This document shows positions 1 through 64,000 of a DNA stretch of 64,000 nt, piece after piece (position 1 is the first letter of the stretch; each line of letters starts with the position of its first letter). The notes beneath the pieces were generated by a model. It ran no database searches and was not told where the DNA came from. It saw only the letters and a program-made list of their open reading frames with translations. The position numbers were made by a program, and so were the translations under genes. The stretch is from Ilumatobacter coccineus YM16-304 (lineage in GTDB: Bacteria; Actinomycetota; Acidimicrobiia; Acidimicrobiales; Ilumatobacteraceae), in the NCBI RefSeq assembly GCF_000348785.1, contig NC_020520.1, positions 2,356,001 to 2,420,000 on the forward strand, read 5' to 3'.

Positions 1-1
1 G

Positions 2-898
2 GCATACTCCGACAGCTACTACGACGCCCCGATGCTCGACGCGGTCGGCAACCCCGTCGTGGTCAATCCCGACCCCCGCATGGTGCTCATGGCAGCAGCT
101 CGCCGATGGCCCACGCTCAGCCTCGACGTGTCGCCCGGCGTCGTCAAGATCCCCGTCGTCGGCCTCGAAGTGCAAGAGCTCGCCATGCGCTTCGCCAAGC
201 CTGCCGCCTACCCGTACGCGCGATTCGAGTTCGCGCACGTCGATCGCATCCCCGCCACCGGGCCGGCCATCCTCGTGGCCAACCACCGGAGCTACTTCGA
301 CGTCGCTGCGATGTCGCTCGTGATCGCCAAGAGCGGTCGACCGGCGCGGTTCCTCGGCAAGAAGGAAGTGTTCGACGCTCCGATCGTCGGTCAGATCGCC
401 GCAGCCATGGGCGGCATCAGAGTCGACCGGGCCACCGGATCCGACGAGCCACTCGAAGCCGCCGCCGAAGCACTCGCCGGCGGCGAGATGGTGGCGATGA
501 TGCCCGAGGGCACGATCCCTCGCGGCCCAGCGTTCTTCGAACCGAAGCTGCGCGGCCGCTGGGGTGCCGCCCGCCTCGCGCAGATGACCGGCGCACCCGT
601 CGTGCCGGTCGGAATGTGGGGCACCGAGAAGGTCTGGCCGCGCTCGAAGCGGCTGCCGAACATGCTCGCACTCACCAATCCGCCCACCGTGAGCATCAGC
701 GTCGGGCCGGAGGTGACGCTCAAGCACAAGTCGCTCGACGCCGACACGAAGCGCATCATGAAGGCGATCTCGGCGCAGCTCCCCGACGAAGCGCGCACGA
801 AACGAACACCCACGCGCGAACAGCTCGTGGCGACGTTCCCTCCCGGCTACAAAGGCGATCCCGAGCAGGAGTACGTACGCCGCCCCGGCGAGGACTGA
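2..898 (+). CDS. HAD-IB phosphatase / 1-acylglycerol-3-phosphate acyltransferase fusion (5' truncated)
   Basis: The gene enters from the left edge. The frame is open from base 2, and its first visible residues AYSDSYYDAPML match motif IV (SDSxxDxPML) of HAD-superfamily IB phosphatases. After about 35 residues comes a PlsC-type acyltransferase domain with the catalytic NHRSYFD (NHxxxxD) box and the MPEGT (PEGT) phosphate-binding box. The family acylates lysophosphatidic acid at the membrane. SerB-like HAD plus PlsC fusions are known in actinobacteria, so this is probably the C-terminal two thirds of such a bifunctional protein. An ATG at 32 could be miscalled as the start; it lies inside the HAD motif. 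About 298 residues are visible. FabZ-like and FAS-II genes lie just downstream, which fits a lipid role. Confidence 0.85.
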   Translation, partial: AYSDSYYDAPMLDAVGNPVVVNPDPRMVLMAAARRWPTLSLDVSPGVVKIPVVGLEVQELAMRFAKPAAYPYARFEFAHVDRIPATGPAILVANHRSYFDVAAMSLVIAKSGRPARFLGKKEVFDAPIVGQIAAAMGGIRVDRATGSDEPLEAAAEALAGGEMVAMMPEGTIPRGPAFFEPKLRGRWGAARLAQMTGAPVVPVGMWGTEKVWPRSKRLPNMLALTNPPTVSISVGPEVTLKHKSLDADTKRIMKAISAQLPDEARTKRTPTREQLVATFPPGYKGDPEQEYVRRPGED

Positions 899-982
899 CC
901 AGCAACGGACCCGACGGCAGGGGAGCGGCCGGGCACATCCGATTGGCTTGGCTCGCGCCGCCACGTCAGGCAGGATGCAGGC

Positions 983-1411
983 ATGTCGAAACTGCCCGCA
1001 CCGGCCGACCTGCTGCCGCACCGCCCGCCGTTCCTGCTCGTCGACGAACTCGTCGCGCTCGATCCACCCGAGTCGGCGACCGGCATCTGGCGGCTCACCG
1101 GAGACGAGTACTTCTTCCCCGGGCACTTTCCCGGCCGCCCGACGCTGCCGGGCGTGCTGATGTGCGAGGCGATCGCTCAGGTCGGGGCGTGCGCCGTGCT
1201 GGCTTCGGAGGCCCACGCCGGCAAGCTGCCGCTGTTCGGCGGGCTCGACAAGGCCCGGTTCCGACGCCAGGTCGTGCCCGGCGACGAACTGCTCATCGAA
1301 GTCGAGCTCGGCCGGCTCTCGGCGCGCGCCGGCAAGGGCAGCGGACGTGTCACCGTCGACGGTGAGCTCGCCACCAGTTGCGACCTGATGTTCGTGTTCG
1401 CCGACGCGTGA
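983..1411 (+). CDS. fabZ: FabZ-like 3-hydroxyacyl-ACP dehydratase
   Basis: A 142-aa hot-dog fold protein. LPHRPPFLLVD near residue 11 and FFPGHFPGRPTLPG with catalytic His48, followed by Glu62 in MCEAIAQ, are the FabZ/FabA-family active-site signatures. The length is the family norm. It would dehydrate 3-hydroxyacyl-ACP in fatty acid elongation. The start ATG follows CAGGATGCAGGC, a weak Shine-Dalgarno (SD) site. The stop overlaps the GTG start of the following HAD gene by four bases, so the two are translationally coupled. The FAS-II operon lies next door on the opposite strand and has no dehydratase of its own, so this may be the dehydratase for that pathway. That last point is inference. 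Confidence 0.85.
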   Translation: MSKLPAPADLLPHRPPFLLVDELVALDPPESATGIWRLTGDEYFFPGHFPGRPTLPGVLMCEAIAQVGACAVLASEAHAGKLPLFGGLDKARFRRQVVPGDELLIEVELGRLSARAGKGSGRVTVDGELATSCDLMFVFADA

Positions 1412-2097
1412 GCTACGACGTCGTCCTCTTCGATTTCGACCACACCCTGCTCGACTCCGACGCATCGCTCGCCGGTGCGTTCGAACAGTCGATGCGGTCG
1501 GCTGGAGTCGTCGACGCGGCGGCGATCGCCGGGCACTACGCCGACTTCGACCGCATCAACCAGGCGCTGTGGCGCCAGGTCGAAGCGCAACAGATCAGCC
1601 CGAACGACGTGAAGGTCCGCCGCTTCGAGCAACTCATCGAGGTGCTCGAACTCGACGCCGATGCACACGAGATGGCCGACGCATTCGTCGAGGGCCTCGT
1701 CGCCTGTGGCGAACTGTTCGACGGCGCGATCGACCTGCTCGACGATCTTGCTGCTCGCAGCCGTCTCGGCATGGTCACCAACGGCATCGGCCGCGTGCAG
1801 CGCGGTCGCCTCGCTCGGCTCGGGCTGAGTGACCACTTCGACGCCGTCGTGATCAGCGGTGAAGTGGGCGCCAGCAAGCCGGGGCCGGCGATCTTCGACG
1901 TCACGTTCGAAGCGATGGGGGTGAGCGACCGGTCGAGTGTGCTGATGGTCGGCGACAGCCTGCCGAGCGACATCCTGGGCGCTGCGAACGCCGGGATCGC
2001 CAGCGCCTGGTTCAACCCGATGGGGCACCAGGCCAACCCCGACATTCCCGCCACGCACGAGGTGCGCGACCTACCGGAGATCAGCCCACTCGTCTGA
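1408..2097 (+). CDS. HAD-superfamily hydrolase (YjjG-like nucleotidase family)
   Basis: A 229-aa protein that starts at a GTG overlapping the FabZ stop (GTGA). Motif I FDFDHTLLDS supplies the nucleophile Asp9 and the acid/base Asp11. A helical cap follows, then VTNGIG (motif II), a Lys in ASKPGP (motif III) and VGDSLPSDILGA (motif IV). The FDHTLLD signature and size resemble YjjG-type house-cleaning nucleotidases or phosphoglycolate-phosphatase-like enzymes. The substrate cannot be told from sequence. An upstream in-frame ATG at 1378 lies inside fabZ and is not needed. Confidence 0.8.
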   Translation: MSYDVVLFDFDHTLLDSDASLAGAFEQSMRSAGVVDAAAIAGHYADFDRINQALWRQVEAQQISPNDVKVRRFEQLIEVLELDADAHEMADAFVEGLVACGELFDGAIDLLDDLAARSRLGMVTNGIGRVQRGRLARLGLSDHFDAVVISGEVGASKPGPAIFDVTFEAMGVSDRSSVLMVGDSLPSDILGAANAGIASAWFNPMGHQANPDIPATHEVRDLPEISPLV

Positions 2098-2100
2098 CGC

Positions 2101-2137
2101 CCGTGTTTCCTTCGGACCAGGTCCGAAGGAAACACGG
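2101..2137. terminator. Perfect palindrome between convergent genes
   Basis: Two perfect 18-bp arms (2101-2118 and 2120-2137) surround one central base. It begins 3 bp after the HAD stop and 16 bp before the fabF stop, where a bidirectional terminator is expected. There is no T-tract. It belongs to a group of similar single-base-centre palindromes in this window. Confidence 0.7.
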
Positions 2138-2153
2138 GTCGGTCAGGACGTGG

Positions 2154-3356
2154 TCAGGCCGGTGGAGCGATGACGATGGAGCCGTTGTGGCCGCCGAACC
2201 CGAAGTTGTTCGAGATCGTGGGGCCGGGCTCCCAGCCGCGCGCCGCACCCGTGACGAGATCGATGGACATCTCGGGGTCGGCTTCCGTCGTGTTGGCCGT
2301 CGGCGGGATCTGACGCTTCTCGAACGACAGCAGCACCGCTGCGGCCTCGAGGGCGCCCGCTGCACCGAGCGCGTGGCCGGTGACCCCCTTGGTCGACACC
2401 ACCGGAACCGCTCGCTCTCCGAACACCGTGGTGATCGCGTCGGCTTCGGCAGCGTCGTTCAACGGCGTCGAGGTGCCGTGCGCATTGACCTGCTTGATGT
2501 CGCCAGGCTGCAAGCCGGCTTCGTCGAGCGCCTGATGCATGCACGAGATCGCGCCACGTCCGCCGGGTGCGGGAGCGGTGATGTGGTGAGCGTCGGCGTT
2601 GCTCGCACCGCCCATGACCTCGCCGAGGATCGTCGCACCACGCGCTTCGGCGATGCTCCACTCCTCGAGGATGAACACGGCCGCGCCTTCGCCCATGACG
2701 AAACCGTCACGGTCGGCGGCGAACGGCATGCTGACACCGGACGACGACAGCGCCGTCATGTTGCGGAAGCCGGCGAGCGACGTCGCCGTGCCCGCACTCT
2801 CGGAGCCACCGCTCGCCGCGGCGTCGATGATGCCCCACTTGATGAGGCGTGCGGCGTAGTTGAGCGCGTGCGTTCCGGCAGCACACGCGGTCGTGATCGT
2901 CTCGCTCTGTCCCTGCAGGTTGTACCGCATCGACACGGCCGCGCCCGAGGCGTTGGCCATCATCATGGGCACCAAGAACGGCGAGACGCGTCGCTCACCC
3001 TTCTCGTGCAGCGTCAACACCTGCGCTTCAAGCGTGTGGAGTCCGCCGATGCCGGTGCCGAAGATCGTGCCGAAACGGCCCGGCTCGACGCCGATGGCAT
3101 CGACGCCACCGGCCTGCTCGAACGCCTCGGCGGACGCGGCGAGCGCGAACTGCTCGACGCGGTCAGCACGGCGAGCATCCTTGGCGTTGTCGAAGTACGG
3201 AGCCGGGTCCCAGTCGGTCAGCTCGATGTGCTGGCCGCCGGTGGCGCCCGGCCCGTTGAGGCCGGACCAGTAGTTCTCCGTGCCGATGCCTGCCGGCGCG
3301 ACGACACCGAATCCGGTGATCGCGACCCGCCGAGACCCGGTCGAGCCGCTCGACAT
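2154..3356 (-). CDS. fabF: 3-oxoacyl-ACP synthase II (KAS II)
   Basis: A 400-aa beta-ketoacyl-ACP synthase, last gene of the minus-strand FAS-II operon. The nucleophile is Cys158 in TTACAAGTHAL. The two catalytic histidines sit in NAHGTSTPLND (about residue 295) and TGHALGAAG (about residue 331), and GFGGHN is near the C-terminus. It condenses malonyl-ACP with acyl-ACP in the cytosol. The ATG overlaps the acpP stop (TGATG), so translation is coupled to the carrier protein. Length and motif order are typical. It could serve mycolate-type or ordinary FAS-II elongation; the operon composition suggests the general pathway. Confidence 0.95.
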   Translation of the reverse strand: MSSGSTGSRRVAITGFGVVAPAGIGTENYWSGLNGPGATGGQHIELTDWDPAPYFDNAKDARRADRVEQFALAASAEAFEQAGGVDAIGVEPGRFGTIFGTGIGGLHTLEAQVLTLHEKGERRVSPFLVPMMMANASGAAVSMRYNLQGQSETITTACAAGTHALNYAARLIKWGIIDAAASGGSESAGTATSLAGFRNMTALSSSGVSMPFAADRDGFVMGEGAAVFILEEWSIAEARGATILGEVMGGASNADAHHITAPAPGGRGAISCMHQALDEAGLQPGDIKQVNAHGTSTPLNDAAEADAITTVFGERAVPVVSTKGVTGHALGAAGALEAAAVLLSFEKRQIPPTANTTEADPEMSIDLVTGAARGWEPGPTISNNFGFGGHNGSIVIAPPA

Positions 3357-3604
3357 CAGACTTTCGCAGCGACGAGGTCGTAGGCGGACTGAACGGTCTC
3401 GACGCCTTCGAGTTCTTCTTCCGGCACCTCGATGTCGAACTCTTCTTCGAGTGCCATGACGAGTTCGACGAGGTCGAGGCTGTCGGCGTCGAGATCGTCA
3501 CCGAACTTCGCGTCGGGAACGACGGCGCTCTCTTCGACCGAGAGCACCTCGACGGCGCACTTGCGGAAGCGGGCGAACAGTTCTTCGTTGTTTTCGGTAC
3601 TCAT
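3356..3604 (-). CDS. acpP: Acyl carrier protein
   Basis: An 82-aa acidic protein with the phosphopantetheine attachment site Ser42 in [12 protein letters not shown], followed by the helix [12 protein letters not shown] typical of AcpP. It carries growing acyl chains for FabF, FabG and FabH. It lies between fabG (102 bp upstream) and fabF (stop and start overlap). The SD GGAG sits inside the small inverted repeat GGAGAACTCC just before the ATG. The 102-bp gap holds a good TACAAT hexamer, suggesting an extra promoter for acpP-fabF. Confidence 0.96.
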
Positions 3605-3634
3605 TGGAGTTCTCCAGTGTTTGGCTTGAGGTGG

Positions 3635-3640
3635 ATTGTA
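3635..3640 (-). promoter_or_regulatory. Candidate -10 box for acpP-fabF
   Basis: TACAAT on the minus strand, about 30 bp before the acpP start, in the 102-bp fabG-acpP gap. No convincing -35 is seen at 17-18 bp. An internal promoter would explain the high ACP demand relative to the upstream enzymes. Confidence 0.35.
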
Positions 3641-3706
3641 GAGGGTGGAACCTGGTGACTCGCGGTGCTCGGCACCAGGGGCGATGTCGGTACCGGTCGC
3701 GGCGCG

Positions 3707-4429
3707 TCAGTGACCCATGCCCAGGCCGCCGTCGACGGGAATGACAGCGCCGGTGATGTAGGCCGCGTCGGGCCCGGCGAGGAAACTGACCACGCCGGCG
3801 ATCTCGTCGGGGGTGGCCATGCGAGCGAGCGGCACGGCCGCGGTGATGCCTGCGAGTTGGTCGTCGCTCAGTGCTGCGGTCATGTCGGTCTCGACCGGCC
3901 CCGGAGCGACGACGTTGACGGTGATCGAACGCGAACCGAGCTCGCGAGCCAACGATCGGGCGAAGCCGACCAGACCCGCTTTCGACGCCGAGTAGTTCGA
4001 CTGCCCGGCCTGGCCGAGCATGCCGACGACCGACGACATCAGGATGATGCGACCCGACCGTGCTTTGAGCATGGCCTTCGCCGCCCGCTTGGTGACGCGG
4101 TACGACGCAGTGAGGTTGGCGTCGAGGACGGTGGCGAAGTCGTCTTCCGACATGCGCAGCAACAGGCCGTCTTTGGTGACGCCGGCATTCGACACGAGGA
4201 CCTCGACCGGGCCGCCGAAGTGCTCCTCGACCGCAGCGAACGCGGCGTCGACCTTTGCGGTGTCGGTGACGTCGCACTTGACGCCGAAGAAGCCGTCGGG
4301 CGGGGGAGAGGAGTTGTAGGTCACGGCCACGCGGTCGCCCTCGGCGGCGAACCGGTGGGCGCATGCCAGGCCGATCCCGCGCGAGCCGCCGGTGATGAGG
4401 ACGACACGCCCTGTGGTTGATTCGGTCAT
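3707..4429 (-). CDS. fabG: 3-oxoacyl-ACP reductase (SDR family)
   Basis: A 240-aa short-chain dehydrogenase. The N-terminal dinucleotide motif is LITGGSRGIG (residues 11-20), NAG (VSNAGVT) lies near residue 87, and the Ser...YSASK catalytic set is around residues 135-152. The protein reduces 3-oxoacyl-ACP with NADPH. The start chosen is the ATG at 4429, preceded by GGAGG with 7-bp spacing. An upstream in-frame ATG would run into fabH. The 13-bp gap to fabH and the operon position make FabG much likelier than another SDR. Confidence 0.93.
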   Translation of the reverse strand: MTESTTGRVVLITGGSRGIGLACAHRFAAEGDRVAVTYNSSPPPDGFFGVKCDVTDTAKVDAAFAAVEEHFGGPVEVLVSNAGVTKDGLLLRMSEDDFATVLDANLTASYRVTKRAAKAMLKARSGRIILMSSVVGMLGQAGQSNYSASKAGLVGFARSLARELGSRSITVNVVAPGPVETDMTAALSDDQLAGITAAVPLARMATPDEIAGVVSFLAGPDAAYITGAVIPVDGGLGMGH

Positions 4430-4442
4430 GATCGTGCCTCCG

Positions 4443-5411
4443 TCATGCTGGGAGTTCTGTCGCGTCGGGCATCCATCGGACGACCGCACTGGCCGCCGTC
4501 ATGCCCGCACCGAAACCGACGAAGAGGATGAGGTCGCCGGGGTCGACACGACCCTCGTCGAGTGCTTCGGCGAGGGCCATCGGCACGGACGCCGCCGACG
4601 TGTTGCCGGTGCGGTGCAGGTTGACCATCGCCTTCTCTTCGGGGATGCCGATGCGTTCCATCGCCGCGCTGATGATGCGGATGTTTGCCTGGTGCGGGAT
4701 GACGAGCTTGATGTCGTCGGGCGACACGCCGGCGGCCTCCATCGACTTGTTGCCCGAGTCGACCATGATCCGCACGGCTCGACGAAAGACCTCGCGGCCT
4801 TCCATCTCGAGCGTGCCACCGATCTCGCAGTAGAGCGCGCTCTCGGCTTCGCCGATCGAGTCGAGGTCCCATCCGAGCAGTTGGCCGGGGCCTTCGACCG
4901 CTTCGAACACGGCCGCGCCCGATCCGTTGCCGAAGAGGATGCCCGTGTTGCGGTCGGTGTAGTCGGTGATCCGGTCGAGCGTGTCGGTGCCGATGACGAG
5001 CACCTTGCGTGCGCCCATCGCGATGAGGCCGTGCGCGTTGACGAGTCCGTAGACCCAGCCCGAACACGCCGCGTTGAGGTCGGAGGCGCCGCAACTCAAT
5101 CCAAGGCCGAGTTGCACGCTCGATGCGGTGGCGGGCACGTGCCGATCGGGGGTGGTGGTCGCGAGGATCAGCGCGTCGATCTCGGACGGGTCGACACCAG
5201 CCATCTCGAGTGCCGCCCGACCCGACTGGATCGAGAGCTCGGACGTGGAGCCGCCGACGTGGCGCTCGTGGATGCCGGTGCGTTCACGGATCCACTCGTC
5301 GTTGGTGTCCATGGTCTTCTCGAGGTCGGCGTTGGTCACCACCTTCTCGGGGAGGAACGCTCCCCAACCGGTGATGACCGCTCCTCGAACTCCGGGTGGA
5401 ATGGCGGGCAT
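4443..5411 (-). CDS. fabH: 3-oxoacyl-ACP synthase III (KAS III)
   Basis: A 322-aa initiating condensing enzyme. The catalytic triad is visible: Cys116 in NAACSGW, His240 in IPHQAN and Asn270 in GNTSAAS. The N-terminal DEWIRERTGI block is typical. It joins an acyl-CoA primer to malonyl-ACP. It sits 27 bp after fabD and 13 bp before fabG in one transcription unit. Primer preference (acetyl or branched) cannot be deduced here. Confidence 0.95.
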   Translation of the reverse strand: MPAIPPGVRGAVITGWGAFLPEKVVTNADLEKTMDTNDEWIRERTGIHERHVGGSTSELSIQSGRAALEMAGVDPSEIDALILATTTPDRHVPATASSVQLGLGLSCGASDLNAACSGWVYGLVNAHGLIAMGARKVLVIGTDTLDRITDYTDRNTGILFGNGSGAAVFEAVEGPGQLLGWDLDSIGEAESALYCEIGGTLEMEGREVFRRAVRIMVDSGNKSMEAAGVSPDDIKLVIPHQANIRIISAAMERIGIPEEKAMVNLHRTGNTSAASVPMALAEALDEGRVDPGDLILFVGFGAGMTAASAVVRWMPDATELPA

Positions 5412-5438
5412 TGCTCGACTCCTCGTCGTCCGATGTTC

Positions 5439-6644
5439 TCAGTGCGTGCGCAGCCAGGCGATGGGCTGGCGCATGGTGACGCGCTCGGTGTCGACGGCGA
5501 TGAAGCTCTGGAGCACTCCGGCGAACGGTGAGCGGACCTCGTTGTCGCCGACGTGGCCGATGATCGACCCGACGTCGATGCTGGTGCCTTCGCCCATGTC
5601 GGCGATCGGCGTGAAGATCCCGGCTGCGGGGCTCACCACGAGTCGCTCGGCGGCGAACAGGTGCTCGCCGTCGAGTTCGGGAAGCGCCGGGGTGGCCGAT
5701 CCGGCGTCGACCCAGTCGAGCAGTTTGTCGAGGTCGTCGGGTGTGGCGACCGAGATCGTGCGGCACCCGTCGACGGTGCGTTTGGCCATGCCGGTGAGCA
5801 CGCCACCGGGTCCGAGTTCGGCGAAGTCGGACACGCCGGCGTCGGCCAGCGCGAGGAGGCTGTGCTTCCACCGCACGGGGCTCGACAGTTGCGCCGACAG
5901 CAGACTCGACCATTCCGAACCGCGGTCGTGCGGGGCGGCGTCGACATTGGAGACGACCGGGATGTCGGTGTCTCGGGGCTCGGCAGCGGCGATGGCGTCG
6001 CGCAGACGGTCGCGAGCAGCGGTCATGAAGGGCGTGTGGAACGCTCCCGAGACGGGCAGTCCCATGACGCGCTTCGCGCCGAGCTCCTTGGCGTGCGCCG
6101 ACGCGGCGTCGACGCCTTCGGGCGACCCGGCGATGACGACCTGGCCGGGGGCGTTGTAGTTGGCGACCCAGACATCGGCGTCGGCGAGGTTGCAGGCGAC
6201 GCCGACCTGATCGTCGTCGAGCCCGAGCACGGCCGCCATCGTGCCGGGACGAGCGAGGCCGGCGTCGTGCATCGCTGCAGCGCGTGCGCTGACCAGACGG
6301 ACGCCGTCGTCGAACCCGAGCGCGCCCGTGGCGGTGAGCGCCGTGTACTCGCCGAGGCTGTGACCGGCGCAGAAACTGGCGTCGATGCCGATGCGCTGGA
6401 CGGCGTCGAGCACCATCAGGCTGGACACGAACGTGGTGAGCTGAGCGTTGCGAGTGTCTTTCAACTCGTCGGCGTCGGCGTCGCAGAGCAGCGCACCGAC
6501 GTCGCGGCCGGCCACCTCGCTTGCTTCGTCGACGAGCTCCCAGCTCTCGTGTTCTTGCCAGGGGCGCCCCATCCCGGGCCGTTGTGATCCCTGTCCGGGA
6601 AAGGTGAATGCGAGCATCACCGGCGAATCTAGACGAGTCGACAC
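5439..6644 (-). CDS. fabD: Malonyl-CoA:ACP transacylase with C-terminal lipoyl/biotinyl-like domain
   Basis: A 401-aa protein. Residues about 10-320 are the FabD acyltransferase: FPGQGSQ, the nucleophile Ser96 in GHSLGEY, and the partner His in GAFHTPF. FabD is normally about 300-310 aa. The last 75 or so residues look like a lipoyl/biotinyl-fold domain (VSPAAGIF ... VGDNEVRSPFAGVLQ ... QPIAWLR) but lack the Lys that would be modified. First gene of the FAS-II operon. The start chosen is the GTG at 6644, with AAGGA 9 bp upstream; an ATG at 6617 is an alternative. The added domain may aid ACP docking or assembly, which is unproven. Confidence 0.92.
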   Translation of the reverse strand: MSTRLDSPVMLAFTFPGQGSQRPGMGRPWQEHESWELVDEASEVAGRDVGALLCDADADELKDTRNAQLTTFVSSLMVLDAVQRIGIDASFCAGHSLGEYTALTATGALGFDDGVRLVSARAAAMHDAGLARPGTMAAVLGLDDDQVGVACNLADADVWVANYNAPGQVVIAGSPEGVDAASAHAKELGAKRVMGLPVSGAFHTPFMTAARDRLRDAIAAAEPRDTDIPVVSNVDAAPHDRGSEWSSLLSAQLSSPVRWKHSLLALADAGVSDFAELGPGGVLTGMAKRTVDGCRTISVATPDDLDKLLDWVDAGSATPALPELDGEHLFAAERLVVSPAAGIFTPIADMGEGTSIDVGSIIGHVGDNEVRSPFAGVLQSFIAVDTERVTMRQPIAWLRTH

Positions 6645-6656
6645 CCAAGAAAATCC

Positions 6657-6670
6657 TTACCGATGGGTAA
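6657..6670. promoter_or_regulatory. Small palindrome before fabD (possible operator)
   Basis: TTACC-GATG-GGTAA, 12 bp upstream of the fabD GTG. A short symmetric site directly before a FAS-II operon is where a fatty-acid regulator could bind. I cannot match it to a known consensus. Confidence 0.3.
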
Positions 6671-6782
6671 CTCTGCTGAGCCCCACGTCACGATCACTTC
6701 CGCGATCTCTGCTGCGATCTGTTCCTGGCGCCGATCGTCCTCGCGAGTCTGCGACGTGGACCGATAACATCGGGAAGCTCAC

Positions 6783-6856
6783 GCCCCGGTAGCCCAATTG
6801 GCAGAGGCAACGGTCTCAAACACCGTCCAGTGTCGGTTCAAGTCCGACCCGGGGTA
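6783..6856 (+). tRNA. tRNA with anticodon CAA (Leu by codon), short variable loop
   Basis: A 74-nt cloverleaf. The acceptor stem is 6783-6789 with 6849-6855 (first pair G-U) and the discriminator is A6856. The anticodon stem is ACGGT/ACCGT around loop CTCAAAC, giving CAA at 6817-6819. The T arm is GTCGG-TTCAAGT-CCGAC. CCA is not encoded. CAA reads UUG (leucine). Bacterial tRNA-Leu normally has a long variable arm; here the variable region is only about five bases (CCAGT). It stands alone between fabD (divergent) and a repeat array. Confidence 0.88.
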
Positions 6857-6965
6857 CACAGCGAATCCAGCGCCCGCTGGCCGTCGACCGCTCACCCCGA
6901 GCACGAGTCGACCCGCCCGCCGCCACACCGCCACCGGTGTCGCCCGCCCCATCCTGCGCCGGCCC

Positions 6966-7112
6966 GAGGATGATTCCTGCCCAGGCAAATTGTCGTCGCG
7001 TGAGGATGATTTTTGCCCAGGCCGATTGTCGTCGCGTGGGGGTGATTTTTGCCCAGGCCAAATGTGGTCGCGTGGGGGTGACTTTTGGCCAGGCTCGATG
7101 TGGTCGCTGCGT
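6966..7112. repeat. Four tandem copies of a 36-bp unit
   Basis: Units lie at 6966-7001, 7002-7037, 7038-7073 and 7074-7112 (the last diverged, with a small insertion). The shared core is GATGATTTTTGCCCAGGC followed by an ATTGTCGTCGCGT-like tail. There are no spacers between units, so it is not CRISPR. It fills most of the 288-bp gap between the tRNA and the SCO6745-family gene. Each unit contains GCC-CA-GGC, so repeated protein binding or a structured leader is possible. The array could be translated in frame, but no gene supports that. Confidence 0.75.
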
Positions 7113-7144
7113 GGGGAGGGGAGTGGATCTGGGATGCTCGGGGG

Positions 7145-7990
7145 ATGGCAGCAGCGTTCGATCCGACCATCGGCAGGAAGACCTGGCGTTCGCTCGAGGC
7201 GTACCACGGGGCGATCTACTTCGCTCCCGAAGCCGCCGAGGCGTACGCCGCGGTCGGTGTCGACGACCGCATGACCGGCTACTTCGCGTCGCGCTCCGCG
7301 GCGATGGGTGCCGTGACCGCCGACGTCGTGATCGCCACCTTCTACAACTTCAACCACGACCTGATCCGCCGCAGCATGGCCGACGTGTGGAACGTGGTGA
7401 CGCCCACCGACCTCGTCGCCGCTCGATTCCGGGCCGCCGATGCGATGATCCGTCGTCTCGTCGACGCAGCGGACCTCGACTCGGCCGAGATGCGACGAGC
7501 TGCGACCATTGCTCGTCGTGCCGCCGAGGCCGCGTGTGAACAGCCGCACGGACGCCCGCTGTTCGCCGCCAACGCCGGACTCGACTGGCCCGACGAACCG
7601 CACATGGTGCTCTGGCACGCCCAGACCCTGCTGCGCGAATTTCGCGGCGACGGGCACCTCGCCGCGCTGGTGGCGGCTGATCTCGACGGCTGCGAAGCGC
7701 TCGTGACTCACGGTGCCGCCGGCGACGTCCCCGCATCCATTCTGAAGGCATCGCGGCAGCGCACCGACGACGAGTGGGCGGCTGCGACCGAATCGTTGCA
7801 GGCACGCGGGTGGCTCGACGCCGACGGGGCGTTCACCGAGGCCGGACGACAAGCCCGCGCCGACATCGAGACGACGACCGATCGAATGGCTGCAGCGCCG
7901 TACGCGGCGATCGGCGACGCGCGGTGCGCCGAACTCCGAGACCTCGTCCGGCCCTGGAGCGCGGCCATGGCGTCGGTGTTCGGCCGCTGA
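7145..7990 (+). CDS. SCO6745-family protein (function unknown)
   Basis: A 281-aa all-helical protein resembling the actinobacterial SCO6745 family (SalK-like). Its opening is RKTWRSLEAYHGAIYFAPE, followed by a conserved central region (TFYNFNHDLIRRSM, HMVLWHAQTLLREFRGDGH) and a C-terminal helix-turn-helix-like part (ARGWLDADGAFTEAGRQAR). These proteins are common in actinobacteria and have no established biochemical role. The start is the ATG at 7145 after a GGGGG run. An upstream in-frame ATG at 7085 lies in the repeat array. Confidence 0.75.
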   Translation: MAAAFDPTIGRKTWRSLEAYHGAIYFAPEAAEAYAAVGVDDRMTGYFASRSAAMGAVTADVVIATFYNFNHDLIRRSMADVWNVVTPTDLVAARFRAADAMIRRLVDAADLDSAEMRRAATIARRAAEAACEQPHGRPLFAANAGLDWPDEPHMVLWHAQTLLREFRGDGHLAALVAADLDGCEALVTHGAAGDVPASILKASRQRTDDEWAAATESLQARGWLDADGAFTEAGRQARADIETTTDRMAAAPYAAIGDARCAELRDLVRPWSAAMASVFGR

Positions 7991-8115
7991 GGTTCGTCGG
8001 CCGTCGACGGCTGGTGTGCTCGCTCTGAGTTCGGGGTCGCCGGCGACGCATCCGAGGCGTGTGAGCCGAACTGCGAATCGATGCCGCCAGTCGCGCAACC
8101 GATCGATCTAGCCTG

Positions 8116-8412
8116 GTGAACGTGGGCAACCGACTGATCGAGCGACGCCTCTCGAAGACCGGAACGCGACTCAAGTCGCTGCGCGCCGAACTCGAGGTGA
8201 TCGACGAACAGATCCGGCACCTCGGCGACGACGCCGAAGACCAGGCGATCCGTGCGCTCGTGTCGGAAACGCCCGGCGCGGGCGCCGAAGCCCGCGACGC
8301 TCAGCGTCACGTCGACGCGATGCGCAAGCACCGTGAGCACGTGCTGACCGAGATCGGCGAGTTGCAGACTCGCCAAGACGAACTCCTCGATCAGCTCACG
8401 ACGTCTCGCTGA
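8116..8412 (+). CDS. Small coiled-coil protein of unknown function
   Basis: A 98-aa charged helical protein that starts at GTG 8116 (a second GTG is at 8122). Two heptad-rich stretches, about residues 15-38 and 60-95 (LTEIGELQTRQDELLDQL), predict coiled coils separated by a PGAG turn. No enzymatic motif, signal peptide or membrane segment is seen. It lies 90 bp upstream of the ANTAR regulator in the same direction and could share its transcript. No function is assigned. Confidence 0.6.
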   Translation: MNVGNRLIERRLSKTGTRLKSLRAELEVIDEQIRHLGDDAEDQAIRALVSETPGAGAEARDAQRHVDAMRKHREHVLTEIGELQTRQDELLDQLTTSR

Positions 8413-8503
8413 CCCGTCCCACGCTGCGTTCGACCCGAGGTCGGCGTACACGTATCGGCGCGGAGTGTCTCCGAACCCCAGGAGAGGCGCTATAACTCAT
8501 GCC

Positions 8504-9088
8504 ATGTCCCTGCGCGTCGTGATAGCCGAAGACGAAGCCATCATCCGGATGGATCTTCGCGAAACGCTCATCGAAGAGGGGTACGACGTCGTGGGTGAGA
8601 CCGGGCGCGGCGACACGGTCGTCGACCTGGTCCGGGAGACCAAACCCGACCTGGCGATCCTCGACATCAAGATGCCGGGTGCCGACGGTCTCGAAGCCGC
8701 TCGAACGATCAACGCCGAACGCCTCTGCGGTGTGCTGATGCTCACCGCGTTCAGCCAGCGCGAGGTCGTCGAGGAAGCCCGTGACGCCGGGGCACTCGCC
8801 TTCCTGGTCAAGCCGTTCCAGAAGTCCGACCTCATTCCGGCGATCGAAGTCGCGATGGGTCGCTTCCGCGAACTGCGCGGTCTCGCCGGCGATGTCGACA
8901 CGCTGGGCGAACAACTCGAATCGCGCAAGGTCATCGACCGCGCGAAAGGCGTCTTGATCGACGAACTCTCGATGACCGAAGGCGACGCGTTCGGGTTCAT
9001 CCAGAAGACCGCGATGAGCGAGCGCAGCCGCATGAAAGACGTCGCCGACCGCATCCTCGACGGCTCGCTCCGCCCCGAAACCGACTGA
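8504..9088 (+). CDS. ANTAR-domain response regulator
   Basis: A 194-aa two-domain protein. The N-terminal receiver has the acidic pair Glu9-Asp10, phosphorylation site Asp54 (LAILDIKMPG), Thr in LTAFS and Lys in VKPFQ. The C-terminal ANTAR RNA-binding domain (ESRKVIDRAKGVLID ... AFGFIQKTAMSERSRMKDVADRIL) binds paired hexaloop RNA hairpins and works as an antiterminator in this family (compare PdtaR and AmiR). No sensor kinase lies nearby, so it is an orphan in this window. The start is ATG 8504; AGGAG lies somewhat far upstream. Confidence 0.93.
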   Translation: MSLRVVIAEDEAIIRMDLRETLIEEGYDVVGETGRGDTVVDLVRETKPDLAILDIKMPGADGLEAARTINAERLCGVLMLTAFSQREVVEEARDAGALAFLVKPFQKSDLIPAIEVAMGRFRELRGLAGDVDTLGEQLESRKVIDRAKGVLIDELSMTEGDAFGFIQKTAMSERSRMKDVADRILDGSLRPETD

Positions 9089-9157
9089 CCGAACATCAAC
9101 CGAACGCAGCCGCTGGTCGTAACCCGGCTCGGCGGCCGCACCACGAACGGAGACAAC

Positions 9158-11827
9158 GTGGGCACCCATCTTCTCGTCGACGGCAACTCGTTGACCTACC
9201 GGGCGTTCTTTGCGCTGCCGACCGACATGGCGACCGCGAGCGGTCAGGTCACCAACGCCGTGTTCGGCTTCACGTCGATGCTGGCGTACGTGCTGAACGA
9301 GCAACAACCCGAAGGCATCCTCGTCGCGTTCGACCGTCCCGAGCCGACGTTCCGGCACGAGGCCGAACCCGAGTACAAGGCGCAGCGCGACGCCGCCCCC
9401 GACATCCTCCGTCAGCAGATGGGGCTCGTTCGTGAGGTGCTCGAAGCGCTCGGCATCCAGACGATCGACAAGCCCGGTTGGGAAGCCGACGACCTGATCG
9501 CCACGAGCGTCGACGAACTCGTCGCGCGTGGCCACGACGTCATCATCGTCACGGGCGACCGCGACAGCTACCAACTGGTGAACGACGCCAGCAAGGTGCG
9601 CGTCATGTACAACAAGCGCGGCGTGAGCGACTACGCCCTCTACGACGAAGAGGGCATCGAAGGCAAGACCGGTGTCCGCCCCGAGATGTACGTCCAGTAC
9701 GCGGCCCTCCGTGGCGACAACTCCGACAACCTTCCGGGCGTGCCAGGAGTGGGGGAGAAGACGGCGGCGAAGCTGATCAACAAGTACGGCGGCCTCGACG
9801 GCATCTTCGAGCACGTCGACGAGCAGACGCCGAAGCTGCGTCAGAACCTCACCGAGAACGAGGAGCGCGCCCGCAAGAACCTCGAGCTCATGTTGCTCCG
9901 CCACGACGCGCCGGTCGACGACGTCGATTTCGACGATCTCGTTCCGAAGCCGAACGGTGAGGAGATGAAGCGTCTGTTCGACTTCCTCGAGTTCCGTGCG
10001 CTGAGCGGCCGGATCGCCGGAGCCATCAACGCGATGGGCGCCCCGGTCGATCTCGGGCCAGAGGTCGAGCAGCAGGAGTTGGTCGCCGAGGTGACCGAGA
10101 TCGAGTCGGCTGCCGACGCTGCAGCAGCGATCACCGCGGTGCCGGCGCTCGACGTCGCCGCACGTTGGGTGGGCGAGCCGGGCCGTTCGGAGCTGAGCGG
10201 GCTGGCGATCGTCACCGACGCCGAGTCGGCCGAGGTCGCCTGGATCCCCGGCGGCTTCCTCGCCGACCCGGCGGTCGACGCGGCGCTGGCCGCACACACC
10301 GACGTTCGCGGTCATCAGATCAAGCCGCTCATGCGGTCGCTGCTCGACCTCGACTGCTCCCTCGACGGCATCGCGCTCGACACGGCGATCGCCGCGTACC
10401 TGATCGATCCGGCCGAAGCGAGGTACGAGCTTCCCGACCTCATCGAGAAGTACACCGATTTCGCCCGCCCGAGCGACGATGCGGCGGGAAGCGGTCAACT
10501 CGACCTCGACGGCACCTCGATGTCCGATGCCGACCTGGCCGGGCGGGACGCACTCGCCGTCCACCACCTCGTCGAGCCGATCCGGGCGAGCCTCGACGCG
10601 CAGGGCATGGCCGAGCTGTACACGACGATCGAGAACCCGCTCGTGATGGTGCTCGCCAAGATGGAGCACATCGGCATCGCCGTCGACATCGAGGAACTCG
10701 AAGGGCTCAACAAGAAGCTGACCGACGAGGTCGAGTCGCTCGTCGCCGAGCTCCGCGAGGTCGCCGACATGCCCGACCTCAACCTCAACTCACCGAAGCA
10801 GCTCCGCGAGTTGCTCTACGACGTCAAGGGGTTGACGCCGATCAAGAAGACGAAGACGGGGCCGTCGACCGATGCGTCGACGCTCGAGAAGCTCGAGCAC
10901 GAGTGGCCCGAGTTCCTCGCTCCGCTCCGTCGTCATCGCGAAGTCGAGAAGCTGCGTGGCACGTACGGCAAGGGGCTGCTCGCTGAGGTGGCCGCCGATG
11001 GTCGCATCCACGCGACGTTCAACCAGACCGTCGCCCGGACCGGACGACTGTCGTCCGACAAGCCGAACCTCCACAACATTCCGGTTCGGTCCGAGGAAGG
11101 TCGCCTGTTCCGGCGGGCCTTCGTCGCGTCGGAAGGCACCGAACTGCTCGTGGCCGACTACAACCAGATCGAGCTGCGCTGCATCGCTCATCTCGCGCAG
11201 GACCCCGGTCTGCTCGATGCGTTCAACAGCGGCCAAGACATCCACAACGCGACGGCGGCACGCGTGTTCGGCGTAGAGCCCGGCGACGTCACGCTCGACC
11301 AGCGTTCGAAGGCGAAGATGGTGTCGTACGGCCTGGCCTACGGCATGGAGGCCTACGGGTTGGCACAGCGCCTCAACATTCCGGTCGACGAAGCCGCGCC
11401 GATTCTCGACGCCTACTTCGTCGCGTTTCCGAACGTGAAGGCGTACATGGATCGCACGGTCGAGGAGGCGCGCGAGCGCGGCTACACCGAGACGCTGTTC
11501 GGTCGTCGCCGTCCGATTCCCGAGCTGATGAACTCGAACTTCCGGGTTCGCCAGGCGGGGGAGCGGCAGGCGATGAACGCCGGCATCCAGGGCTTGGCCG
11601 CCGACATCTTCAAGGTGGCGCTCGTCCGCATCGACCAGGCGCTCGTCGACGCGAAGAGCGAGCTGATCCTCCAGGTGCACGACGAGGTGCTCGTCGAGGT
11701 GCCGCCCGACGAGAAGGAGTCGATCGGCGATCTCGTCATCGAGTTGATGCACGACGCGGCCGAGCTCGACGTGCCGCTCGAAGTCAACGTGTCGTGGGGC
11801 CACACGTGGGCAGCGGCGAAGGGCTGA
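9158..11827 (+). CDS. polA: DNA polymerase I
   Basis: An 889-aa protein with a 5'-nuclease domain (about 1-300), a 3'-5' exonuclease-like domain (about 310-490) and a family A polymerase domain (about 500-889). Polymerase motif A is DYNQIELR, motif B is RSKAKMVSYGLAYGM and motif C is VHDEVLVE. The proofreading domain lacks the metal-binding DxE pair (the place reads LDVAAR), as in other actinobacterial PolA. Motif B has Tyr where E. coli has Phe762. The start is a GTG preceded by GGAG. It functions in repair and Okazaki-fragment processing. Confidence 0.97.
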   Translation: MGTHLLVDGNSLTYRAFFALPTDMATASGQVTNAVFGFTSMLAYVLNEQQPEGILVAFDRPEPTFRHEAEPEYKAQRDAAPDILRQQMGLVREVLEALGIQTIDKPGWEADDLIATSVDELVARGHDVIIVTGDRDSYQLVNDASKVRVMYNKRGVSDYALYDEEGIEGKTGVRPEMYVQYAALRGDNSDNLPGVPGVGEKTAAKLINKYGGLDGIFEHVDEQTPKLRQNLTENEERARKNLELMLLRHDAPVDDVDFDDLVPKPNGEEMKRLFDFLEFRALSGRIAGAINAMGAPVDLGPEVEQQELVAEVTEIESAADAAAAITAVPALDVAARWVGEPGRSELSGLAIVTDAESAEVAWIPGGFLADPAVDAALAAHTDVRGHQIKPLMRSLLDLDCSLDGIALDTAIAAYLIDPAEARYELPDLIEKYTDFARPSDDAAGSGQLDLDGTSMSDADLAGRDALAVHHLVEPIRASLDAQGMAELYTTIENPLVMVLAKMEHIGIAVDIEELEGLNKKLTDEVESLVAELREVADMPDLNLNSPKQLRELLYDVKGLTPIKKTKTGPSTDASTLEKLEHEWPEFLAPLRRHREVEKLRGTYGKGLLAEVAADGRIHATFNQTVARTGRLSSDKPNLHNIPVRSEEGRLFRRAFVASEGTELLVADYNQIELRCIAHLAQDPGLLDAFNSGQDIHNATAARVFGVEPGDVTLDQRSKAKMVSYGLAYGMEAYGLAQRLNIPVDEAAPILDAYFVAFPNVKAYMDRTVEEARERGYTETLFGRRRPIPELMNSNFRVRQAGERQAMNAGIQGLAADIFKVALVRIDQALVDAKSELILQVHDEVLVEVPPDEKESIGDLVIELMHDAAELDVPLEVNVSWGHTWAAAKG

Positions 11828-12564
11828 CCGGACGGTTTGTCTCTGAGACAAACCGTCCGCGGGATCACTGGTTCGAAGATCTCGCCGATCACATGGGCGA
11901 GGCGTACCTGCGGTACTCGTTCACGAAGGGCACCGTGCAGGAGGTCGACCACATCGTCGAGGCGCTCGACCTGCAGCCCGGCGATCGCGTGCTCGACGTC
12001 GGCTGCGGGCCCGGTCGCCACAGCTACGAGTTGGCTCGGCGGGGCATCGAGGCACACGGCATCGACATCAGCGCGCGTTTCGTCGAGATCGCCCAGGCGT
12101 CGGCACCCAACGGTGCGACCTTCGAGCGGCTCGACGCCCGGGCGCTGGACTTCGACGCCTCGTTCGATGCCGTCGTCTGCCTGTGCCAGGGCGCGTTCGG
12201 CTTGATGACGGCGAGCGGCGACGACGACACGGTGGTCGCCGGAATGTCGCGAGCGCTGAAGCCCGACGGCCGACTCGCCCTGAGCGCGTTCAGTTCGTAC
12301 TTCGTCGTGAAGCACTGGGAAGGTGCCGACTTCGACGCCGACACCGGCGTGAACCACGAGGAGACCGAAGTCCGCGACGCGAACGGTGTCGCCGTTCCGG
12401 CGGAGCTGTGGACCGGCTGCTACACGCCGCGCGAACTTCGGTTGCTGCTCGATCGCGAAGGCCTGCGTGTCGACTCGATCAGCAGCGTCGAACCCGGCGC
12501 GTACGGCGACGATCCGCCGACCGTCGACACCGCAGAGTTCCTGGTCCTCGCCACCAGAGCATGA
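11794..12564 (+). CDS. Class I SAM-dependent methyltransferase
   Basis: Up to 256 aa. Motif I is VLDVGCGPGRHSYELA, an acidic residue follows in HGIDIS, and later conserved stretches include ALKPDGRLALSAFSSYFVV and a C-terminal strand. The substrate is unknown. The start is unclear: in-frame GTG codons at 11794 and 11806 lie inside the end of polA, and the first ATG (11893) would remove the DHWFEDLADH segment that looks conserved. The frame between the polA stop and that segment is occupied by a perfect palindrome (11829-11859), so either translation runs through a hairpin or an unconventional start is used. Confidence 0.75.
   Translation: MGPHVGSGEGLTGRFVSETNRPRDHWFEDLADHMGEAYLRYSFTKGTVQEVDHIVEALDLQPGDRVLDVGCGPGRHSYELARRGIEAHGIDISARFVEIAQASAPNGATFERLDARALDFDASFDAVVCLCQGAFGLMTASGDDDTVVAGMSRALKPDGRLALSAFSSYFVVKHWEGADFDADTGVNHEETEVRDANGVAVPAELWTGCYTPRELRLLLDREGLRVDSISSVEPGAYGDDPPTVDTAEFLVLATRA
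11829..11859. terminator. Perfect palindrome at the polA end
   Basis: 15-bp arms 11829-11843 and 11845-11859 around one base, starting 1 bp after the polA stop. It has the same build as the palindromes at 2101, 28835 and 58983. Here it overlaps the open frame of the next gene. Confidence 0.6.
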
Positions 12565-12609
12565 ACTGACAGCTGGCGCCGCGAGGCCTGCATCCGGCGC
12601 GCGGCCGGG

Positions 12610-14244
<1,635 letters not shown>

Positions 14245-14418
14245 GCGTCGCATTCTCGCGCATCGGTCTGGTACCGTTCGTCGTTCGGGGATCGGCCACG
14301 CTCGGTGGGACGGTTCTGCGGGGCTGCTGTTACCATTGCTCGTTGCGTTCTCGTCCCGAGACGCGCGCCAGGGTCCCATGACCCGGGCGTTCATCGATCC
14401 CTTCGAAAGCCGATTCTC

Positions 14419-15825
14419 TTGTCCGACACCTCTACCACCTCCGCATCGACCGAATCCCAGTTTGGAACGTTCGACGACGAGGGCAACTACACCCCGCGCG
14501 AGATCACCTCTGACGATCTCGGCATGTCCTTTGAAGAAGCCATCGAAGGAACGATGGTCCAAGTCGAAGACGGCCAGATGGTCAACGGCACCGTCGTCAA
14601 GATCGACAACGACGAGGTGCTGCTCGACATCGGCTACAAGAGCGAGGGTGTCATCCCGAGCCGTGAGCTGAGCATCCGCAACGACGTCGACCCGACCGAA
14701 GTGGTCAGCATCGGCGAAGTCATCGAAGCGCTCGTCCTCACCAAGGAAGACAAGGAAGGCCGTCTCGTCCTCTCCAAGAAGCGTGCGCAGTACGAGCGTG
14801 CCTGGGGCGACATCGAGGCGAAGAAGGAAGCCGACGAAGTCGTTTCCGGTCCGGTCATCGAAGTCGTCAAGGGCGGCCTCATCGTCGACATCGGCCTGCG
14901 TGGCTTCCTGCCCGCATCGCTCGTCGAACTGCGCCGTGTCCGTGACCTCGCTCCGTACATCGGCACGCAGGTCCACGCCAAGATCATCGAACTCGACAAG
15001 AACCGCAACAACGTGGTCCTGTCCCGTCGCGCCTACCTCGAAGAGAACCAGAAAGAGACCCGCGACCAGTTCCTCAACAACCTCAAGGTCGGCGAAGTCC
15101 GCGAAGGCACCGTCTCCTCGGTCGTCTCGTTCGGTGCATTCGTCGATCTCGGCGGCATGGACGGACTCATCCACGTGTCGGAGCTCTCCTGGAAGCACGT
15201 CGATCACCCGGGTTCGGTCGTCGCAGTCGGCGACCCGGTCAAGGTGCAGGTCCTCGACGTCGACTTCAGCCGCGAGCGCATCAGCCTCTCGCTGAAGGCC
15301 ACGCAGCAGGATCCTTGGCAGGAATTCGCCGAAGGCCACCAGGTCGGTCAGCTCGTCTACGGTCGAGTCACCAAGCTGGTTCAGTTCGGTGCGTTCGTCC
15401 AGGTCGGCGACGGCATCGAAGGCCTCGTGCACATCTCGGAGATGTCGGCACACCACGTCGACAGCCCCGAGCAGGTCGTCACGCCGGGCGAAGAGCTGTG
15501 GGTCAAGATCATCGATCTCGATCTCGCACGTCGTCGTATCAGCCTGTCGATCAAGCAGGCCGCCGAAGGTGGCGAGCTCGCTGCCGAGTACCGCGAGCAC
15601 TTCGAAGTCGACGCCGAGGGCAACTACGTCCAGGGCGAAGCATCGGCTGAAGCCGAAGCTGCCTGGAGCGAGTACTACGGCGACGGCGAAGCTGCTCCGG
15701 CAGAAGCCGCCACTGAAGGCACCGAGGCGCCGGCCGAAGCAGCCGCAGTCGAAGCACCTGCCGAAGAGGCAGCTGCCGAGGCTCCGGCCGCAGAAGCCAC
15801 CGAGGAAGAGGCTCCGGCCGAATGA
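14419..15825 (+). CDS. rpsA: 30S ribosomal protein S1
   Basis: About 468 aa from a TTG start at 14419 (residues [10 protein letters not shown]). Four S1 RNA-binding domains begin near residues 53, 140, 224 and 310, for example [33 protein letters not shown] and [19 protein letters not shown]. An Ala/Glu-rich acidic tail follows from about residue 400. Four domains plus a tail match actinobacterial S1 rather than the six-domain E. coli form. No ATG or GTG fits between the TTG and a more distant in-frame GTG at 14305, and the TTG gives a sensible N-terminus. It helps mRNA binding by the ribosome. Confidence 0.94.
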
Positions 15826-15828
15826 TCC

Positions 15829-15851
15829 TCGGCGGTGCCCAGCACCGCCGA
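15829..15851 (+). terminator. First hairpin after rpsA
   Basis: The 10-bp stem TCGGCGGTGC/GCACCGCCGA with a 3-base loop, 3 bp after the rpsA stop. It forms a tandem pair with the stronger hairpin at 15864. Confidence 0.6.
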
Positions 15852-15863
15852 ATCTGAAGTGAA

Positions 15864-15897
15864 AATGATGCCCGGCTCCTCGGAGTCGGGCATCATT
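15864..15897 (+). terminator. Strong intrinsic terminator between rpsA and coaE
   Basis: A 16-bp stem (15864-15879 with 15882-15897, one G-T pair) and a 2-base loop, followed by CGTTTTCG. This is the best T-tailed hairpin in the window. It ends only 7 bp before the coaE GTG, so coaE must either be transcribed from inside it or depend on read-through. Confidence 0.85.
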
Positions 15898-15904
15898 CGT
15901 TTTC

Positions 15905-17146
15905 GTGATCGTCGTAGGACTGACCGGTGGCATCGGTGCCGGCAAATCAACCGTGTCGAAGCTGCTCGCCGAACGGGGGGCCGCGATCGTCGACGCCGAC
16001 CAGATCGCGCGTGATCTGCAAGCGCCCGGTACTCCGGTGGTGCAGGCGATGGCCGAGCGCTTCGGCAGTCAGATCCTCGACGACGACGGTGCGTTGATCC
16101 GGCCCGAGGTGGCGAAGATCGTGTTCAGCGACGAGGCGGCGCTGAAGGACCTGAATGGCATCGTGCACCCGGCGATGCAGGCCGAGATCCAGCGGCAGAT
16201 CGACCTGAACAAGGACACCGATCGCCTCGTGGTGCTCGACTTCCCGCTGCTCGGGGAGAACCCGAGGAAGGGACTCGCCGCGACGATCGTCGTCGACATC
16301 CCGTACGAGTTGGCCGTGGTGCGTGCCGTGGCGCGCGGGATGGACGAAGAGGACGTCCGCAACCGGATCAACAGCCAGATCACGCGCGAGAAACGGCTCG
16401 CAACGGCGACGCACGTGATCGACAACAGCGGTGATCTCGTCGACCTCGTCGCCCAGATCGATCGGCTGTGGGCCGAACTGATCGAATTGCCGCCGACCGA
16501 CGGACCGGTCGGCGAGCCCGCCGAGCGTGAGTCATCCGACGGTGACAAGAGCGATGCACCGGCAGCCGATCAGGCGCCACGCACCTCCTGGGTCTTCGGA
16601 TACGGCTCGTTGGTCAGTCCGGCGTCGATGGCTCGCACGATCAAGCGCGTTGCCGAGCCGGGGGTCGACTTCTTCGAGGCCGAACTCTCGGGATACGGCC
16701 GCCGCTGGAACTACGGCGTCGAGCACATCGTGGCGTCGTGGGAACTCGACGACGGGACCGTCGTCGACGACGGCGTGATCGTCGCGCTCGGGCTCGTCGA
16801 AGCGCCTGGCGAGACGGTCAACGGCGTGATCGCATCACTGTCGGCCGACGAACTCGCGTACCTCGACCGCCGCGAACGCAACTACGACCGGATCGACGCA
16901 ACCGACATCATCACGACCGCTGCCGACACGAGCGATCCGATCTACGTGTACGTCCCACGGCGCAGTGCGATCGAGCGCTACGAGACGGCACGCGACGCCG
17001 GTACGGCCGGCGTCCGCCGGACGTACTGGGATCTCGTCGACGCAGCATTCGCGGAGTTCGGCCCGGAACAACAAGCGCAGTATCGAGCCACCACGCCGCC
17101 GCCCGACGTACCGCTCGTCGACGTCCTCTCGGCGAAAGAACGCTGA
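15905..17146 (+). CDS. coaE: Dephospho-CoA kinase fused to gamma-glutamylcyclotransferase-like domain
   Basis: 413 aa. Residues 1-200 are CoaE: the P-loop [12 protein letters not shown] (5-16), DADQIARDL, and the lid region [11 protein letters not shown]. It phosphorylates dephospho-CoA, the last step of CoA synthesis. After an acidic linker (about 200-225) comes a second domain starting [11 protein letters not shown] (about 228), the GGCT-fold nucleotide-sugar-like loop, with Glu in [12 protein letters not shown] as the likely catalytic acid. CoaE is normally about 200 aa, so the fusion is unusual. The GTG start sits just after the rpsA terminator and has no clear SD. Convergent with the selenoprotein gene. 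Confidence 0.88.
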
Positions 17147-17205
17147 CGGCAGGCCCGGCTCGACGGTCGGTGTCGGTGAACGCTCGATCGGTGGTCCGAA
17201 CGCGA

Positions 17206-17235
17206 CGATGCCGCCGGTCGGAGCCGGCGGCATCG
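17206..17235. terminator. Bidirectional terminator between coaE and the selenoprotein gene
   Basis: 12-bp arms 17206-17217 and 17224-17235 with a 6-base loop, centred in the 112-bp gap between convergent genes. Partial further pairing is seen outside (CGAAC ... GTTCG). Confidence 0.75.
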
Positions 17236-17258
17236 CAGTGTTCGGGCTGACGTCGGGG

Positions 17259-17729
17259 TCAGCGGAAGTCGTCGAGCTCGGCGCCGATGTCTTCCGGCGT
17301 CGTGGGCGGAGCCCAGCGCTTGACGACGTCGCCGTCGCCGTTCACGAGGAACTTCTCGAAGTTCCAGGTGATGTCGGGGCTGTCACCGTCGCCGGGTTGA
17401 GCGTCCTTGAGCAGCGCGTAGAGCGGTGCCTGGTTCTCGCCGTTGACGTCGACCTTGGAGAACATCGGGAAGTCGACGTCGAACTTCGACGTGACGAACT
17501 CGAGGATCTCGGAGTCGGAGCCGGGTTCCTGCGCACCGAACTGGTTGCAGGGAATGCCGAGGACGACGAGGTCGTCATTGTCGTGATGAAGCGCACGCAG
17601 ACCTGCGTACTGAGGCGTGAGGCCTCAAGCGCTCGCGACGTTGACGACCAGGACGAGCTTGCCCTTGTAGTCGTCGAACGTCACTTGGTCGCCCGTGATG
17701 GACGTCATGGTGATGTCATGGAATTTCAT
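17259..17729 (-). CDS. Selenocysteine-containing glutathione peroxidase (UGA recoded)
   Basis: 156 aa if UGA at 17627-17625 is read as selenocysteine. The first 34 residues (MKFHDITMTSITGDQ ... VVNVASA) lead into the TGA, then GLTPQYAGLRAL continues in the same frame to a stop at 17259. This is exactly the family site NVASxC/U-G-x-TPQY, so Sec35 replaces the catalytic Cys. The rest of the tetrad is intact: Gln67 in FGAQEP, and Trp122-Asn123 in ITWNFEKF. Length is normal. A bacterial SECIS-like hairpin follows the UGA. The protein would reduce peroxides with a thiol donor in the cytosol. A pseudogene is unlikely because both halves are conserved in one frame and nothing else is broken. The start is ATG 17729 with a weak SD. 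Confidence 0.88.
17593..17610 (-). promoter_or_regulatory. Bacterial SECIS-like hairpin
   Basis: On the minus strand, 14 nt after the UGA: stem GUACGCA/UGCGUGC (7 pairs, one G-U) around a GGUC loop. The apical sequence GCAGGUCUGC is, from memory, the same as that of the E. coli fdhF SECIS recognised by SelB, and the loop distance from the UGA (21 nt) is similar. A lower stem UGAGGC/GCCUCA that includes the UGA itself is also possible. Confidence 0.8.
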
Positions 17730-17992
17730 CTCGACGACCGTAGTGGGTCGATGGCCGACCCGCACCTGATGCTCTCGGCGCGGCGGTGTCCGATGACGTC
17801 TCGATGACGCGTCGGTCGGCACGGTGATGCCGTGATCGACGTGACGACCGAAGCCCAGGTGAGCGGTGCGAACAGGGCCGCGGTCGCCGGTCGAGTCCAC
17901 CCACGCGCGGCCGGCTCCGGCGAGTCGGGGAACGCGATGTGATGCCCGGGGTAGTGTCGCCAGCGAGTGGTCGCCACCGGAGGGAGGTGAGG

Positions 17993-20900
17993 ATGGCCCG
18001 ACCGTTTCGCTTTCAGCCGCCAGAGCTCGCAGACTCCGTCGCGATCCGAGCGGGCGTCCAGGCGACGCTGGCCGGACGATTCGATCGGCGCGTCACCGTC
18101 GTCAGAGCCGGGGCGGGGTTCGGGAAGACGACGGCCTTGGCGCAGGCGTTCGAACAGAACCGTCTGAACCCGCTGGGTGCCGACATCTGGTTGGGCTGTG
18201 AACCGGGCGATGCCGACGCAGCACAGTTCGCCGGGGCGCTCTCGTCGGCGTTCGATCTCGACGAGACCCGCCTGCCTGCTGATGTCGTCGGAGCCGTGGT
18301 CGAAGCGATCGGGAGTCGGTCTCCAGCGGCGGTCGCCCTCGTCCTCGACGACGTGCACCACCTCGTCCCCCAAGACAATGACGGGGCATCGGGAATCGTC
18401 GACGACCTGATCGATCGGCTACCGACCAACGGGCATGTGGTCCTCGCGGGTCGCACGATGCCGCCGGTCGCGCTGACGCGACTGGAGCTGACCGGACAAT
18501 GCGTCACCATCGGCGAGGCCGACCTGGCGCTCGACGACGAGCAAGTGGCAGCGCTGCTCGGGGCCGCACCCGACGGCGGAGTCGAGTTCGGAGGTTGGCC
18601 CGCGCTCGTGCAACTCGCGCGCTCCGGTCGCGCACGACGCTTCGTCGACGAGGAGGTGTTGCGGTGGCTCGACGACGACGAACTGGCGGTGGTCAGGACG
18701 CTGGTCGAGTTGGGGGAGTGCGACACGTCGACGCTCGACCGACTGACCGGTGGTGACACGGAGCGCTTGCTCGACGCCCTCCCGATGGTCGCCCGTCGAA
18801 ACGACCGATGGGAAGCGCACGATCTGTGGTCGGACCTGCTCGGCCGCCAGCCCGATGACACTGTCGTCGAGTTGCGGTGTCGAGCGGCTGTACTCGCCCT
18901 CGACGATCGCGCCGGGTCGAAAGCGGTGGAGGTGCTGCTGCCAGTGGCCGATCGTTGCGGCGACGTGCTCGACTCGGCGCTGCGGACGGCGCTGCTGGCG
19001 AGCGATCACCTCGACCCGTCGATGCTGCGGCGTTGGAATCAGGCACTCGGCGGGTCGAACGGCGACGCCGTCGATCCGGCGGCAGGCCCGGGCGAGGCGC
19101 CGGACGCGCGGAACGTACCGGCTGGTGCCGATGCGCTCGACGATGGTGCGCGGCATCCGGCGCGCGAGCTGCTCGCGGGGTTGGTGGCCCGTCTCGACAA
19201 TCCGGGTGGGGAGGAGTGCCAGCGCCTCCTGCGAAGTTCGGCCGAGCGCTTCGATGCGCTCGGTGACGCGCCGGCCAGCGTCGCCGCGCTGTCGTCGCTG
19301 GCGTACGCCTACCACGCCCGCCGCGATGTCGAAGGGCTGATCTGGGCGTTCGGTCGTCTCGGAGCGCTCGCCGCCGACGGTGTGGCCGACGCGCTGCCGT
19401 ACCCGCTGCTCGCGGGAGCGATGGTCGCGACGTCGGCGTCCGATCCGGTCGAGGTGCTGGAGCACACCGAACGGCTCGTGGCGATGTCGCTGCCGCGCGA
19501 GATCCGGGCCATCTCCTTGTGGTTCCACGCGAATGCCCTCCAGAACCTCGGCCGAGACTCGGTGGCGGCAGCGGAGGAGTGTTACGAGATCGGCCTGCCG
19601 CTGCCGGGCATGGCGATGATCCACACCGGTGCGCGCTGGCGGGCCGGCATGGTGCGCGACCTGATCGAACACCCGACGCAGCCACTCGATGGGGAACGAG
19701 ACCGGTTTCTGTCGGCGACCTGGCTCACCCCGCTGTACGCGACGCTCGGTGACCTCGACGAGGCTCGCAAGCACCTCGCGATCGTCGAGACGTCGGCCGG
19801 AGACATCAGCCAGTGGCAGACCACCGGCAGCGTGGCCATCCCGAAGGCGACACTGGCGTATGCGGAAGGTCGCCTCGACGACGCGCGTGCGATCGCCCGC
19901 GAGTTCCTCGACGTCACGCCCGAGCGAGGGCAGGGGCACTTCTATCGCCAGTTCGCCATCGGGCTGCTGTACCCGCTGGTGCCCGAGACTCGGGCGTGGT
20001 TCGATGCGTGCGCGTCGGACGATCCCGAGCGGTTTGGACCGTTCTACCGACGTGACCACGACCTCGTCCGGGCGTTGGTCGCGGTCGACGAAGACGGAGA
20101 TCCCGAACCGCTGCGCGCACTGGAGTTCCCGTCGACCGCCGGCGAGATGATGCCATCGCTCGGACTGCTCAACGGTTCGACGCTGCTGGCGTGTGCGGTC
20201 GGTGTGGGCCGAACCGACATCGACGATCTGGTCGACGACTTCGTCGACCTGCACGGTGTGCGCGCCCGCGAGCGCTGGCACACCCTCGTCGAGCACCCGA
20301 CCGCTGAGGTGGCGGCGGGGGCGCGTCAGCTCGTCGAGTCGATTCCGGTCAGACCGGCCGAGCAGCGTCGGCTCGCCGTCCTCGGTGACACGCGATTCTC
20401 GATCGGTGGCGTGGCGGTCGACTCTGCCGATTGGCGCAGGGAGCGCGTACGCGCCTTGCTCACGTATCTGGTGCTTCATCCGAACTGCACTCGCGAACAG
20501 GCGATGGCCGCGCTCTGGCCCGACTCGGCCGACGTCTCGGCGCGACGAAATCTGCGGTCGACGCTCAACGTGTTGCAGGCGGTGCTCGAACCCGAGCGGG
20601 CGGGAGGCGATGCGCCCTTCTTCGTCCGGTCGAGCGGACAGCGGCTCCGTCTCGTGCTCGCCGACACTCGTGCCGACGGCGCCACCGACGGGCTGCTCGT
20701 CGACGTCGACGACTTCGAAGCGCAACTCGACGAAGCCACACGCCTCGAGCGCTCGGGCGTGTCGTCGATGTCGATCGCCCACTATGGCCGCGCCGTCGAC
20801 GCCTACCAGGGCGACCTGCTTCCCGAGTGCTTCGACGACTGGGCGGTGTTCGAGCGCGATCGACTCCGCAGCCGTGCCGTGTCTGCAGGGGTGCGCCTCG

Positions 20901-21139
20901 CCGAGCTGCTCATCGCCACCGGCGACCCCGACGGTGCCGTCGACGCGGCGTCGCGAACGCTCGTGATCGAGCCGTGGTCGGAACCGGCGCACCGTGCGCT
21001 GATCGCGGCCCACCTCGAACGAGGGGACGTGGCCGCTGCCCGCCGGGCGCTCGACACGTGTTCGGCGACCCTCGCCGACTTCGGCGGGCCGTCGGAAGCA
21101 GCGACGATGGAGCTCACCCGTCGGCTCGCTCGTCGCTGA
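17993..21139 (+). CDS. Large ATPase/BTAD transcriptional regulator
   Basis: 1048 aa. The N-terminal P-loop ATPase has Walker A AGAGFGKTT near residue 40 and Walker B VALVLDDVHH near 115, as in MalT/LuxR-LAL and STAND proteins. A long helical TPR-like middle follows. The C-terminal part has an OmpR-like winged helix (LLTYLVLHPNCTREQAMAALWPD) and a bacterial transcriptional activation domain (AVDAYQGDLLPECFDDWAVFERDRL), as in SARP regulators. The start ATG follows GGAGGGAGGTGAGG, a strong SD. It is divergent from the selenoprotein gene across a 263-bp region. The effector and targets are unknown. Confidence 0.88.
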   Translation: MARPFRFQPPELADSVAIRAGVQATLAGRFDRRVTVVRAGAGFGKTTALAQAFEQNRLNPLGADIWLGCEPGDADAAQFAGALSSAFDLDETRLPADVVGAVVEAIGSRSPAAVALVLDDVHHLVPQDNDGASGIVDDLIDRLPTNGHVVLAGRTMPPVALTRLELTGQCVTIGEADLALDDEQVAALLGAAPDGGVEFGGWPALVQLARSGRARRFVDEEVLRWLDDDELAVVRTLVELGECDTSTLDRLTGGDTERLLDALPMVARRNDRWEAHDLWSDLLGRQPDDTVVELRCRAAVLALDDRAGSKAVEVLLPVADRCGDVLDSALRTALLASDHLDPSMLRRWNQALGGSNGDAVDPAAGPGEAPDARNVPAGADALDDGARHPARELLAGLVARLDNPGGEECQRLLRSSAERFDALGDAPASVAALSSLAYAYHARRDVEGLIWAFGRLGALAADGVADALPYPLLAGAMVATSASDPVEVLEHTERLVAMSLPREIRAISLWFHANALQNLGRDSVAAAEECYEIGLPLPGMAMIHTGARWRAGMVRDLIEHPTQPLDGERDRFLSATWLTPLYATLGDLDEARKHLAIVETSAGDISQWQTTGSVAIPKATLAYAEGRLDDARAIAREFLDVTPERGQGHFYRQFAIGLLYPLVPETRAWFDACASDDPERFGPFYRRDHDLVRALVAVDEDGDPEPLRALEFPSTAGEMMPSLGLLNGSTLLACAVGVGRTDIDDLVDDFVDLHGVRARERWHTLVEHPTAEVAAGARQLVESIPVRPAEQRRLAVLGDTRFSIGGVAVDSADWRRERVRALLTYLVLHPNCTREQAMAALWPDSADVSARRNLRSTLNVLQAVLEPERAGGDAPFFVRSSGQRLRLVLADTRADGATDGLLVDVDDFEAQLDEATRLERSGVSSMSIAHYGRAVDAYQGDLLPECFDDWAVFERDRLRSRAVSAGVRLAELLIATGDPDGAVDAASRTLVIEPWSEPAHRALIAAHLERGDVAAARRALDTCSATLADFGGPSEAATMELTRRLARR

Positions 21140-21194
21140 TCCGCGCCACGCTGCGTCGTCGGCCCGTTCTGAGCGGATAGCATCAGCGCAGCTC

Positions 21195-21266
21195 ATGTCC
21201 GACGATCACAAACCCTCGATGGACCGCTCTCTGCGTGCGGTCCATCATCCTCCGAGTCCGCGATGA
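21195..21266 (+). CDS. Possible 23-residue leader peptide before the CNNM gene
   Basis: An ATG at 21195 opens a 23-codon frame beginning MSDDHKPSMDRS and ending HHPPSPR. Its TGA overlaps the ATG of the next gene (ATGA at 21263). A hairpin with 10-bp arms lies inside it. An acidic N-terminus and a proline-rich end resemble leader peptides that sense Mg2+ through ribosome instability, and the downstream family includes Mg2+ transport proteins. The SD is weak, so this may be chance. Confidence 0.35.
   Translation: MSDDHKPSMDRSLRAVHHPPSPR
21218..21246 (+). promoter_or_regulatory. Hairpin in the leader of the CNNM operon
   Basis: Perfect 10-bp arms 21218-21227 and 21237-21246 with a 9-base loop, ending 16 bp before the CNNM start. 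It could cover the ribosome site, or terminate or pause transcription. No T-tract follows. Confidence 0.55.
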
Positions 21267-22612
21267 CTGAAGTGCTCGGGTTAGTCGGCGTCGTCGCGCT
21301 GATCGCCGCGAACGGCTACTTCGTTGCCGCGGAGTTCGCGTACGTCGCGGCGCGTCGTCAACGGTTCGCCGAGGCGGCAGCAGAAGGCGACCGCAAGTCC
21401 GCTCGGGCGCTCGACGTCCACAAGCGTCTGAGCTTCATGCTCTCGGGTGCCCAGCTGGGCATCACGATCACGTCGCTCGTGCTCGGTTTCATCGCTCGTC
21501 CGGCCATCGCCGGCGTCATCGAAGGGCCGCTCGAAACGCTCGGTGTGCCCGAGAGCAGCGCCTTCGGCATCTCGCTCACGATCGCGTTCGTCATCGCCAC
21601 GATCGCGCAGATGGTGTTCGGCGAACTCGCTCCGAAGAACCTGGCGATCGCCAAGCCCGAGCCGGTCGCCCGTGCGGTTGCTCGTTCGACGCTGCTCTTC
21701 ATGAAGGTGGCGAGCCCGCTCATCAAGCTGTTCGACGGGTCGGCCAACAAGCTGCTCCGCATGATCGGCATCGAACCGGTCGAAGAGCTGCACGGCGCGG
21801 TGTCGGCCGACGAACTCGACCTCATCGTCGATTCCTCCGCCGAGAGCGGGCACCTGACGATGTCGCAGGCGGCGCTGCTCGAACGTGCCATCGACTTCGG
21901 TGAACTCGAAGCCTCCGACGCCATGGTCGCATGGAACAAGGTCGACACGATCGACGGCACCGCCAACGCCGCGGCGTTGCGCGATGCGATGGCAACGAGG
22001 CGCTCGCGCTTCCCGGTGGTCGATGCCGACGGCAAGGTGCAGGGCATCGTCCACGCGAAAGACCTCCTCGGCGTCGACCGCAACGAGTACGAGACCACCG
22101 CGGTGGCAACGCTCATGCACGACGTGATCGCCGTGCCCGAGGCGGCCAGCCTCGACGCAGTGCTCGTGCAACTCCGCACGCACTCGACCGAGATGGCGCT
22201 GGTGATCGACGAGTACGGCGGCCCCGCCGGCATCATCACGCTCGAAGACATCGTCGAAGAACTGGTCGGCGAGATCGAAGACGAGTACGACCCCACCGAG
22301 CCGATCGAGCAGGTCGAGGTCGCTCCGGGCGTCTGGAACATCGCTGCCACGTCACGTCCCGACGAGATCGAGCGGGCAACCGGATTCCAGCTGCCCGACG
22401 GGGAGTACGACACGGTGGCCGGCCTGGTCCTCGACCGTCTCGAACGCCTCGCCGAGGTGGGTGACGCGGTCGTCGTCGACGGCGTGCGTATCGAAGTGCT
22501 CGCCATCGACGGATACGGCATCGATCAGGTGATGCTGCAGATCGATCCCGACAGTGACGACATCGAGGGCAACGAGACCGACGCCGCCGACGAGCACGGA
22601 GATCACGAATGA
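21263..22612 (+). CDS. CNNM/CBS-domain membrane protein (HlyC/CorC family)
   Basis: 449 aa. The DUF21/CNNM transmembrane domain (about 1-190) has conserved NGYFVAAEFAYVAARR and three or four hydrophobic segments. A tandem CBS pair follows (about 205-330, SRFPVVDADGKVQGIVHAKDLL and ALVIDEYGGPAGIITLEDIVEELVGEIEDEYD), then a CorC_HlyC domain (about 350-430). Members are linked to Mg2+/Co2+ efflux or Na+-coupled transport. It overlaps its downstream paralogue by four bases, so the two probably form a heteromer. Confidence 0.9.
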   Translation: MTEVLGLVGVVALIAANGYFVAAEFAYVAARRQRFAEAAAEGDRKSARALDVHKRLSFMLSGAQLGITITSLVLGFIARPAIAGVIEGPLETLGVPESSAFGISLTIAFVIATIAQMVFGELAPKNLAIAKPEPVARAVARSTLLFMKVASPLIKLFDGSANKLLRMIGIEPVEELHGAVSADELDLIVDSSAESGHLTMSQAALLERAIDFGELEASDAMVAWNKVDTIDGTANAAALRDAMATRRSRFPVVDADGKVQGIVHAKDLLGVDRNEYETTAVATLMHDVIAVPEAASLDAVLVQLRTHSTEMALVIDEYGGPAGIITLEDIVEELVGEIEDEYDPTEPIEQVEVAPGVWNIAATSRPDEIERATGFQLPDGEYDTVAGLVLDRLERLAEVGDAVVVDGVRIEVLAIDGYGIDQVMLQIDPDSDDIEGNETDAADEHGDHE

Positions 22613-23946
22613 TCGCCGCACTCCTCGCTGCCGAAGAAGGCATCACCGTCAACTGGCTCTCGCTCGCGGTGGCCATCGTGCTGCTCGCGCTCAACGGCTT
22701 CTTCGTGGCCGCTGAGTTCGCGCTGCTCGCCTCGCGCCGGTCGCGCATCGAACAACTCGCCGCCGACGGCAACGCTCGCGCCAAGTCGGCGCTCCGCGGA
22801 ATCCGTGAACTCACGCTGATGCTCGCTGGTGCCCAGCTGGGCATCACGATGTGCTCGCTCGGCCTCGGTCTCGTCGCCGAACCTGCGGTCGCGGCCATCA
22901 TCGAAGGCGCGTTGGGCGAGTGGTTCACGCTCTCCGACACGGCGACGCACATCATCGGTTTCACCCTGGCGCTCTCGCTCGTCGTGTTCCTGCACATGGT
23001 CGTGGGCGAGATGGCTCCGAAGTCGTGGGCGATCTCGCATCCCGAGGATTCGGCGATGAAGCTGGCCCGTCCGTTCCGGATGTTCGTCACCATCTTCCGT
23101 CCGATCATCTGGTTCATGAACACGATCGCCAACGGCGTGGTTCGCCTGGTCGGCGTCGAGCCGCAAGACGAACTCGCCATGGCGCACTCGCCCGACGACC
23201 TCCGTCTCCTGCTCGACGAGTCGGCCGGCCACGGCGGGTTGGCGGCGACCGAGCACGAGTTGCTCACCCGCTCGCTCGAACTCTCCGGGTTGACGGCAGC
23301 CGACGCCATGACCGTGCGTCGCGACATCATCGCGGTGTCGTCCGATTCGACCGCCGACGTCGCCGCAGCCGAAGCACACCGCACGGGGCGGAGCCGGATC
23401 ATCGTCTTCGAAGGTGATCTCGATCACGTCATGGGCTTCGTGCACGCCAAGGACCTGTTGCGGCTGCCGCACGGCACGTGGGCGAACACGGCGGTGGGCG
23501 GCCTCGCTCGCCGTGTGATGGTCACCCCCGAGCATCACCGGGTCGAAGATCTCCTGCTCGAGATGCGCACCGAACGCCAGCATGTCGCGCTCGTCATCGA
23601 CGAGCACGGCACCGTGGTCGGCCTCGTGACGCTCGAAGACGTGATCGAAGAGCTCATCGGTGACTTCCACGACGAGTCCGACCACCGGCTCGGCGACTGC
23701 GTCAAGCTCAGCGACGGCACGTTCCGCGTCAACGGCACGTTGCGCCCCGACCAGTTCGAGGAGTGCACCGGCGTGCCGCTGCCCGAAGGGGAGTGGCAGA
23801 CCGTGGCGGGCTATGTGATCGCTGCGCTCGACGAGATCCCCAGCGTCGGTGACCGAGTGTCGACCGAGATCGCCGAGTTCGAGGTGCTGGCGATGGACGC
23901 CTATGCCATCGACTCGCTCCGCGTTCGCATCACCGTCTCCGGCTGA
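22609..23946 (+). CDS. CNNM/CBS-domain membrane protein, second paralogue
   Basis: 445 aa, the same architecture as the preceding gene: CNNM membrane domain starting NGFFVAAEFALLASRRSR, CBS pair (SRIIVFEGDLDHVMGFVHAKDLL, ALVIDEHGTVVGLVTLEDVIEELIGDFHDE) and a C-terminal CorC_HlyC domain. Its ATG overlaps the upstream stop (ATGA). The two proteins are clearly diverged, so this is an old duplication of the kind often kept as adjacent pairs in actinobacteria. Confidence 0.9.
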   Translation: MIAALLAAEEGITVNWLSLAVAIVLLALNGFFVAAEFALLASRRSRIEQLAADGNARAKSALRGIRELTLMLAGAQLGITMCSLGLGLVAEPAVAAIIEGALGEWFTLSDTATHIIGFTLALSLVVFLHMVVGEMAPKSWAISHPEDSAMKLARPFRMFVTIFRPIIWFMNTIANGVVRLVGVEPQDELAMAHSPDDLRLLLDESAGHGGLAATEHELLTRSLELSGLTAADAMTVRRDIIAVSSDSTADVAAAEAHRTGRSRIIVFEGDLDHVMGFVHAKDLLRLPHGTWANTAVGGLARRVMVTPEHHRVEDLLLEMRTERQHVALVIDEHGTVVGLVTLEDVIEELIGDFHDESDHRLGDCVKLSDGTFRVNGTLRPDQFEECTGVPLPEGEWQTVAGYVIAALDEIPSVGDRVSTEIAEFEVLAMDAYAIDSLRVRITVSG

Positions 23947-24076
23947 TTGCGCGGCGGCGAGAGGCGAAGGGGCTGGCCTCCTGCAGCGGTCGGCGAGGGG
24001 CCGACCGGGGTCGTTCGGCTTCGTCGCTTCCACTCGAACGTCGACGAGCGTGAGTGATCGGGTTAGTGTCCGCAAC

Positions 24077-26536
24077 ATGTCGATTTATCGGACGCGTGGA
24101 CAACGAGCGATGGGGGCGGTGGCGGTCTTCGGAATGGCGGTGGGCGGTTTCGGCGGCGTGGTCGGCGCCGACTGGGATCAGGAGTACGACTCCGCCGATC
24201 CGGTCGACTCCTCGGGCTTCCTCGACATCGCGGCGACGCCGGATGGTGAAGCGTTCGTTCTCGGTCACCACTCGGGTGACTTCGAATCGCTGAGCGCCGG
24301 ACTGCAGTACTCGCCGTTCGTCCAGTTTCGGGATGTCGACGGCGATGTGGTCTGGACCGAGGGACTCGACCTCGACGAGACGTGCACCTCGATGACCCCA
24401 CGTCAAGGGACGAGGGGCATCACCGTCGATGTCGAGGCCGTCTTCTCGTTGACTACCTGCTCGGGCGATCACCTCGTCGTCGCCGACGCTGCCGGAGTGG
24501 TCGCCGTTCGCACGTTCGAGCGCGACGTCGATGATCCCGAGGCAGGCCCTGTCGACGGGATCTTCCTGGCGGGCGTCGACCCGACAGGTGGGGCTCACGT
24601 GCTCAGCGCCGAGTCACGCATCATCGACGGTGGGTCCGACGAGATGATGGTGACCCAGTTCGACCGGACGCTGGCCGTCGACTCGATGACCTCGGTGGCG
24701 AGCCACGTTCTCGTTCCGCCGGCCGGGGAGAGGCCGAGTGGTGTGCACGTCGATGCCTCGGGGGCCACGCTGATCCTGAGTTCGACGCGACCACCGCTGG
24801 CACACCTCGAAGGGGAGAGCACGCTGGTACGCGTGTCACCCGACGGCGCGTCGCTGACCGGTGCGAGCATGGGTGCGGTCGAGTGCGGCCGCGCCCGGAT
24901 CATTCGCGCCGCGGACGACGTCGGGGTGCTGAAGTGCCGTGAGTTGGCTGAGCGGGACGAGTTCGGCGAACGGAATGAGTACCGGCTCGACACATACGGG
25001 CTCGATGACTTCAGTACGCCCAGTTCGTCGTACGTACTCGACGCTGCCAGCGCGAATCCGCAACTGATCTCGATGTTGGCGTACGACGAGGTGACACCGT
25101 CGACCGACGGCTCGGTTCTCGGAACCGGCTACTCCCGGCAGTACATCAGGGTGACGGGTGACGACCCGAGCTTCTGGGTCTACGCCGAGTTCGCTGATCC
25201 ATACGCCCATGAGGACGGGCGGCTGCAGCGATCGTTCGATTCGATCGGCACCGACATCGTCGAGGTGGGCATCGTGGATGCGCCGTACGACGGCTACTAC
25301 GAGGACTACGCCGTCGCTCGACTCGTCGAGGCGCCGCACGCGTACATCGAACGGACGGCGTTTCCGAATCTCACGGCGATCCAGTCGGCTCGATATGTCG
25401 ACACCCGACCGACCGGTTCGACTGTCGATGGCGGAGAGAGCGACACGGGGCGGTTGCGCGCTGGGTCGGTCACCGAGTTCCAGATCGCCGGGCGAGCAGC
25501 GATCCCCGACGGGTCGGTCGCCGTCTTCGCCAACCTCACCGCAGTCAACCCGTCCGGCAACGGCTACCTCACCGGGTTCCCCTGCGGAGGCTCGCAGCCT
25601 GACGCCTCGTCGCTCAACTATCGCGGTGGAACCACCGCGGGCAATCACACCTTGGTCCCCCTCGACGACGCAGGAGCGCTGTGCGTGTACTCGTCAGCCG
25701 AAACCGACGTGGTGATCGACATCGGTGGCTTCTATGGCGTCGGCGACGAGTTGGGGCCCGTGACGCCCGCTCGTCTGCTCGACACTCGGACGAACGGCAC
25801 CACGATCGACGGGCTGGCGGTCGGCGGAGGACAGCGGGCCTCTGGCGTCGAGATCGAGGTTCCGGTCCACGGACGCGGCGGCGTACCAGACGAGGCGACC
25901 GAGGTCGTCGTCAACCTGTCGGCGATCTCGAGTTCAGGCGTCGGGTTCGCCGTCGCCTACGCGTGTGGCGGAGCGATCGGGGGAGTGTCGGCGATCAACT
26001 ACGCCCCCGGTGCGGTGTCGAACAACCTGGCGATCGTCGAGATCGGCGACAACGGGTCGATCTGCTTCAAGACTTCCCGGCCCACCGATCTGACCGTCGA
26101 CGTCACCGGGTGGCTCGGGGAGGATTCGACGCTCGACACGTCGTTCCAGTTCCGGGCGCTCGACACTCGCGCGTGGGTCGGCCAGGAGATCCCGCCTGAC
26201 CTGCCGGAGTGGGAGCGTGACTGTTGCCGCATCGACCCGGCCGACGTCCAGTCGATCTACCTCGGCGACTACTTCACTGGTCGACCAGTCGACGCTGCAT
26301 TCGTCAACGTGACCGCGATCAACCCCTCGGCGAACGGCTTCGTGTCGATCTTCCCGTGCATCTACGAGCGGGAGGACCTCGGCCGGACCGAGACGTCGGT
26401 GCTGAACTTCTCGGCGGGGGTGACGTCGGGGAACACCGCACTCGTCGGCGGCATCAACCCGTCGGAGGCCGCGGAGTTCTGCGTCTACTCGTCCGCCAGC
26501 ACCCACCTCGTCATCGACGTCATCGCCCAAGGCTGA
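24077..26536 (+). CDS. Secreted protein with three C-terminal DTR-type beta repeats
   Basis: 819 aa with an N-terminal signal peptide (basic start, then a hydrophobic [19 protein letters not shown] segment). Residues about 40-430 look like a beta-rich, perhaps propeller-like, region ([21 protein letters not shown]). Three repeats of about 125 aa begin near residues 438 ([10 protein letters not shown]), 563 ([10 protein letters not shown]) and 692 (FRALDTRAW). Each contains an Asn-Leu/Val-Thr-Ala strand, a ...GNGY/GFxx-P-C Cys pair and an IDxxG end. These repeats recur in other proteins of this window. The function is unknown; surface or extracellular adhesion is a guess. The start is ATG 24077. 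Confidence 0.75.
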
Positions 26537-26576
26537 GTCGCGGTGCGGCGCTCTGGTCGGGATCCGGCCACGTCCA

Positions 26577-26623
26577 GTCTGGTCGGGAAGGGTTCCTGAA
26601 TCCGGAACTGAGGCGGACCAGAC
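26577..26623 (+). terminator. Imperfect hairpin after the secreted-protein gene
   Basis: Arms GTCTGGTC (26577-26584) and GACCAGAC (26616-26623), with an inner GGTTCC/GGAAC stem. It lies between the secreted-protein gene and the uvrB LexA box. Confidence 0.4.
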
Positions 26624-26650
26624 CAGAGCCGGCCGAACCTCGGCGCTGTA

Positions 26651-26664
26651 CGAACATCTGTTCT
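26651..26664 (+). promoter_or_regulatory. LexA (SOS) box of uvrB
   Basis: CGAAC-ATCT-GTTCT, nine of ten half-site bases matching the actinobacterial SOS consensus CGAAC-N4-GTTCG. It is 18 bp before the uvrB ATG, where LexA would block initiation. Confidence 0.8.
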
Positions 26665-26682
26665 GGCGGTACAATCGTCGGG

Positions 26683-28827
26683 ATGACCGACACTGTTGAC
26701 GCTGCGGTCGACGGGGGCACCACACCCGTCGCGCCCGGCAAGATCGAGCAAGACCTCTCGTTGCTCGGCGGCGACATCCAAGCCGAGAACTACGGCGCCG
26801 ACGGCGACCAGGTGTTCAAGGTCGTGTCCGAGTTCGAACCCGCCGGGCATCAGCCCCAAGCGATCGAGGCGCTCGCCAAAGGCGTCGAAGACGGCGAGCG
26901 ATTCCAGACGCTGCTGGGCATCACCGGGTCCGGCAAGTCGGCCACCATCGCCTGGACGATCGAGAAGACCCAGCGGCCGACGCTGATCCTGGCGCCCAAC
27001 AAGTCGCTCGCCGCGCAGCTCGCGCAGGAGATGAAGGAGTTCTTCCCGAACAACCGGGTCGAGTACTTCGTGTCGTACTACGACTACTACCAGCCAGAGG
27101 CGTACATCCCGTCGAGCGACACCTTCATCGAGAAGGACAGCTCGGTCAACGACGACATCGACCGACTTCGCCACTCCGCCACCGCAGCGCTGCTCACGCG
27201 ACGCGACACCATCGTGGTGGCGTCGGTCTCGTGCATCTACGGCATGGGCAACCCGGAGGAGTACCGGGGCCACCTGCTCGACCTCAACGTCGGCATCGAC
27301 TACGACATGCGATCGATCCTGCGCCGACTGGTCGACATGCAGTACGACCGCAACGACATGACCCTCGGACGCGGCAACTTTCGCGTGCGAGGCGACACCA
27401 TCGAAGTGCACCCGGCGTACGAAGAGAACGTGCTGCGCATCGAGATGTTCGGCGACACGATCGAGCGGATCACCACGATCGACCCGCTCACCGGCGAACA
27501 ACTCCGCGACCTGCCACGTGCCTACGTCTTCCCGGCCACTCACTACGCCACCAGCGCCGAGCGCCTGCAGACAGCGATGAGCAAGATCGAACACGAGCTG
27601 CAGGTCCGCCTCAAGGAGTTCGAAGACAACGATCAACTGCTCGAAGCGCAACGCCTGCGCATGCGCACCCAGTACGACCTCGAGATGATGAGCGAGGTCG
27701 GCTACTGCAACGGCATCGAGAACTACTCGATGCACATGGACGGTCGTGAGTACGGCGAACCGCCGTTCACCCTGCTCGACTACTTCCCCGACGACTTCCT
27801 GCTCGTCATCGACGAGAGCCACGTGGCGGTGCCGCAGCTGCACGGCCAGTACGCCGGCGACCGCAGCCGCAAAGACATGCTGATCGATCACGGCTTCCGC
27901 TTGCCGTCGGCGCGCGACAACCGCCCGCTCACGTTCGAAGAGGTGCTCGAGCGGATCAACCAGGGGATCTTCCTGTCGGCCACGCCATCCGAGTACGAAC
28001 TCCGCGTGTCGACCAAGGTCGTCGAACAGGTGGTGCGACCGACGGGCCTCATCGACCCCGAGGTCATCGTCAAGCCCACCAAGGGACAGATCGACGACCT
28101 CATGGAGATGGTCAACGGTCGCATCGCCAACGGTGATCGTGTTCTGGTCACGACGCTCACGAAGAAGATGGCCGAAGACCTCACCGACTACCTGCTCGAG
28201 CAGGGGCTGCGGGTCCGCTATCTGCACTCGAACATCGACACGATCCAGCGCATCGAGATCCTCCGCGGACTCAGGCTCGGGGAGTTCGACGTGCTCGTCG
28301 GCATCAACCTGTTGCGAGAGGGTCTCGACCTGCCCGAGGTGTCGTTGGTGTGCATCCTCGACGCCGACAAGGAAGGATTCCTGCGGTCCGAGACCTCGCT
28401 CATCCAGATGATCGGCCGAGCGGCTCGCAACGTGGCCGGACAGGTGGTGATGTACGCCGACAAGATGACGCCGTCGATGACGGCAGCCATCGAGGAAACG
28501 CAACGGCGTCGCGACTTGCAGATCGCCTACAACACCGAGCACGGCATCGACCCGACCACCATCCGCAAGGCGGTGGGAGACATCTTGGAGATGCTGCACG
28601 GCACGAGTGGCAAGACGCCGGTGCCGGGCCAAGACCGCCGTCGCCAGCGCGAACGCGACAAGGTCACCGAAGAGCTCAAGAACCTGCCGCAGCAGGAGCT
28701 GCAACGTCTCATCCAGACCTTGGAAGAGGAGATGCACGCGGCATCGGCCGACTTGAAGTTCGAGTACGCAGCCAAGCTGCGTGACGAGATCAACGACCTC
28801 CGACGCCAGATCACCGACGCCGGTTGA
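26683..28827 (+). CDS. uvrB: UvrABC excinuclease subunit B
   Basis: 714 aa. Walker A is [14 protein letters not shown] (UvrB more often has GVTGSGKT-F, so the Ser is a small variation). The beta-hairpin [12 protein letters not shown] inserts into DNA, Walker B/DEAD-like VIDESH follows, then [27 protein letters not shown] and QMIGRAARN helicase motifs. The C-terminal UVR domain ([24 protein letters not shown]) binds UvrC. An N-terminal extension of about 40 residues precedes the usual start of the family. The start is ATG 26683, just after a LexA box. It loads onto damaged DNA with UvrA and recruits UvrC, both encoded in this window. Confidence 0.97.
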
Positions 28828-28834
28828 CCGGAGT

Positions 28835-28865
28835 TGGTTACATCGCTCCCGGAGCGATGTAACCA
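28835..28865. terminator. Perfect palindrome after uvrB
   Basis: 15-bp arms 28835-28849 and 28851-28865 around one base, 7 bp after the uvrB stop. No T-tract. Confidence 0.7.
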
Positions 28866-28888
28866 GGTTGGCGGCAGCGGAGACGCGA

Positions 28889-28922
28889 AACCGGCGGGCC
28901 GCATTGCTGCGACCCGCCGGTT
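28889..28922. terminator. Second hairpin between uvrB and the beta-helix gene
   Basis: AACCGGCGGG (28889-28898) pairs with CCCGCCGGTT (28913-28922) around a 14-base loop. It lies between convergent genes and probably serves the minus-strand gene. Confidence 0.65.
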
Positions 28923-28958
28923 GTCGATCACGGAGTGATCCGAGTGGTCAGCGTGTGA

Positions 28959-31900
28959 TCATGCGTCGACGCTCGTGGCGGTGACGAAGCTCAGCACGTC
29001 GATCGTGTAGTGCGCCGTCGCCGACGTGAACAAGCACACGTCACCGTCGTCGGACAGATCGACCAGGGTGGCGTTCGAGATGTTGACGCCCGCCCGGTAG
29101 TTGAGCGACGCAGCCACGGGCGGCGTCTCGGTGCACGGGTACAGCGTGGCGTATCCGACCGCAGCGGGGTTGATCGCTGCGAGGTTGACGACGACGGCGA
29201 TGGCGTCGTCCGGAACATCGCTGCGCCCGGCGATCGGCACGGAGATGAAGTGACCCGCATCCACTTGGCCGTCACCCTGAGCGATCCCGTCGACGGTCAC
29301 CTGGCCGGTGCCGGTACGGGTCTCGAGCAGGCGGCTCGGGTTGAGGGTGCCGACATCGGTGCCGGGTGAGGCGTAGCCGATGACGTCGATGGTCAGGTCG
29401 GTCGCATCCTCGGAGAACACACACAGCACGCCATCGCTCGACAGTGCGACGAGCGTGGTGTTGGAGATGTTCGTTCCCGCCGTGTAGTTGAGCGATGCCG
29501 CAACCGGCTGCTCGGAGTCACACGGGAAGAGGGTGATGTACCCGGTGTCGGTCGGGTTGACCGCCGCCACGTTGACCATGGCGGCCACGGCGTCGTCGGC
29601 GACGCCGGCGCGACCGGCGACCTGCACCTCGATGGTGTTGCCGGCGGTGATGGCTCCGTCGCCCTGCGAGCGACCGTCGATGGTGGTGAGACCCTCGCCG
29701 ATTCGCGTCTCGAGCAGTCGAGCCGGGGCGACGAAGTCGATGCGACTCGTCACCGGCATGTAGCCGACGACGTCGAGCGCCAAGCCCGTCGTGTTCGACG
29801 CGAACGCACACACGTCGCCGTCGTCGGACAGCTCGACGAACGTCGCGTTGGAGATGGAGACTCCCGCTTCGAAGTTGAGCGATGCCGCCGTGGGCACCTC
29901 GTCGGTACACGGGTACAGGGTGACGTATCCGTTGCCGCTCGGGTTGATCGCTGCGATGTTGACCATTGCACCGACCGCATCGGCGGTGACGTCACCGCGC
30001 TCGGCCACCGGAATGGTGATCGAGGTACCTGCCGGAACCGGACCTTCGCCCTGGGCGATGCCGTCGATGGTGACGTTGCTTCCGGTTCCACGGGTGTCGA
30101 GGAATCGGGCCGGGTCGACGGCGATCAGGTCGCTGTACGGGCTCACCGAGATGGTGAACGTCGTTTCCGCGGTCTGATCGGCAGAGTCGGTGGCCGTACA
30201 GGTGACGGTGTTGTCACCGACGGGGAACTCGGTTCCGGAAGCCGGGGTGCAGACGACGGTCGGGAGAGTCTCCGTGTCGTCGTCGGCTGCTTCGGGAAGC
30301 GGGTACTCGACGGTGGCGCTACTGGCGCCCGGTTCGGTGACCACCGAGATGTCGTCCGGTGTTGCCGGGAACGTCGGGGGAGCGTCGGGCGTGGGCCCTT
30401 CGCCCTCGGCGGGGTCGTGCGTGTTGGTCACGTTGGCCGGGGTGCTCGGCACACCGTCGGCGACGGTGACCGGCGAACCGGTGATGTCGACGGTCCACTC
30501 GGTGCCCGGATCGGTCTGCGTCACGGTGTAGTCGCCGTGGTACAGATCGCTCCAGGTGAGCGTTTCGGTCGAGGAGCCAGCGAGCTGGCAGTCGGCCACC
30601 ACGTGGCTCGGGCCTTCGATGCAGATCTCGAATGTCTGAGCTGCGTCGGGGGTGACGCCGTTCCAGTCGACCGTGTTGACCACGTCGAGTTCGTTGGCGC
30701 CGGGGCAGTCGTCGAGGACGAGGTTGCCGGTGCCGGCGGGGCCGTCGAGCCACGGGCAGACCGAGACGTTCAGCGACACGGAGTCGCCGGTGCCGGGGCC
30801 TTCGCCGCTCGGGCCGGACGCATCGCCCCACCAGTTCTCGATGGCGTTGGTCTGGCTGAGGGTTTCGTTGATGACGCCGGCGACCACGTTGCCGGTGATG
30901 TTGTTACCCGACACGATGACGTCGGTGGGCGTGGCGTTGTTCTTGCCCGGCTCACCGAACCGAATCCCTCGCTCGTTGCCGGTGATGTCGTTGCCGGTGA
31001 TCGTGACTCCGGTCAGTTCGGCAGGGTGTGCACCGTACGTGCCGCCGTCGTCACGAGCCTTGATGGTGAGGCCCGTGCCTTCCTCGACACCGAGACCGTT
31101 GCGGTCGAATGTCGAGTTGACGATCGTGATGTTCTGGTAGGTCTCCTCGCCCTTCAGGTTGATGTCGAAGCCGGAGTTCCACTTGGCGTTGTAGAACGTC
31201 GTGTCGAGTCCGTTGTTGACCACCGTGACGTTGTCGAAGGTGGTGTCGGAGAGCTTCTCGACGTAGATGCCCTTGACTTCGTTGTTGCTGAACGAGGTGT
31301 CGGTGACCTGCACGTTGCTCACGTTGCTGCCGCCCGGACCCCAGTCGCCGTGCTTGGCGAAGTACCAGCCGTAGACGAGGTCGTCGAACGCCGAATCGGT
31401 GATGACGACGTCGGACAGCGAGGCGTTGGTCGAGACCTTGAGGCCGACCTCGGCTTCGTAGGCGGCACCGGAGTTGGTGCCGATCACCTTGACGTTGTCG
31501 AACTCGACGAACTGGACCGGAGCCGGACCGTTGACGTTGAAGCCGTACTCGCCGACGGGCTCGAGGCGGAGGTCTTGGAACAGCAGCGGATCAGCGGCGG
31601 ACTGACCCGACGCCTGGATCGTGACGAGCGCCTCGTTCGCGCTCTTCTGCAGGACGGTGTTGCTGGCCTCGCTGGATCCGCTGCCGGAGCCGATGATCTT
31701 GACGTGTTCGTCGACCACGACGTTGCCCTGGTAGGTGCCGGGCAGCACGCGAATCGTGTCGCCGGGTTCGGCGTGGTCGACCGCTGCCTGGATCGTCATG
31801 TCGTCGAAGCCGATCGTGCCGACCCAGAAGTCGCCGGTGGCCACTTCGTTGACGTACGACGACTCAGGGTTCGTCAGCGCGAGGGCGAACTCGATCGCCT

Positions 31901-33521
31901 CGCTGCGCGTGTTCTGGTAGAAGGTGAACAGTTCGCCGCCGGCGCGGTGATCGTCGTTCGCCACCGTGTAGTCGAAACCGTTGACGGTGAGGTTCGTGAC
32001 CGGTGCCGGGTTACCCGGATCGTTGTAGTTGCCGGTCTCGACGTAGACCGGGTTGGCCTCGCCGAAGCTGTTCGTGCCCTGGATCGTGACGTTGTTCGAG
32101 CCGATCGAGTAGTAGCGGCCATAGGTGTAGATGGCGAGGCCGCCCCAGGCGTTGTTGCTGGTCGTGACGTTCTCGAACACGATGTCGTTCGAGTCGGTCG
32201 CCGAGAGACCGTTGCCGCTCGGGACGTCATGGACTTCGACGTTCGTGATGAGGCCGCCGTCGACGCCGTTGAGGTCGATACCGGTGCGCTTGCTGTTGTT
32301 CACCACGACGTCGTCGACGGTGATGTTGGAGAGTCGGGTCGGGGACGACGACGAGATCTTCAAGCCGTACGTGCCGGCCGGGTTGCCGGTGAGGGTGAAG
32401 CCTTCGAGCGTGACGTCGTCGGCGGTGACCGCGACGCTGTAGCTGGCGTGAGCGCTCGCGTCGATGGTGACGACGTCGGAGCCGGCGCCATCGAGCGTGA
32501 GCGGCTTGTCGACGTCGAGACCGTCGGGCACCGGGTAGGTGCCTGCGGCGACGATGACGTTGCCGTTCGGGTCGACGCGATCGATGGCGGTCTGGATCGT
32601 GCGCAGTGCATCGGCCGGGCCGGTACCACCATTCACGTCACTGCCCGTCGCAGCATCGACGTAGCAGTCGGTGGTGCACGGTGGTGGCGAGCTGGATTCG
32701 AGGCTCACGTCGTCGATCAGGAAACCGAACCCCGAGGTGGCCGGGGCGGCTGTCCCGGACACGCGGAAGAGCAGCGAGTCGACCGTCCGAGGCTCCGGGG
32801 GTTCACAGTTGCGGAAGTAGTCCTCCCACGACTTCCCGGTGTGCACCAGAGTTCCGTCGACGAAGACCTCGACGACGTCGTTGTCGACGCCGTCGTTGAA
32901 GCCCATACGGAGACGAGCGGTGTGCACAGCGGTGCGATCGAGCCCCGTCGCGACGGTCGTGAAGACAAAGTTGTCGAGGTCGGCGCAGGTGCCGCCGAGT
33001 GTGGTGTCGTAGCCGTAGTAGCTGACTTCGAGGCCGGTCGGCGTGTCGGTCATGCCGAGCCAACCCATCCGGCCGCCATCGCCGCGATCGGGGCTGACGA
33101 CGACGGAGAGTCCGGGCTGTTCTGCACCGGGGGCGGCCGAGGCGAAGCTCCACTCGGCTTCGAAGCTCGTCTGGCGCGGACCGGTCGACTTGCCGCCGTT
33201 TTCGGCGTCGGTCTCGCCTGCCTCTTCGGTGAGCGGCTTGGAGAACGTCTGGTCTCCGAACCCACCGCTCGTTACGGCGTTGGAGATCCGGAGGCTGCGA
33301 TTGCCGAGCGACGGGTGTGTCGCGCTGGCGTCGACGACTTCGACGTCATACGGCCCGCTGATCTCCCATCCGTCTTGTCCGTCGACCGAGCCGAGGGCGA
33401 ACGATTCGAAGTCGCTGCCGACTGCGTCGGCCGAGGCGATCGGGGTGTTGATGGCCGTTGGTATGGCCAGTCCGGCAGCCGCCACGGCGAATGCCGCGAC
33501 GGATTTACTGAGTTTCTTCAT
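28959..33521 (-). CDS. Large secreted multidomain beta-helix protein
   Basis: 1520 aa with a signal peptide (MKKLSKSVAAFAVAAAGLAIPTA cut after ASA). In order: a lectin/LamG-like jelly roll (about 45-270, LRMGFNDGVDNDVVEVFVDG), a right-handed parallel beta-helix (about 280-900) opening with YVDAATGSDVNGG and holding many PbH1-type NxVxxN turns, a SpaA/prealbumin-like region (about 960-1040), an HYR domain (about 1047-1127, VVCTPASGTEFPVGDNTVTC) and three DTR repeats (from about 1134). Beta-helices of this kind bind or cleave polysaccharides; no pectate-lyase catalytic set was recognised. The start is ATG 33521 after GGAAGGA. An adhesin or carbohydrate-active surface protein is likely. Confidence 0.85.
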   Translation of the reverse strand: MKKLSKSVAAFAVAAAGLAIPTAINTPIASADAVGSDFESFALGSVDGQDGWEISGPYDVEVVDASATHPSLGNRSLRISNAVTSGGFGDQTFSKPLTEEAGETDAENGGKSTGPRQTSFEAEWSFASAAPGAEQPGLSVVVSPDRGDGGRMGWLGMTDTPTGLEVSYYGYDTTLGGTCADLDNFVFTTVATGLDRTAVHTARLRMGFNDGVDNDVVEVFVDGTLVHTGKSWEDYFRNCEPPEPRTVDSLLFRVSGTAAPATSGFGFLIDDVSLESSSPPPCTTDCYVDAATGSDVNGGTGPADALRTIQTAIDRVDPNGNVIVAAGTYPVPDGLDVDKPLTLDGAGSDVVTIDASAHASYSVAVTADDVTLEGFTLTGNPAGTYGLKISSSSPTRLSNITVDDVVVNNSKRTGIDLNGVDGGLITNVEVHDVPSGNGLSATDSNDIVFENVTTSNNAWGGLAIYTYGRYYSIGSNNVTIQGTNSFGEANPVYVETGNYNDPGNPAPVTNLTVNGFDYTVANDDHRAGGELFTFYQNTRSEAIEFALALTNPESSYVNEVATGDFWVGTIGFDDMTIQAAVDHAEPGDTIRVLPGTYQGNVVVDEHVKIIGSGSGSSEASNTVLQKSANEALVTIQASGQSAADPLLFQDLRLEPVGEYGFNVNGPAPVQFVEFDNVKVIGTNSGAAYEAEVGLKVSTNASLSDVVITDSAFDDLVYGWYFAKHGDWGPGGSNVSNVQVTDTSFSNNEVKGIYVEKLSDTTFDNVTVVNNGLDTTFYNAKWNSGFDINLKGEETYQNITIVNSTFDRNGLGVEEGTGLTIKARDDGGTYGAHPAELTGVTITGNDITGNERGIRFGEPGKNNATPTDVIVSGNNITGNVVAGVINETLSQTNAIENWWGDASGPSGEGPGTGDSVSLNVSVCPWLDGPAGTGNLVLDDCPGANELDVVNTVDWNGVTPDAAQTFEICIEGPSHVVADCQLAGSSTETLTWSDLYHGDYTVTQTDPGTEWTVDITGSPVTVADGVPSTPANVTNTHDPAEGEGPTPDAPPTFPATPDDISVVTEPGASSATVEYPLPEAADDDTETLPTVVCTPASGTEFPVGDNTVTCTATDSADQTAETTFTISVSPYSDLIAVDPARFLDTRGTGSNVTIDGIAQGEGPVPAGTSITIPVAERGDVTADAVGAMVNIAAINPSGNGYVTLYPCTDEVPTAASLNFEAGVSISNATFVELSDDGDVCAFASNTTGLALDVVGYMPVTSRIDFVAPARLLETRIGEGLTTIDGRSQGDGAITAGNTIEVQVAGRAGVADDAVAAMVNVAAVNPTDTGYITLFPCDSEQPVAASLNYTAGTNISNTTLVALSSDGVLCVFSEDATDLTIDVIGYASPGTDVGTLNPSRLLETRTGTGQVTVDGIAQGDGQVDAGHFISVPIAGRSDVPDDAIAVVVNLAAINPAAVGYATLYPCTETPPVAASLNYRAGVNISNATLVDLSDDGDVCLFTSATAHYTIDVLSFVTATSVDA

Positions 33522-33759
33522 GGGTGTCCTTCCGCTGAGACGGGTCATCGTGGCATGGCGTGGACAGAGAAATCAAACGAAACACAGACCCTTTTGTGCA
33601 CTTTTTTGCGCCAGTTCTTCCTGAGTGTGGTAGAGGAACGCAGAGCGTGTTCAGGTGGCCGCGGCGCAGCGTCTCGGCTTGACGATTTACTGTTCGTCGA
33701 CCGAACGACGAGACCGAAGATCAGGCCGACTCCCAGCGTGCAGTGCGTAAGGTGCGACG

Positions 33760-34875
33760 ATGCGCGAGCTGCACGATCTGGCCGAGTTCGACCGGTTCGT
33801 CGAGACGACGGAGCGTCTCGACGGCGTCATCGTTCAAGGGGTCGACCTGTCGGAACGACTCGACGTGATCACGTCGTTGAGCTGCGTCGGAGCGACCTTC
33901 CTCGGTTGTCGGCTGACCGGGGAAGCGCTCGAGCACGTGATCGGAAGCGGTGCCGTCGTGTTCCCCCGATTGCCCGACCTGCCGTTCGATCCCTATCGCC
34001 CGCGCCTCTACGGACAGGGTGAACTGCTCGATGGTTGGATCCCGGGCGACCCGCGCTCGTTCGACGAGGACGCGCTCGATTCGAAGATCTATCGCTGGGC
34101 CTCACGACACGACAAGGGGTCGAACATTCCGGTGCTCGACGCACTAGCGCAACGCCTCCACGATCACGCGATCGACGACGCATTGGGTGAACACCTGGAT
34201 GGCCATCCTGACGTGGTGGCAGTGATGGGCGGCCACTCGATGACGCGGACCGACCCGGCGTTCCGAACCGTTGCCGAGCTCGGGCGAGCGATGTCGCGCG
34301 AAGGATGGCATGTGGCGACCGGCGGCGGCCCCGGCGCGATGGAAGCCGCCAACCTCGGTGCATGGCTCTCGCCGTACCCCGACGAAGCGCTCGACGCCGC
34401 GCTCACGCTGCTTGCCATCGAGACCGACTTCCACCAGGCCGACCCGTACTTGCGCGCCGGGCAGTCGGTGCTCGACGCGTTCCCCGACGGAGCAGCCAGC
34501 CTGGCCGTGCCCACGTGGTTCTACGGACACGAGCCGACGAACCAGTTCGCCACGCTCGTCGGCAAGTACTTCGCCAACTCGATCCGCGAGGACGGTCTTC
34601 TGGCGATCGCCACGCGAGGCGTCGTGTTCTCGCCCGGTGCCGCAGGGACGACGCAGGAAGTGTTCCAGGACGCGACACAGAACCACTATGCGGTCTTCGG
34701 CAACGTGAGTCCGATGGTCTTCCTCGACAGTGGCTTCTGGCGAGATGACCTGCCGGCCGAACCACTGCTCCGCAAGCTCGCCGGTGATCGCCCGTACGCA
34801 GCCCTCATCGGCGTGGCCGACGATGCGGCCGAGGCGATGGAGTTCCTGGTCGCCCACCCGCCACAGAACGTCTGA
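33760..34875 (+). CDS. LOG-family Rossmann nucleotide-binding protein
   Basis: 371 aa. The core carries VVAVMGGHSMTRTDPAF, ATGGGPGAMEAAN and VFSPGAAGTTQEVFQD; the last matches the PGGxGTxxE signature of LOG/TIGR00730 proteins, which include cytokinin-nucleotide phosphoribohydrolases and PpnN-type nucleosidases. It is longer than LOG (about 200 aa), with an N-terminal region of about 150 residues, as in PpnN-type proteins. The function is probably nucleoside-monophosphate hydrolysis, with the substrate unknown. AAGGTG precedes the ATG. Divergent from the beta-helix gene. Confidence 0.75.
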   Translation: MRELHDLAEFDRFVETTERLDGVIVQGVDLSERLDVITSLSCVGATFLGCRLTGEALEHVIGSGAVVFPRLPDLPFDPYRPRLYGQGELLDGWIPGDPRSFDEDALDSKIYRWASRHDKGSNIPVLDALAQRLHDHAIDDALGEHLDGHPDVVAVMGGHSMTRTDPAFRTVAELGRAMSREGWHVATGGGPGAMEAANLGAWLSPYPDEALDAALTLLAIETDFHQADPYLRAGQSVLDAFPDGAASLAVPTWFYGHEPTNQFATLVGKYFANSIREDGLLAIATRGVVFSPGAAGTTQEVFQDATQNHYAVFGNVSPMVFLDSGFWRDDLPAEPLLRKLAGDRPYAALIGVADDAAEAMEFLVAHPPQNV

Positions 34876-34918
34876 GCAGCGCAGCCGCTCGTCGTCGGCA
34901 GCGCAGCGCGTGCCGGCG

Positions 34919-35713
34919 TCAGCTTCGAGCGCGGCCGTCGAGTCGCTCGCCCGACCTGGTCGTCGGCGCGTGCGACTTCTCTCGGTACAGGTCGGCGTCG
35001 GCACGCCCGAGCGTCGCGTCGATGCTGGCAGCGGGGGAGTGCAAGGCGAGACCCACCGAACAGCGCGCCCGCGCCGTCGACCCGTCGGGGGCAGCGAACG
35101 CGACGTCGCCGAGTGACGCCCTCAGCTCGTCGGGGGCGGTCGGGTCGAACACGGCGGCGGCGAACTCGTCTCCACCGATGCGAGCGACGACTGCACGTGG
35201 CCCGGCAGCGTGCTGCAGGCGCTCGGCGACCTGTCGGAGCAACTCGTCGCCGGTCGCGTGGCCGAAGGTGTCGTTGACGAGTTTGAACCGATCGACATCG
35301 ACGATCGCGATCGACAGCGACGAGGCATCGGTGGGGTGCAGGTCGCGCATGGCGTCGAAGAAGCCTCGTCGGTTGAGGAGCCCGGTGAGCGGGTCGCGGC
35401 GCGCGAGTTGCTCGAGATCCTGACGTGCTGCCGAGAGTTCGTCGATCACCGTCGATGCGGTGCCGAGCGCCGTGGCGAACTGCACGCTGACCAGCGGTGC
35501 GACGATCAGCGGGATCAGGAACGGGAGGATGAGCACCAGGTTGTAGGTGTCGAGCGCTTCGTCGATGCCGTAGACGCCGAAGATCAGCGAGTAGCAGAGC
35601 AGGCACGAGACGACGCACGAGAACGCGGTCGAGACGAGCACGACCTTGGCGGTGCCGCTTCGGCGTTGCCACAGCGCGAGTCGCTGCTGGAATCCTGAGA
35701 GCTCGTACCCCAC
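34919..35713 (-). CDS. Membrane diguanylate cyclase
   Basis: 264 aa. Two transmembrane segments (about 24-46 and 58-80) are followed by a GGDEF domain with DPLTGLLNRRGF, IVDVDRFKLVND and an intact RIGGDEF near residue 180. It should make cyclic di-GMP from two GTP. The RxxD inhibitory site five residues before GGDEF is absent, so product inhibition of the usual kind is unlikely. It lies in a convergent pair with the LOG-family gene (44-bp gap). Confidence 0.9.
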   Translation of the reverse strand: MGYELSGFQQRLALWQRRSGTAKVVLVSTAFSCVVSCLLCYSLIFGVYGIDEALDTYNLVLILPFLIPLIVAPLVSVQFATALGTASTVIDELSAARQDLEQLARRDPLTGLLNRRGFFDAMRDLHPTDASSLSIAIVDVDRFKLVNDTFGHATGDELLRQVAERLQHAAGPRAVVARIGGDEFAAAVFDPTAPDELRASLGDVAFAAPDGSTARARCSVGLALHSPAASIDATLGRADADLYREKSHAPTTRSGERLDGRARS

Positions 35714-35880
35714 AACCAGGTATCGGCATTCGGCGCCCGGTCTGAAGCGCTCGGTACGTGGTGTCCGACACCCCTCATACCGGGCGGCTACCTTGAGTTC
35801 ATCTTCGGTTCACCTTCGAACAGCGGACCGACATGTCGATGGGGTCGAAGCGGGCCCTCGGATCTGGGAACGTGCTATCG

Positions 35881-37449
35881 ATGTCGAGACATTCCGAGCG
35901 AGCGGCGTTGCAGCGGTGGGCGTGGGCGCTCGCCGTGTCCGCCGTGCTCGGAGTCGCGTGCAGTGGTGCCGACGACGAGTCGAGCGAGTCGGTCCCCTCG
36001 GTGCCGGCAACCGACACCGGTGACGAGGCCCTGACCGAGACCGAGCTGCAACCGGAGGCCGATGCGTCACCTCGGGCAGATGAACCCGTCGACGACAGCT
36101 CGGCAGACGAGAGCACGACCGAGGAGATCGCCGCAGCGGAGAACGACACCCAGGAAAGCGCCGCAAACGAACCGGAGGCGGATGACGGACCGCGTGCTCG
36201 GTGGGAGACCGGCGACTCCGACTACCTGTTCGACCAGAATCTGCTCCACACGTACGAGCTGACGATCCCCGACGAGCATCTGGCCATCCTCGATGGCGAC
36301 CCTGCGGCTGAGGAATACGTCGAGGGAAGCCTCACGTTCGAGGGGGAGACCCTCGACGCCGTCGGCATTCGGTACAAGGGCTCGATCGGCAGCTTCCTCG
36401 GATGCACCTCGGGGCCGAACCCGATACGACCGTCGGGGGAGAAGACCTGCTCCAAACTCTCGATGAAGATCAAGATCAACTTGAACGAGAAGGTCGAGTT
36501 CTACGGGTTGCGACGAGTACAGCTTCACGCCATGAACCTCGACTCGACGTTGATGCACGATCGGCTCGGCTACTGGATGTTCGAGCAGGCGGGCGTGGCC
36601 GGACCGCGTTCGACACACGCTCGCCTGCTGATCAACGGCGAGTTCGCCGGGCTGTTCGCGATGACCGAGCAGATCGACGGACGCCTCGTCCGCGACCGGT
36701 TCGACGACGGCACCGGCAACGTCTACAAGGAGGTGTGGCCGTTCGACGACACCGGAACCGTGCAGCCCGACGACGTGTTCGTCGACGGGCTCGAGACGAA
36801 CGAAGACGACGACCCCGACGCCGACATCATCCGTGCATTTGCAGCCGACATCCTCGACAGCGGCGCGGTGACCGACCCCGACGCAGCGCGCGACGTGATC
36901 GACCGGTGGACCGATCTCGACGCCTTCATCGCGTACGCGGTCGTCGACCGAGCGATCGCCCACGAAGACGGGCCGTTCCACTGGTACTGCCTCGATGGTC
37001 CGTGCGAGCCGCACAACTTCTACTGGTACGAAGACCCGACCGAGCGCAAGCTCCACCTGATCCCGTGGGACCTCGACAACGCCTTCGACAACCTCGTCGA
37101 CGACGTCAATCCGATCACGTCGATCGCCGACGAGTGGGGTGCGACACGTAGCGACTGCCAACCGTTCGCGTACGGACCACTCGGCCTGCTGCAACGGTCT
37201 GCCGGGTGCGACCCCCTGGTGGCAGCCTGGTCGTCGCTGGCGGACGACTACGAGCGCGTTCGACGTGAACTCTTCACCGGCCCGCTGTCGCTCGACCGCC
37301 TGCTCGACCGACTCGACGTGTGGGCCGAGCAGATCGAACCGGTGGTCGTCGAGCAGCAGGCCGAACTCGACGACGCCCTCACCGTCGACAACTGGAAGGC
37401 CGCGCTCGCCACGCTGGCCGAGAACCTCACGATCGCCTTGGAGAACTGA
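35881..37449 (+). CDS. CotH-family lipoprotein
   Basis: 522 aa from the ATG at 35881, which gives a clean export signal (SRHSERAALQRWAWALAV ... GVAC with a likely lipidated Cys). ATGs at 35833 and 35839 would give a longer N-terminus. An acidic low-complexity linker (about residues 25-110) precedes a CotH domain (about 120-500) with TYELTIPDEHLAIL, AVGIRYKGSIGSF, YGLRRVQLHAMNLDSTLMHDRL and the metal-site-like IPWDLDNAF. CotH proteins are atypical protein kinases. The stop overlaps the DUF4956 start (TGATG), and a VTC gene follows. Confidence 0.82.
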   Translation: MSRHSERAALQRWAWALAVSAVLGVACSGADDESSESVPSVPATDTGDEALTETELQPEADASPRADEPVDDSSADESTTEEIAAAENDTQESAANEPEADDGPRARWETGDSDYLFDQNLLHTYELTIPDEHLAILDGDPAAEEYVEGSLTFEGETLDAVGIRYKGSIGSFLGCTSGPNPIRPSGEKTCSKLSMKIKINLNEKVEFYGLRRVQLHAMNLDSTLMHDRLGYWMFEQAGVAGPRSTHARLLINGEFAGLFAMTEQIDGRLVRDRFDDGTGNVYKEVWPFDDTGTVQPDDVFVDGLETNEDDDPDADIIRAFAADILDSGAVTDPDAARDVIDRWTDLDAFIAYAVVDRAIAHEDGPFHWYCLDGPCEPHNFYWYEDPTERKLHLIPWDLDNAFDNLVDDVNPITSIADEWGATRSDCQPFAYGPLGLLQRSAGCDPLVAAWSSLADDYERVRRELFTGPLSLDRLLDRLDVWAEQIEPVVVEQQAELDDALTVDNWKAALATLAENLTIALEN

Positions 37450-38003
37450 TGACCCAACAAGCCCTCATCGCCTGCGACGCGGTCGCGATCCTGCTCCTCG
37501 TCTTCGGGTTGTACTTTCCGCGGTATCGGCGCAAGGACATGGTCGCCGCGCTGCTCGGCATCAACGTCGGCGTGCTGGCCGTGGCCACCGTGCTCGCCAA
37601 GGCGGAGGTCACCGCAGGGTTGGGACTCGGCCTGTTCGGCGTGCTCTCGATCATCCGACTTCGCTCTCAAGAACTCGACCAGGAAGAGATCGTCTACTAC
37701 TTCTCGGCGCTCGCGCTCGGGCTGATCGGCGGCATCTCCGTGCAACCGGCATGGGTCTCTCCGGTGTTGATGGGTGCCCTGGTGCTCGCACTGTTCATCG
37801 GCGACCACCCGCGACTGTTCTCGTCGCTCCGCAGCCAGGTCGTCACCCTCGACCGGGCGTACACCAGCGAAGCCGAACTCGTCGGCCGACTTGAGGAACT
37901 GCTCGACTGCCGCGTGCATCGCATGAAGGTGCGTCGCGTGAACCTCGTCAACGACACGACCGTGGTCGACGTGCGGTACTCGATTCGAGGTGCCGACGCA
38001 TGA
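37449..38003 (+). CDS. DUF4956 membrane protein
   Basis: 184 aa with four predicted transmembrane segments, then a soluble C-terminal part (LVGRLEELLDCRVHRMKVRRVNLVNDTTVVDVRY). GLFGVLSIIRLRSQ is the conserved family block. DUF4956 proteins are recurrent neighbours of VTC and CotH genes, as here. It overlaps both neighbours (TGATG with cotH, ATGA with vtc), so all three are coupled. Biochemical role unknown. Confidence 0.85.
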   Translation: MTQQALIACDAVAILLLVFGLYFPRYRRKDMVAALLGINVGVLAVATVLAKAEVTAGLGLGLFGVLSIIRLRSQELDQEEIVYYFSALALGLIGGISVQPAWVSPVLMGALVLALFIGDHPRLFSSLRSQVVTLDRAYTSEAELVGRLEELLDCRVHRMKVRRVNLVNDTTVVDVRYSIRGADA

Positions 38004-38746
38004 TGTCGCTCGCCGACGCCATGGCCGGGGCCGAACCGATCGACCTCGACCGACTGAACGAGCAGGCCGAACTCCAGACGCGCTCGACCCGCAAGTACAT
38101 CGTCGACGTCGACGTGGTCGCGGCGATCATGCGGTCGTTCGCCGGCGACGTCGCCGTGCTCGAGATCGGCCAGGAGCGCGTCATCGACTACGAGACCGTC
38201 TACTTCGACACACCCGACCACACGCTCTACCTCGACACCGCCCATCGGCGACCGCGTCGTTTCAAGGTGCGGACTCGCCGCTACCAGCGCGACGAGACGG
38301 CGATGCTCGAGATCAAGGCGAAGAACGGTCGCGGCGCCACGGTGAAGCATCGGCGGGAGTACCTCGCTTCCCGACGGTATGAGCTGAGCGACGAGGCCCG
38401 GCGGTGGATCGACGAGATCGTCGACTTCTCCTCGACGACGACGCTCGCTCCGACGCTCGTCACGCGATTCGCTCGGTCGACCGTCGTCGGTCATCGGGAC
38501 GACGAGCGGTTCACATTCGACACCGATCTCGTGTGCACCTCGCCCGACGGGGCGGCGTCGTCGCTCGACGGCGTCATCGTCGAGTGCAAGTCGACCGGCG
38601 AGTCGAGCAGCGTCGACCGGTGGCTGTGGCGGCAGGGCATCCGCCCCGTGACGATCAGCAAGTACTGCACCGGGCGGGCAGCGATCGACCCGGAGCTGCC
38701 TGCCAATCACTGGCACCGCACGCTGCGTACGTACTTCGCCGCCTGA
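38000..38746 (+). CDS. VTC-domain protein (polyphosphate polymerase-like)
   Basis: 248 aa. The VTC tunnel domain shows the basic residues expected to line the channel: TRSTRKYIVD, RFKVRTRRY, EIKAKNGRGATVKHRREY, and acidic metal ligands in FDTDLVC and VIVECKS. Eukaryotic Vtc4 makes polyphosphate from ATP. Bacterial VTC proteins are assumed to be similar but are little studied. It is the last gene of the CotH-DUF4956-VTC unit, and its ATG overlaps the upstream stop. Confidence 0.82.
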   Translation: MMSLADAMAGAEPIDLDRLNEQAELQTRSTRKYIVDVDVVAAIMRSFAGDVAVLEIGQERVIDYETVYFDTPDHTLYLDTAHRRPRRFKVRTRRYQRDETAMLEIKAKNGRGATVKHRREYLASRRYELSDEARRWIDEIVDFSSTTTLAPTLVTRFARSTVVGHRDDERFTFDTDLVCTSPDGAASSLDGVIVECKSTGESSSVDRWLWRQGIRPVTISKYCTGRAAIDPELPANHWHRTLRTYFAA

Positions 38747-38787
38747 CTGGGCGACCCCGACGAGTCCGCCGACGCGAGCCCGGACGC

Positions 38788-38834
38788 GACGATCCCCGGC
38801 ACCACGGCGCTGACGCCAGGTGCCGGGGATCGTC
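38788..38834. terminator. Bidirectional terminator between the VTC and phosphodiesterase genes
   Basis: 16-bp perfect arms 38788-38803 and 38819-38834 with a 15-base loop, between convergent genes. Confidence 0.8.
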
Positions 38835-38864
38835 ATCGAGAAGACGGTGTTCGGGGGTGGCCGA

Positions 38865-41555
38865 TCAGCCTCCGCAGGTGACCCCGTCGAGGGTGAAGGT
38901 GGTGGGAGCCACCGGCGGGTCGATGCTCTTGCCGATGAACTGGGCGATGACCGTCTCGCCCGGATCGACCACGCGATCCCAGGCCGGGTTCACGACCGTC
39001 ACGGCGGTCCCGTCCTGGCTGAAGTCGCCCAACCAGCCGGCACGGAGCCGTTCGCCGGCGGTGAAGTTCCAGCCGAGTTCCCAGCCGACGATCGGTTCGT
39101 CGGCGGTGTTCGACAACTCGACCGAGGCGATGAACCCGTTGTGCCAGGTGTTGGCGAACACGTACTCGACCGCACACTCGGCGAGGGGCTCAGGCAGCGT
39201 GACCGTGACGTCGTTGTCGGTCGAGGTCGACGCAGCCGTGCCCACACCCGTGGCGGTCGTCGCCGCATCGGCATGCACCGACACGGTGACCGTGCCATCC
39301 GCCGTGGCGCCCTCGACCGCAACGCGGTACCGCACGCCGGGGGTCAACTCCACGAGCGACACCGAGGTCGCCCCGGCGGAGCCACCGACGATCACGTCGT
39401 CGGTGCCGAATCCGACGACCGGCTCGGCGAACACGACGTCGAAGAGCACGGGCTGTTCGGTGGCCGGGTCGGCCTGCGTGCTCGCCTGCTCGACGCGCAC
39501 CGCAGGAGCGACGGGATCCGGGCCGGGCTCGGTCACCACGACGGTGACGTCGATCGGCGAACCCTGGCGGAAGCCGATGTGCTCACCTGGTCGGTTGGTG
39601 ATGATTCCGTCGACGCCGATCTCGGCGAGGCGAGCCCAGGTGCCGGCGTCGTCGACCGTCCACGGCATCACGGCGATCCCGGCGGCGTTGAGTTCGGCCA
39701 CGGCCTCCGGACGTCCGAGCACGGCTCCCACCGACGGGTTGTACGCCGACAGACCGAGTTCGTTCGCAACGGCGACGAGATCCCCGCTGACCGAACCGGT
39801 CAGGAAACCGCGGGGAATCTCCGGCGCGATCGTCTTGGCGTCGCGGATCACCTGTGCGTCGAAGCTCTGCACGACGACCTGGTCGACCATGTCGCGATCG
39901 AGCACCGCTTGCAGCTGCATCTCGGTCTCGTCGTACGAGGCACCCGGCTTGATCTCGAGCAGCAGGGTCGGGCCGCGGCCCTTGATGAGGTCGAGCACCT
40001 GCTCGAGGTGCGGAAGTGGTTCGTCGACGTAGGCCGACGAGAACCACGAACCGGCATCGAGTTCGGCGAGCTGAGCGCTCGACAGCGCGTCGACAGCGCC
40101 GGTGCCGTCGGTGGTGCGGTCGACGGTGCTGTCGTGGATGACGATGGTGGCGTCGTCAGCACTCGTGTACGTGTCGATCTCGATCATCTCGGCGCCTGAT
40201 CGGAGCGCGGCTTCGACGGCGGCGAGTGTGTTCTCCGGTGCGAGCGACGAGTAGCCGCGGTGGGCGATCGTGATCGGCCCGAGCGCCGGGTCGCGCACCA
40301 GGGAGCGCGGTGGGAGCTCGGTAACGACCACGTCGTCGATGCTGACGCGGGCGCCGTCGGCGATGAAGCCGAGGATGCCGTCGTCCGACCGCTCGATGCG
40401 GGTGGTGGTCAGTACGAGTTGTCCGTCGAACCACCATTCGCCCGTGCTGCCCTGTGCCACGATGCGCACCTGCACGTCGCGGCCCGTGGCAGCGTCGGCA
40501 GGTGCGCCACTCTTGTCGGTCACGTTCCAGCCGCCCGTGCTGCGCAAGGCGAACTCGATGCCGTTGCCGGCCGTCGACTGCGAACGCATCACGGCTTGTG
40601 CCCAGGGGATGCTGCCATCGGCGGCGACGTCGGTCATGAGCCCCGCCCAGCGGGATGCGTTGTTGACCGACTCGAAACGCAGCGTGAACTCGGCCTGGTA
40701 GTTGTCGAGGTGCGGACCGAAGGTGATGCGGGCCTGCGTCGACGGTTCGTCGAGGCGGAGGCGTCCGTCGGCGACCGACCACGCGCCGGCCAGCGGCGTC
40801 CACCCCTCGGGCAGCGAATCGCCGTCGAAGGTCTCCTCGAACCTGACGAGCTCCGGTTCGGGTTCCGGTTCCGGCTCGGGATCGGCGAGCGGTTCGAGTT
40901 CGGTCACCACGAGATCGTCGAAGCTGACCGTCGCTCCGGCGATCACGAAGCCGAGCACGCCGGCGTCGGTGCGCTCGACGCTCGTCGTCGACAGCACGAG
41001 CTCGTCGTCGAAGTACCACGCGCCTCGCTCGCCCTGGATGTCGATGCGCACGTCGACGTCGTTGCCGACACCAGCGTCGACCGGAGCCGATCCGGCGTCG
41101 GTGACGTTCCAGCTCTCGTCGGCGTTGCGGATCGCGAACTCGATGCCGTTCGACGCAGTCGACTCCGACCGCATGACGGCGTGGGCCCACGGTGCTCCGC
41201 CGGTCGGCGCCACGTCGGTGACGATGCCGGCCCAGCGACTCGCGTTGACGACGTCTTCGAAGCGCATCGTGGCTTCGATGCGGACGTTGTCACGATGCTC
41301 GCCGAAGGTCAGGATCGACGGGGTGTACGCGTTGTCGGTGTGGCCGTACAGACGTCCGTCGCGCACGGTCCAGTCGGCATCGCCGTCGGCGAGCCAACCG
41401 GCCGGGAGCGCATCACCGGAGAAGTCCTCCGTGAGGATCACGTCACCTGGCGCGGCGGTCGTCGGCGATGACGCGACGACGATCGTCGATGCCGCAGCGA
41501 GGGCAGCGAGTCCGCCGGCGGCGACACGCCGCAGGCGATGGGGGGTTCGATTCAT
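38865..41555 (-). CDS. Secreted glycerophosphodiester phosphodiesterase with two jelly-roll domains and a CBM2-like tail
   Basis: 896 aa with a signal peptide (RRVAAGGLAALAAASTIVVA). Two similar LamG-like domains (about 35-215 and 235-415; each with NASRWAG and an AVMRSxSTA block) are joined by a (PE)-rich linker. A GDPD catalytic domain follows (about 425-650; IAHRGYSSLAPENT, EIDTYTSADD, IHDSTVDRTTDG), hydrolysing glycerophosphodiesters extracellularly. After a beta domain, the C-terminal 100 residues resemble a family 2 carbohydrate-binding module (HNGFIASVELSNTADEPIVGWEL; flanking Cys). The start is ATG 41555 with AAGGAG. It may release phosphate from teichoic acid or lipid head groups near polysaccharide; inference. 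Confidence 0.88.
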   Translation of the reverse strand: MNRTPHRLRRVAAGGLAALAAASTIVVASSPTTAAPGDVILTEDFSGDALPAGWLADGDADWTVRDGRLYGHTDNAYTPSILTFGEHRDNVRIEATMRFEDVVNASRWAGIVTDVAPTGGAPWAHAVMRSESTASNGIEFAIRNADESWNVTDAGSAPVDAGVGNDVDVRIDIQGERGAWYFDDELVLSTTSVERTDAGVLGFVIAGATVSFDDLVVTELEPLADPEPEPEPEPELVRFEETFDGDSLPEGWTPLAGAWSVADGRLRLDEPSTQARITFGPHLDNYQAEFTLRFESVNNASRWAGLMTDVAADGSIPWAQAVMRSQSTAGNGIEFALRSTGGWNVTDKSGAPADAATGRDVQVRIVAQGSTGEWWFDGQLVLTTTRIERSDDGILGFIADGARVSIDDVVVTELPPRSLVRDPALGPITIAHRGYSSLAPENTLAAVEAALRSGAEMIEIDTYTSADDATIVIHDSTVDRTTDGTGAVDALSSAQLAELDAGSWFSSAYVDEPLPHLEQVLDLIKGRGPTLLLEIKPGASYDETEMQLQAVLDRDMVDQVVVQSFDAQVIRDAKTIAPEIPRGFLTGSVSGDLVAVANELGLSAYNPSVGAVLGRPEAVAELNAAGIAVMPWTVDDAGTWARLAEIGVDGIITNRPGEHIGFRQGSPIDVTVVVTEPGPDPVAPAVRVEQASTQADPATEQPVLFDVVFAEPVVGFGTDDVIVGGSAGATSVSLVELTPGVRYRVAVEGATADGTVTVSVHADAATTATGVGTAASTSTDNDVTVTLPEPLAECAVEYVFANTWHNGFIASVELSNTADEPIVGWELGWNFTAGERLRAGWLGDFSQDGTAVTVVNPAWDRVVDPGETVIAQFIGKSIDPPVAPTTFTLDGVTCGG

Positions 41556-41721
41556 GGGTCGAGTGACTCCTTGCTCCCGGCGGGGGAGCGGTTGTGTGGT
41601 GTGGAGTCGCGGACCGTAACGACGGCACATGGACCCCATCCGACGGCGAGATGAACCCGTGGTGAGCGTCTGCCGAACGGGAGACGGGCCACTCCCGCCC
41701 GCCGCTGGGCACGTCCCGAAC

Positions 41722-41735
41722 TGAACACATGTTCG
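41722..41735 (+). promoter_or_regulatory. LexA (SOS) box of uvrA
   Basis: TGAAC-ACAT-GTTCG, nine of ten half-site bases matching CGAAC-N4-GTTCG. It ends 16 bp before the uvrA ATG, much as at uvrB. Confidence 0.8.
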
Positions 41736-41751
41736 CTAGCATTTGACGACA

Positions 41752-44700
41752 ATGGCTCGAAATCCCGCAGAACCGAGCGCCACGAAGGTCGCCAAGAAAG
41801 CTCCCGCCGCGAAGGCGGCCGCCCCGAAGAAACGGGCGGCGAAACGTAAGTCCGACGAACCGCAGATCACGGTTCGAGGCGCACGCGAGCACAACCTCAA
41901 GAACGTCAACGTCGAGCTCCCGCGCGACAAGCTCGTGGTGTTCACCGGGCTCTCCGGGTCGGGCAAGTCGAGCCTGGCGTTCGACACGATCTACGCCGAA
42001 GGTCAGCGTCGCTACGTCGAATCGCTGAGCGCCTACGCCCGCCAGTTCCTCGGGCAGATGGACAAGCCCGACGTCGACGTGATCGATGGGCTGTCGCCGG
42101 CGATCTCGATCGACCAGAAGTCGGCGTCACGCAACCCGCGTTCGACCGTCGGCACGATCACCGAGGTCTACGACTACCTGCGACTGCTCTACGCCCGCAT
42201 CGGGGTGCAGCACTGCCCCAACCACGGCATCGAGTTGGAGCGTCAGACCCCGCAGCAGATCGTCGACCGTATCCTCACGATGGATGAGGGCGTCAGGTTC
42301 CAGGTGCTCGCTCCCGTCGTGCGTGGCCGCAAGGGTGAATACGACACGCTGCTCGAAGACCTCTCTGGTCAGGGCTACGTGCGTGCGGTCATCGACGGCG
42401 AGACCGTCGACATCGACGAGTTCCTCAAGCGCGACGAACGACTGGCCAAGTACGAGAACCACAAGATCGCCGTCGTCGTCGACCGTCTCGTCCTCAAAGA
42501 AGGGCTCGAACGGCGCCTCACCGATTCGCTCGAACAAGCGCTCACGCTCGCCGACGGCGTCGCCGAGATCGAGATCGTCAAGCGCGACGGGGAGGGTGAG
42601 AACGAGGTTCTCGTGTTCTCGCAGCACCTCGCGTGCCCGATGTGCGACACCAGCTTCGACGAGCCGGCGCCGCGAAACTTCTCGTTCAACTCGCCGTACG
42701 GCGCGTGTGCGAAGTGCGACGGGCTCGGCACCACCTTCGAAGTCGACCCCGAGTTGATCATCCCCGACGGCGACGTCTCGCTCGCCGACGGCGCGATCGC
42801 CCCGTGGCGCAGCGCGCACACCCAGTACTTCACGCGGATGCTCGAGTCGGTGGCCAACGTCAACGACATCGACCTCGACGCGCCATGGGATCAACTGCCG
42901 GCCAAAGCCCAGAAGCTCATCCTGCACGGGGTGAAGGGCAAGATGACCGTCAAGTACAAGAACCGCTACGGACGCTCCCGCTCGTACCAGACCGAGTACG
43001 AAGGCGTCATCCCGTGGCTTCGTCGTCGCCACGAAGGCAGCGACTCCGAGTGGGCCCGCGAGCAGTACGAGGGCTACATGCGTCTCGTCGCGTGCTCGGC
43101 GTGCAACGGCGCCCGCCTCAAGCCGGCCACGTTGGCGATCACGATCAACGGCAAGCACATCTCCGAGGTGTGCGACATGTCGATCGCCGATTCGGCCAAG
43201 TTCCTCGCCGACCTCGAACTCAGCGAACGCGAGCGGCTGATCGCCGAGCGCGTCACGAAGGAGATCAACGCCCGACTCGGGTTCCTCCTCGACGTCGGCC
43301 TCGACTACCTCACCATGTCTCGCTCGGCCGGCACCCTCGCCGGCGGCGAAGCGCAACGCATCCGTCTGGCATCGCAGATCGGTTCCGGACTCGTCGGCAC
43401 GCTCTACGTCCTCGACGAACCGTCGATCGGACTCCACCAGCGCGACAACCAGCGCCTGATCGACACCTTGGTGCGATTGCGCGACCTCGGCAACACGGTC
43501 ATCGTCGTCGAGCACGACGAAGAGACGATCCGCGAGTCCGACTGGATCGTCGACATCGGCCCCGGTGCGGGCGAGCACGGGGGAGAGGTCGTGTACTCGG
43601 GGCCGGTCAAGGGCATCGAGAAGGTCAAGGACTCCATCACCGGCCAGTACCTGTCGGGCAAGAAGTCGGTGCCGGTTCCGGAGGCACGTCGCTCACAGTC
43701 GTTCGATCACATCGAGATCGTCGGGGCCCGCGAACACAACCTGCAGAACATCGACGTGCAGATCCCGCTCGGCAACTTCGTGTGCGTCACGGGTGTGTCG
43801 GGGTCGGGCAAGTCGTCGCTCATCCGAGACATCCTGCTGCCGGTGCTGATGACGAAGATCTACAAGTCGAAGATCCCGGCGGGCAAGCACAAGCGCATCA
43901 ACGGCATCGAACACCTCGACAAGGTCATCGACATGGACCAGTCACCGATCGGCCGGACGCCGCGCTCCAACCCGGCCACCTACACCGGCGTTTTCGACAA
44001 GATCCGCAAGCTCTACTCGAGCACCAACGAGGCCAAGGTCCGCGGGTATCTGCCCGGACGCTTCTCGTTCAACGTCAAGGGCGGGCGCTGCGAAGCGTGT
44101 GCTGGTGACGGCACGATCAAGATCGAGATGCACTTCCTGCCCGACGTGTACGTGCCGTGCGAGGTCTGCAAGGGCGCTCGGTTCAACCGAGACACACTCG
44201 ACATCGAGTTCAAGGGCAAGAACATCGCCGAGGTGCTCGACATGCCGGTCGCCGAAGCGGTCGACTTCTTCGCCAACCAACCCGGCATCGCTCGCTACAT
44301 GCAGACACTCATGGACGTCGGCCTCGGCTACGTCCGGCTCGGTCAGTCGGCGCCCACGTTGTCGGGTGGCGAGGCGCAGCGCGTCAAGCTGGCCACCGAA
44401 CTGGCGAAGCGGTCGACCGGCCACACGATCTATCTGCTCGACGAGCCGACGACCGGGTTGCACATGGACGACGTCAACCGACTGCTCACCGTGCTGCAGC
44501 GGCTCGTCGATCAGGGCAACACGGTGCTCGTCATCGAACACAGCCTCGACGTGATCAAGACGGCCGACTGGATCATCGACCTCGGCCCCAACGGCGGGTC
44601 GGGCGGTGGCACGATCGTCGCCGAGGGGCCACCCGAGCACATCGCCACGGTGAAGGAGAGCCACACCGGGCACTTCCTTCGCGAGTTGCTGCCGGGCTGA
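41752..44700 (+). CDS. uvrA: UvrABC excinuclease subunit A
   Basis: 982 aa with two ABC ATPase modules. The first Walker A is [12 protein letters not shown], with signature [13 protein letters not shown]; the second Walker A is [11 protein letters not shown], with signature [12 protein letters not shown]. Zinc-binding Cys pairs are in CPMC ... CAKC and CEAC ... CEVC. A Lys/Ala-rich N-terminal extension of about 30 residues ([19 protein letters not shown]) precedes the conserved start and may bind DNA. The start is ATG 41752; TTG 41743 is less likely. It recognises DNA damage with UvrB. Confidence 0.97.
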
Positions 44701-44704
44701 CCGC

Positions 44705-44768
44705 CGACGATGCCGATCGTCGCCGCCGCGTCTGACACATTCTGAGATCGCCACGCGGTGAGGCGATC
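44705..44768 (+). terminator. Two weak hairpins after uvrA
   Basis: CGACGAT/ATCGTCG (44705-44711 with 44716-44722) and GATCGCC/GGCGATC (44746-44752 with 44762-44768). Stems of 7 bp and no T-tract, so termination here is only suggested. Confidence 0.35.
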
Positions 44769-44858
44769 GCCGACCGCGGCGCCAGCCGGTCGGATATTCG
44801 GAGCATCGAGCGGGTGCGGTGTGACAGCGTCGGTGTCCCGCCAACCGAGGAGCATCCG

Positions 44859-46034
44859 ATGTCCGAATCGTCCGTCACCGCACTCCGTGCCGAAATCGAG
44901 CGGTTGACCGCCCGTCTCGATGCCATCGAAGCCGGGGAGCCGGCAGCCCCAGCCGCAGCACGTGATCGAGCCGACGCGCCGGAGACCGGCGGAGTCAGCC
45001 GCCGCCAATGGGTGCGCGCTGCTGCGGCAGCAGCAGCCGGAGGCACTGCGGCGGTCGTCGCCGGGCGTCCCGCCGCCGCAGCGGCAGGGTCGCCGCTCAC
45101 GCTCGGCCAGGCCAACACGACAGCGACGGCCACGCGCAGCGACTACACGGGCCCCGCCGAAGGGGTGGGCATGCTGTTCCAGTCGGGCAACTCGTTCAAC
45201 ACGGGTTCTGCACAGAGGGGCGCGGCGGTCGGGGCGATGACCACCAACGCCTTGCAACCCAATGGGCTGTACGGCTACTCGACCGTCGACGCAGCCGACA
45301 CGGTGGTCGACTCCGACGCCGTCCTGGCCGGTGCCGCCGGCGTGGTCGGGCATGCGGTGGGGCAACAGTCATTCGGCGTGCGGGCGATGTCGGACCAGGG
45401 GTCGGCGGTGCGCGCCGACGGTGCCACGTACGGCGCCGAGATCTCGGGCGAGCTCGCGGCGATGGTGCTCGGGCCCACCACGTTCGTGCCGCCGACGTCG
45501 TCGACCGAGTTCCACCGCGGCGGTGAGTTCTACGTCCGTGCCGCCTCCGATTCGGGGCTGGCCGTCGAGTTGTGGTTCTGCACGGTGGGCGGAACACCGG
45601 GCACCTGGGTACAGGTGGCAGGTCCGGGACAACCCGGCGCATTCCGTGCGATCGATCCGGTGCGCGCCTACGACTCCCGTTCGGCCCAACCGAGCCCTGG
45701 CGTACTGAGCGGTGGCGAGAAGCGGGTGGTCGACCTCACGCAGTCGCGAGATCTCACCACCGGAGCGCCGACCGGCGCGCTGGTGCCGGAGGGAGCGACC
45801 GCGGTGGCGTACAACGTCGCCGTCGTCAACACGACGGGCAGCGGCTTCCTGTCGGTCGTGCCGGGCGCGTCGGCCACGTCGTTCAGCGCCGCCACGATCA
45901 ACTGGTCGGCGAGCGGGCAGATCCTCAACAACGGCAGCATCGTGCGCGTGTTCTCCGATCGTGAGGTCAGCGTGTTCGCCGGAGGAGGCGGGTCGACCCA
46001 CTTCGTGATCGACGTGACTGGCTACTGGGTCTGA
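44859..46034 (+). CDS. Tat-exported protein with one DTR-type repeat
   Basis: 391 aa. A short coiled coil (residues 5-25) precedes a twin-arginine signal: SRRQWVRAAAAAAAGG near residue 47, followed by Ala-rich sequence. A Gly/Ser/Thr-rich beta region runs to about 240, and then comes one DTR-family domain (AIDPVRAYDSRSAQPSPG ... VIDVTGYWV) with DSR in place of DTR and without the Cys pair. The function is unknown. GAGGAG precedes the ATG at 44859. A coiled coil before a Tat signal is odd and suggests that the true start could be later or that the N-terminus has a cytosolic role. Confidence 0.7.
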   Translation: MSESSVTALRAEIERLTARLDAIEAGEPAAPAAARDRADAPETGGVSRRQWVRAAAAAAAGGTAAVVAGRPAAAAAGSPLTLGQANTTATATRSDYTGPAEGVGMLFQSGNSFNTGSAQRGAAVGAMTTNALQPNGLYGYSTVDAADTVVDSDAVLAGAAGVVGHAVGQQSFGVRAMSDQGSAVRADGATYGAEISGELAAMVLGPTTFVPPTSSTEFHRGGEFYVRAASDSGLAVELWFCTVGGTPGTWVQVAGPGQPGAFRAIDPVRAYDSRSAQPSPGVLSGGEKRVVDLTQSRDLTTGAPTGALVPEGATAVAYNVAVVNTTGSGFLSVVPGASATSFSAATINWSASGQILNNGSIVRVFSDREVSVFAGGGGSTHFVIDVTGYWV

Positions 46035-46109
46035 GCGGCGACGCCGTACCGCCGGCCGGCCGCTCCAACCGACCGGGAGCGTCGGGCCGACCTCTGCAAT
46101 GATCGGCCG

Positions 46110-47390
46110 GTGACCGTCGGCGCCGACATCTCCACCGGGTTCGGTTCGCTCGAGCCCTCCGAGCGGGCGCGCCTGCAGCATCGCACGCTGTGGTCACTGC
46201 GCTTCGCGCAGGTGCCGGGCCAGGCGGCGGTGGCCGGGATGGTCGCGGTGGTGTCGCTGCTGGCGAGCGACATGCTCGGCTCCGACCGCCTCGCCGGGCT
46301 CGGGAGTGCCTCGTTCACGCTCGGCGCCGCGGCGACGTCGATTCCACTCGCGGCCTACATGCGTCGTCGCGGTCGTCGGCCGGGGCTCGCGAGGGCGCTG
46401 TTGCTCGGATCGCTCGGCGCCGGCGTGGCCGCGCTGGGCGGCGAGACCAGACTGTTCCCGATCTTCCTGCTCGGCATGGTGGCGTTCGGAGCGGGCCAGG
46501 CGGCAACCCTGCAACAGCGCTATGTGGCCGCCGACCTCGCCGAACCCGAACACGCCGGCACGGCGATCGCGGCGATCGTCTGGGTCGGCACGCTCGGCGC
46601 GGTGTTCGGGCCGCTGCTGACCCCGGCCGCGAAGGCGCTGGGGCGAGGCATCGGGCTCGACGAGTTGGTGGGACCGTTCGTCGTGGGGGCCGTGTTGCTC
46701 GCCATCGCCGCAGTGGTCGTCACCGTCCGGCTGCGGCCCGATCCGCTCGAGGTGCTCGGCGCCGTCGACCCCGACGCCCAGCGAGTCAGGCCGCTCCAGC
46801 AGATCCGCACGTCGAGTTCGGTGATCGCGTCGTCGGCCGGCGCTCGACTCGGGCTCGCGGCGATGGCGATCTCGCAGGCAGCGATGGTCGGCGTGATGAC
46901 GATGACTCCGCCGCACATGAAAGACCACGACCACGGCGACTTGTCGGCGTACGTCATCGCGCTGCACATCGTGGGGATGTACGGCCTGGCCCCGGTGGTC
47001 GGCCGTTTCACCGACCGCGTCGGCACGAACCAGGCGATTCGGCTCGGTGCGGTCGTGCTCGGGCTCGGAACGGTGAGCACCGTCATGGCGGGCTATGTGC
47101 CGGCGTTGATGTTCGTCGGGCTGTTCTTCCTCGGACTCGGCTGGAACATCGGGCTCATCGCCGGTTCGACGCTGCTGACCGGGTCGGTACCCGCAGCGGC
47201 GAAGGTGGAGGTGCAGGGCACCGCCGATCTGACGATGAGCGTCTGCGGCGCGACTGCGGCGTTCGGCTCCGGGTTCGTGAAGGAGTCGTTCGGATTCCAC
47301 CTGCTCGCAAACGGTGCGGCGGTGTTGGCCGGCTGCCTGCTGGTGGCCGCGTGGGTCGCCGCGGCGCGTGCACCGTCGACCGCATCTTGA
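46110..47390 (+). CDS. MFS transporter
   Basis: 426 aa with about twelve hydrophobic segments. A loop of the major-facilitator type is seen between segments 2 and 3 (AAYMRRRGRRPGLARA) and a matching one in the second half (GRFTDRVGTNQAIR). A cytosolic loop near residues 205-245 and a His-rich MKDHDHGD loop lie in the middle. The starting codon is GTG. The substrate is unknown; the His-rich loop might bind metal but this is speculative. It is followed by a convergent rhomboid-like gene. Confidence 0.8.
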   Translation: MTVGADISTGFGSLEPSERARLQHRTLWSLRFAQVPGQAAVAGMVAVVSLLASDMLGSDRLAGLGSASFTLGAAATSIPLAAYMRRRGRRPGLARALLLGSLGAGVAALGGETRLFPIFLLGMVAFGAGQAATLQQRYVAADLAEPEHAGTAIAAIVWVGTLGAVFGPLLTPAAKALGRGIGLDELVGPFVVGAVLLAIAAVVVTVRLRPDPLEVLGAVDPDAQRVRPLQQIRTSSSVIASSAGARLGLAAMAISQAAMVGVMTMTPPHMKDHDHGDLSAYVIALHIVGMYGLAPVVGRFTDRVGTNQAIRLGAVVLGLGTVSTVMAGYVPALMFVGLFFLGLGWNIGLIAGSTLLTGSVPAAAKVEVQGTADLTMSVCGATAAFGSGFVKESFGFHLLANGAAVLAGCLLVAAWVAAARAPSTAS

Positions 47391-47443
47391 CCGCGGAGCG
47401 CGTGCTGCGGCGCGAGTCGCAGCGACTCAGAGCCGTGTCGGGG

Positions 47444-48388
47444 TCAGCGGTTGCGCAGGCGCTTGCTGAGTTCGTTGAGGCGAGCCTTCTCTTCGCCCGA
47501 GAGCGCGTCCATGCCCTGCCCGCCGATCTTGTCGAGCAGACCGTCGAGTTCGGCCTGGTCGGCCGGCGACGCCGGCGGTCGGGTCGGCGGACCAGTGGGC
47601 GCCGGCTGATCGGCACCTTTCCACGGGCCTTCGACGACACGCGGCCCGAGATCGCGCGACTTCGGTCGCTTCTTGGGTTTCGGCACACGACCACCACCGC
47701 CACGACGGCCACTCGACGCGCCGGGTGAACCGCCGAGCGGAACGTGGGGGATCGGCCACGCCGTGGCGAGACCGAGCGAACGACCGATGCTGAGCCCGGC
47801 AGCGATGGCCGAGAGCATGAAGATGATCTGACCGCCGGCGCGGTTGCCCGAGTACTGGAGCAGGTTGAGGCCGGTGAAGATCGCGGCGAGCCCCCACAGC
47901 GGCATGATCTCGAACCATCGGACGTTGGGGTACGTGCCGGCGTACACCCAGATACCGCACAGGAACAGCGTGCTCAGACCAAAGTTGACACTGCCGAAGT
48001 CGAGCGTGTCGGAGAACGTGCCCAGGATGGTCAGCAGCACCGACGGGACGAGGGCGACGCCGAGCACCCAGGCGAGGAACCGATTGCGGCCGAACAGGCC
48101 TTCGAGTTGCTGGCCGAACACCCAGAAGAACACGACGCCGATCAGCGAGAAGAGTTCGGGCTGGGTGGCGATCGGCCACGTGACCAGGCGCCAGACCTGG
48201 AAGCTCTCGCGGACGTCGGGGGCGAAGAAGAGCAGCTTGCTGAACGCCGTGAGGCTGGCACCGTAGACGAACATCGAGAACACGGCGAGCGCACACAGGA
48301 TGTCGACCGTGGTGGCGTCGTAGCGGCTGACGCGGAACCACCCCTCGTTCGGGCGGCGACGGAACATGGCGGAGAAGTACTGCGACAT
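47444..48388 (-). CDS. Rhomboid-like membrane protein lacking the catalytic residues
   Basis: 314 aa with about six transmembrane segments (SMFVYGASLTAF, FSLIGVVFFWVFGQQLEGLFGRNRFLAW, FGLSTLFLCGIWVYA and others), then a basic Gly/Pro-rich tail ending EEKARLNELSKRLRNR. The order resembles rhomboid/derlin proteins, but the expected GxSG reads GLST and the usual HxxG reads RAGG, so protease activity is doubtful. The start is ATG 48388; MFRRRP (48367) is an alternative. It is divergent from uvrC over 184 bp. Confidence 0.7.
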   Translation of the reverse strand: MSQYFSAMFRRRPNEGWFRVSRYDATTVDILCALAVFSMFVYGASLTAFSKLLFFAPDVRESFQVWRLVTWPIATQPELFSLIGVVFFWVFGQQLEGLFGRNRFLAWVLGVALVPSVLLTILGTFSDTLDFGSVNFGLSTLFLCGIWVYAGTYPNVRWFEIMPLWGLAAIFTGLNLLQYSGNRAGGQIIFMLSAIAAGLSIGRSLGLATAWPIPHVPLGGSPGASSGRRGGGGRVPKPKKRPKSRDLGPRVVEGPWKGADQPAPTGPPTRPPASPADQAELDGLLDKIGGQGMDALSGEEKARLNELSKRLRNR

Positions 48389-48572
48389 CAGCCAGCAACA
48401 GTATCTGGCGATCTCGCTCGACCGCCGCCACTGCGCCATGACCGCGTCCGCGTGCGCCGTCGCTGCGCCATCACGTCCGGCCGCGCAACTCCGGCCCGAC
48501 GAACGTCGAGCCGTCGGGAAGTGCGCGACCGCCGTCGACCGCTGCCGACCGCAGCCGTATGCTCGGAGGGTC

Positions 48573-50492
48573 ATGAAGCGGCCAGCAGCGGGCACCATCC
48601 CGGACGAGCCCGGCTCGTATCAGTTCAAGGACCGGCATGGCCGTGTCATCTACGTCGGCAAGGCGTCGAGCCTCCGGCAACGGCTGTCGAACTACTTCCA
48701 GAACCCGAAGAACCTGCACCCGCGTACGGCGCAGATGGTCGAGACCGCCGAGACCGTCGAGTGGACCATCGTCCGCAACGAGGTCGAGGCGCTCATGCTC
48801 GAGTACAGCCTCATCAAGGAGCACGACCCGCGCTTCAACGTTCGGTTGCGTGACGACAAGAGCTACCCGTTCCTGGCGGTGACCGCCGACGACCAGTGGC
48901 CTCGTGCCGTGGTCATGCGCGGTCGCAAGAAGAAGGGCACGCGGTACTACGGGCCGTACGCCCACGCCTACGCGATCCGCGACACGCTCGACCTGTTGTT
49001 GCGGAGCTTCCCGATCCGTACGTGCAGCCAGAACAAGTTCAACGAGCACGAGCGGCTCGGTCGACCGTGCCTGCTGTTCCACATCGAGAAGTGCGCCGGC
49101 CCCTGCGTCGGCGAGATCGAGGAGATGGAGTACCGCCAACTCGTCACCGAGCTGTGCCAGTTCCTCGACGGTGACACCGACGAGATCGTCGACCGCTTGG
49201 AAGCCGACATGCGCGAGGCGGCCACATCGCTCGAGTTCGAGCAGGCGGCGCGGCTTCGCGACCGTCTCGAGGCGGTCCGCAAGGCGATCGCCAAGCAACA
49301 GATGGTGGCCGACAAGAACGAGGACCTCGACGTGTTCGGCATCGCCGACGACGAGCTCGAAGCGTCGGTGCAGGTGTTCTACGTCCGCAAGGGGCGAGTG
49401 GTCGGCCGGAAGGGGTTCATCCTCGACAAGGTCGAAGAGCTCACACCCGGCAAGATGATCGACCGCATCCTCGAGTCGATGTACGGCGAGGAGCCGGTGG
49501 TCGGCGTGCCGAAGCAGGTCTTGGTGCCCTACGAACCCGACGACCGCGAGACGTACGAGCAGTGGCTCGAGATGATCCGCGGCTCGAGGGTGCAGGTACG
49601 CGTCCCGCAGCGTGGCGACAAGCGGTCGTTGCTCGAGACGGTGACGCGTAACGCCAAGGAGGAGTTCACGCGTCACCGGATGCGCCGCGCGACCGATCAC
49701 AACACGCGCAGTCGTGCGCTCACCGAGTTGCAGCATGCGCTCGACCTCCCCGAAGCGCCGCTGCGGATCGAGTGCTACGACATGGCGCACCTGCAGGGCA
49801 CCGACTACGTCGGGTCGATGGTGGTGCTCGAAGACGGACTTCCGGCCAAACGCGAGTACCGCCGGTTCAAGGTCAACACGGTCGGCGGCGAGGTGGTCGG
49901 TGGTGGGAGCGACGACTACGCGGCGATGGCCGAGGTCGTGCGCCGAAGGCTCCAGGCATATCTCGATGATCGAGATCGACCGATCGACGAGCGCTCCGGG
50001 CCGCAGGACGAGGACGCTCCGTCGAAACAGCGCGAGCGAAAGCCCGGCAAGTTCGCGTACCCACCGCAGCTGCTGCTGGTCGACGGTGGCAAAGGACAGG
50101 TGTCGGCCACGCAACGGGTCGTCGAAGAACTCGGTCTCGCCGACGAGATCCCGGTCGCCGGGCTGGCCAAGCGGTTCGAAGAGGTCTACGTCCCCGGGCG
50201 TTCCGAACCGATCGAGATCGCGCGGGGGAGCGAGGCGCTCTTCATGTTGCAACGCATCCGTGACGAAGCGCACCGATTCGCCAACACCTTCCACGGGGAG
50301 CGACGCAGCAAGCGCATGACGGTCAGCGCGCTCGACGGGATTCCTGGGCTCGGCGAGGTCCGGAAGAAGAAGCTCGTCAAAGCGATGGGTGGCGTGAACG
50401 CAGTGAAGAAGGCGAGCCTCGACGAACTGCAGGCCCACAGCTTCCTTCCCGACGCCGTCGCCGAAGCGATCCACACCAAGTTCCACGCCTGA
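48573..50492 (+). CDS. uvrC: UvrABC excinuclease subunit C
   Basis: 639 aa. The N-terminal GIY-YIG nuclease reads GSYQFKDRHGRVIYVGKASSLRQRL (core SYQF ... IYVGKA), with a conserved Cys-rich block (CLLFHIEKCAGPCVG), a UVR domain (LEFEQAARLRDRLEAV), an RNase H-like 5' nuclease (IECYDMAHLQGTDYVGSMVV, LLLVDGGKGQV) and C-terminal helix-hairpin-helix repeats (IPGLGEVRKKKLVKAMGGV). The start is ATG 48573 after CGGAGGG. No LexA box was found before it, unlike uvrA and uvrB. It makes both incisions around the lesion. Confidence 0.97.
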   Translation: MKRPAAGTIPDEPGSYQFKDRHGRVIYVGKASSLRQRLSNYFQNPKNLHPRTAQMVETAETVEWTIVRNEVEALMLEYSLIKEHDPRFNVRLRDDKSYPFLAVTADDQWPRAVVMRGRKKKGTRYYGPYAHAYAIRDTLDLLLRSFPIRTCSQNKFNEHERLGRPCLLFHIEKCAGPCVGEIEEMEYRQLVTELCQFLDGDTDEIVDRLEADMREAATSLEFEQAARLRDRLEAVRKAIAKQQMVADKNEDLDVFGIADDELEASVQVFYVRKGRVVGRKGFILDKVEELTPGKMIDRILESMYGEEPVVGVPKQVLVPYEPDDRETYEQWLEMIRGSRVQVRVPQRGDKRSLLETVTRNAKEEFTRHRMRRATDHNTRSRALTELQHALDLPEAPLRIECYDMAHLQGTDYVGSMVVLEDGLPAKREYRRFKVNTVGGEVVGGGSDDYAAMAEVVRRRLQAYLDDRDRPIDERSGPQDEDAPSKQRERKPGKFAYPPQLLLVDGGKGQVSATQRVVEELGLADEIPVAGLAKRFEEVYVPGRSEPIEIARGSEALFMLQRIRDEAHRFANTFHGERRSKRMTVSALDGIPGLGEVRKKKLVKAMGGVNAVKKASLDELQAHSFLPDAVAEAIHTKFHA

Positions 50493-50698
50493 CCGCGCTC
50501 GAGGCGCCGCCCTCGCCGTCCTCACGGTGCCCCCGGCGCATGGGCTGACGGTCGGCCCGAGCACGTTCGGGCGCAGCACATTGCACCGCGATCCACCGAA
50601 TCAAGTGGCACGAGATGGTACACTGCTTTTTCCGACGAGAATGCGGATGGCGCCACGGAATGCGGATCGTGGTCGCTTCGGCGGGTTGAAGTGGAGCG

Positions 50699-53554
50699 AT
50701 GGACGATCAAGTGGCGGAGGCCGGTGGGCTTCAAGAAGCGACGAAGGGCTCGGAAGTGCCCGAGATGTCGACGCTCGCGTCGCTCCCTGTCCCGGTCATC
50801 GTCACCAAGCTGCCGGGTCGTGAAATCGTCTTCGCCAACGCCGCATGCCAGGAAGCTCTCGGGCGAACCGGCGAACAGTTCCGCGGGCTGACGGTCGACG
50901 ACATCACCGCTCCGGAGGACCGTCCACACGTCGACGCCGTCATCGCCGACGTCCGCGAGCGCGGCGTAGTCGTCGAGAAGGCCTACCTGCACGGCGATGG
51001 CTCGATCCGACGGATGCACCTGCACGCCATCACGGTGTCTGGTTTCACGGGATATGCCGTCGCGCTCCTGTTCGACATCACCAAGACGAGCCGGTCGCTC
51101 GGCCGCCTCAAGCTGCTGGCCGAGGCCGCAGCGCTGGTGCCCGGCGCCGACATCGGCATCGACACCATCTCCGCCACCGTCGCCTCCATGGCGACCGAGC
51201 ACCTCGGCTCCGAGGTCGAAGTCGTCTGGTTCGACGAGCCGAAGTCGATCCTGGAAGACGGCTCGTCCGAACCGGTCCGCGTCGGTGACCGTCTGCGCTG
51301 CCCGATCGTCGTGACCGACAACGTGATGGGAGAGGTGCGAGTCACCTCGTCGGCCCCGGACGGAGACGAGTTCGACGACGAGTTGCTGTGCCTCGAGTCG
51401 CTGGCGCACTGCCTGGCCGGTGCGTCGTCGGTCGCCGCGCTCGACGCGTCGCTGCGCAGAGCCGAACTGTTCGAGCGCGGGTTCGAGGCGGCCTCGGTCG
51501 GGTTGCAGATCGTCGACGAGGACGGTGTGTTCCTGCGCGTCAATCGCTCCTTCGCGACCATGATCGGCCGGAAGCGTGAGGAACTCGTTGGGCTGCACTG
51601 GACAGCAGTCACGCATCCCGACGACATAGCCATGCACGAAGACGGTGAGGTGCGCCGTCGGCTGGATCGTGGCGACGGGGCGATGTACCGCGACGTCAAG
51701 CGCTACGTGACCGCTGACGGGTCGATCAAGTTCGGCGACATCACGATCACATCGGTCACGGGCAACCCGAAAACCGACATGCCGTTCAGGTTGGTGCAGG
51801 TCGTCGATGTCACCGAACAGATCCGATCACTCAACGATCTGGCAGCCGCCCGCCGAGACCTGATGGCGAGCGAACTCCGGTATCGATCGCTGGTCGAGCC
51901 GGCTCCCGACGCCGTGCTCCGGATCGGCGCAGACGGGATCGTGGCCGATGCGAACGCCTCGGCCGAGCGCATCTTCGAGTTCGACGCGTCCGTCGGCGCG
52001 CCCGTCTCCGACCTGCTTCCGGCAGTGTTCGCCGACGAGGTCGCCGCGATGGTGCGGACCGTCATGGTGACCGGTGCGCAAGACCAGATCGACCGTCAGC
52101 GGCTGCGACTCGGCGACGGTACGAGCCGTTGGTTCCTCACGAGGATCGTCGCCGAAGACTCGACCGGCACGTCGCCGACGGCACACGTGGTGATGAGCGA
52201 CATCACGCAGATGGTCGAACACGAGGAGCGTCTGTCGGCGATGGCCCGCGTCGACGCCGTGACCGGGGTCGCGAACCGGGTGGCGCTGTACGAGCGCCTC
52301 GAGGTCGCGCTCGCCGCACTCGGCGAGTCCACCGACACATGTGTGGCGGTCGCAGCGATCGGACTCGACCACTTCAAGACGGTCAACGACTCGTTCGGCC
52401 ACGCCTTCGGCGACGAAGCGATTCGACTCTTCGCCAGAGCCGTCGATGCCACCCTGGGGCCCGACGACATGTTCGGCCGGCTCGGCGGAGACGAGTTCCT
52501 CCTCGTGCTCGACAACCAGCCGACCGAGGACGACGCCAAGCGGGTCGTCGAACGACTGGTCGACATGATCACGCCGCTCGAGCTGGTAGCCGACGATGGC
52601 CGAACCATCTCACTGTCGGCGAGCCTCGGGCTCGTCGTGGTCACGTCGGCCGACGACGTCGACGACGTCATCGAAATGGCCGACAGCGCGTTGCTCGAGG
52701 CGAAGCGGACGGGGCGTGGTCGCCTGAAGGTGGCGGGGGCCTCGTCGGGAGACGGCGCGAGCGCACCATCGCTGCGCGTCCAGTTGCTCGATCTGCTCGA
52801 CGCCGACAGCCGCGGGGAATTCGAGTTGCTCTATCAGCCGATCATCGGAGCCGACGGCCGCGTTCGGTCGGTCGAGGCACTGATCCGTTGGAATCATCCC
52901 GACCGCGGGCAGCTCACGCCCGATCACTTCATCGACGCGCTGATCCATTCCGGGCGGATCGAGGGGGTCGGACGCTGGGTCGTTTCCACAGCGGTCCGGC
53001 AGATCGAGGAGTGGGACGCGATCGGCCTGGGCGGTCTGTCGATCAACATCAACGTGTCACCCGGCGAACTCGCTCACCCTGGGTTCTGTTCGCACCTGCG
53101 AACCACCATCGCCGAGTCGAGCATCGACCCGAGCCGGATTCGCATCGAGATCACCGAACTCGCGCTCGCCGGCACCTTCGTGCCCACGGCGATGCTCGAC
53201 GACCTCTCCAACATCGGCGCTCGCATCGTCCTCGACGACTTCGGCACCGGGGTGTCGTCGCTCAGCCACCTCCGCGTCAAGTCACTGAGCGGCATCAAGA
53301 TCGACAAGTCGTTCCTGCGCCACGCCGCCGACAACATCGTCGATCGCGGCATCGTCGAAGGCATGATCGCATTGGCGCACAACATCGGGGTCGACGTCAC
53401 GGTCGAGGGCGTCGAGACGCGAGACCAAGCCCACTGGCTGGCGAGCACGGGGTGCGAGGCGATGCAGGGGTGGCTGTTCAGCCGAGCCGTCTCGGCCACC
53501 GACGTGCCGAACATCGCAGCGCAGCGCTTCGACATGCCCCACTCCGAGGTCTGA
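50699..53554 (+). CDS. PAS/GGDEF/EAL cyclic di-GMP signalling protein
   Basis: 951 aa, no membrane segment. PAS-type domains lie at about 25-130, 255-375 (LQIVDEDGVFLRVNRSFATMIGR) and 390-510; a GAF-like region lies between. The GGDEF domain (about 515-680) has DAVTGVANRVALYER, GLDHFKTVND and an intact LGGDEF. The EAL domain (about 700-945) keeps YQPI, EALIRW, NINVSPGEL, EITE, DDFGTG, IKIDKSF and EGVET, so phosphodiesterase residues are complete. It may make, break or switch between the two. The start is an ATG with weak SD; translation from ATG 50765 (MSTLASLPV) would drop 22 residues. Confidence 0.9.
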   Translation: MDDQVAEAGGLQEATKGSEVPEMSTLASLPVPVIVTKLPGREIVFANAACQEALGRTGEQFRGLTVDDITAPEDRPHVDAVIADVRERGVVVEKAYLHGDGSIRRMHLHAITVSGFTGYAVALLFDITKTSRSLGRLKLLAEAAALVPGADIGIDTISATVASMATEHLGSEVEVVWFDEPKSILEDGSSEPVRVGDRLRCPIVVTDNVMGEVRVTSSAPDGDEFDDELLCLESLAHCLAGASSVAALDASLRRAELFERGFEAASVGLQIVDEDGVFLRVNRSFATMIGRKREELVGLHWTAVTHPDDIAMHEDGEVRRRLDRGDGAMYRDVKRYVTADGSIKFGDITITSVTGNPKTDMPFRLVQVVDVTEQIRSLNDLAAARRDLMASELRYRSLVEPAPDAVLRIGADGIVADANASAERIFEFDASVGAPVSDLLPAVFADEVAAMVRTVMVTGAQDQIDRQRLRLGDGTSRWFLTRIVAEDSTGTSPTAHVVMSDITQMVEHEERLSAMARVDAVTGVANRVALYERLEVALAALGESTDTCVAVAAIGLDHFKTVNDSFGHAFGDEAIRLFARAVDATLGPDDMFGRLGGDEFLLVLDNQPTEDDAKRVVERLVDMITPLELVADDGRTISLSASLGLVVVTSADDVDDVIEMADSALLEAKRTGRGRLKVAGASSGDGASAPSLRVQLLDLLDADSRGEFELLYQPIIGADGRVRSVEALIRWNHPDRGQLTPDHFIDALIHSGRIEGVGRWVVSTAVRQIEEWDAIGLGGLSININVSPGELAHPGFCSHLRTTIAESSIDPSRIRIEITELALAGTFVPTAMLDDLSNIGARIVLDDFGTGVSSLSHLRVKSLSGIKIDKSFLRHAADNIVDRGIVEGMIALAHNIGVDVTVEGVETRDQAHWLASTGCEAMQGWLFSRAVSATDVPNIAAQRFDMPHSEV

Positions 53555-53614
53555 CCGATGATTCGGCCGCCCCGCGGCCGTCATCTATCGTTGGCCGCTC
53601 ATGGGAGGAACAAC

Positions 53615-55057
53615 ATGAATCGACTGTCACGAATCGTCATCGCAGCGCTCAGCGCCCTCGTCGGGCTGGCGGCACTGCCCGCGGCAACGACATCGGCAGC
53701 GCCAGAGCCGCCGCCATTCATCTGGTCGCAGGTGATCGTCGACGGGATCGGTTCGTCCGCGATCCTGCCGACGATCAGCGACCAGTTGTTTCCGCTTTCG
53801 GAGGGCGGCGAGATCAGCGGGACCGATGCTTTCCTCACCGGCGTGACCGACCCGCACCCGGGGCCGAATCCTCCCGACGACTTCTGTCAGGACCCGCCGG
53901 TCACCGAGTACGACCCCGGCTCGGTGCGCGATCGACGGTGTGAGCTGACCACCGGACCCGGCGATTACTTCCTGGTGGTCGGGCCCGCTCCCGACGGCTA
54001 CGAGACCGAGTACTGGTGCGATCAGACCTACGAGGTCACCACCATCGACGGCATGGAAGGCATCGCCATCGAACTGCTCGACGGGCAACGCCCGAGCTGT
54101 TTCGTGCGGTTCGAGCGGCCGATCCACCTCTCCAGCTACGTCGAGGTCGTCGACGAGGACGCGGCCGGTGGCCCGTTCGACGCGGCGACGCTTTTCGCCG
54201 CACTCGAAGCGGAGGCGTACACCGATCCCGGCGGCGAGCAGGTGCTGGCCGACGGCGACTGCGTCTCGGCGTTCTACCCCCTGGGCGACGACCCGGCCGC
54301 GCAGTTCTTCGACTGCCTGTTGCCGGCGCCGGGCGACTATCAGACCGGCCTGGCCGGGGTGCCGAACGGCATGGTCCTCGTCGAGGTGAGTTGTTACGAC
54401 CCCGATGAGGGAGAGGACGAACGGATCGACGACCCGCTGGGTGCGTTCACGTTCGTCGACACCGTGATCTACTGCGACCACTACTACCGCTTCGTCCGTC
54501 AGACCTTCAGCGTCGACGTGGTCGTCACCAACGACGACGACGGCACCGCCGTCGGGTCCGACTTCGAGATCGAGGTCTACGACGCCGGCGGCGCGCTCGT
54601 GGCCACCGGGTTCGATCCGGCTCCGAACGACGAGTCCGCCTCGGCCGAGTTCACGCTCGGAATCGGCGACTACCAGTTCGGCATCTCAGGCCCCGACGGG
54701 TACGAGTCGACCGTCACGATCACGGTGTCCGAGCTCGCGACCGAGGTGATCGACGACGCATCGGCAGCGTTCACCATCGGCGAGTTCTCGACGGTGTCGG
54801 CGGTGATCGCGATGGACGATCAGACCGCTCCGACCACGACGGTTCCGCCCACGACGGCGGTACCCACCACGGCGGCGCCGACGACCGTCGCGCCGACCAC
54901 GGCCGCCCCCGACCCGACCACCACCGAGCGCCCGACCACCGAGTTGCCGGCGACCGGACCGCGAGGGCCGGCTCCGCTGCTGACGTGGGGCGCGCTCGGC
55001 CTGCTTCTGCTCGGCGCCGGCATCGCACTCTCGGCGCGTCGTCCGACCACGCGCTGA
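53615..55057 (+). CDS. LPxTG-anchored surface protein with Thr/Pro stalk
   Basis: 480 aa. Signal peptide (RIVIAALSALVGLAALPAATTSAA), a beta-rich region with many Cys (about 30-320), an Ig-like/SpaA-like domain (about 330-400, YQFGISGPDGYESTVTITV), a Thr/Pro/Ala stalk (about 410-450) and the sorting signal LPATG followed by a hydrophobic segment and ARRPTTR. It should be anchored to the cell wall by a sortase, which is not in the window. The repeated Cys and Asp/Gly stretches suggest disulfides or Ca2+ binding. GGAGGA precedes the ATG. Confidence 0.85.
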   Translation: MNRLSRIVIAALSALVGLAALPAATTSAAPEPPPFIWSQVIVDGIGSSAILPTISDQLFPLSEGGEISGTDAFLTGVTDPHPGPNPPDDFCQDPPVTEYDPGSVRDRRCELTTGPGDYFLVVGPAPDGYETEYWCDQTYEVTTIDGMEGIAIELLDGQRPSCFVRFERPIHLSSYVEVVDEDAAGGPFDAATLFAALEAEAYTDPGGEQVLADGDCVSAFYPLGDDPAAQFFDCLLPAPGDYQTGLAGVPNGMVLVEVSCYDPDEGEDERIDDPLGAFTFVDTVIYCDHYYRFVRQTFSVDVVVTNDDDGTAVGSDFEIEVYDAGGALVATGFDPAPNDESASAEFTLGIGDYQFGISGPDGYESTVTITVSELATEVIDDASAAFTIGEFSTVSAVIAMDDQTAPTTTVPPTTAVPTTAAPTTVAPTTAAPDPTTTERPTTELPATGPRGPAPLLTWGALGLLLLGAGIALSARRPTTR

Positions 55058-55090
55058 TCCGCTGGCGCCGCCTCGTACGCTCGGCGGACG

Positions 55091-55813
55091 ATGAGCGACG
55101 AACTGTGGGAAGCGCACGCCGACTGGTGGATCGAAGGGTTCACCGACGGCGCCGACCCGGAGTACGTCGAACAGATCCTGCCGCTCGCTGCAGACGAGTT
55201 GGCTGGTGCGCGACGCGTGCTCGACATCGGTTGCGGCGACGGGCAGATCGCCCGACTCGCCGCTTCCCAGGGCAGCACCGTGGTCGGTGTCGATCCGACC
55301 TGGAACTGTGTGTCGGTCGCCGAGGACCGAGGTGGTGGACCCGCCTACGCCCGAGCCGGCGCGGCGAGCCTGCCGTTCGCCAGCGGGTCGTTCGACGCCG
55401 CGACGGCGTGCCTGGTGTTCGAGCACATCGACGAGGTCGACGCAGCGATCGCCGAGGTCGCCCGAGTGCTCGAACCCGGTGGCCGGTTCTGCTTCTTCCT
55501 CAACCATCCGATCCTGCAGGCGCCAGGGAGCTCGTGGATCGACGACCACATGGTCGACCCACCCGAGCAGTACTGGCGGCTCGGCCCGTACCTGGTCGAG
55601 ACCGAGACGACCGAGCAGGTGGAGTTGGGCGTGTGGATCAGGTTCATCCACCGTCCGATGTCGCGCTACGTCAACGCGCTCGCCGCGAACGGCCTCACGA
55701 TCGAGCGAATGGTCGAGCCGGCACCGCCGCCCGGCTTCCTCGAACGCGCCCCGGGCTACGCCGACAGCGCTGCGTTCCCGCGGCTGCTGTACCTCCGGTT
55801 GCGAAAGTCCTGA
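55091..55813 (+). CDS. Class I SAM-dependent methyltransferase
   Basis: 240 aa. Motif I is VLDIGCGDGQIARLA, with GVDPT as motif post I, LPFASGSFDAATACLVFEHI, and RVLEPGGRFCFFLNHP. These match the Methyltransf_11 group of small-molecule and lipid methyltransferases. The substrate is unknown. It starts 33 bp after the LPxTG gene and 54 bp before rapZ, probably inside a longer plus-strand run. Confidence 0.8.
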   Translation: MSDELWEAHADWWIEGFTDGADPEYVEQILPLAADELAGARRVLDIGCGDGQIARLAASQGSTVVGVDPTWNCVSVAEDRGGGPAYARAGAASLPFASGSFDAATACLVFEHIDEVDAAIAEVARVLEPGGRFCFFLNHPILQAPGSSWIDDHMVDPPEQYWRLGPYLVETETTEQVELGVWIRFIHRPMSRYVNALAANGLTIERMVEPAPPPGFLERAPGYADSAAFPRLLYLRLRKS

Positions 55814-55867
55814 TCACGGGCTGCTCTGTCCACCCGATGGGTCGCCGGGCAAGTACGGTGAGCAGCG

Positions 55868-56713
55868 ATGGCTGAAGTGGTCTTGATCACCGGGCTCTCC
55901 GGAGCCGGACGTTCGGGAGCTGCCGACGTCCTCGAAGACCTCGGCTTCTACGTGGTCGACAACCTGCCGACCACGCTGGTCAACACGATCGTCGACCTCG
56001 CGGCCAAGCCGGGTAGCGACATCGGCAAACTGGCGCTGGTCGCCGGACGCCAGCACCACGAACTGCTCAACAAGATCGGCGAGCTGCGCGCCAGCGGCCA
56101 CCGTGTCCGGGTCGTGTTCCTCGACGCCGCCACACCCGAGGTCGTGCGTCGATACGACGCGACCCGTCGCCGCCACCCGCTCGCCGACGTCGCCGGCGGG
56201 CTGATCGAAGCGATCGAACTCGAACGCGAACAGCTCGAACCGGTGCGTCAGGCCGCCGACCTCGTCATCGACACGAGCGACCTCAACATCCATCAGCTCA
56301 AGGAACGCATCGTCGGCGCCTTCGACTCCGAGTCCGGGTCGCGCCTGCAGATCGCCGTCGAGAGCTTCGGTTTCAAGCACGGCCTGCCGCTCGACGCCGA
56401 CATGGTGATGGACGTGCGCTTCCTGCCGAACCCGCACTGGCAGGAAGAGCTTCGACCGCTCACCGGCCACGACCCCAAGGTCCGTGACCACGTCATCGAA
56501 ACGGCAGCCGGCTCGGAGTTCGTCGATCGGCTCGACGACATGCTCGGTTGGCTGGTGCCGCACTACGAGGCCGAGGGGCGGAGTTACCTGACGCTCGCCA
56601 TCGGTTGCACGGGTGGTCGTCACCGTTCGGTGGCCATCGCAGAGGAGATGGCCTCGCGGCTCCGGGCGCGTGGCGCTGCCGTTCGCGCCACCCACCGCGA
56701 CGTGGCCCGGTAG
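55868..56713 (+). CDS. rapZ: RapZ/YvcJ-family nucleotide-binding protein
   Basis: 281 aa. The P-loop reads GLSGAGRS (residues 9-16, Arg in place of the usual Lys). The N-terminal kinase-like half is followed by the RapZ C-terminal half (RFLPNPHWQEELRPLTG, SYLTLAIGCTGGRHRSVAIAEEM). The family binds GlcN6P and acts as an RNase adapter in E. coli, and is a GTPase/ATPase in Gram-positive bacteria. In most actinobacteria it sits between uvrC and yvcK-whiA-gap; here yvcK and whiA are missing and gap follows after 117 bp. Confidence 0.92.
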   Translation: MAEVVLITGLSGAGRSGAADVLEDLGFYVVDNLPTTLVNTIVDLAAKPGSDIGKLALVAGRQHHELLNKIGELRASGHRVRVVFLDAATPEVVRRYDATRRRHPLADVAGGLIEAIELEREQLEPVRQAADLVIDTSDLNIHQLKERIVGAFDSESGSRLQIAVESFGFKHGLPLDADMVMDVRFLPNPHWQEELRPLTGHDPKVRDHVIETAAGSEFVDRLDDMLGWLVPHYEAEGRSYLTLAIGCTGGRHRSVAIAEEMASRLRARGAAVRATHRDVAR

Positions 56714-56830
56714 CGGGCGCTACAGTCGAGAGCGAGCCGGCATCGGCGCCGCTCGCACTTTCATCCAGCGGCGGGCTCCCCGCCATCGACACCTGGACAC
56801 GTCCAGGCCCACCCCAGAAGGAACCCCCAC

Positions 56831-57844
56831 ATGACAGTTCGCGTCGGCATCAATGGCTTCGGCCGCATCGGCCGCAACTTCTTCCGCGCTGCCAAGGCGC
56901 AGGGAGCCGACATCGACTTCGTCGCAGTGAACGACCTCGGTTCGCTCGACCAGATGGCTCACCTGCTGCAGTACGACTCGGTGCTCGGTCGTTTCCCCGA
57001 CACCGTCAAGGTCGTCAAGGGCGGCATCAAGGTCGGCGACGACACGCTCAAGGTGCTCAGCGAGCGCAACCCCGGCGATCTCCCGTGGGGCGATCTCGGC
57101 GTCGACGTGGTCGTCGAGTCGACCGGCTTCTTCAACTCGCGTGACGCAGCGAGCGCACACCTCGACGCCGGGGCTCCGCTGGTGATCGTGTCGGCGCCGT
57201 GCTCCGAAGCCGACGCCACGTTCGTCTACGGCGTGAACCACAAGGACTTCCGCATCACGAAGCACAAGGTCATCTCCAATGCGAGCTGCACGACCAACTG
57301 CATCGTTCCGCTCGTGAAGGTGCTCGACGACAACTTCGGCGTCGTCGAAGGTCTCATGACCACCATCCACGCCTACACCGGTGACCAGGCCCTCGTCGAC
57401 GGCCCGCACAAGGATCTCCGCCGTGCACGCGCCGCAGCGATCAACATCATTCCCACCTCGACCGGCGCCGCACGTGCGACCTCGCTGGTGATGGAATCGA
57501 TGAAGGGCAAGCTCGACGGCGGCGCACTGCGCGTGCCGGTCCCGACGGGCTCGCTCACCGACTTCACGGCCAACCTGAAGAAGAAGGCGACCGTCGAAGA
57601 GATCAACGCCGCCTTCGCGAAGGCCGCCAAGTCGGGCGCACTCAAGGACGTGCTCAGCTACACCGACGCACCGATCGTGTCGAGCGACATCGTCACCGAC
57701 CCGTCGAGCTGCACCTTCGACGCCGGCATGACCCAGGCCCAGGGCAAGATGGTCAAGGTCAACGGCTGGTACGACAACGAGTGGGGCTACTCGAACCGCC
57801 TCGTCGACATGGCGCTCTTCACCGGCGCCAAGGTCAAGCGCTGA
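56831..57844 (+). CDS. gap: Glyceraldehyde-3-phosphate dehydrogenase
   Basis: 337 aa. The N-terminal Rossmann motif GINGFGRIGRNFFRA and the catalytic Cys153 in SNASCTTNC are standard, as is GTWYDNEWGYSNR-type sequence near the C-terminus (NGWYDNEWGYSNR). It oxidises GAP to 1,3-bisphosphoglycerate with NAD+. It starts the glycolytic run gap-pgk-tpiA. AGAAGGAAC precedes the ATG. The 16-bp gap to pgk indicates co-transcription. Confidence 0.97.
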   Translation: MTVRVGINGFGRIGRNFFRAAKAQGADIDFVAVNDLGSLDQMAHLLQYDSVLGRFPDTVKVVKGGIKVGDDTLKVLSERNPGDLPWGDLGVDVVVESTGFFNSRDAASAHLDAGAPLVIVSAPCSEADATFVYGVNHKDFRITKHKVISNASCTTNCIVPLVKVLDDNFGVVEGLMTTIHAYTGDQALVDGPHKDLRRARAAAINIIPTSTGAARATSLVMESMKGKLDGGALRVPVPTGSLTDFTANLKKKATVEEINAAFAKAAKSGALKDVLSYTDAPIVSSDIVTDPSSCTFDAGMTQAQGKMVKVNGWYDNEWGYSNRLVDMALFTGAKVKR

Positions 57845-57860
57845 AGCGGAACTGATCACC

Positions 57861-58979
57861 ATGTCTGAGATCCCCCGCCTGGAGGATCTGGAAGCCCGAG
57901 TCGGTGATCTGTCGGGCAAGCGCGTGCTCGTGCGAACCGACTTCAACGTGCCCCTCGACGACGAGGGAAACATCACCGACGACTTCCGGATCCGTGCTGC
58001 ACTGCCGACGATCGAATGGCTCACCGAACGCGGCGCGAACGTCGTCACGGCGAGCCACCTCGGTCGACCGAAGGGTGAGCCCGACCCGAAGTACTCGATG
58101 GAGCCGGTGCGGGTTCGCCTCGCCGAGTTGGCGCCGGGCGTCGAACTGTTGGAGAACCTCCGGTTCAACGCGGGGGAGACCGCCAACGACCCGGCGTTCG
58201 TCGCCGAACTCGTCGACGGCATCGATGCCTACGTCAACGACGCGTTCGGTGCCTCGCACCGGTCGCACGCGTCGATCGTGGGGCCGCCGCAACACGTCCC
58301 GTCGGCGATGGGTCGGCTGTTGGAGAAGGAGGTCGACGTGCTGCTCGGCCTGCGCAACAAGCCGAAGCATCCGTTCGTGGCCGTGCTCGGCGGCGCCAAG
58401 ATCTCCGACAAGCTCGGGGTGATCGAAGCGCTGCTCGAAACGGTCGACGCCATCGTCATCGGCGGGGCGATGTGCTTCACGTTCTTCGCCGCGCAGGGCA
58501 AGCCGATCGGTTCGTCGCTCCACGAGCCCGACATGATCGACACGTGTCGTGATCTGTTGGCGAAAGCCACCGAGATGGGCAAGACCATTCACCTGCCCGA
58601 CGACATCACCGGCACCGACGCCAGTGGCAACTTCGCGCAGTTCGGGTCGCGTCTCGGCGAGGGCTCGATCGGCTACGACATCGGGCCCGGCTCTGCCGCC
58701 GCCTTCACCGACGTGATCATGGACGCACGCATGGTGTTCTGGAACGGCCCGATGGGCATGTTCGAAGACGAGCGGTTCGCTTCGGGTACGCGCACGGTCG
58801 CGCAGGCGATGGCCGACACCAAGGCGTTCACCGTCGTCGGCGGCGGCGACTCGGCGGCCGCGCTCGCACAGTTCAAGCTCGACGACGAGGTGAGTCACGT
58901 CTCCACCGGGGGAGGGGCCAGCCTCGAACTCCTCGAGAACGGCGATCTCCCCGGCCTCGCCGCCCTCCGCAAGAACTGA
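57861..58979 (+). CDS. pgk: Phosphoglycerate kinase
   Basis: 372 aa. It shows VLVRTDFNVPLDDEGNI, SHLGRPKGEPD, LLENLRFNAGE, DAFGASHRSHAS, VLGGAKISDKLGVI, FWNGPMGMFE and VGGGDSAAAL, the family signatures in order. It is somewhat shorter than the roughly 390-415 aa usual for bacterial PGK, but all active-site blocks are present. It makes ATP from 1,3-bisphosphoglycerate. Its SD is weak, consistent with coupling to gap. A palindrome begins 3 bp after the stop. Confidence 0.97.
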   Translation: MSEIPRLEDLEARVGDLSGKRVLVRTDFNVPLDDEGNITDDFRIRAALPTIEWLTERGANVVTASHLGRPKGEPDPKYSMEPVRVRLAELAPGVELLENLRFNAGETANDPAFVAELVDGIDAYVNDAFGASHRSHASIVGPPQHVPSAMGRLLEKEVDVLLGLRNKPKHPFVAVLGGAKISDKLGVIEALLETVDAIVIGGAMCFTFFAAQGKPIGSSLHEPDMIDTCRDLLAKATEMGKTIHLPDDITGTDASGNFAQFGSRLGEGSIGYDIGPGSAAAFTDVIMDARMVFWNGPMGMFEDERFASGTRTVAQAMADTKAFTVVGGGDSAAALAQFKLDDEVSHVSTGGGASLELLENGDLPGLAALRKN

Positions 58980-58982
58980 CCC

Positions 58983-59009
58983 GTCATCCGGTGTCAGACA
59001 CCAGATGAC
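58983..59009. terminator. Near-perfect palindrome after pgk
   Basis: 13-bp arms 58983-58995 and 58997-59009 with one mismatch and a one-base centre (GGTGTC-A-GACACC inside). It begins 3 bp after the pgk stop and may separate pgk from tpiA. Confidence 0.65.
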
Positions 59010-59050
59010 GTGCGAGAGGCCGATCGTACGGATTCAACCACGTACGCTCC

Positions 59051-59232
59051 GTGAGGCCGATCAAGAGCAGTCAACCGCCGACGGTCCGTGAGGCCGAACC
59101 AACTCGAAAGACCGAACCATCTCAGAACGCCCGGCACGGCCGCCGCCGGGAGCGCCAGCGACCAAGGCTGGCGTGAGGCCGATCAAGAGCAGTCAACCGC
59201 CGACGGTCCGTGAGGCCGAACCAACTCGAAAG
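59051..59232 (+). repeat. 60-bp direct repeat upstream of tpiA
   Basis: Identical 60-bp copies at 59051-59110 and 59173-59232, 62 bp apart. Each begins GTGAGGCCGATCAAGAGCAG. A degenerate third copy of the first 37 bp lies at about 59014-59050. The second copy ends just before the tpiA start and contains its likely SD. Confidence 0.85.
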
Positions 59233-59247
59233 GCCGAACGATCATGA
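59173..59247 (+). other. Possible upstream frame ending on the tpiA start
   Basis: A GTG at 59173 opens 24 codons (VRPIKSSQPPTV...) whose TGA at 59245-59247 overlaps the tpiA ATG. It lies in the second copy of the 60-bp repeat. AAGG lies 5 bp before the GTG. It could couple or control tpiA translation, or be a by-product of the duplication. Confidence 0.25.
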
Positions 59248-60014
59248 AACGAACTCCGCTCATCTCCGGCAACTGGAAGATGAACCTCAACCACTTCGAA
59301 GCGATCCAGGTGGTGCAGAAGCTGCACTATCTCGTGCCCAAGGAGGTGTTCGACGACGTCGAGGTCTCGATCCATCCGCCGTTCACCGACATCCGGTCGG
59401 TGCAGACGCTGATCGAGAGCGAGGAACTCGACTTCTCGCTCGGCGCGCAGCACTGCCATTTCGAGGACTCGGGTGCGTTCACGGGTGAGGTGTCGCCGGC
59501 GTTCCTCGCGAAGCTCAACACCAAGTACGTCATCTGCGGGCACAGCGAACGTCGTGAGGTGTTCGGCGAGACCGACGAGATGGTCAACGCGAAGGTGCAG
59601 GCGATCCTCAAGCACGGCATGACGCCGATCATGTGCTGTGGTGAGACGCTCGACGAGCGTGAAGCCGACGAGACCGAGTCGAAGGTCCTCGGTCAGATCG
59701 AAGCCGGCCTCGCCGGCGTGACGAACGAACAGATCGCGTCGCTGGTGATCGCCTACGAACCGATCTGGGCGATCGGCACCGGTAAGACGGCGACGTCCGA
59801 CGACGCACAGTCGGTGTGCGCGGCGATCCGCTCGAAGATCCGCGACATGGCCGACGACGCCACTGCCGACGCGGTCCGCATCCAGTACGGCGGATCGGTC
59901 AAGGGTGGAAACGCCGCCGAGCTCATGGGTCAGCCCGACATCGACGGCGCGCTCGTCGGTGGCGCGAGCCTCGATCCCGACGAGTTCGCACGGGTCATCC
60001 AGTTCGGCAGTTGA
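59244..60014 (+). CDS. tpiA: Triosephosphate isomerase
   Basis: 256 aa TIM barrel. Lys12 in GNWKMN, His100 in ICGHSERRE and Glu172 in AYEPIWAIGTG are the catalytic residues, and IQYGGSVKGGN is the phosphate loop. It interconverts DHAP and GAP. It follows pgk, but a 264-bp region with a palindrome and a 60-bp direct repeat lies between, so it may have its own control. The ATG follows AAAGG at 10 bp. Confidence 0.97.
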   Translation: MKRTPLISGNWKMNLNHFEAIQVVQKLHYLVPKEVFDDVEVSIHPPFTDIRSVQTLIESEELDFSLGAQHCHFEDSGAFTGEVSPAFLAKLNTKYVICGHSERREVFGETDEMVNAKVQAILKHGMTPIMCCGETLDEREADETESKVLGQIEAGLAGVTNEQIASLVIAYEPIWAIGTGKTATSDDAQSVCAAIRSKIRDMADDATADAVRIQYGGSVKGGNAAELMGQPDIDGALVGGASLDPDEFARVIQFGS

Positions 60015-60022
60015 ACGGTGTG

Positions 60023-60053
60023 ACGCATGGCAGTTCGACTGCCGTATGCGTCG
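60023..60053 (+). terminator. Hairpin after tpiA
   Basis: A 13-bp stem with a 2-base bulge (arms 60023-60035 and 60039-60053) and a TCG loop, 8 bp after the tpiA stop. No T-tract. Confidence 0.55.
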
Positions 60054-60070
60054 ATGGTGGCGAAACCTGC

Positions 60071-60099
60071 TTGACAGTTCACACAGCTGACACAGATAG
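60071..60099 (+). promoter_or_regulatory. Candidate promoter of the peptide-transport operon
   Basis: A perfect TTGACA at 60071-60076 followed 17 bp later by AGATAG (60094-60099), a poor -10. It lies about 200 bp before the binding-protein gene and just after the tpiA hairpin. Confidence 0.35.
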
Positions 60100-60292
60100 G
60101 TCTACCCCTCGGTAACAAACGCTGCTATGTTCGTGATCTCTGATTCACCGGGGAGGGTTTCAGAGCTCGGACCGACCAACTGGTCGTCAGCCGTGCGGTG
60201 TGGTCGAACGCCGTTGTCCATCCGGACGACGGGCGGTTCCTACGCCACCATCCATCCTCCCGTTCTGTAGTCCAATACAGGAGGACACATAC

Positions 60293-62230
60293 GTGAACAA
60301 CACCCGACGGAGTACCAAGCTCCTCGCGGTCGCCGCAACATCTGCTCTCGTCTTTGCCGCATGCGGCAGCGACGACGGCGATGACGACGCCGCACCGAGC
60401 GGCAGCGACGCCCCGACCGAAGAGCCCACGGAAGAGCCCACTGAGGAGCCGACCGAAGAGCCCACGGAAGAGCCGACCGAAGAACCGACTGAAGAGCCCA
60501 CGGAAGAGCCGACCGAAGAGCCGGCCGAAGCGGGCGAAGGTGGAACCCTCATCTGGGCCCACGAGCAAGAGCCGGGCGACCTCCACCTCGACGATCCCGA
60601 GAACAACCTCTCGATCACGTCGTGGATCCGCAACCCGCTCATCGAAGGCCTCTGGGGCGTCTCGGGTTCGACCGAGTTCTACCCGGAACTGCTCGCCGAC
60701 GACGGTGAACTGACCGAGAACGGTGACGGCACCGTCACCGGCAAGTTCGCGCTGCGCGAGGGCCTCATGTGGAGCGACGGCACGCCGTTGACCACCGCTG
60801 ACCTCGAGTTCACCTTCGGGATCCGCGAAGCCGCCGATGGCGAAGATGAAGAGGGCAACCCCAACTACATCTACCTCCTCGGTGACCGCTCGGTCGACGA
60901 CGCCGTCGACTCGATCACGGCCGACAGCGAGACCGAATTCACCATCGAATTCAACTCGTTCAACGCTGGCTACAAGCGCTTCCTCGAAGAGGTCTACCCG
61001 GCCCACGTGTTCTCCGAGGACCCGGCCGAAGCCGCAGAGCAGCTGAACACCGCGCTCCGCGATTGGACTCACGACGGCGAAGTTCTGCCGTCCTCCGGTC
61101 CGATGATCTTCGACTCGTGGAACAAGGGCGTCCAGATGAACCTGGTGCGCAACGACAACTACCACGGCTCCAACAGCCCCGACGCCAGCAACACCGGCGT
61201 CGCGAGCGTTGCCGGCGTCCAGATCAACTTCGTCACCGACACCGATGCGCAGATCAACGCGCTGCAGGCCGGCGAAGCTCAGATCGTCATGACGCAGCCG
61301 CAGTTGGCGTTCGAAAGCCTCGCCTCGAGCGACGAGTTCACGGTGGCTTCCTCCGCTGGACCGGTCTTCGAGCACTGGGGTCTCAACCTGAACAACGCTC
61401 ACCTGGCAAAGCCTGAGGTCCGTGAGGCCCTCGCGTTCGCCATGGACAAGACCGAAGTGATGGCTGGCCTCTACACCCCGCTGTTCGGTGACACGCTCCC
61501 GGCCGAAGGCCTGGGCAACACCTACTGGCTGTCGAACCAGTCGACCTACGAGAACCACGCCGGCGATGCCGGTTACGGCGCAGGCGACATCGAATCGGCA
61601 CAGGCAGCTCTCGAAGCCGCTGGCTACAGCCAGAACGGCGACGGCATCTACGAGCACCCGGAAGACGGCGTGCTCAGCCTCCGTGTCGGTACGACCGGTG
61701 GCAACCGTCTGCGTGAGATCCAAGAGGAACTCATCCAGGCGCAGATGAAGGATGCTGGCATCGAGATCGTCATCGACAACGTCGAAGGTGGCGCGTACTT
61801 CTCAGAAGTGCCGTTCTCCGCTGACGCGATCGCATGTGCGACGAGCGGTGGCGCCGAAGGCAACTGCGACATCTGGGACATCACCCAGTTCGCATGGGTC
61901 GGTGGCCCGTGGCCCGGCGGTCAGTCCGCTTCGTACCGTTCCGGCGGGGAGAACAACCCCTACGGATTCGCCAACGAGGCATTCGACGCCCGTTCGGACG
62001 AGTGTGACGCAACGGTGGACGACACCGAGCGCGCCGCTTGCTACAACGAGCTCGACCGCTACGTGACGACGCTGGAAATGGACCCCGAGAACGGTCTGTT
62101 CATGCTCCCGCTCACGCAGAAGCCGTCGTTCTACGGCTACACCTCGGACCTCGCGTCCGCTGGTGTCGCTCCCGACGCACAGCTTGCTGGCCCGCTGACC
62201 AACGTCGTGGACTTCGCATTCGCGAGCTGA
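60293..62230 (+). CDS. Peptide ABC transporter substrate-binding lipoprotein (family 5)
   Basis: 645 aa from a GTG preceded by AGGAGG at 8-9 bp. Signal peptide with a lipidated Cys (ALVFAACGSDD), a low-complexity linker of nine Thr-Glu-Glu-Pro repeats (about residues 42-77), then a family 5 (DppA/OppA-like) binding protein: GGTLIWAHEQEPGDLHLDDPENN, SDGTPLTTADLEFTFGI, LNNAHLAKPEVREALAFAMDK. It captures peptides or similar ligands for the permeases downstream. The linker would hold it away from the membrane or span the cell wall. Several Cys in the C-terminal part (CDATVDDTERAACY) may form a disulfide. Confidence 0.9.
   Translation: MNNTRRSTKLLAVAATSALVFAACGSDDGDDDAAPSGSDAPTEEPTEEPTEEPTEEPTEEPTEEPTEEPTEEPTEEPAEAGEGGTLIWAHEQEPGDLHLDDPENNLSITSWIRNPLIEGLWGVSGSTEFYPELLADDGELTENGDGTVTGKFALREGLMWSDGTPLTTADLEFTFGIREAADGEDEEGNPNYIYLLGDRSVDDAVDSITADSETEFTIEFNSFNAGYKRFLEEVYPAHVFSEDPAEAAEQLNTALRDWTHDGEVLPSSGPMIFDSWNKGVQMNLVRNDNYHGSNSPDASNTGVASVAGVQINFVTDTDAQINALQAGEAQIVMTQPQLAFESLASSDEFTVASSAGPVFEHWGLNLNNAHLAKPEVREALAFAMDKTEVMAGLYTPLFGDTLPAEGLGNTYWLSNQSTYENHAGDAGYGAGDIESAQAALEAAGYSQNGDGIYEHPEDGVLSLRVGTTGGNRLREIQEELIQAQMKDAGIEIVIDNVEGGAYFSEVPFSADAIACATSGGAEGNCDIWDITQFAWVGGPWPGGQSASYRSGGENNPYGFANEAFDARSDECDATVDDTERAACYNELDRYVTTLEMDPENGLFMLPLTQKPSFYGYTSDLASAGVAPDAQLAGPLTNVVDFAFAS
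60416..60523 (+). repeat. Nine 12-bp repeats coding Thr-Glu-Glu-Pro
   Basis: Nine tandem 12-bp units with silent changes at the third positions of Thr, Glu and Pro codons. The copy number may vary between strains by slippage without breaking the frame. Confidence 0.85.
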
Positions 62231-62263
62231 ATCGGTAACTCGATTCTCACATCGAGTTGAACG

Positions 62264-62293
62264 GCCGGGGCCCCGCATCTGCGGGGCCCCGGC
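62264..62293 (+). terminator. Attenuating terminator between binding protein and permeases
   Basis: Perfect 13-bp G/C arms 62264-62276 and 62281-62293 with loop ATCT; TTTTG follows about 16 bp later. A partial stop here would let the binding protein be made in excess over the permeases. Confidence 0.75.
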
Positions 62294-62353
62294 TGCACCC
62301 CGGCTCGGTTTTGTCAACCCGTCCCTTCTCAGCGATCTAGGGTTCCCAGCACT

Positions 62354-63310
62354 GTGTTCGCATACATCACCAGGCGATTGCTCGCGACGATTCCGTTGCT
62401 GATGATCGCTCTCTACCTCGTCCACGTCGGCATCTCGTTCACCGTTGATCCACGTGCAGACTTCTATCTCTGTCTCCCTCGCTGCCAAGACGGCTTCGAC
62501 CAGATCACCGAGCAGTACCAGCTCGACGTCAACATCTGGGTCCGTCCGTTCACCTGGTTCGGCAACATCCTCGGGGGAGACCTCGGGTTCTCGTCGTCGG
62601 TCGGCGAGCCCGTCACCGACGTCATGCGGTCACGTGTGTGGAACACCGCCATGGTCGCCATCCCCGCCTTCGTCGTGAGCGCGATCTTCGCACTGCTCCT
62701 GTCGGTGTACTCGGCTCGCAACCAGTACTCGAAGGGCGACTACGCCTTCACCGGCCTCGCCTTCATCGGCCTGGCCTTCCCGTCGTTCGTGCTCGCACTG
62801 GTCATCCAGAACATCTTCGGTGTGCAGTTCGAGAACTGGACGGGCTTCAAGCCGTTCAACACCGGCCGCAAGACCAACGAGAACCTGCTGCAACTGTTGC
62901 GTGACATCACGTTGCCGGCGCTGTCGCTCTCGATCCTGTTCATCTCGGCCGACAGTCGTTTCGGTCGTGCCTCCATGCTCGAAACGCTCAACCAGGACTA
63001 CATCCGCACCGCTCGGGCCAAGGGACTCACCGAGCGGACGGTCGTGTGGAAGCACGCGCTGCGCAATGCGCTGATTCCGCTCGTCACGCTTTGGGCGCTC
63101 AACTTCTCGGCGCTGATGGGTGGCTCGATCGTCACCGAATCCATCTTCTCGTGGCCCGGCATCGGCCAGGTGTTCTTGCGAGCGCTGCCCGACGCCGACA
63201 TCGACCTCGTGCTGGCGATCGTGTTGTTCACCGGCATCGTCGTGGTCGTGATGAACCTGCTCGCCGACGTGTTGTACGGCATCCTCGACCCTCGAATCCG
63301 ATTGGACTGA
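62354..63310 (+). CDS. Peptide ABC transporter permease (DppB-like)
   Basis: 318 aa, six transmembrane segments. N-terminal FAYITRRLLATIPLL is typical of DppB/OppB, and the EAA loop reads YIRTARAKGLTERTVVWKHALRNALIP. It starts at a GTG after the attenuator. The pair ends LYGILDPRIRLD, the usual DppB end. It forms the channel with the next gene product. Confidence 0.92.
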   Translation: MFAYITRRLLATIPLLMIALYLVHVGISFTVDPRADFYLCLPRCQDGFDQITEQYQLDVNIWVRPFTWFGNILGGDLGFSSSVGEPVTDVMRSRVWNTAMVAIPAFVVSAIFALLLSVYSARNQYSKGDYAFTGLAFIGLAFPSFVLALVIQNIFGVQFENWTGFKPFNTGRKTNENLLQLLRDITLPALSLSILFISADSRFGRASMLETLNQDYIRTARAKGLTERTVVWKHALRNALIPLVTLWALNFSALMGGSIVTESIFSWPGIGQVFLRALPDADIDLVLAIVLFTGIVVVVMNLLADVLYGILDPRIRLD

Positions 63311-63313
63311 CCG

Positions 63314-64000
63314 ATGGCCGGTACAGAAATTCGCTCGACGGGCCTCAGTGAGATCGAGGCGCCGTCCTCCGTCGCCGAGGTGGCCGACGCCGCCGACCTC
63401 GAAGGTCTCAGTGACAAGCCGAAGTCGTTCGGCAGGCTTGCCTGGGAACGCTTCCTCAATCACCGTCTCGCCCTCGTCGGGGCCGTGGGCCTCGTGGTCA
63501 TCGTGCTGCTGTTCTTCCTGGCGCCGTACTTCAGCGACTACGGAGTCGCCGACCGCAACGTGCGCGATCGTCTGCTCGGTCCGTCGTGGGACCATCCGTT
63601 CGGCACCGACGAGATCGGTCGCGACCTGTTCGTGAGGACCGCCGCCGGTGGTCGCTACTCGCTGCAGATCGGTCTGTTCGCCGCGGTCATCTCGACGATG
63701 ATCGGCACGCTGCTCGGCGCGGTCAGTGGCTACTTCGGCCGCTGGGTCGACGTCGTCGTGTCGCAGTTGGTCAACCTGCTGCTCATCGTGCCGGCGCTCA
63801 TCATCCTGTCGGTGTTCGCGCTGCGTTTCGGCGGCACGGCGATCAGCCTGGCGTTGATCCTGGCCGGCTTGCTCTGGACTCGTATCGCTCGCGTCGTGCG
63901 CGGCGTGGTGCTCGCGATCAAGGAGCAGGAGTACATCATGGCGGCGCGTGCTGCCGGGGCGTCGCACTGGCGCATCATCTTCCGGCACCTGCTCCCGAAC
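63314..64000 (+). CDS. Peptide ABC transporter permease (DppC-like), 3' truncated
   Basis: 229 residues visible, running off the right edge. An N-terminal cytosolic tail of about 45 residues precedes the first membrane segment (ALVGAVGLVVIVLLFFLAPYF). Then come HPFGTDEIGRDLFVRTAAGGRYSL (core FGTDEIGRD), the DppC signature, and an EAA loop EYIMAARAAGASHWRIIFRHLLPN at the edge. It starts 3 bp after the DppB stop. ATPase genes probably follow outside the window. Confidence 0.92.
   Translation, partial: MAGTEIRSTGLSEIEAPSSVAEVADAADLEGLSDKPKSFGRLAWERFLNHRLALVGAVGLVVIVLLFFLAPYFSDYGVADRNVRDRLLGPSWDHPFGTDEIGRDLFVRTAAGGRYSLQIGLFAAVISTMIGTLLGAVSGYFGRWVDVVVSQLVNLLLIVPALIILSVFALRFGGTAISLALILAGLLWTRIARVVRGVVLAIKEQEYIMAARAAGASHWRIIFRHLLPN

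Follow-up and report, generated by a model that had tools for sequence, protein, structure and literature searches.

Glutathione peroxidases (GPx) that carry selenocysteine (Sec) have been described in bacteria on several occasions. They appear in the Sargasso Sea metagenome, where a table row holds 5 sequences (PMC1088965), in the Global Ocean Sampling data, where a table row holds 40 (PMC2398784), and in Treponema denticola (PMC1794560), and they are listed in a 2026 review (PMC13188914). Bacterial Sec-GPx are already in print, and the gene that we present here adds a member to them. For selenocysteine together with Ilumatobacter or Acidimicrobiia, we found nothing on point in the open-licence PMC literature; PMC5330540 mentions Actinobacteria once, for Rubrobacter, and the available portions of PMC5029168 deal with Sec in other Actinobacteria and contain neither "Acidimicrobi" nor "Ilumatobacter".

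The DNA analysed here (the window) is a stretch of 64,000 nucleotides from Ilumatobacter coccineus YM16-304, and it contains a gene whose product is almost certainly a glutathione peroxidase family selenoprotein, with Sec presumably inserted at residue 35. The features of the coding region, in window positions, are the following.

17259..17729, minus strand: gene of the glutathione peroxidase family, almost certainly Sec-containing, from ATG to terminal TGA with Sec35 (translation, PF00255, PDB relatives)
17727..17729, minus strand: start codon ATG (translation; the aligned codon is ATG in L051 and L052 and GTG in L022)
17625..17627, minus strand: in-frame UGA, presumed Sec codon at catalytic residue 35 (translation; the homologous codon is TGA in 60 of 110 loci)
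17259..17261, minus strand: terminal stop TGA (translation)

Translation of the minus strand from 17729 to 17259 gives 156 residues with one internal TGA, which we read as U, in the context NVASA-U-GLTPQY. A preliminary description of this DNA had reported the same 156-residue GPx frame, interrupted solely by TGA at residue 35; both the frame and the coordinates proved exact, with the strand left unsaid. A plus-strand reading of the interval was tried and set aside, its translation not being recognisable as GPx. The protein matches Pfam GSHPx (PF00255) with 128.6 bits against a cut-off of 27, which places it in the family, and the catalytic tetrad is present as U35, Q67, W122 and N123, the last three of which, also pointed out earlier, are invariant in 110 of 110 aligned homologues. 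Its top relative by sequence among solved structures is yeast HYR1 (3cmi_A; 2.4e-39, 137.6 bits), with GPX4 chains next, and the NCBIfam GPx equivalogs stay under their cut-offs (PRK10606, 166.8 against 270; gpx7, 120.6 against 207.3). Downstream of the UGA, comparison with the close orthologues L022, L051 and L052 gives dN values of 0.116–0.130 and dS values of 0.50–0.71. The gene thus combines the two properties by which a selenoprotein gene is recognised, namely, an in-frame UGA at the position of a redox-active Cys and conserved coding sequence beyond it. Tail to tail with it, at 15905–17146 on the plus strand, lies a dephospho-CoA kinase gene (PF01121, 175.3 bits) in one 413-aa frame, the C-terminal region of which has sub-threshold similarity to gamma-glutamylcyclotransferase/ChaC (21.7 and 20.5 bits).

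Relatives were collected in two ways. When 395 genomes of the class were searched at the protein level, 159 yielded homologues, and at least 23 of the 395 have, among the matches listed, a copy holding one internal TGA; G157 and G115 have, besides the TGA copy, a listed copy without stops. The 30 loci taken from this search, including the window's own, were joined with the best 80 loci kept from a scan of genome contigs, and some of the resulting 110 loci may represent one organism present in both collections (L042 and L112, for instance, have identical proteins). The nearest named relative is that of Ilumatobacter nonamiensis (L051), at 83%. When these orthologues were compared for U or C at residue 35, as had been proposed earlier, the codon was TGA in 60 and a Cys codon in 50 (TGC in 42, TGT in 8); these loci were selected for matching the window's protein best, so 60 of 110 is not a rate for the family as a whole.

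The capacity to decode Sec accompanies the TGA copies in the class. In each of the 23 listed TGA-copy genomes, selA was found with E at most 3.9e-111 and tRNA-Sec was matched with E at most 6.0e-12. This agreement supports the Sec reading without deciding it: selA is widespread in the class, the relatives are not independent, and most Sec decoders in the class are without a listed TGA copy. For tRNA-Sec, 279 of the 395 genomes are over the cut-off, and some match (E at most 0.001) is found in 394. The preliminary description had called selenoproteins sparsely reported in this class, which holds for the literature, where few mentions are found, but Sec decoding is common in the genomes themselves, with selA over the cut-off in 255 of 395. 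Some of the strong selA matches in the class come from family f34, in genomes near 1 Mb in size.

If Sec is inserted at residue 35, a signal in the RNA is expected, and two structures were predicted near the UGA.

17593..17610, minus strand: putative SECIS hairpin with a 7-bp stem and a GGUC loop (17603–17600) (pairing across homologues, folding, TGA scan, codon constraint)
17611..17627, minus strand: small predicted hairpin holding the UGA, UGAGGC/GCCUCA (folds; predicted in part of the homologues only)

The first of these is 18 nt long and, as anticipated in the preliminary description, begins 14 nt past the UGA, reading from 17610 to 17593. Folding of the 42 nt from the UGA gave −18.9 kcal/mol (z −2.92), a value matched or bettered by 1 of 200 shuffles. 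When the folded segment is widened to 74 nt and takes in sequence upstream of the UGA, the GGUC-loop hairpin persists, but with 5 bp and as part of a more extensive fold (z −2.26; 5 of 200 shuffles). The small hairpin holding the UGA is probably not essential, because it is not conserved. A hairpin just 3′ of the UGA with a small apical loop containing G is the form given for bacterial SECIS elements (PMC1088965), and it is the form found here. The combination is also rare. The two strands of the window together hold 1516 TGA triplets, of which 1, the GPx one, is followed by a GGTC loop with 7 pairs at that spacing; in other stretches of the genome this was seen at 0 of 2585 TGA triplets, and at 1 of 2585 with relaxed spacing and 6 pairs. 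When a SECIS model derived from the GPx loci (R1) was run over the genome, with 150 of 2394 first-look candidates scored, the GPx element reached 67.9 bits and the next candidate 14.7 bits (E 0.4), and neither the SelD nor the FdhA element, described below, was reported among those scored.

In its apex this hairpin resembles that of E. coli fdhF, in which the UGA is codon 140 (PMC4513850). A likeness of the two apices had been pointed out in the preliminary description, and the MG1655 fdhF sequence, fetched by accession, bears it out, reading TGA...GCAGGTCTGC with an identical GCAGGUCUGC apex in a hairpin that likewise follows the UGA. The two elements differ in that the GPx loop lies one codon further from the UGA and in that the 7-bp GPx stem is uninterrupted, whereas a bulged U is drawn in the fdhF stem; the host proteins are unrelated.

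Several lines of evidence suggest that the hairpin is under selection as RNA. The 60 TGA loci yield 55 distinct stretches, in which 97.7% of the pair cells hold standard pairs, 6 cells are changed on both sides and the covariation score is 0.123, with 0 of 500 shuffles as high for any of the three values. As to how many pairs in these stretches show changes on both sides, 7 of 500 shuffles did as well; the count of further pair types was no better than in shuffles, 236 of 500 of which reach it. Double changes in the hairpin of the TGA loci are few and partly inherited. When the partners are slid by −2 columns, 73.0% of cells in the TGA stretches still pair, and 56.9% do so at +2; this high pairing when slid is due to the near-palindromic character of the hairpin. 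At the same positions in the 50 Cys loci, 37.7% are paired, which is under the shuffled mean of 40.0.

Codon usage points in the same direction. Within the hairpin of the TGA loci, Ala is encoded by GCA in 48 of 54 cases, compared with 102 of 799 in the remainder of these genes; the corresponding figures are 54 of 60 against 144 of 659 for Gly (GGT) and 49 of 52 against 41 of 224 for Arg (CGT). The Cys loci use GCA in 1 of 25 and GGT in 5 of 48 cases at the hairpin positions. This codon choice, which goes beyond what the protein would need, is the strongest argument for the proposed RNA signal. There are exceptions, namely, a GGG loop in 6 and an A–C stem mismatch in 3 of the 55 TGA stretches, and a few individual sequences, L041 and L102 among them, are predicted to fold best into a structure other than the 7-bp stem. 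In six TGA loci labelled as gammaproteobacterial (L069, L077, L079, L094, L107 and L126), CGGGTT replaces AGGTCT in the loop region.

A maximum-likelihood tree of the 110 rows (109 of them different), rooted at the midpoint, separates the 60 TGA rows, together with 2 Cys rows, from all the others by a branch supported at 100/98. Within this group is a sub-clade of 33 TGA rows (100/97), all of them from class genomes or labelled as actinobacterial. Four further rows from the class or with an actinobacterial label (L033, L036, L042 and L112) are placed not in the sub-clade but amid rows labelled as gammaproteobacterial, alphaproteobacterial and myxococcal, bearing in mind that labels of metagenome-assembled genomes can be wrong. 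The distribution of TGA and Cys on the tree needs 3 changes. The 2 Cys rows inside the Sec clade, L055 (3097–3138) and L071 (2367–2408), both have TGT and are without the resolving Cys discussed below. They keep 3 of 7 and 5 of 7 stem pairs, respectively, and L071 retains the GGTC loop; neither was found to fold into the hairpin. The L071 element looks like a decayed SECIS, and both rows would fit a reversion from Sec to Cys.

What reduces the enzyme is a separate question, and the answer is far less sure than the selenoprotein reading. By analogy with other members of the family, the selenol of Sec35, set in the Sec-Gln67-Trp122-Asn123 tetrad, would reduce H2O2 or organic hydroperoxides, and the oxidised selenium would then be reduced by a low-molecular-weight thiol, for which mycothiol is a candidate, or by an external redoxin. 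The position of residue 79 bears on this choice, being, as we take it from yeast and plant GPx, that of the resolving Cys of thioredoxin-dependent enzymes. Cys stands there in 47 of the 50 Cys rows (the three without it are L055, L071 and L122) and in 0 of the 60 TGA rows; the window protein has Val79 and lacks the resolving cysteine that marks a thioredoxin-dependent 2-Cys GPx. Given this absence, reduction of the oxidised selenium most likely depends on a low-molecular-weight thiol or an external redoxin and does not pass through the internal disulphide of the Cys-type enzymes. The sequence suggests a peroxidase with a single selenol that draws on an external thiol, most likely cycling through an adduct with that thiol. 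Published accounts describe bacterial GPx otherwise: PMC8614756 says that they have both a peroxidatic and a resolving Cys, and one of its headings assigns Sec in GPx to the time when Metazoa arose, a picture that the TGA clade, as read here, does not fit.

Reduction of a Sec-containing enzyme by thioredoxin or another redoxin, in place of a small thiol, is the alternative that fares best, and we consider it possible but rather unlikely. PMC10084747 classes environmental bacterial GPx as thioredoxin-dependent, which would favour a redoxin, and gives the resolving Cys as more than 99% conserved in an environmental set; the same source, however, links dependence on thioredoxin with the resolving Cys, and both the window protein and 60 of 60 TGA loci are without that residue. 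As for small thiols, the genome encodes an MshC-like protein that is distinct from CysS (419 bits as MshC against 342 as CysS; the other gene gives 427 as CysS against 285 as MshC). The MshA-like match (406.8 bits) and the MshC-like match (about 420 bits) are both under the curated cut-offs of 462.5 and 485.1, and mycothiol is a plausible candidate for the reductant. A candidate for glutathione biosynthesis (GshB) was rejected, the sole PF02955 match (64.8 bits) belonging to a protein that scores better as RimK (201.2 bits). The name glutathione peroxidase, used in the preliminary description, holds for the family (PF00255), but it may mislead as to the reductant.

A broader proposal, which we put forward tentatively and hold to be somewhat less probable than its contrary, is that the TGA clade, which unites Acidimicrobiia-type actinobacteria with rows bearing marine gammaproteobacterial and other labels, forms a bacterial one-selenol GPx lineage in its own right, dependent on mycothiol or another thiol in glutathione-free actinobacteria. 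Under this proposal, Sec would have been gained and the resolving Cys lost together, and L055 and L071 would have gone back from Sec to Cys without recovering the resolving Cys.

Returning to the insertion of Sec itself, the preliminary description had predicted that the host would carry selA, selB, selC and selD outside the window and had made its claim depend on finding selA, selB and selC in the genome. The genome (4,830,181 bases in a single contig) has all four over their cut-offs, and all lie outside the window, so the claim is not refuted on this count. The selC match scores 66.5 bits (cut-off 47), and ARAGORN calls it tRNA-SeC with anticodon tca; selB scores 275.1 bits (cut-off 242.25) and has the SelB winged-helix domain; selA, which adjoins selB, scores 413.2 bits (cut-off 267.9); and selD scores 369 bits (cut-off 125). 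In 14 control genomes, the same cut-offs were passed by tRNA-Sec in 5, selB in 2, selA in 1 and selD in 2, which makes the tRNA profile, taken by itself, the least specific of the four.

Two further genes carry in-frame TGA codons at what we take to be the usual Sec sites of their proteins. In SelD (L018:1501-2424, minus strand; C1:2441028-2441951) the codon is read as U11, in GAG-U-GCK; the hairpin downstream of it differs from the GPx one. The other gene, a molybdopterin oxidoreductase like the alpha subunit of formate dehydrogenase (L149:443-2572, minus strand, within C1:3454800-3459500), reads SCNRT-U-HAPSV and scores 625.4 bits against the formate dehydrogenase alpha model, under its cut-off of 666.25; it was found through a family search that gave 6 Molydop_binding matches, 1 of which was extended upstream for the TGA. 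The genome thus holds at least three apparent selenoprotein genes.

The true selenoprotein that the preliminary description had proposed is supported by UGA35, the conserved hairpin, the presence of selA, selB, selC and selD and the orthologous TGA codons. From established bacterial Sec biology, SelD would make selenophosphate, SelA would convert Ser-tRNA-Sec into Sec-tRNA-Sec, and SelB-GTP carrying the Sec-tRNA would bind the GGUC-loop hairpin and deliver Sec at UGA35, competing there with release factor 2. UGA is reassigned in some bacterial lineages, and a near-cognate tRNA or a reassigned codon could in principle place Trp, Cys or another residue at position 35 without any Sec. We regard such readthrough as very improbable, given that the GPx gene itself terminates in TGA, that the Sec machinery is present, that the hairpin appears to be under RNA-level selection and that SelD and the FdhA-like gene bear TGA where Sec is usual. 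Least probable of all is a pseudogene or sequencing error, that is, a Cys GPx whose TGC or TGT was mutated or misread as the TGA one base away, as might be imagined from most homologues listed in the class search being without a stop, since the TGA is common to 60 of 110 loci from many assemblies in one clade, selection persists beyond it and the paired hairpin tracks the TGA loci.

The preferred reading, a Sec-containing GPx, provides a gene-level case of such an enzyme together with decoding machinery, in a class that is little covered for selenocysteine in the open-licence literature. GPx genes with TGA may easily be lost from view if the UGA is called as a stop. The coupling of presumed Sec with the absence of the resolving Cys also makes a clear biochemical prediction.

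Among known systems, the Sec-GPx of marine metagenomes and of T. denticola are the most alike, sharing the family (COG0386/PF00255), the U-x-x-T motif and a bacterial SECIS just downstream. They differ in coming from metagenomes or a spirochaete, whereas the present gene belongs to a single-contig genome with Sec machinery in the class that contains Ilumatobacter, the likeness being one of descriptions. Cys-type GPx of bacteria and yeast (HYR1, 3cmi_A) share the family and the Gln-Trp-Asn residues, but have Cys for Sec and a resolving Cys (47 of 50 Cys loci) where the window protein has Val79. Mammalian GPX4 scores below HYR1 (2obi, 107.5 against 137.6 bits), and the eukaryotic SECIS sits in the 3′UTR. 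It was nevertheless matched among the structures and, like the enzyme proposed here, it is described as a Sec enzyme without a resolving Cys (PMC10084747).
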